IMG/VR virus record: IMGVR_UViG_3300006751_000167
Span: 1 to 21,914 of that record
Strand: one strand, 5' to 3'
DNA: 21,914 nucleotides
From: a virus
Below the pieces are notes generated by a model. It was given only the letters and a program-made list of their open reading frames with translations. It did not search any database and was not told where the DNA came from. A program made the translations under genes and the position numbers. The first letter of the stretch is position 1, and the number at the start of each line of letters is the position of its first letter. Of this stretch, positions 1 to 21,914 are shown piece after piece.

Positions 1-998
1 CCACGACGAGTTCTTTGTGCGATAGCGTTAGCATCACGCTCAATTTGGAAGATCAAACCTTTGAACTTCTCAACTGACCATCTACCATTAGAGTCGGTAT
101 CAAGGTCGAATGCGCCAGCAGTGGCGACGTTTGATTGAGCACCAGATTCAGCAACCTTATAGATTGTTCTGATAACTTCTCTGTTGATCTCAGCAAGGAT
201 TTCAGTAGAAAGAATGTTGGCAAGTTCTGCCTCTGCATTCAAACCGTGAATTGCTTTAAGATCCTGAGCGAGTTCTAGTGAATACTCAGCTTTTAGGGCA
301 CGAGATTTGGCGGTAACCGTAACTTTCTCAATCGAGAATGCCATCTCGTTGAATTCGTTACTAGAAGTGCCGAGTGCTTCAGCATCTTCTGTATCCATAC
401 CACGACCAACAGTATACTGTTCCTTGGTCTGTGATCCTTGGGGGTTAAGAACGCCTGGGTTATCACCACGTTGAGTGATAGTACCGAAACCAACCAGTTT
501 ACCAGTTGTTGCGCCTTCGTTTTGTGAGTAACCAGTACCGATTTCAGCATCAGTTCCAGTCGAATCCTTAGCGGAGAATGAAGTATCTGCTTCGTCGAAC
601 AGTGCTTCTGTACCAGTGTTGCTGGTATAGCGGCTTCTCATTGCGAAGATCAAACCAGTAGGTCCGTTCATTGGCTGAACACCTGCTAGGTCATAAGCGA
701 CCAAGTTAGGCATTGAGCGACGGATAAGGCTGATTAGAACAGGGTCGAAACCTGCAGTAGGTCCACCTTGTGCTGCGCCAGCACTAAAACCTGCTGTTGC
801 TCCACTTGAACCAGTGGAGTTGGTTGGAGCAGCTTCAGATAGAAACTCTCTCTCTTCTTTAATTGCGTTTTCTTGGTTCTCCAGAAGAACTGCGGTCACC
901 ATTCGACGATGATTGTCTTTGATGTTTCCCATACCTTCATGGTCTAGGATTGGTGCCCACTTCTCCTGCAGAGCCTCCTGATTAATAGGGGCGTGCAT
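1..998 (-). CDS. 23: Major capsid protein gp23 (partial, C-terminus beyond the window)
   Basis: This is the T4-type major capsid protein that forms the hexamers of the head shell. I translated it by hand from the ATG at 998-996. The frame stays open to base 1, giving 332 complete codons, and the C-terminal part is missing. The N-terminus begins MHAPINQEALQEKW and continues through HRRMVTAVLLENQ, a pattern typical of gp23 in marine T4-like phages. An LSE triplet at residues 53-55 fits the (L/I)xE consensus cut by the gp21 protease. A Gly/Ala/Ser/Thr-rich linker (about 56-83) follows it, then the shell domain starting near FDPVLISLIRRSMPN. A GAGGT ribosome-binding site lies 12 nt before the ATG. 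The gene is the last of the head block, 48 nt after gp22. Its codons are clearly GC-richer than those of most neighbours (16 of 20 Asn codons are AAC). Confidence 0.95.
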   Translation of the reverse strand, partial: MHAPINQEALQEKWAPILDHEGMGNIKDNHRRMVTAVLLENQENAIKEEREFLSEAAPTNSTGSSGATAGFSAGAAQGGPTAGFDPVLISLIRRSMPNLVAYDLAGVQPMNGPTGLIFAMRSRYTSNTGTEALFDEADTSFSAKDSTGTDAEIGTGYSQNEGATTGKLVGFGTITQRGDNPGVLNPQGSQTKEQYTVGRGMDTEDAEALGTSSNEFNEMAFSIEKVTVTAKSRALKAEYSLELAQDLKAIHGLNAEAELANILSTEILAEINREVIRTIYKVAESGAQSNVATAGAFDLDTDSNGRWSVEKFKGLIFQIERDANAIAQRTRR

Positions 999-1029
999 TT
1001 GAAAATTTTACCTCTTTAAATGTTAGTTT

Positions 1030-1037
1030 GTTTTATG
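1030..1037 (-). promoter_or_regulatory. Weak candidate late promoter of gp23
   Basis: The minus strand reads CATAAAAC, two mismatches from the T4-type late box NATAAATA. It sits 31 nt before the gp23 ATG, within the 26-36 nt spacing shared by most better matches in this window. It lies just after the gp22 stop. The box is weak, and gp23 may instead be carried mainly by transcripts starting before gp22. Confidence 0.25.
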
Positions 1038-1046
1038 ATTAAAAAA

Positions 1047-2174
1047 TCACTTTTTAGAGACTCGATTGAGAGTCTGAAGATATCTTTCCATTACACCAGA
1101 AACTTCCTGATATGATGGTTGATTTGCTTCTTCTGATAGATTCTCTGACTGGTCTCTCTGAGTTCCAGTATTCTCTGGGAAGTATGAATTCCTTAGAGTT
1201 ACTAGTTTCTCACGATAGTCTGCTTCACTTTCAAACTCAACATTTTCCACTAGACCAGCGAGTTTGTCTTTCTGAGTATCTGCAAGACCCTCAGTGACTT
1301 CAGCAAAAATTCCATCAGCAGTGGACTCAGCTAATCTACGGTTTAGAGCAACATTCTTTTCGATTTGCTCATTGAGTTTTCCTTCCATTTCATCAAGTTT
1401 ATCTACCATGTTCTCGATGACATCATATTTCTCTTCAGGGATAGTTACATAATGTTCTTCAAATAGACCCTTCATTCCTTCTAAGAATGATTCGGTCATT
1501 TCTGTTTTTAGGCCGTGCTCAACAGCGAGTTGGTTTTCTTTAACCCACTCTTCAGCAACGTACTCTAGGTAGGAATCAACCCTTTCTGTTAGTTCTTTCT
1601 TAACAGATGCGACTTCTTCAGTCAAGGATTGTTCGTATTGTCCTTTGAGTTGCTCTTTAAGACCCACTATCTTGGACTTAATAGCAGCTTCAAAGATCGT
1701 CCGTGCCTTACTTTGGAACTCTTCCGAAAGTTCTTCGCCAGCAATAAGAGCATTAATGTCTTCTTCAACATCAATCTTCTCTTCTTCTACTTGCTCTTCG
1801 GCAACGACATCTTCAGTTGAAGTTTCTTCCTCGGCAACTACTTCTTCGGTTGAAGTCTCTTCTTCAGAAACAACTTCTTCCTCTTTAGTAGGCTCTTCGG
1901 CAACTACTTCGCCTTCGACTTCAACCTCTTCCTCTTTAACTCCTTTAGGAGCAGAGTCTCCAGATTTTGCGCCTTTATTAACGACATCCTTTACTTGCTT
2001 AAGACTACCACCAGGTGTCTTTAGTTTTGCAGAGTTGTCATCTACTTTGTAGTTTTCGGGAGTAGGACCACCAAGATCTTCCCAAGTAGCAGGAGTTCCA
2101 CCAGTGGATAACTTCTGTATTGGGTCGGCTGCCTTAGCTCCTTTGGTTACCACATTTTCGGTTTGAGTTTCCAT
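1047..2174 (-). CDS. 22: Prohead core scaffold protein gp22
   Basis: This is the main internal scaffold of the T4-type prohead; the capsid assembles around it, after which it is cleaved by gp21. It has 375 residues. Residues 1-80 are low-complexity and Lys/Gly/Pro-containing. Residues 80-145 are extremely acidic, built of EEE and VVAEE runs that include a duplicated 11-residue unit. The rest is a long charged helical region with coiled-coil character (for example EMEGKLNEQIEKNVALNRRL), as expected for gp22. Several LSE, LTE and LAE triplets fit the gp21 cleavage consensus. Position between gp21 and gp23 matches T4. It starts at the ATG at 2174 and is preceded by a TATAAATA box. The assignment rests on context and composition rather than catalytic motifs, because scaffolds diverge quickly. 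Confidence 0.9.
   Translation of the reverse strand: METQTENVVTKGAKAADPIQKLSTGGTPATWEDLGGPTPENYKVDDNSAKLKTPGGSLKQVKDVVNKGAKSGDSAPKGVKEEEVEVEGEVVAEEPTKEEEVVSEEETSTEEVVAEEETSTEDVVAEEQVEEEKIDVEEDINALIAGEELSEEFQSKARTIFEAAIKSKIVGLKEQLKGQYEQSLTEEVASVKKELTERVDSYLEYVAEEWVKENQLAVEHGLKTEMTESFLEGMKGLFEEHYVTIPEEKYDVIENMVDKLDEMEGKLNEQIEKNVALNRRLAESTADGIFAEVTEGLADTQKDKLAGLVENVEFESEADYREKLVTLRNSYFPENTGTQRDQSENLSEEANQPSYQEVSGVMERYLQTLNRVSKK
1801..1866 (-). repeat. Two-copy 33-bp tandem repeat inside the gp22 gene
   Basis: Bases 1801-1833 and 1834-1866 match at 27 of 33 positions. They encode two consecutive copies of the 11-residue unit EEETSTE(E/D)VVA in the acidic part of the scaffold. A degenerate third unit follows at about 1867-1893. 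Most differences are silent, which suggests an in-frame duplication kept at protein level. Confidence 0.85.
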
Positions 2175-2227
2175 GTCTTGTAATTTGCTACCAACGGACG
2201 GTGTATAGATTTAAATTAATCTGTATT

Positions 2228-2235
2228 TATTTATA
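2228..2235 (-). promoter_or_regulatory. Late promoter box before gp22
   Basis: A perfect TATAAATA on the minus strand, 53 nt before the gp22 ATG, lies in the 65-nt gap after gp21. TATAAATA is the T4-type late promoter box recognised by the phage sigma factor gp55. This gives gp22, and probably gp23, a start point separate from gp21. Confidence 0.75.
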
Positions 2236-2239
2236 GAGT

Positions 2240-2890
2240 TTACAGATTTGAAAGAAAATTGTTGAATAAATCCAACTTATGTTCTTCTAATCTCTTTTGA
2301 TCAACAAGAGTGTTAATTCTCTTCTGAGTCTTTTCTGCGAGTTGTTCACGAAGACTTCCGCCTTCCCAAATCCACTCTTTTCCTTCCATGATTCCATTCA
2401 CAAATGCTTCAGGAGCAGAAGGATCGGCAACGATATCAGCAGCAGTTGCTAACTGGAAATCTTCACCTACAATTTTATATCCCTCATTAGTTGTTCTTAA
2501 AGAACCAACTCCACGAGAAGATACCCCCAACTGAACACCTTCATCTAAAAGAGAAGATGCAATTTTACCCATTGGAGTACTTAATATTTGTGCTCTACCT
2601 GTAAAATTATTTCCTTCTTGTTGAAGACTAGTAATTCTATGAGAAACACGATCAAGGTTTACAGTTGGACCATCGGGATGTCCCAATTCTCCAAGAGCAC
2701 GGCCCCTTTGAATAAAGGATTCGTTATATCTACCAACTTCACGAGCAAGAGTTTCTACTGGATACATTCTACCATTACGATTTTGAATATTTCCCTGTAA
2801 GAAAACACCCTCAATATAAAGTTTTTTATTTGCACCTTTTCCTTCAGTGACAAATTTAACCTTAGCTACTTCTTCGGTAATTAGTTTCAT
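2240..2890 (-). CDS. 21: Prohead core maturation protease gp21
   Basis: This is the serine protease packaged in the T4-type prohead. It cleaves scaffold, core proteins and the gp23 N-terminus, making room for DNA. It has 216 residues, close to the usual size for the family. The likely catalytic His lies in GELGHPDGPTVN (H71) and the likely nucleophile in the GVSSRG block (S124/S125), both in the order and spacing typical of herpesvirus-fold prohead proteases. The early stretch QNRNGRMYP is also typical. The start at 2890 lies 4 nt after the stop of the preceding 89-aa gene, so the two are probably co-translated from the unit beginning at gp67. Which of the two serines is catalytic is inferred from family position only. 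Confidence 0.95.
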   Translation of the reverse strand: MKLITEEVAKVKFVTEGKGANKKLYIEGVFLQGNIQNRNGRMYPVETLAREVGRYNESFIQRGRALGELGHPDGPTVNLDRVSHRITSLQQEGNNFTGRAQILSTPMGKIASSLLDEGVQLGVSSRGVGSLRTTNEGYKIVGEDFQLATAADIVADPSAPEAFVNGIMEGKEWIWEGGSLREQLAEKTQKRINTLVDQKRLEEHKLDLFNNFLSNL

Positions 2891-2894
2891 TTTC

Positions 2895-3164
2895 TTAGTT
2901 CGTAAATCCTACGGCAGATGCCTTAACAGCATTATTAGCTGCCCATACTATATGACTTGATTTTTTTTCAATGACCACTGAAGATGATCTCATAACAGTA
3001 AGACTACCAATGGTTGTTCCACCAGCAGATACTTGAACTGTTACTAAATGATCTGCACCAGATGCAGTATTAACAAGACGAACTACTCTTGCTTGGGAAA
3101 TGCTTGTACCAGTACCAGTTGTTGTTGGTAATGCGGCCTCAGCTCCTTTAAGAAAAAGTCTCAT
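2895..3164 (-). CDS. Small beta-rich virion protein of unknown function (at the gp68 position)
   Basis: I do not recognise a named family in this 89-residue protein. It occupies the place of gp68 in T4, between gp67 and gp21. T4 gp68 is larger and is a prohead core component, and this product does not resemble such a protein. It is rich in Val, Ser, Thr and Ala, with alternating strand-like segments (ARVVRLVNTA, HLVTVQVSAGG, GSLTVMRSSSVVIEKK) and ends in KASAVGFTN. That looks like a compact beta-sandwich, as in head decoration or tail accessory proteins. A clear GGAG ribosome-binding site lies 11 nt before the ATG, and the gene begins 2 nt after the gp67 stop. The tight linkage suggests a head-assembly or decoration role, but this is inference. 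Confidence 0.75.
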   Translation of the reverse strand: MRLFLKGAEAALPTTTGTGTSISQARVVRLVNTASGADHLVTVQVSAGGTTIGSLTVMRSSSVVIEKKSSHIVWAANNAVKASAVGFTN

Positions 3165-3166
3165 TG

Positions 3167-3364
3167 TTATTCTTCTCCAGTGTCTTGTGCTACTTCGGGT
3201 TGACTTTCAGATTCAGTTTCAGATGGAGTAAACATTGAATATGCAACTTTATTACGTAAAGTTTCAATTCTTTCAGCAGCTTTTGTATAAAGAGTATCCT
3301 TCATACTATCAGCAACTTTTGCCTGACTACCATCAGTTGCAATCAAATCGACAATACTTTCCAT
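3167..3364 (-). CDS. 67: Prohead core protein gp67-like
   Basis: This is a 65-residue protein with a helical N-terminal half (ESIVDLIATDGSQAKVADSM and onward to RIETLRNKVAYSMF) and an acidic tail ending in QPEVAQDTGEE. That architecture, a short helix followed by an acidic low-complexity tail, is that of T4 gp67, a prohead core component needed for correct head shape and cut by gp21. Its place directly after gp20 also matches T4. It starts at ATG 3364 with no strong ribosome-binding site but with a TATAAATA box 26 nt upstream. T4 gp67 is slightly longer. The name rests on context, size and composition. Confidence 0.8.
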   Translation of the reverse strand: MESIVDLIATDGSQAKVADSMKDTLYTKAAERIETLRNKVAYSMFTPSETESESQPEVAQDTGEE

Positions 3365-3390
3365 GAAATTAATATAGTTATTATATAATT

Positions 3391-3398
3391 TATTTATA
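3391..3398 (-). promoter_or_regulatory. Late promoter box before gp67
   Basis: A perfect TATAAATA on the minus strand overlaps the stop codon of gp20 and lies 26 nt before the gp67 ATG. It should start a late transcript for gp67, the 89-aa gene and gp21. Confidence 0.75.
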
Positions 3399-5049
3399 TC
3401 TCGGCAACTTTGTTGTCATTTGCCAGTTGCCCAGCAGTAATTGCATCTGCTGCAACCATCTCTTCACCCTCTGGTGGCAATGGTTCTCCTGTAATTGGAT
3501 CAATTGCTGCAGGATCTGGTATAACACCATCTTCTATTTCTTTAGAAATTTGATCATCCAGTTCTTCCATTTCTTGATCAGATTGACGAAGAACTTTTCT
3601 ACGAACCCATTCCTGAGAATAATATCTACCGATATAAGGTTCTATTGTTGCAAGAGTTCCTAATCTTTCATTCAATAATTCAGATTCTTTTAGTTCTGCA
3701 AATTGATTATCATAAACAAAATCATATTGAATATGATCATTAATTTGATCCCAATCTTCAGGAGCAATTATATTTTTAAGAATTAACTGAGTTCTCAACA
3801 TATCAGAGAACATATTTGCAAATCTCTTTCTTAAGCGACCTACAAATTTTGCGAATTTTAATTCGTCACGTAATATCTCTGATGACCTACCCAAATTAAA
3901 ACCACCATCATTAGCGATTCTTGATTCAGGAACTCCTAATGCTCTATAGAGTTTCTTCTGGAAATATTCAATATCAGAAAGTTCTCCAAGATTCTGTCCA
4001 CCTGGAAGTGTAGTAATCTCTGTTCCTCTACCACCTTCTCTACGTGGTAACCAGAAATCTTCCATCATAGACATGAACTTACGATCATCTCTAACTTCAC
4101 CAGTGTTAGCATCATACACTAACTTGTTACGATATCTCATCATAACATCACGAAGATATTGTTCTGCCTTTACTTTAGGTAGATTACCAACATCAATATA
4201 GAATATTCTTCTTTCTGGTGCTCTTGATAATCTGTAGATGACAAGAGAGTCCTCAATCATTCTAAGTTGATTAAGTGCCTTAATTGCTTTATGCAAATAA
4301 GATAAGCAAGTTCCTTTATTGCGATCAAATAAACCAGAAGTTACATAAGTAACTGAATCCTTTGCAATTTTAATTGAGGATTTTGCCCCACCACCACTAG
4401 GATTATATGATCCCATTGGATGATTTGGTTTTGGTGTATAAACGTAATACTCTTCTATTTCTGGGTAAATATCTTTCTTAGGATCTACCTCATAAGCATT
4501 TGATAGATTAGCAAGATTGTTTTTATTGTTTTTATCTTTCTTCTCTTGTCTTATGAACTTCATCTTCATGGGATCAATATATCTGATCTCCTTAATACCC
4601 TGGTCTGGTTTCTTTACATCAATAACTTTTAAGTAAAATAACCTTCCATCAACATACCAATTTCTAAAAATCTCATGGGACTTCTTATCAAAGTCCATCA
4701 TTTCCTTAATATGCTTAAACTCAGTTCTAATTTTATCCTTTATACCATCACTGGCATTTACATTAGATAATTCTATTTCTACTGGGGAATCGTATAGATC
4801 ACTAACGATTGCTTCATTAACAACATCTTCAACAGCACCATCCGTTTCTGGATGTAATGCCATTTCACGATATCTTTTAATTAGGTCATATTCAGTTCTG
4901 AATCTGCCTTCAATATCTACATATGATCCGTAAAAACCTGATTGCACAAAATAATCAGCCCCGTCCTCATTATTCTTGGGGACGGGGGATATTATTGAAT
5001 CTGGCTTTTTTGCAGAATCATCAATAGAGAATCCAAAAAGCTTTGGCAT
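3394..5049 (-). CDS. 20: Portal vertex protein gp20
   Basis: This is the portal protein: a dodecameric ring at one head vertex that starts prohead assembly, docks the terminase and later joins the neck. It has 551 residues (T4 gp20 has 524). Recognisable family blocks include RYREMALHPETDGAVEDVVN near 59-78, IDPMKMKFIRQE near 158-169, the helical block LRMIEDSLVIYRLSRAPERR near 262-281, and DFWLPRREGGRGTEITTLPG near 331-350. GELSDIEYFQKKLYRALGVP follows near 355-374. The C-terminal 50 residues are acidic and Pro/Ala-rich. It lies alone between a CTAAATAG box upstream and the gp67 promoter downstream. This is the gene commonly used as a diversity marker for marine T4-like phages. Confidence 0.97.
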   Translation of the reverse strand: MPKLFGFSIDDSAKKPDSIISPVPKNNEDGADYFVQSGFYGSYVDIEGRFRTEYDLIKRYREMALHPETDGAVEDVVNEAIVSDLYDSPVEIELSNVNASDGIKDKIRTEFKHIKEMMDFDKKSHEIFRNWYVDGRLFYLKVIDVKKPDQGIKEIRYIDPMKMKFIRQEKKDKNNKNNLANLSNAYEVDPKKDIYPEIEEYYVYTPKPNHPMGSYNPSGGGAKSSIKIAKDSVTYVTSGLFDRNKGTCLSYLHKAIKALNQLRMIEDSLVIYRLSRAPERRIFYIDVGNLPKVKAEQYLRDVMMRYRNKLVYDANTGEVRDDRKFMSMMEDFWLPRREGGRGTEITTLPGGQNLGELSDIEYFQKKLYRALGVPESRIANDGGFNLGRSSEILRDELKFAKFVGRLRKRFANMFSDMLRTQLILKNIIAPEDWDQINDHIQYDFVYDNQFAELKESELLNERLGTLATIEPYIGRYYSQEWVRRKVLRQSDQEMEELDDQISKEIEDGVIPDPAAIDPITGEPLPPEGEEMVAADAITAGQLANDNKVAEI

Positions 5050-5079
5050 GGTATAAATCTTTTTCCTACTATTATAGCA

Positions 5080-5087
5080 CTATTTAG
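5080..5087 (-). promoter_or_regulatory. Variant late promoter box before gp20
   Basis: CTAAATAG on the minus strand lies 30 nt before the gp20 ATG, in the 42-nt gap after gp19. It differs from TATAAATA at two or three positions, depending on alignment, but has the spacing of the other boxes. It sits inside the near-palindrome CACTAAATAGTG (5078-5089). A bacterial-type extended -10, TGCTATAAT, overlaps it on the same strand (TATAAT at 5071-5076), with no convincing -35, so either could drive gp20. Confidence 0.45.
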
Positions 5088-5091
5088 TGGA

Positions 5092-5679
5092 TTAGCCTAT
5101 GCTCTCTCCACCAGCGTTAGCACCTATACCTTTAAGTGCTTCCCACCACTGAACCTGCATTTCTACAGTAAATTCTTCAAGAGTGTCAGTTGTCTCGTAT
5201 GAAAGATCAACTTGACTTATATTAGTTGGGAATACGTCATGGAATTTATATGTTCTAAGAACAGATCCATCACGATCTAATTGATGCACATAAGCATCTG
5301 GTTGATAATCTGCAGGATCAGTTGTTCCTGTATTGTCATCTAACTTGTTGATTAAATTCATCCACTTTTCAAAAGCAGAACGAATTGAAAAATCAAGGTC
5401 GTTAATAACAGTGATAGTCCAAGTGTCGAATGTTCTTTCACCTGCTATCTTCAATATTCTTCCTCTGAAGTTAACTTCAACAGGAGTGATATTGGATGCG
5501 GGAAGAGCAGCTGCTTTTACAAGGAATCTAGATTTCTCTTTGACATCGTTGTCGATGCCTAATTGATTGGGAAATGCTAGTTCTACTTCAAACAGATTCG
5601 GTCTTGCACCGCCACCCGCCAACTTACTTTTGAACCCAGTGATCGTTCTTAGTGGAGGGCTATTAAATTGGGTCGCCAT
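5092..5679 (-). CDS. 19: Tail tube protein gp19
   Basis: This is the subunit of the inner tail tube, stacked in hexameric rings inside the gp18 sheath, through which DNA passes. It has 195 residues (T4 gp19 has 163). The opening block PPLRTITGFKSKLAGGGARP-NLFEVELAFP and the middle FRGRILKIAGERTFDTWTIT are typical of T4-type tube proteins. The sequence LSYETTDTLEEFTVEMQVQW near the C-terminus is also typical. An AGAGGA ribosome-binding site precedes the ATG at 5679, and the gene follows gp18 after 23 nt with no promoter between, so the two are probably expressed together. Confidence 0.94.
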   Translation of the reverse strand: MATQFNSPPLRTITGFKSKLAGGGARPNLFEVELAFPNQLGIDNDVKEKSRFLVKAAALPASNITPVEVNFRGRILKIAGERTFDTWTITVINDLDFSIRSAFEKWMNLINKLDDNTGTTDPADYQPDAYVHQLDRDGSVLRTYKFHDVFPTNISQVDLSYETTDTLEEFTVEMQVQWWEALKGIGANAGGESIG

Positions 5680-5702
5680 AGTTTCTTATTCCTCTAAATG
5701 GG

Positions 5703-7874
5703 TTAAACGGTACCGATTACTTCATCGAATGAAACACCAGTTCTAGTTGCTACAAAGGTTAGACCAATGAAGTTGATAGAACGGTTTGGTTTAATAAAGA
5801 CATCTGCGATAAATTCATTGTTATCTATAACTGCAGCAGTGTTGTTTGTTTCGTCACAAACAAGTCTGAAGTCAGTGATGCCTCTTTTTGCTTGAACATC
5901 ACGAAGGAAAGGTTCAACAATATTCACAAAGTTTGTCCTTGTGATCTCATCGTTAAACTCAAATAGCTGATCTCTTGCAGCAGCAGAAATAGCATCTTCA
6001 AGGTAGATAAACAATCTACGAACATTAATTCTATCAAATGCTGATGCTTTTCCATATCCAGTCTTATCACCAAATAGGATAATTCCTGCACCTGGAGAGA
6101 AAACAATTGGATTAATTCTATTTGTATACAACTTATCTCTTTGTGTTTGAGAAGGATTGTATGCAAGTTTTACTGCATTAAGGATTGATCCTCTTGCAGT
6201 TCCCGCTGGTGAGAACCAAGGGAAGTTATTGATATCGTTTCTAGCACATGTGCCAGCGATATCTCCATTTAGTGGAACATAACGGAATGTGTCTGCAAAC
6301 CTATCATACATGTATTTGTATCCACTATCGAATACAGCATACGATGAAGATTGAATAGGTGAGTAGAAAGTTTTTAAATTTTCTGTAATAACTGAACTAG
6401 TGTTTACAGTTGCTGAACCAACAGTATCCGTTATTAGTGAACTTCTTGAAGGTGAAACAAATGCGATTGCATCTTGTCTTATTTCAGCAACAGAGATAAT
6501 TTCAGATGCTAATGCCTGAACTTCTCCAGTGCTTCTTCCACCACCACCCATAAGGATGAAGTCGATATCAAACTCTTCTGTATTTTCATAGAGTTCATAT
6601 CCAGTAACTAATCCCTCTAATGGAACTGTTAACGCACCATCAGCAGTTGCATCAGTACCACTATCGTAGTTTTGACCACCTGCTAAGGTGAGGGTTGTTG
6701 CACCTATACCAGCAAAACTAATTCCTTGTGCATTTTGATCCCATGCGTTATCTGAAGAATGAGCATTGAAATAACTCGTTCCACCTGCACCAGTTGCAAT
6801 ATTTGTTGTTGAAATACCAGAAGGTGCTCCACCAGCAAAAATAGTGCTACCACTATTTGCAATGAACTTTCTCCAATAAGAAGTAGATCCAGCAGAGAAT
6901 TCTGCGTCTTTTGCTTTAGAAAGACTTACACTCTTCTCAAGGATTGTTCCTGCATTTCCAGTAACAGTTCCTTTATCATCAACAACGACGACATGAACTT
7001 CATCAAATCTTGAACTTCTTGCATCAGCAAACTTAGAAGTTCCAGGACGATCTGCTACCTGATTCCAAGGAATAGCACCATTTGTTAATTCGATAGTTTG
7101 AGTATCGAACCAATCTTTCTGTGAAGTAACTGCTTCTGCACCAAGTTGTGTTCCTGACCCAACCTGATGTAATGCTAATGCCCCACTTGTTGGGAAAGCA
7201 TATGTTCCATTTGGTTCATAATCTTTAGCAGTTTCAATTCCTGCAGCAGATACATGACTGATAAACTTAACACTAATTTGACCTGAGATATCAGATTCGG
7301 TAACAATTCCCTTAAAGAAACCATCCAGTGCAGTGGTAGATCCAGCTCCAACAGAGAATCCCTCGGCCTTCATCGTAATACCATAACCAACCTTAGCAGT
7401 ATGCGCTGTACCTACTGTTAGGATTTGGTCTGATCCACTGTCACAAATCGCAACCTTAAGATCATTTGCCCAAGAACCAGGGTTTCTTGCAGCAACAGTT
7501 ACATTTGTAATTGTATTCTCATCATAACCATTATTATTATAATCTTCTAAACTGTTAATTGTAATACTAGTTGCAGAACCAACTTTTGCATTTGCAAGAC
7601 TTGCATCAGTAGCTCTTACAACACTTAACACACCACCGTATGAAAGATATGAAGATGCTACCATCCAAGTTTCAAATTGCTTGTTAGTTGCAGAAGGCTC
7701 ACCGAAAATGTCTATAAGGTCTTGTTCGTTCTCAACAAGTGTTGGTTGATTAACTGGTCCTTTTGCAAATGGACCAACTATAGCAGCTGTTTTAGTCGTT
7801 GCTGTTTGTACACGACCAATTGTTAAATCAACTTCCTTTACTACAATTCCAGGAGATGCTAAATTAACGGGCAT
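5703..7874 (-). CDS. 18: Contractile tail sheath protein gp18
   Basis: This is the sheath subunit that contracts to drive the tube into the host. It has 723 residues (T4 gp18 has 659). The N-terminus (PGIVVKEVDLT, then AAIVGPFAKGP and a YLSYGGVLSVVRA block) and the C-terminal core (KASAFDRINVRRLFIYLED, FEFNDEITRTNFVNIVEPFL, RGITDFRLVCDETNN, IKPNRSINFIGLTFVATRTG) are the conserved sheath parts that bind the tube. The middle, about residues 100-430, is rich in Gly, Ser, Thr and Ala and more variable, as for the outward-facing sheath domains, and accounts for the extra length. A GGAG ribosome-binding site lies 9 nt before the ATG. It is the first gene of a probable gp18-gp19 late unit. Confidence 0.97.
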   Translation of the reverse strand: MPVNLASPGIVVKEVDLTIGRVQTATTKTAAIVGPFAKGPVNQPTLVENEQDLIDIFGEPSATNKQFETWMVASSYLSYGGVLSVVRATDASLANAKVGSATSITINSLEDYNNNGYDENTITNVTVAARNPGSWANDLKVAICDSGSDQILTVGTAHTAKVGYGITMKAEGFSVGAGSTTALDGFFKGIVTESDISGQISVKFISHVSAAGIETAKDYEPNGTYAFPTSGALALHQVGSGTQLGAEAVTSQKDWFDTQTIELTNGAIPWNQVADRPGTSKFADARSSRFDEVHVVVVDDKGTVTGNAGTILEKSVSLSKAKDAEFSAGSTSYWRKFIANSGSTIFAGGAPSGISTTNIATGAGGTSYFNAHSSDNAWDQNAQGISFAGIGATTLTLAGGQNYDSGTDATADGALTVPLEGLVTGYELYENTEEFDIDFILMGGGGRSTGEVQALASEIISVAEIRQDAIAFVSPSRSSLITDTVGSATVNTSSVITENLKTFYSPIQSSSYAVFDSGYKYMYDRFADTFRYVPLNGDIAGTCARNDINNFPWFSPAGTARGSILNAVKLAYNPSQTQRDKLYTNRINPIVFSPGAGIILFGDKTGYGKASAFDRINVRRLFIYLEDAISAAARDQLFEFNDEITRTNFVNIVEPFLRDVQAKRGITDFRLVCDETNNTAAVIDNNEFIADVFIKPNRSINFIGLTFVATRTGVSFDEVIGTV

Positions 7875-7910
7875 CTTTTTACTCTCCGAGTCTCAGGATA
7901 TTTCTGAAAT

Positions 7911-7918
7911 TATTTATT
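7911..7918 (-). promoter_or_regulatory. Late promoter box before gp18
   Basis: AATAAATA on the minus strand, one base from TATAAATA and fitting NATAAATA, lies 36 nt before the gp18 ATG in the largest gap of the window (83 nt). It would give the highly needed sheath and tube genes their own late start. Confidence 0.6.
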
Positions 7919-7957
7919 CAAAGGGGTATTTTCATTGGGGAAACACTGCATGAACAG

Positions 7958-8185
7958 TTACCAATCTGGATATGTCCAATCACTAAATGGTTTCTTTTTT
8001 CTTCTATCTACTATTCGTTTTATAGTGCAAATCTTACATTGATATGCATATGAAGATGGAACAGCTCCTCTATCTTTACGACTTAAATAAAATCCATCTA
8101 TCAAATCCTTTACTTCTCCACAAGTTCTACATTTTCTATCAGTAAATAATAAATGTTCTAATTCAACCTGATCATCTATATTCAT
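7958..8185 (-). CDS. Small CxxC/CxxC probable zinc-binding protein
   Basis: I do not recognise a named gene. The product has 75 residues from the ATG at 8185. It contains CRTC-type knuckles at C19/C22 and C50/C53 (KCRTCGEVKD and YQCKICTIKR), separated by 27 residues, then a basic stretch RIVDRRKKK and a Trp-containing tail. Such paired CxxC proteins are common in phages and resemble the zinc-binding part of endonuclease VII or HNH-type proteins, but no catalytic His/Asn residues are visible. I chose ATG 8185 because it forms a TAATG overlap with the gp17 stop; a GTG at 8200 would add five residues. T4 has no gene between 17 and 18. Likely a DNA- or protein-binding accessory; function unknown. 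Confidence 0.72.
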   Translation of the reverse strand: MNIDDQVELEHLLFTDRKCRTCGEVKDLIDGFYLSRKDRGAVPSSYAYQCKICTIKRIVDRRKKKPFSDWTYPDW

Positions 8186-9870
8186 TACATATAATCCCAC
8201 ATATATGATCTATCACCATACTCATCTACATTCCATTCAGTACTTTCTACTGGACTATTTTTACTCCACCTATCCCCATCATTATCAGTAAAACTATCCA
8301 TATCATCAAATCCATCTTGAATAAATCCAAATGGTGCCATATCTTGTTCTATCTGATTCCTTTGTTCTTCATATATTCTTTTACGAATATCATTATCTGA
8401 CATTTCTTTAAAATAGTCCTGTGCAACTAACCAGGCAAATATAACTAAGCACATTGCAAGATCATCATTACATCCTTCTTCTGCCTCAAATGAATTGTGC
8501 TTTTGTGCAAATGTTGTTAGTTCTGAAATAATTTCATAATCTACTGTAGTTATTTTATCATCTTCTAACATAGTTTTAAGATTAGAACAACCCAACTTCT
8601 TAACTGCTGCAGTCATTCTTACCCCAAGTTGAGTCTTCTTACCAGAAAATCCTTGCCCTACAACTTGACCATTACGTCCTCTCATAGATGCCATTAATAA
8701 ATTTTCATATTCAAGATCATACTGAAGAATACTTGCCACCTGATCTCCAATATCATTTACCTCTATTAACAAATATGCCTCATTATACCCCTTTGCAACA
8801 TCAAGAATAATATTGGGGAATAGCATAGGTTTAACTTCATTATTCCTATATTTTGCAACTACTCTATAAGGAAACTCTGTAGTATCGCAAACTATAAACG
8901 CAGAATAATCATTACCCAATCCTCTAGCAACGTCAACCGTAATTATATAATTATGTTCTGGTATTGGATCTTCGTAAATATCTAATCCAGCATTTCTAGT
9001 TTTAGGACTCTCATATACAAGATTCCTCAATTTACTAGGAGCAATTAATGTATTAACAGAACCTAGAAATTCACATTCAAACTCAATCTTAAATTGCTGT
9101 TCTGAAGTGTTGGCAATAGTCTGTCTCTTCCACTCAGCATCTCTACCTGGAACCTGTGACCAATGAACATCGGTTGGTACATATTCATTTCTACCTTTTT
9201 CACTATCATGCCAATACCTATAGAAATGATTCATCCCGTGAGGGGTTGAAACCATTATTACTTTCGTTGTCTTACCAGAAGTAATAGTAGGGTAAACAGA
9301 ACTAAAGAATGCTTCTGCGATATGATTTGGGACAAAAGCGAACTCGTCGAGGAAAAGGATATTGAACGACATGCCTCGGACAGCACTTGCAGACGTAGAA
9401 GCAGCCAGTATCTTTGATCCGTTTTCAAGTTCTAAACTCCCTTTGTTCCAGGATATTATACCCTGTTGCATCCATTTAGGTAAATTCTCATATGCAGTCT
9501 GTAATCTCCCTAATAAGTCTCTTGCAGTTGCTGCTTTGTTTGCCAGAATACCTATATTAACACTATCATTAAAAACACAATAATGTAAAAGATATGCAAC
9601 AGACGTAGTAGACTTACCAGTCTGTCTAGGCATTTTACATATATTAAATCTATTTTCGTGGAAATTATTAATTAACTTCTCTTGAAAATCATATGGTTTA
9701 AACTGAACAAGTCCCTCATCAAGAGAAACAATCTTCATATAATTGTTTGCAAAATATACAGGATCTTCTTTGCACTTTAAAAATTCACGGATATTATCTT
9801 CCGTAAATTCTATTGTAGTATTCGCTTTTTTTAAATTGGGATTGCCAAGATAAACATCATTATTATTCAT
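8185..9870 (-). CDS. 17: Terminase large subunit gp17 (packaging ATPase and nuclease)
   Basis: This is the motor that pumps DNA into the prohead and cuts the concatemer. It has 561 residues (T4 gp17 has 610). The ATPase half shows Walker A MPRQTGKST at 80-88, Walker B ILFLDE at 171-176 with the catalytic Glu at 176, and the coupling motif STPH at 208-211. The nuclease half shows the acidic residues of the RNase H-like fold: TVDVARG with D313, LLIEVND with E370, and CNDDLA with D469/D470. The last 60 residues are acidic with several Trp and Asp. An AGAGGA ribosome-binding site lies in the tail of the preceding gene, 6 nt away. No intron, intein or break is seen. Confidence 0.98.
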   Translation of the reverse strand: MNNNDVYLGNPNLKKANTTIEFTEDNIREFLKCKEDPVYFANNYMKIVSLDEGLVQFKPYDFQEKLINNFHENRFNICKMPRQTGKSTTSVAYLLHYCVFNDSVNIGILANKAATARDLLGRLQTAYENLPKWMQQGIISWNKGSLELENGSKILAASTSASAVRGMSFNILFLDEFAFVPNHIAEAFFSSVYPTITSGKTTKVIMVSTPHGMNHFYRYWHDSEKGRNEYVPTDVHWSQVPGRDAEWKRQTIANTSEQQFKIEFECEFLGSVNTLIAPSKLRNLVYESPKTRNAGLDIYEDPIPEHNYIITVDVARGLGNDYSAFIVCDTTEFPYRVVAKYRNNEVKPMLFPNIILDVAKGYNEAYLLIEVNDIGDQVASILQYDLEYENLLMASMRGRNGQVVGQGFSGKKTQLGVRMTAAVKKLGCSNLKTMLEDDKITTVDYEIISELTTFAQKHNSFEAEEGCNDDLAMCLVIFAWLVAQDYFKEMSDNDIRKRIYEEQRNQIEQDMAPFGFIQDGFDDMDSFTDNDGDRWSKNSPVESTEWNVDEYGDRSYMWDYM

Positions 9871-9876
9871 GAGAAA

Positions 9877-10443
9877 TTATCCTCTCAATACCTTATTAAT
9901 CCTCATATTTGTATCACTTCTCCAATTGGAAAGATGTTCTTTTATATCATGATGACTCTCTCCACATTTAATGCAAGGATCTTTCCCACAATCACAATCA
10001 CATTCTGTCTTCTTTTCAGAAATTTCTTGTGGCACATTTTGCTGAGATCCTCTCCATACACCTTTATTATCAATAACAGGTGAAATATGAGCAGGTCCAA
10101 TTACATCCACAATTTCCATAAATTTTGTACCATCAGAATGTTCTATAGACATTGATTCTTTAGTTATTGGCTTTTTATTTTCCACGGGTTTTTTAGTAGG
10201 TTTAGGTGGTTTAGGTTTATCTCTTTGTCCTAGAATACCAGCACTTGGTTTTGCTTTCTTAATTATAGTTTTAACTGTTTGTGGACTTTGCCTAGTGGGT
10301 TGCTTACTTTGTGCTGCCTTCTCAGCAGCTTCTCTCCTCTTTTCTTTTTGCTTGGCTGCATCAGAAGCAGCAGAAGACTTAAACTTCTTAACTGTATCTA
10401 CCTGTCTTTGACGAAGTTGTGCTCTTCTTTGCTGTATATCCAC
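9877..10443 (-). CDS. Unrecognised basic, disordered protein with Cys/His tail, between gp16 and gp17
   Basis: I do not recognise this 188-residue protein. Residues 1-50 are Arg/Lys/Gln/Ala-rich and probably helical (MDIQQRRAQLRQRQ, KQKEKRREAAEKAAQ). Residues 50-97 are Pro/Lys-rich and probably disordered (RDKPKPPKPTKKPVENKKP). Residues 98-135 look folded (GTKFMEIVDVIGPAHISPVI). A cysteine cluster CDCDCGKDPCIKC (C148, C150, C152, C157, C160) is followed by HH at 164-165 and H170, a plausible metal site. The start is a GTG, 5 nt after the gp16 stop, with no good ribosome-binding site; the next in-frame ATG is at residue 98. Lying between the two terminase genes, it is probably a DNA-packaging accessory or DNA-binding protein. 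That is inference from position and charge. Confidence 0.8.
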   Translation of the reverse strand: MDIQQRRAQLRQRQVDTVKKFKSSAASDAAKQKEKRREAAEKAAQSKQPTRQSPQTVKTIIKKAKPSAGILGQRDKPKPPKPTKKPVENKKPITKESMSIEHSDGTKFMEIVDVIGPAHISPVIDNKGVWRGSQQNVPQEISEKKTECDCDCGKDPCIKCGESHHDIKEHLSNWRSDTNMRINKVLRG

Positions 10444-10448
10444 AACAA

Positions 10449-10889
10449 TTATTCGGATTTACTATTATTATTTAGAAACCCATCTTTTAGCATCTTAGAA
10501 AGGTCAGTTGTTGATCCAACGAACATAGCATTATTAGTAACATTAGTAGGTTTATTTTTCGTCTCATCAATTTCTTTAACTTTCTTTTGAAGTTCCATCA
10601 ATTTATCAGTAGTATCTGCAACTGACTTAATAATTTGACCTGCAACTTCATATGCTCTTGGACTTGCACTTTCACCCGCAAGTTCCATAATACCATTAAG
10701 AGACTCTTGGCCCTTCTCTATTAATGAATATAAATTTGCACGAGTATAATCATAATCTTTATCTATATCACCAGTAACATTATTAAGTTGATCTTTTCTC
10801 TTAGTACAACCACCTTCTGGTGTAGTACTAACTTCAATAGAAGTACTACTAGTATTTAATGCTTTATCAATAGGATCATAATTATTCAT
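10449..10889 (-). CDS. 16: Terminase small subunit gp16
   Basis: This is the ring-forming regulator that recognises DNA for packaging and stimulates the gp17 ATPase. It has 146 residues (T4 gp16 has 164). The central part aligns by eye with T4 gp16. It has a DYDYTRANL block near 45-53 (T4: DYGVVRRNM), then SASPRAYEVAGQIIKSVADT near 74-93 (T4 has SPRHMEVFATLMGQMTTT), and NAMFVGSTTDL near 120-130 (T4 has NATVFMGSPTEL). The N-terminal 40 residues are Ser/Thr-rich and unlike T4. It starts 5 nt after the gp15 stop, with no strong ribosome-binding site, suggesting coupling. All 14 Asn codons are AAT, showing the AT-rich codon choice of this part of the window. Confidence 0.88.
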   Translation of the reverse strand: MNNYDPIDKALNTSSTSIEVSTTPEGGCTKRKDQLNNVTGDIDKDYDYTRANLYSLIEKGQESLNGIMELAGESASPRAYEVAGQIIKSVADTTDKLMELQKKVKEIDETKNKPTNVTNNAMFVGSTTDLSKMLKDGFLNNNSKSE

Positions 10890-10894
10890 AATTT

Positions 10895-11941
10895 TTAAAT
10901 ATCAGTTTGTCTTGTTGGACTATAAGATGATGAATCTGCAAAATACGATGAAGTCTCGTTAAATCCAAAACTATCATCTGGATCTACTAATACATCATCG
11001 GCAGCAGTTAATTTATTAACAGTAGAACCAGTTCCATGAATCACTGCAACAGTATTATCTATAGCTCTATCAACACCTACTGTTGTTGCATCTACTATTT
11101 GATTAACTCTCATAATCTCATCTTCAATAATAACCCTATCTTTAATAGCAAATACTCCACTATTAGCAACAACAAACGAAGATTGACTTGTGCCAAGTTC
11201 TGCTGTTAAAGTAGAAGTTCCATCAGAATCATAATCCTTACGTGCTTGTGGTGTTGCAGCATAACGTAATTCACGTCTTGACTGACCTTTATCAAGTTGT
11301 ATAGCATAATCAACTTGAACTTTCTTGATAAGACCCTCTGGACTCTCAGCAACAGGACCGAATAGATAAGTCTTAGCAGTAAAATTAAGTGTATAAATTA
11401 AAGCACGTCTTGTAGTATAATCTCCTTCATAATCATCCTCAAAAGATATACTATCTAATACAACACTAATATCTCTCTTCTCTCCAATAGAACTAACCAA
11501 ATCTACAGTTAGATTAAATGATGGTTGAAAATATGGAAGTATCTGTTCTACAATCTGTAATGCATCATCATTCAATTTAGTCATTATATTTAATTCAAAT
11601 CCCACATTATAAGGAACTGGCATAAAGACCTTTCTTAAATTAGTTCCATCAGATGCTTTATATGTTTGAGTTATACCTGCTTTCCTTGTAGGATCATATG
11701 TAACATTATTCATTTCAAATGACATTCTAGGCAACGACATTGTTGTTGCTTTGTTTAAATTAGATTGCTGATCTAATCTTGCTAAAAACTTTTGAACAGG
11801 TCCATAAGCAAGAGCAATCTTCATATCACTTACACCACTTCCAGAACTATCCTTATGGCGAACATGTATGTCGTTAAACAGTGTACCAAAAGAAATAACC
11901 GTCTTTCTTAAAATTTCGTGATAATAGTATGTGCCTAGCAT
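10895..11941 (-). CDS. 15: Tail sheath stabiliser and completion protein gp15, with C-terminal insertion
   Basis: This is the protein that caps the finished tail and forms the interface to the neck. It has 348 residues (T4 gp15 has 272). The block DDALQIVEQILPYFQPSFNL near 125-144 is nearly identical to T4 (DDMFQIVEQILPYFQPHFN). EKRDISVVLDSISFEDDYEG near 154-173 and AESPEGLIKKVQVDY near 198-212 also match. The extra length is a beta-rich module at about 241-312 (FAIKDRVIIEDEIMRVNQI, then DRAIDNT and IHGTGSTV) which resembles a stretch of the large protein at the right end of the window. Start ATG 11941 overlaps the gp14 stop as TAATG, so translation is likely coupled. Confidence 0.93.
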   Translation of the reverse strand: MLGTYYYHEILRKTVISFGTLFNDIHVRHKDSSGSGVSDMKIALAYGPVQKFLARLDQQSNLNKATTMSLPRMSFEMNNVTYDPTRKAGITQTYKASDGTNLRKVFMPVPYNVGFELNIMTKLNDDALQIVEQILPYFQPSFNLTVDLVSSIGEKRDISVVLDSISFEDDYEGDYTTRRALIYTLNFTAKTYLFGPVAESPEGLIKKVQVDYAIQLDKGQSRRELRYAATPQARKDYDSDGTSTLTAELGTSQSSFVVANSGVFAIKDRVIIEDEIMRVNQIVDATTVGVDRAIDNTVAVIHGTGSTVNKLTAADDVLVDPDDSFGFNETSSYFADSSSYSPTRQTDI

Positions 11942-13581
11942 TAGTAAGTACCAAAGGGATTAGTTTCTTTAAAATCAATAATCGAATCTGCCTCAGTTTC
12001 AAATATATCACCCTCATTATAGGGGTCATATGTATCAGTGTCATTATATATTTGTAGAGCATATTCAACATTTGAAGTAGCTCCATATGCTATAGAGGTT
12101 CCAGATACAGCAGAAGTGTTGAGAGAATCCTCACTCATAATAACTTGACTTGCGCCAATAGATAGAATTGTAACTCCTATTCCAATAACATTGTTTACAG
12201 GATTTAATTCTTGTCCAATTGCAAGTCCAGTAGTAGTAATTCCAGTAATCTTATTAGTTGTAATACCAATACTTCCTGTTGTAGTTTTAGAAGCAGTAAA
12301 ATAAGTAGAATCTAAAGATCTAATTAATTCACCATTAGTAAACATCAGAGCAGTTCCACCTACAGCAACCTGAGAAACTTTAAGAATTCTAGTGTCTCTA
12401 TCCCAAGCCTTAACTCTTGCTTCTAATCCAGAAGTCATTCCTCTAACAATATCATTAAGTGCATAATCACCGTTAGCAATAACATTTGGAGGAGTAATAG
12501 TTACTGTTGGTGCTACAGTATATCCTGCACCTGTATTTGTAATATAGAATCCAGTAAGAGCACCAGATGTTGGATGAACTGTTGCTCTAGCAGTTGCATT
12601 TATACCACCCACAGGTGCAGTCGATATTCCGACAGTAGGTGCAGTCCAATATCCAGCTCCAATTTCTGTAATATTAAATCCTAATACACCTTTAGCAGTT
12701 TGTTCAATAGAACAAGTCGCAGCAGCTCCTGCACCCGATCCACTTACAAATGATATTGTTGGTGGAGTTGTATATCCAGAACCAGGATTAGTAATTAAAA
12801 CTTCTTTTAGAGAATATAATCCAGTTCTTGTTGTTGTAATAGCAACAGCAGTAGCATTCACACCACCTGCAGGAGCAGCTGTAATGTAAACAGTAGGTGT
12901 TGAAGTATATCCATGCCCATCATTATTAAGATATAAATTGGAAATATATCCAGATGGAGTAGTGAGGTTACTAGTTGCAGTTGCTGTGACACCTGCTCCA
13001 GAAAGATTGAGTGTAGTAATAACTCCAGTCTCATCAATGACAGAATCTATTACTTCAATCGAAGTATCAATAATCTCATCCTCATATTCGAAGAGTTCAC
13101 ATTTCAATTGATAAACGTAATTCTTTCCTAACTGATAAAATGGATCTTCATGCTCAACAAACTTTACTTCAAATAACCTACTTCCTAATGGAAAGAATAT
13201 TAAATCACCTTCTCTTGGTCTAAGAGCCTGAGTTGGATCTATTTCATCATCAGGAAAAGCATCTAAAAAAGGAACAATAAAATCTTCAAACCTTTCTCTT
13301 GATACTGTTAATGTTACTTCATCTCGTAAACTCATTCCAAATTTAGTAAGTACATCACCTTGTCCACCATATCCCTCATATGTGTTTACATATGCTTCAA
13401 TTAGAAAATTATCATCAAATTTAGAAGCTGACACTTCTTCCATAATGGTGCTTTTATTCACCATTTTTCTAGGAATATAAGTTACTTCAACTCCATAGAT
13501 TTGAAGTTGTTCATTTATAAGATCTTGAACAAGCCTTTGCTCACCCTGAGTTCCCTGTAGAAAAAATGGATTTAGTGCCAT
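11941..13581 (-). CDS. 14: Neck protein gp14 with large repeat-containing insertion
   Basis: This is a head-completion protein that with gp13 closes the portal and receives the tail. It has 546 residues, about twice T4 gp14 (256). Residues 1-180 match T4: QIYGVEVTYIPRKMV, TYEGYGGQGDVLTKFGMSLR, REGDLIFFPLGSRLFEVKFV and EHEDPFYQLGKNYVYQLKCE. The last residues FKETNPFGTY match the T4 end SNPFDNDFMD. In between, residues 187-500 are inserted: four Gly-rich beta repeats, then an RGMTSGLEARV module, then a third beta module. The ends being T4-like and the centre foreign to T4 argues for domain insertion in a surface loop. It begins 5 nt after the gp13 stop. Confidence 0.93.
   Translation of the reverse strand: MALNPFFLQGTQGEQRLVQDLINEQLQIYGVEVTYIPRKMVNKSTIMEEVSASKFDDNFLIEAYVNTYEGYGGQGDVLTKFGMSLRDEVTLTVSRERFEDFIVPFLDAFPDDEIDPTQALRPREGDLIFFPLGSRLFEVKFVEHEDPFYQLGKNYVYQLKCELFEYEDEIIDTSIEVIDSVIDETGVITTLNLSGAGVTATATSNLTTPSGYISNLYLNNDGHGYTSTPTVYITAAPAGGVNATAVAITTTRTGLYSLKEVLITNPGSGYTTPPTISFVSGSGAGAAATCSIEQTAKGVLGFNITEIGAGYWTAPTVGISTAPVGGINATARATVHPTSGALTGFYITNTGAGYTVAPTVTITPPNVIANGDYALNDIVRGMTSGLEARVKAWDRDTRILKVSQVAVGGTALMFTNGELIRSLDSTYFTASKTTTGSIGITTNKITGITTTGLAIGQELNPVNNVIGIGVTILSIGASQVIMSEDSLNTSAVSGTSIAYGATSNVEYALQIYNDTDTYDPYNEGDIFETEADSIIDFKETNPFGTY
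12484..13023 (-). repeat. Four degenerate Gly-rich protein repeats inside gp14
   Basis: The region encodes four units around a G(S/A/H)GY(T/W)xxPT core, with the GY at residues 224-225, 269-270, 310-311 and 353-354, so spacing is 41-45 residues. Between cores are stretches such as APAGGVNATA and APVGGINATA. The pattern suggests a small beta-fold repeated in tandem. The repeats are clear in protein and weak in DNA. Confidence 0.8.
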
Positions 13582-13586
13582 GATCT

Positions 13587-14444
13587 CTAACCTATTAAAT
13601 CAAGTGGTGGTAACTCATACTCAAGCATCATCTTGTCTTTAATTCCTTCTATTTCTCTTTCAGCATCATCATATATTTCTCTTCCATTAAGTTCTAAACC
13701 ACCAGGAAGTTTTACTCCCTTAAATTTAATCAAATTCTGACCCCACTGACGCTTCATAAGAGCAGTGAAATATTTCTTTAAGAATGGATCATTATACACA
13801 CCAGTAAAACTATCTGGGTCTAATGCTCTCCAACAATCAAGAACAAGCATATTACCTGCACTTTCTTGTCCCCAATCAATATCCATATACAACCTATCTT
13901 GTCTTCTATTATATCTAATCTGCTTATCAGTGGTCAATAACATATCAATATCTTCTAGATATGATTTTGTCATAGAATACTGCATTAATTCAACTGAATT
14001 GAAATAATATAAGTCGTTTAAAAATAATTGATACTTAATACTAAACATTCCACCTGAAATGGTGCTAGTATCAAACTTAAAAATCTTTTCTACACCAATA
14101 ACTGATTCTGGAACTTGTAAAAAATTAGAATTTTCTTTCCAACTCATAGTTGTAGTACCATAACCAGTAATGGCAGTGGTAGTTCCAGTAGTTGTTACTT
14201 GTCCTTTTGTAGTTGTAGCTCCAGTTTGACTTGTTGCCTTTCCTCTATCAATATCATCCTGCGTTAATTCATATTTTAAATACATCCTTTCAACACCATC
14301 AAAATGACGATCTTGAAATAATTGAATAGCATCATCTACTAAATCATCAATTTGATCGTCATCTATATTGATTTCCAATACAGGTGCTCCCAGCTTCCGT
14401 AGAGAGTAATCTATTAATTGTTGTCGGGTAGCTGGTTTTGCCAT
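13587..14444 (-). CDS. 13: Neck protein gp13
   Basis: This is a head-completion protein that binds the portal and gp14. It has 285 residues (T4 gp13 has 309). Typical blocks are ATRQQLIDYSLRKLGAPVLE near 5-24, a QIDDLVDDAIQLFQDRHFDG block near 31-50, and VPESVIGVEKIFKF near 111-124. DRLYMDIDWGQESAGNMLVL and FLKKYFTALMKRQWGQNLIK follow in the second half, then LPGGLELNGREIYDDAEREI. A Thr/Gly-rich stretch of about 30 residues (71-100) sits between the N-terminal helical part and the beta part. The start is 1 nt after the stop of the 74-aa gene. gp13, gp14 and gp15 are consecutive, as in T4. Confidence 0.94.
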   Translation of the reverse strand: MAKPATRQQLIDYSLRKLGAPVLEINIDDDQIDDLVDDAIQLFQDRHFDGVERMYLKYELTQDDIDRGKATSQTGATTTKGQVTTTGTTTAITGYGTTTMSWKENSNFLQVPESVIGVEKIFKFDTSTISGGMFSIKYQLFLNDLYYFNSVELMQYSMTKSYLEDIDMLLTTDKQIRYNRRQDRLYMDIDWGQESAGNMLVLDCWRALDPDSFTGVYNDPFLKKYFTALMKRQWGQNLIKFKGVKLPGGLELNGREIYDDAEREIEGIKDKMMLEYELPPLDLIG

Positions 14445-14445
14445 G

Positions 14446-14670
14446 TTATTCTTTATCTATCTTGGATTTGGATTTCGATTGCAAAAGTTCGTATTTGTTT
14501 TGCAACTCCATCGTATTTGCAAGGAGCATTTCCTTTTCTTCTTCATGATCTTGAAGTAAGGTTTGAACCTTTGCCTCTAATAGAACATTTTGATTTTGTA
14601 ATGATGCTAATCTCTGATTATAAATTTTAACCAAAACATTAACATCAACATCACTTTGAGGACTAGTCAT
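14446..14670 (-). CDS. Small coiled-coil protein before gp13
   Basis: I do not recognise a family. The 74-residue product is almost entirely a predicted helix with Leu/Val/Ile spaced in heptads from about residue 12 to 65 (VLVKIYNQRLASLQNQNVLL, LQDHEEEKEMLLANTMELQN) and a charged Lys/Ser tail. No Cys and no membrane segment are present. In T4 the gene just before 13 is wac, the coiled-coil whisker protein fibritin, but this product is far shorter and lacks a visible foldon. It starts 8 nt after the stop of the fibre-like gene and ends 1 nt before gp13, so it belongs to the same unit. It may be a neck or whisker component or an assembly helper. Confidence 0.78.
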   Translation of the reverse strand: MTSPQSDVDVNVLVKIYNQRLASLQNQNVLLEAKVQTLLQDHEEEKEMLLANTMELQNKYELLQSKSKSKIDKE

Positions 14671-14678
14671 AAATTAAA

Positions 14679-16382
14679 TTACCATGAACCCCCATCCAGA
14701 GTATTTGTCCAAACAGGCTTATCAGTATATGTAGCAGTGACAGAATTAGGACTTACTGAAATAGAAGTTCCGTTTTTCTTTATATCACCACTATTATTAA
14801 ATGTTCCATTAACACCTACAAGTGTAAGAGAAGTAGCACTACTTATTGTTGCTTTAACTACACCATAACCATCAGTACCTACCTGAGTTACTTGATCACC
14901 TATCGCAAAACTTTGCCCAGAAGGGAATACAATTACAGATTCTGTAATAGCAGTTAGAATATGTGTTGAAGTATCTGCAGCAGTGAAAGCAGCAGGAGCA
15001 GCAGTACCAGTCTGTAGACCAGCAGATGTGAAATATACAACACCATGTGTTGCAGTTGAAGCATCTTGATAATAGATACCCTGAACATCAAGGAAACCTC
15101 TAGCACCAGTTACCTTACTGTTTGATACAGTTGCTTCTGGAATATATGTCCAAGATCTCTCAGGAGCACTACTATTAGTATTTGTGTCTCCATCAATATA
15201 TCCAAAGAATCCAACCTTATTATTCGTTGTTCCAGAACTCGTATTATAGTTGTATGAAATACCACGATCAGTATTTGTATCATACGCATGAGTAATGGTC
15301 ATTTCTGTTGTAGTAGAAATGGTACCAGTATGAGTTACTCCAGTAATGTATACTGTAGAAATACCAGCAGCAGAAGCATAACCACTAACAGTTGTTGTTC
15401 CAGCACCTGGTAAGTTTGAACTACCAGTAATAACATCACCAGTGTTAACACCAACTATAGAATCAAGAACTATTCCTGTTGCACCAACAGCAACAGTTGC
15501 TTTAACAGTTCTAACACTAGTTACATCACCAAGTTTAAATATATTTTCGTTAGATGTTACAGTAGAAGAGTTAACAGTAGTTGTTGTTCCATCTACCTGT
15601 AGGTCACCTTTAATAATAACCTGACCCTCATTACTTAATCCATCGGGATATGGGTCAATGTATAACTTATTACCACCACCAGTTTTAGTTGAAATTACAT
15701 TAGAAGAAATACCAACATTATCAACCCAAAGAGGTCCAGTCATATATACGCCTTTTTGGAAGGTCGCAATACCAGCAACTATTAAGTTACCACCAATATT
15801 AACATTCTTTTCTATACCAACACCACCTTCAAATACAGCAGAACCAGTATCTTTACTATCTGATTCTAATGCATTATTAAATGTCCAAGGAGTACCAGTA
15901 ACCTGCATCCTATCTGTTGCATTCTCATCATATTCAATCGCCGTATCAGGAGCAGATGTTCCAGCACCTCCACCACCAAATCCAATTTTGGTATCATCGG
16001 GGATCATTATATCACCAGATCCATTAGGATCAATGATGATATCACCATCAGTATCTTGTGAAGATAAGGTATTAGAGTCTAATCTTAAATTATCTACATT
16101 CCATTGGTCAACTTTTCTATTTTGGTCACATATTGCTACAAATCCATTACCAGCAGTTGTTGGGTTTGTCTGACTTGCAACTAATCCAGGTTTAATACTT
16201 AATAGATCGGTGTAATATCTACCACCAACTATTTGATCATTATTTGAATTATCTCCAGCAAAAAGTCTTCCACCTTTATCTGTATGTGTTCCTACCCCAA
16301 CGGTAAGTGCTAATTCACCGAAGTTTAGACTACTTGGCGGTGTAATGCCAGTCGATCTTCTTACTCTTATAATGCTTGCCAT
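14679..16382 (-). CDS. Fibre-like virion structural protein
   Basis: This 567-residue protein looks like a tail or neck fibre. The N-terminus IRVRRSTGITPPSSLNFGEL has the form of the attachment domain of many phage fibre proteins. Then come fibre-type repeats: NVDNLRLDSNTLSSQDTDGD near 95-114, GSAVFEGGVGIEKNVNIGGN near 180-199 continuing LIVAGIATF, and DLQVDGTTTTVNSSTVTSNE near 260-279. A beta module at about 292-365 resembles part of gp14. The C-terminal third (DRGISYNYN, KVGFFGYIDGD) resembles fibre shaft domains of marine phages. A strong GGAGGT ribosome-binding site (16394-16399) precedes the ATG. It lies where T4 has gp12 and wac, so baseplate fibre or collar fibre are both possible. I see no proven receptor-binding tip. 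Confidence 0.82.
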   Translation of the reverse strand: MASIIRVRRSTGITPPSSLNFGELALTVGVGTHTDKGGRLFAGDNSNNDQIVGGRYYTDLLSIKPGLVASQTNPTTAGNGFVAICDQNRKVDQWNVDNLRLDSNTLSSQDTDGDIIIDPNGSGDIMIPDDTKIGFGGGGAGTSAPDTAIEYDENATDRMQVTGTPWTFNNALESDSKDTGSAVFEGGVGIEKNVNIGGNLIVAGIATFQKGVYMTGPLWVDNVGISSNVISTKTGGGNKLYIDPYPDGLSNEGQVIIKGDLQVDGTTTTVNSSTVTSNENIFKLGDVTSVRTVKATVAVGATGIVLDSIVGVNTGDVITGSSNLPGAGTTTVSGYASAAGISTVYITGVTHTGTISTTTEMTITHAYDTNTDRGISYNYNTSSGTTNNKVGFFGYIDGDTNTNSSAPERSWTYIPEATVSNSKVTGARGFLDVQGIYYQDASTATHGVVYFTSAGLQTGTAAPAAFTAADTSTHILTAITESVIVFPSGQSFAIGDQVTQVGTDGYGVVKATISSATSLTLVGVNGTFNNSGDIKKNGTSISVSPNSVTATYTDKPVWTNTLDGGSW

Positions 16383-16384
16383 GA

Positions 16385-16612
16385 CTAGAAGTTACCTCCG
16401 TTGATGTCTAGATTCTGTGTACTACCAGGTGTTAATTCTAAAGTTGCTTCCCATTTTAAAAGTGTGGAATTGTATACTAATACCATTCCGTTTTGTGGAT
16501 TACTGATTTCCATATCACTTAAACCAGATAAAGATCCACTTACATTACCTGCTAAAGATGAAGCTACCTTAATTGCAGGCTGTTGACCGACTTTTACTCT
16601 AATGTTTGCCAT
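16385..16612 (-). CDS. Small fibre-type protein
   Basis: This 75-residue protein opens with MANIRVKVGQQPAIKVASSL and contains LSDMEISNPQNGMVLVYNST followed by LLKWEATLE. The second stretch fits the short motif PxNGxVLVYNxxxxKWE found repeatedly in phage fibre and adhesin proteins. It has no signal peptide or membrane segment. The start overlaps the stop of the 113-aa gene as TAATG, with an AGGGGTGA ribosome-binding site, and it ends 2 nt before the fibre-like gene. It is probably a small fibre or attachment partner of that neighbour. Confidence 0.78.
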   Translation of the reverse strand: MANIRVKVGQQPAIKVASSLAGNVSGSLSGLSDMEISNPQNGMVLVYNSTLLKWEATLELTPGSTQNLDINGGNF

Positions 16613-16953
16613 TAGCGAGTCACCCCTTGTCTAACTAAAACTGAACCTTCAACAACTCTCGTAACTTCATTTGATGCATCTGTAAGAATAACATCATACA
16701 CATAACGACCTGCTTTCAATGTTGCTGTGGTTACACTACTTAAACCCACTTTAATCGTGCCAGCACTAGCATCAGTAATAGATGCAGTGAATGTAGTAAC
16801 ACCCGTACTACCAGCATGTTTTCTCATCTGTGCTGCAATATTAAATCCAACTAGATCAGTGGCGGCATTTGAGGTGCTACCTTCTAGATTAAATTGTTGT
16901 TGGAATGTAGCTCCAGCGTTAATAACTAGATTGCTTACATATACAGCTGCCAT
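16612..16953 (-). CDS. Probable Ig-like beta-sandwich virion protein
   Basis: No named family is recognised with certainty. The product has 113 residues with the pattern of a single beta-sandwich: AGATFQQQFNLEGS, then DLVGFNIAAQMRKHAGS, then ASAGTIKVGLSS, then LKAGRYVYDVILTD and VTRVVEGSVLVRQGVTR. This pattern, with a Gly-x-Tyr-x-Tyr-Asp strand and an ending VxxGVTR, is seen in small tail-tip and baseplate proteins of many phages. It is the first gene after a TATAAATA box and leads a unit running towards gp13-gp17. There is no clear ribosome-binding site before ATG 16953. Confidence 0.78.
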   Translation of the reverse strand: MAAVYVSNLVINAGATFQQQFNLEGSTSNAATDLVGFNIAAQMRKHAGSTGVTTFTASITDASAGTIKVGLSSVTTATLKAGRYVYDVILTDASNEVTRVVEGSVLVRQGVTR

Positions 16954-16981
16954 TTATGAAAAAATATCAGGATCTAAAATA

Positions 16982-16989
16982 TATTTATA
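16982..16989 (-). promoter_or_regulatory. Late promoter box before the 113-aa gene
   Basis: A perfect TATAAATA on the minus strand lies 28 nt before the ATG at 16953, in the 39-nt gap after the 66-aa gene. It directly follows an inverted repeat on the transcribed strand. It probably starts the long unit leading to the neck and packaging genes. Confidence 0.75.
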
Positions 16990-17012
16990 TAATTAAGACT
17001 TAATCTTAATTA
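16990..17012 (-). terminator. Inverted repeat at the end of the 66-aa gene, possible transcript-end hairpin
   Basis: The left arm TAATTAAGA (16990-16998) and right arm TCTTAATTA (17004-17012) are perfect 9-bp complements with a 5-nt loop. The stop codon of the 66-aa gene lies within the left arm. The stem is almost all A/T, so it is weak, and the bases after it on the transcribed strand are TATAAATATATTTT rather than a clean T run. It could mark the end of one unit or stabilise a 3' end; its position against a late promoter makes chance less likely. Confidence 0.4.
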
Positions 17013-17193
17013 CCTCTTTAAGCAATGATTTAATTTCTTCAATATCTGATTTCATTCTATCTAATTCTTTCTTCTCATTGCTTTTTTGTTCACGTAAACG
17101 AATATATTGATTATATCCGTTAGTATCGCAATTTACTATTGCACCAGTATCTTCATCCCGATATAAATTGGGTTGACCTTCAACTTGTATCAT
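16993..17193 (-). CDS. Small conserved-type protein with C-terminal coiled coil
   Basis: This is a 66-residue protein. The first part, PNLYRDEDTGAIVNCDTNGY, has the look of a motif that I recall from small genes in marine T4-like phages, beginning with a short strand and an NxDxxGY turn. Residues 32-63 form a charged helix with heptad Leu/Ile (ELDRMKSDIEEIKSLLKEVI). Its function is unknown. Its ATG overlaps the stop of the large structural gene as TAATG, so it is translationally linked to it and may be an assembly partner or chaperone of that protein. It is the last gene of its unit, before an inverted repeat and a late promoter. Confidence 0.76.
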   Translation of the reverse strand: MIQVEGQPNLYRDEDTGAIVNCDTNGYNQYIRLREQKSNEKKELDRMKSDIEEIKSLLKEVIKIKS

Positions 17194-20100
17194 TATGCTA
17201 ATGCGATTGCTTGTAGGTCTCTAAATCTTGGTGCAAATGCTTCATTTGTTCCACTCATTACAATTTTAATTGCAAATCCAGTGAATTGATCCAAATTATC
17301 AGCAGTAAACTGATACTCTGAGAATTGATTATCTATATTAGCAGCAACGATAGCATCTGCTCGGCCACTATTCAATTTAGCATTTATTATACTATCTCCA
17401 AATCCATCACCATCAGTATCCTGAAGGTTATCATATCCTGGGAATAGTTCATAGGATTGATTTATTTCTTTTGAATCTGGTTTAAAGAGTCTATATAGAA
17501 CTCTAAAATCTGATGAAGAATGTCTATAAGCACTAAGAACTACTCTTAATGATGTTGCTGGTTGCCTAAGACTAATCTTTCTGGAAATATAAACTGATGA
17601 GTGAGGATCGCCAGATAATTTATTTGACCCTGGATCAACAGCATAATCATCAATTGGTTTATTCAATAGGTTTCTTTCATAAATTAGAACCGCATTTGAT
17701 ACATCCACTACAGGTGACAAATTAGCATCACCAGAAGTCATTCTAAGTTGTAAAGTTGCAGACCTATTCTTAGGTAGAGTCGCCAACTGTGCAGTTTCGT
17801 TAATTTCAGAACATACCATCCTTGTAGAAGTTAACTTATTCAACTTATTCAATTCTACAGATTCGTATCCCTGATCAACAAATGAAGCTTCATTTCCACT
17901 TGCACTAGTTCCAGAAACAGTTCTTATCTGTGCTGTCAATTTAGTATTTGCTCCTGGAGTTATATGATTAACTCTAGGAATAACTCCATTATATTGAATA
18001 TTCTGTGATGCAAATATATTATCTCCACCAGCAGATTTTTCATCAGTGAAACATAATAAATTGTCATCATTATCAGGAACTCCAGTTTCTCCCCTATTTG
18101 CTAATCCTGTTCTTCCTATCCTATCAACCTCAATATAATACTTACCAATATTTTTTGCATCATTAACAGTTGATGACTGAGTTGCCATATTATGAGTAGT
18201 ATTAATTCCAATTAAGGATATACCATTTAACTCATACTTATATGCAACATCACCAATCTTATGAGTCTGACTTATTGTGCCAGCAACTCCTCTACCACCT
18301 GTTGCAATCTGAAGTTGTCCACCACTAATACCTTCATACTTCATGATTTCTTGATTAACCTTAAAGTATCCAATAGAAGTTGATATTCCTTCATGAGTTC
18401 CAAATGGTACAGTACTAGCAACAGAAACTGCAGCTGTAGATAATCCAGTAATATTACCCGTAAGTTTAATTGGAATAGTATCTGGTTCTATATCTTCAAA
18501 TGCAACAAGATTATTATCTGCTGCCATTCCATGATTGAAGTGATTAACTTCAATCACATTACCACTATATAAATCACTTATTGGGTCAGATGATGTAATA
18601 TCAGTATTAGCCCAACCCACAGCAGTTGCTCCATTATAATAAACTAAATCTCGTCCAGTAGTGAATTGTCTTCCTTGAACATTAGTTAAGTAAAGAGTAT
18701 CAATACCATCAATAGCATTGACAGCTATAGATCCTTCTGATCCTTTACCTAATGTAGCACTACTTGTGCTTATTCCTAATAAATCACCAACAGCATATCC
18801 ATTACCTCGTGTTGCAGATACTGTAGTAACACTAGTAATAACCCCACCAGAAACTGTTATAGATGCTTTAGCACCAGAACCATTACCAGTAATAGGATAT
18901 GTATCTACTGCCATATTACTTCCATTGGGATATCCACTACCAGCAGCATTTAATGTGAATCCAGAACTTGTAGTAACAGCAGCTCCAACTCTTTCAATAT
19001 ATCCATGAACAGCAGTTGCTGTTGTTTCATCACTAACCTTTCTACCTGGATATAACTCTTTAAGATATACTCCTAGATTAACTGGTGTAATACCAACTTT
19101 TAATTTTCTTGGTAGAGTCTTAACTGCATTTGGTATCAAAGTAGGTATTAAACTACTTCCATTTGATAGTTTTGGATTGTAAAGTGTTAAATCACCTTCA
19201 GTGTTAAATTGTGCTTTATATGTCTTAAACTTAAGATCTTCATACTGGCTTGGAGTCCAAATAGTACCATTCTGAGACTTGAATAAACTACCACCCAAAT
19301 ACTGCTTACTAATAACTACATTCTCTGTATTTGGTAACGTATTAGTTGAAACAGTTACTTCACCCATCTTAGCAATCCATGCTTCATAATTATTAGTTGT
19401 TTCTGCAAGCATAACGAATGCAAAAACTTCCCCTGGTGGTAAGTAAATTGGTGAAGGGAAAATTACCTTAGTTGCTGCTGATGCATCATCGGATACATTA
19501 ACCTGAGATGGTTCATAGGTAACTGTAGAATATGGCTGAATTAGAGTCTCAGTAGGAGTACCCATCTCTGTTGTTCTAATTTCAAACCTTATCTTCTCTT
19601 TATCATCCTTCTTCTTAAAGAACACATCAACAGCACTTAAGAAAGCACCAGTTTCATCAACTCTAAATGTCTGAGAAAGTGGGTCACCATGAGGTGCTGG
19701 TTTTTCATTTAAAATATAATCCTGCCTAATAGCATCAATAACTTTCTGGATACCTGCCTGATTTAAATCAGTCTTATAGATTATTACAGGTGGTTTTGCT
19801 GGTGGAAGTTTCTTAATGAAGGTTGTAGTCTTCTGATATGTATCAACTACTCCACTAGTGGTGTATACAGCGTCTGCAGAGGTGTTTGTAACCGTTCCTG
19901 CGATAGGAATAGCATTTGTGGAACTAGAGGTTAATCTAAAGGTCTTAGATCCGTTCTTGAACTTTATTGATCCTTTCTTATCTGGATCTCTAAAGAAGAA
20001 TGATCCCGATACATCACCAAATGCATCAGCAAGCAAAGTAAGATTATCTACTTTTGCTTCTGCATTACTTTCTGTTCCAAGAATAACAACATCATTACCT

Positions 20101-21914
20101 GCTGGAAGATATCCAGAATACTTTCCTTGTGCTTCTTCAGATAATGAATTGATATCAACATTTAACAGTGTGGAAGAAGCAGAATATGTTGTCGGTACAT
20201 TTATTGTTGTATCGAAAGGATTTTTCGTAAATGTATGTGTTGGACTATTAATATCACCAGCTTTATGATTTGTTTGACATATTCTAAAAGTTGCTACATG
20301 ATTCTTATTCTTATATGCCTTAACAGTTTCACCCTTTTTAAAGGTTCCACTTGTCATAATAATTTTAAGTAATTTTGGAATAACATCTATTCCTGCAGTG
20401 CTATCAAAGAATGGATAATATTTGGTATATGGTTTTAACCCAGTTCCTTCAAAAGAAACGTTCCTAGAACGAATATACTTATCTGGTTCACTACTTACTA
20501 ATATTTGATTTACAACTGTTCCTTCAGTATCACCATAAACAGTCGGTCCACTTGCAATACCTGGTTTTTCTTTATTAATTATCCAGTTATCAGATTCTGG
20601 ATTTAATGTAATCCAACCATTAAATACTACAATATTAAATGGGTTAACATTTTCTATCCTAGATGCTAAAGGCTGATTAATCCATTCCTTTTCAGTATAT
20701 TTTAATGTGAGAAGATCTCCAGTCTTCTGAACATTAGAATCTAATAATGTTAAATTAGCACTGAAGTCTGCAGTATCACTATTAATAGATGGATCTAATG
20801 CTAATTCTGGCTTAAGTGTGAATAAATTAAGAGGAGTATTTAATTCATGAGTATCTGCATCAACAACAGTTTTACAATCTGGATTATTTACATCTAAGAA
20901 TGTAATTCCTTTAAAATCATCTGCAAAGAAACCACTCTTGAATTTATCAATTCCGTTAGCATCCTTAACCTGAAGAGTCTTTGAATTAAGTTCTAATAGA
21001 CTCAAAGACGTAACTGCTTCTAAATTTTCAACTCTATCTTCAATCTTACCAATATCACGCATTGTATATCGTCTATTATCTACTGATGTCACTACAGCAT
21101 CATCTGTAGAATAAAGATATGCTGGTAGATTAATGGTAGCAATAGTCATAGAATCTTCAGCAGCACTAGGCACCTTAGGTTCTACAGCAGATACACCTTT
21201 AATTAATGAAAATTCTCCATGATTTTCTTGACCAGGAGATAAAACTAATTTATCAATTCTTGGTAAATAGAAACTATATCCAAGTAATGAACTCTCATTT
21301 GGAGCAACAACTAATGGAGGATTACCACCTCCAACAAATGATCTACTTGCATAATGGAAAGGTGAACTTGTTGTAGAAGTGAATGGAGCAACTCTTGGTC
21401 TAAAGTCGAGTATATCAGTTGCTTTATGCCCACCTACAAGAGGAATATCTTTAGTATACCTTTCTTCTCCATAAGAATCTGCAGTATAAACATCACCACT
21501 ATCATTAGTTGGAACTTCATATCCATCATAAACAACTAAAAGTTGTCTTGAAGGTATAGATAGATTTTCCTTTCTAACAAGTCTAGAATAATCATAATAT
21601 TGTTCTTTTTGACCCTTATCTAAACTAAATTTATTAGTAACATCCAAATAACTTCCCTTTGTCCAATCTTGCAGATTAGTGACAATTTGCGACTCTTCAA
21701 AAGTAACTGATTCACCAATCTCAAATTCTTCAGAATTTAAATAAACTATCTCAACTTCTGTTGCTGAAGAACGAGTTGCTAATTGTGCAACAGCACCACT
21801 TGTAGCACCTCTTAACCTTTCTCCTAAAACAGAACTATTTGCAAGATCTAAACCAGAAACAAAGGTCAATTTATCTAAAGAGGGAGCAGAAGTATCAATA
21901 GACTCATAAACAGC
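17193..21914 (-). CDS. Very large virion structural protein, tail or baseplate fibre type (partial, N-terminus beyond the window)
   Basis: The frame is open from base 21914 to the stop at 17193, giving at least 1573 residues with the start outside. Residue numbers here count from the window edge. Near 30-75 is an RGATSGAVAQL module. Near 95-175 is a block (FSLDKGQKEQYYDYSRLVRK, then DSYGEERY and TDILDFRPRV) that resembles a domain I know from large cyanophage structural proteins (DUF4815-type). Around 770-880 a segment (GDPLSQTFRVDETGAFLSAV, PPGEVFAFVMLAET) looks like a phage fibre beta domain. Later parts contain a Gly-rich GSGY segment and a module with YFKVNQEIMKY and TGGRGVAG that resemble parts of gp14 and gp15. 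Near the C-terminus DTDGDGFGD is a possible calcium-binding loop. It is probably a baseplate-linked fibre or adhesin; the exact role is unknown. Confidence 0.86.
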   Translation of the reverse strand, partial: AVYESIDTSAPSLDKLTFVSGLDLANSSVLGERLRGATSGAVAQLATRSSATEVEIVYLNSEEFEIGESVTFEESQIVTNLQDWTKGSYLDVTNKFSLDKGQKEQYYDYSRLVRKENLSIPSRQLLVVYDGYEVPTNDSGDVYTADSYGEERYTKDIPLVGGHKATDILDFRPRVAPFTSTTSSPFHYASRSFVGGGNPPLVVAPNESSLLGYSFYLPRIDKLVLSPGQENHGEFSLIKGVSAVEPKVPSAAEDSMTIATINLPAYLYSTDDAVVTSVDNRRYTMRDIGKIEDRVENLEAVTSLSLLELNSKTLQVKDANGIDKFKSGFFADDFKGITFLDVNNPDCKTVVDADTHELNTPLNLFTLKPELALDPSINSDTADFSANLTLLDSNVQKTGDLLTLKYTEKEWINQPLASRIENVNPFNIVVFNGWITLNPESDNWIINKEKPGIASGPTVYGDTEGTVVNQILVSSEPDKYIRSRNVSFEGTGLKPYTKYYPFFDSTAGIDVIPKLLKIIMTSGTFKKGETVKAYKNKNHVATFRICQTNHKAGDINSPTHTFTKNPFDTTINVPTTYSASSTLLNVDINSLSEEAQGKYSGYLPAGNDVVILGTESNAEAKVDNLTLLADAFGDVSGSFFFRDPDKKGSIKFKNGSKTFRLTSSSTNAIPIAGTVTNTSADAVYTTSGVVDTYQKTTTFIKKLPPAKPPVIIYKTDLNQAGIQKVIDAIRQDYILNEKPAPHGDPLSQTFRVDETGAFLSAVDVFFKKKDDKEKIRFEIRTTEMGTPTETLIQPYSTVTYEPSQVNVSDDASAATKVIFPSPIYLPPGEVFAFVMLAETTNNYEAWIAKMGEVTVSTNTLPNTENVVISKQYLGGSLFKSQNGTIWTPSQYEDLKFKTYKAQFNTEGDLTLYNPKLSNGSSLIPTLIPNAVKTLPRKLKVGITPVNLGVYLKELYPGRKVSDETTATAVHGYIERVGAAVTTSSGFTLNAAGSGYPNGSNMAVDTYPITGNGSGAKASITVSGGVITSVTTVSATRGNGYAVGDLLGISTSSATLGKGSEGSIAVNAIDGIDTLYLTNVQGRQFTTGRDLVYYNGATAVGWANTDITSSDPISDLYSGNVIEVNHFNHGMAADNNLVAFEDIEPDTIPIKLTGNITGLSTAAVSVASTVPFGTHEGISTSIGYFKVNQEIMKYEGISGGQLQIATGGRGVAGTISQTHKIGDVAYKYELNGISLIGINTTHNMATQSSTVNDAKNIGKYYIEVDRIGRTGLANRGETGVPDNDDNLLCFTDEKSAGGDNIFASQNIQYNGVIPRVNHITPGANTKLTAQIRTVSGTSASGNEASFVDQGYESVELNKLNKLTSTRMVCSEINETAQLATLPKNRSATLQLRMTSGDANLSPVVDVSNAVLIYERNLLNKPIDDYAVDPGSNKLSGDPHSSVYISRKISLRQPATSLRVVLSAYRHSSSDFRVLYRLFKPDSKEINQSYELFPGYDNLQDTDGDGFGDSIINAKLNSGRADAIVAANIDNQFSEYQFTADNLDQFTGFAIKIVMSGTNEAFAPRFRDLQAIALA

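Follow-up and report, generated by a model that had tools for sequence, protein, structure and literature searches.

The interval between gp16 and gp17, the genes of the small (TerS) and large (TerL) terminase subunits, or more widely g15–g18, is described as hypervariable in T4-like cyanophages in the relevant passages of PMC3037559, PMC4928673 and PMC2984593, all citing Millard et al. 2009. The same passages of PMC2984593 and PMC3037559 assign to it host-derived genes and unknown adaptive genes, and since 2009 this interval (hereafter the slot) has been seen mainly as a store of metabolic genes and unknowns. Plastocyanin, gnd, zwf, NblA and fibre-like genes occupy it in other phages. Its named hyperplastic genes include T4-GC 121–123 of P-SSM2 and T4-GC 403/119 of S-SM1; PSSM2_123, located between gp15 and gp16 of P-SSM2, falls into the T4-GC 119 cluster, which is common to the S-SM1 slot protein. 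The other system relevant here, compared by properties, is the set of T4 internal proteins IPI, IPII and IPIII, which are small, basic, dispensable and poorly conserved (PMC9026906, PMC9958956) and are exchanged (PMC9026906).

The window analysed here is a viral record of 21,914 nucleotides (21.9 kb) from a marine T4-like myovirus, with gp13–gp22-type genes on the minus strand. Its TerL has the Prochlorococcus phages P-SSM2/P-SSM5 as closest cultured relatives (84% identical), and the closest record for its TerS is Marine virus AG-345-L05 (Kyanoviridae; 80% identical). The ORF under study (9877..10443, minus strand, read from 10443 to 9877; 188 aa) thus lies between TerS and TerL of a Kyanoviridae-type T4-like phage. 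Its GTG start is separated by 5 nt from the end of gp16 at 10449 (10449..10889, minus; phrog_445, E=1.5e-51; PF11053), and 6 nt separate its end from the start of gp17 at 9870 (8185..9870, minus; phrog_2, E=2.6e-76; PF03237/PF17289). The closest homologues have the same GTG start ~5 nt past gp16. Elsewhere in the window, an 80-aa endonuclease VII-like ORF (7958-8200, minus; phrog_4723, E=7e-38) overlaps the gp17 3' end, as likewise in several cyanophages; endonuclease genes at this place are mostly degraded homing endonucleases according to the corresponding part of PMC3037559. The gp14-like head closure protein (11941-13581, minus; 546 aa) contains one stretch matching phrog_701 and phrog_5342 (virion structural, tail-fibre PHROGs), and the 74-aa ORF upstream of gp13 (14446-14670, minus) is without significant Pfam or PHROG match.

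The ORF is not a chance reading frame, because contig L003 encodes a colinear homologue (80% identity) with dN/dS of 0.18 and because family members are present on 69 IMG/VR contigs. It is under purifying selection: the dN/dS against L003 falls to 0.12 in the conserved core described below, while gp16, gp15 and gp17 give 0.21, 0.18 and 0.04, respectively. The protein is basic (pI 9.8, net charge ~+15), with pI 11.0 over residues 1-95 and a Pro/Lys-rich stretch at residues ~60-95. Its cysteines are at positions 148, 150, 152, 157 and 160 and its histidines at 164, 165 and 170.

The architecture was derived from an alignment of 23 complete family members. The basic N-terminal segment (residues 1-24; 10372..10443, minus) follows the pattern MDxxQRRxQLRxRQxxxVKKF, with invariant positions in the family alignment, and belongs to a predicted helix (3-46) that is found in most members and absent from L120/L126/L128. 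The core (residues 96-135; 10039..10158, minus) defines the family by ESxxIExSDGxxFxxxxDxxGPxxxxPxxxxxGxWxGxxQ. It is followed by the tripeptide I-S-E (residues 141-143; 10015..10023, minus), the optional Cys/His cassette CDCDCGKDPCIKCGESHH (residues 148-165; 9949..10002, minus) and a C-terminal NWRxDxNMRINK motif (residues 173-184; 9892..9927, minus), of which W-R-x-D-x-x-MRINK is common to 20 of the 23 members. The invariant columns are E96, S97, D113, G116, P117, G128, W130, G132, Q135, I141, E143 and W174, with no Cys or His among them. Optional pieces occupy two places, the stretch that separates I-x-E from the W-R motif (the cassette, a KQKKADQIKKQVLLKK segment) and the end behind this motif (DUF6321 and others). 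The smallest members are reduced to the core plus the terminal W-R motif, some keeping the N-terminal helix and some lacking it (L116, 112 aa; L126, 110 aa). Iteration of the core HMM converged at 119 domains, among them free-standing ORFs of 50-55 aa (core plus W-R motif; E ~1e-9 to 1e-12) near or overlapping the gp16 end. Since the same pieces also occur alone, the protein is best read, judging from its sequence, as a string of short units. A DUF192 (COG1430) N-terminus fused before the core was also observed; it is Pfam-confirmed in L031:644-1999 (PF02643, E=1.4e-27) and was recognised by eye in L032:5452-6582, L040:2418-3758, L041:8445-9458 and L068:3469-4821.

Structure prediction agrees with largely disordered chains. 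AlphaFold2 gives the helix at 3-46 (pLDDT ~77-86 over residues 1-40) and low confidence elsewhere; the models obtained with 9 and 23 sequences (pLDDT 57 and 60, pTM 0.20 and 0.23) are too poor for a fold search. Profile searches in Pfam, PHROGs, NCBIfam and PDB returned nothing significant for the protein, and no paper describing the core-defined family was found in the main texts of the open-licence literature. The slot is already known and the family is unnamed. The ORF shares with the hyperplastic genes the interval, the orientation and the variability of length and content, but its core-defined family was not found named among them in the passages cited above. Much of the initial annotation of this locus, made from the sequence alone, holds: a 188-residue ORF with GTG start and 5- and 6-nt gaps, the strongly basic N-terminus, the Pro/Lys stretch and the lack of a recognisable family. 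The “short folded-looking part” it described has a counterpart in the conserved core, although AlphaFold places there only low-confidence strands (pLDDT ~50-67).

The related string proteins are of DUF6321 (PF19846)/phrog_727/phrog_3477 type. In L001, L055, L064 and L031 the core and a DUF6321 tail form one polypeptide at the same position. The window ORF differs in having no DUF6321, phrog_727 or phrog_3477 match, whereas homologues sharing its N-terminus and core do have DUF6321. The same tail ends S-CREM2 gp137 (E=3.5e-10) and S-SCSM1_29 (E=3e-22), and P-SSM7 and Sf-FS3 also encode DUF6321/string-type proteins, there in the vicinity of a cytidylyltransferase gene. The P-SSM2-type proteins with a 'VDIIKPEPL' segment are not counted here as homologues, the core HMM match being not significant. 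The motif WR-[DE]-[DE]-[FL] was also considered as a genome-wide mark of head cargo; it is rare (3 sites in P-SSM2, all in the gp15-gp17 region, 0-2 in seven other phages, and a version of it in only one S-CREM2 virion protein) and allows no conclusion.

The variability of the slot was surveyed in the 67 IMG/VR contigs with the closest TerS (77-87% identical) and both interval ends present. The gp16-gp17 gap ranges there from 3 to 1,564 nt (it reaches ~7.2 kb in cultured S-B43), and its contents differ between close relatives. The core is present in 42 of the 67; 16 have no insert, with a gp16-gp17 spacing of 3-8 nt, and the gp17 starts of some of them are up to ~93% identical at the DNA level to those of insert carriers. 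The cassette is found in 11 (6 with and 5 without the core) and another small Cys-containing ORF in 4. Placing six slot states on the TerS tree requires at least 12 changes, and L080, which lacks the cassette, nests inside a supported clade of cassette carriers. The slot content is thus dispensable and exchanged among close relatives. Among 67 family loci examined (of 69), gp16 and/or gp17 flank the gene in 66, which supports the earlier description of a gene between the two terminase subunits; it is co-directional with them and locked in this place. The ORF is therefore tied to the terminase by position but not by need, because close relatives with the same terminase manage without it. The separation of genes 16 and 17, which the initial annotation contrasted with their adjacency in T4, is not special to this phage, the interval being already known as hypervariable from the passages cited above.

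The Cys/His cluster is likewise an optional cassette. It occurs in 12 of the 69 family loci and is absent from L080, L110-L116, L119-L132 and others. All copies listed conform to C.C.{0,4}CG..PC..CG..HH, the pattern that itself served for finding them; a degenerate copy (NCGCGQDPCITYG) is present in L068 and PSSM7_193, and a search with the cassette alone returned 4 phage records. In S-SCSM2R (Synechococcus WH7803) the cassette is part of a 724-aa slot protein. A 23-aa candidate micro-ORF consisting of nearly nothing but the cassette (MTCDCDCKGCGQNPCVKCGKNHH and variants) was also observed between gp16 and gp17 in five contigs forming one clade on the TerS tree (L046:4389-4460, L065:3603-3674, L066:8441-8512, L071:3681-3752 and L051:4045-4116). 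The protein resembles zinc knuckles and metallothionein-like proteins in having five Cys and two or three His within 23 residues, but it has no Pfam zinc-binding match and its potential ligands are not conserved family-wide. The cluster followed by three His was pointed out previously as a characteristic of the protein; it is indeed there, but the third His (170) is not kept even in L003, and as a family feature the cluster fails, since most members do without it and no Cys or His position is conserved.

The tripeptide between core and cassette is constrained. [IV]xE directly follows the core in 50 of 51 unique members through nine different tripeptides, although the pattern is very short and shared ancestry of the sequences inflates such counts. 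The entropy over the four positions (0.95 for I/V, 2.03, 0.28 for E, 2.07) shows constraint at P3 and P1 but not at P2 or P1'. This constraint resembles in shape the cleavage site of T4 gp21, to whose logo LIE conforms (review, PMC9026906), and I141-S-E143 is accordingly a candidate site of the hydrophobic-x-Glu form. LxE recurs in the N-terminal propeptide regions of gp23 of S-CREM2 and S-SM1 (LTEK/LQEK, LLEN, LTEA/LTET). The related string proteins contain 42 [VILM]xEG sites, often just ahead of a module, where shuffles give 12.3 +/- 3.4 and other spacings 5-17, the counts not being independent events, as these proteins share ancestry; control S-CREM2 ORFs show no excess (36 vs 40.8).

Products of the slot have been reported in virions. 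S-CREM2 gp136 and gp137, whose genes lie exactly between TerS and TerL, were detected in purified virions with 8 and 4 unique peptides (PMC10665884 Table 3), and S-SZBM1_195 and _190 are in the virion list of that phage, _195 with an emPAI of 2.66, near that of the portal, 2.83 (PMC9146016 Table 1). These lists cover other products of the interval than the core-defined family itself, and the core HMM has no significant match in the virion-reported interval proteins. TerS and TerL are missing from both lists (PMC10665884, PMC9146016). In S-SCSM1, two genes lying immediately upstream of TerL, _29 and _31, bear the name 'virion protein' in the deposited record, which seems to be given after detection by mass spectrometry. 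The S-CREM2 authors cautioned that highly expressed phage proteins may not have been separated from virions by CsCl (PMC10665884), and some large slot proteins seem, by eye, closer to fibres or decorations than to internal proteins.

Taking these data together, we put at roughly 45% the probability that the ORF product works in the manner of the internal (prohead core) proteins of T4, being located inside the head and cleaved by the prohead protease gp21. This reading leads because of the interval products in virion lists, the [IV]xE constraint and the [VILM]xEG excess. Further points in its favour are the DUF6321 tail that core-bearing family members have in common with S-CREM2 gp137 and S-SCSM1_29, the dispensability and exchange of slot contents, known also for T4 internal proteins, and the presence of both gp21 and gp22 in the window. 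The product is probably made late, along with gp15, gp16 and gp17, and would be taken into the prohead during assembly; its basic N-terminal helix and its core may there contact scaffold or DNA. The protease, gp21 (2240..2890, minus; phrog_207 head maturation protease, E=5e-80), would then cleave after the conserved [IV]xE, at E143. The fragments would stay in the head with the DNA, the C-terminal one bearing the optional cassette, a putative metal binder, and they may be injected. The ORF product is like the T4 internal proteins in being small, basic, dispensable and poorly conserved and in carrying a candidate hydrophobic-x-Glu site of gp21 type; unlike theirs, its gene lies between the terminase genes and its N-terminus is not capsid-targeting.

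The N-terminus MDIQQRRAQLRQ does not fit the T4-type capsid-targeting pattern (hydrophobics at 4, 7 and 8; E at 10), and a targeting sequence was rejected for the window ORF on this ground; such a sequence is present in 7 of 44 further proteins from the slot region. In contrast to the window ORF, S-CREM2 gp136 and several virion-associated enzymes have N-termini of this type. In S-CREM2 (L169-L172), gp6, gp13, gp14, gp136 and gp154 begin with MKxFxxFLxE-like sequences resembling the T4 one; their bearers are virion-reported and mostly non-structural (SAM hydrolase, kinase, cytidylyltransferase), and such starts occur in 5 of 52 S-CREM2 virion proteins vs 2 of 167 others (Fisher p=0.009, the pattern being partly set post hoc). 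As a separate observation, the window encodes next to gp21 an 89-aa protein (2895-3164, minus; phrog_19805, E=1.4e-21), which resembles, by eye, PSSM2_127 and the gap-filling ORFs of 82-89 aa in L012, L026 and L042, so that this gene also seems to move between slots. The virion-abundant S-SZBM1_195 is a slot protein of similar size.

Other explanations account for part of these data. The ORF could be a cargo gene for host takeover or metal handling that acts in the infected cell and not in the virion, the cassette being, for example, a metallothionein-like binder. The host-derived and adaptive genes assigned to the region in the cited parts of PMC2984593 and PMC3037559 agree with this, as do the conservation of the cassette as a separate 23-aa ORF in five contigs and the vicinity of related string proteins to PTOX and dehydrogenase genes in Sf-FS3. 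However, the conserved element is the core and not the Cys cassette, virion lists of cultured phages contain several interval products, and there would be no obvious role for the [IV]xE constraint in such a protein. We regard an intracellular function as possible, if rather unlikely. A packaging accessory, in line with the DNA-binding or motor-bridging factor of the initial annotation, would bind DNA and bridge TerS and TerL or the portal during packaging, and its C-terminus would be stabilised by zinc. The locked position, the short gaps suggesting co-translation and the very basic N-terminal half speak in favour of such a protein. But position alone is weak evidence, since in other phages the interval contains genes such as plastocyanin or gnd, and the family conserves no Cys or His. 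The gene is not kept in all relatives with the same terminase (16 of 67 are without it), which makes motor bridging less likely, and the interval products were found in virions of two cyanophages in which TerS and TerL were not. We regard a packaging role as improbable, and motor bridging as unlikely to be a general function.

It could also be supposed that the ORF is a fast-evolving filler with little or no protein function, kept by gp16-gp17 translational coupling. Its length does vary widely in the family, the low confidence of prediction over most of the chain fits disorder, and relatives without the ORF survive. The selection data (dN/dS overall and in the core) disfavour this, and specific residues are invariant across 23 diverse sequences; we find it very improbable.

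The ORF belongs, as a short member, to a modular family of basic and mostly disordered proteins that occupies the slot in marine T4-like (Kyanoviridae-type) phages. A wider form of the head-internal reading, which we consider unlikely as a whole and offer as a speculation, is that the terminase interval is a cassette locus for head-internal beads-on-a-string precursors. Short Cys-containing modules joined by hydrophobic-x-Glu(-Gly) linkers would enter the prohead, be cut by gp21 into many small peptides or mini-domains and be delivered with the DNA; the window ORF would be among the simplest of these precursors and the 23-aa ORF the same bead alone.

Our results suggest an interval that, in one marine lineage, is built round one conserved motif protein whose modules can be exchanged, and they suggest prohead-protease sites in many related products. 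If the virion link fails, a well-defined unnamed family in a known variable region remains. If it is true, cyanophages would have in this locus an equivalent of the T4 internal-protein genes, and a function that can be tested, as head cargo for injection, could be assigned to the unexplained small Cys-containing modules (DUF6321 and others).
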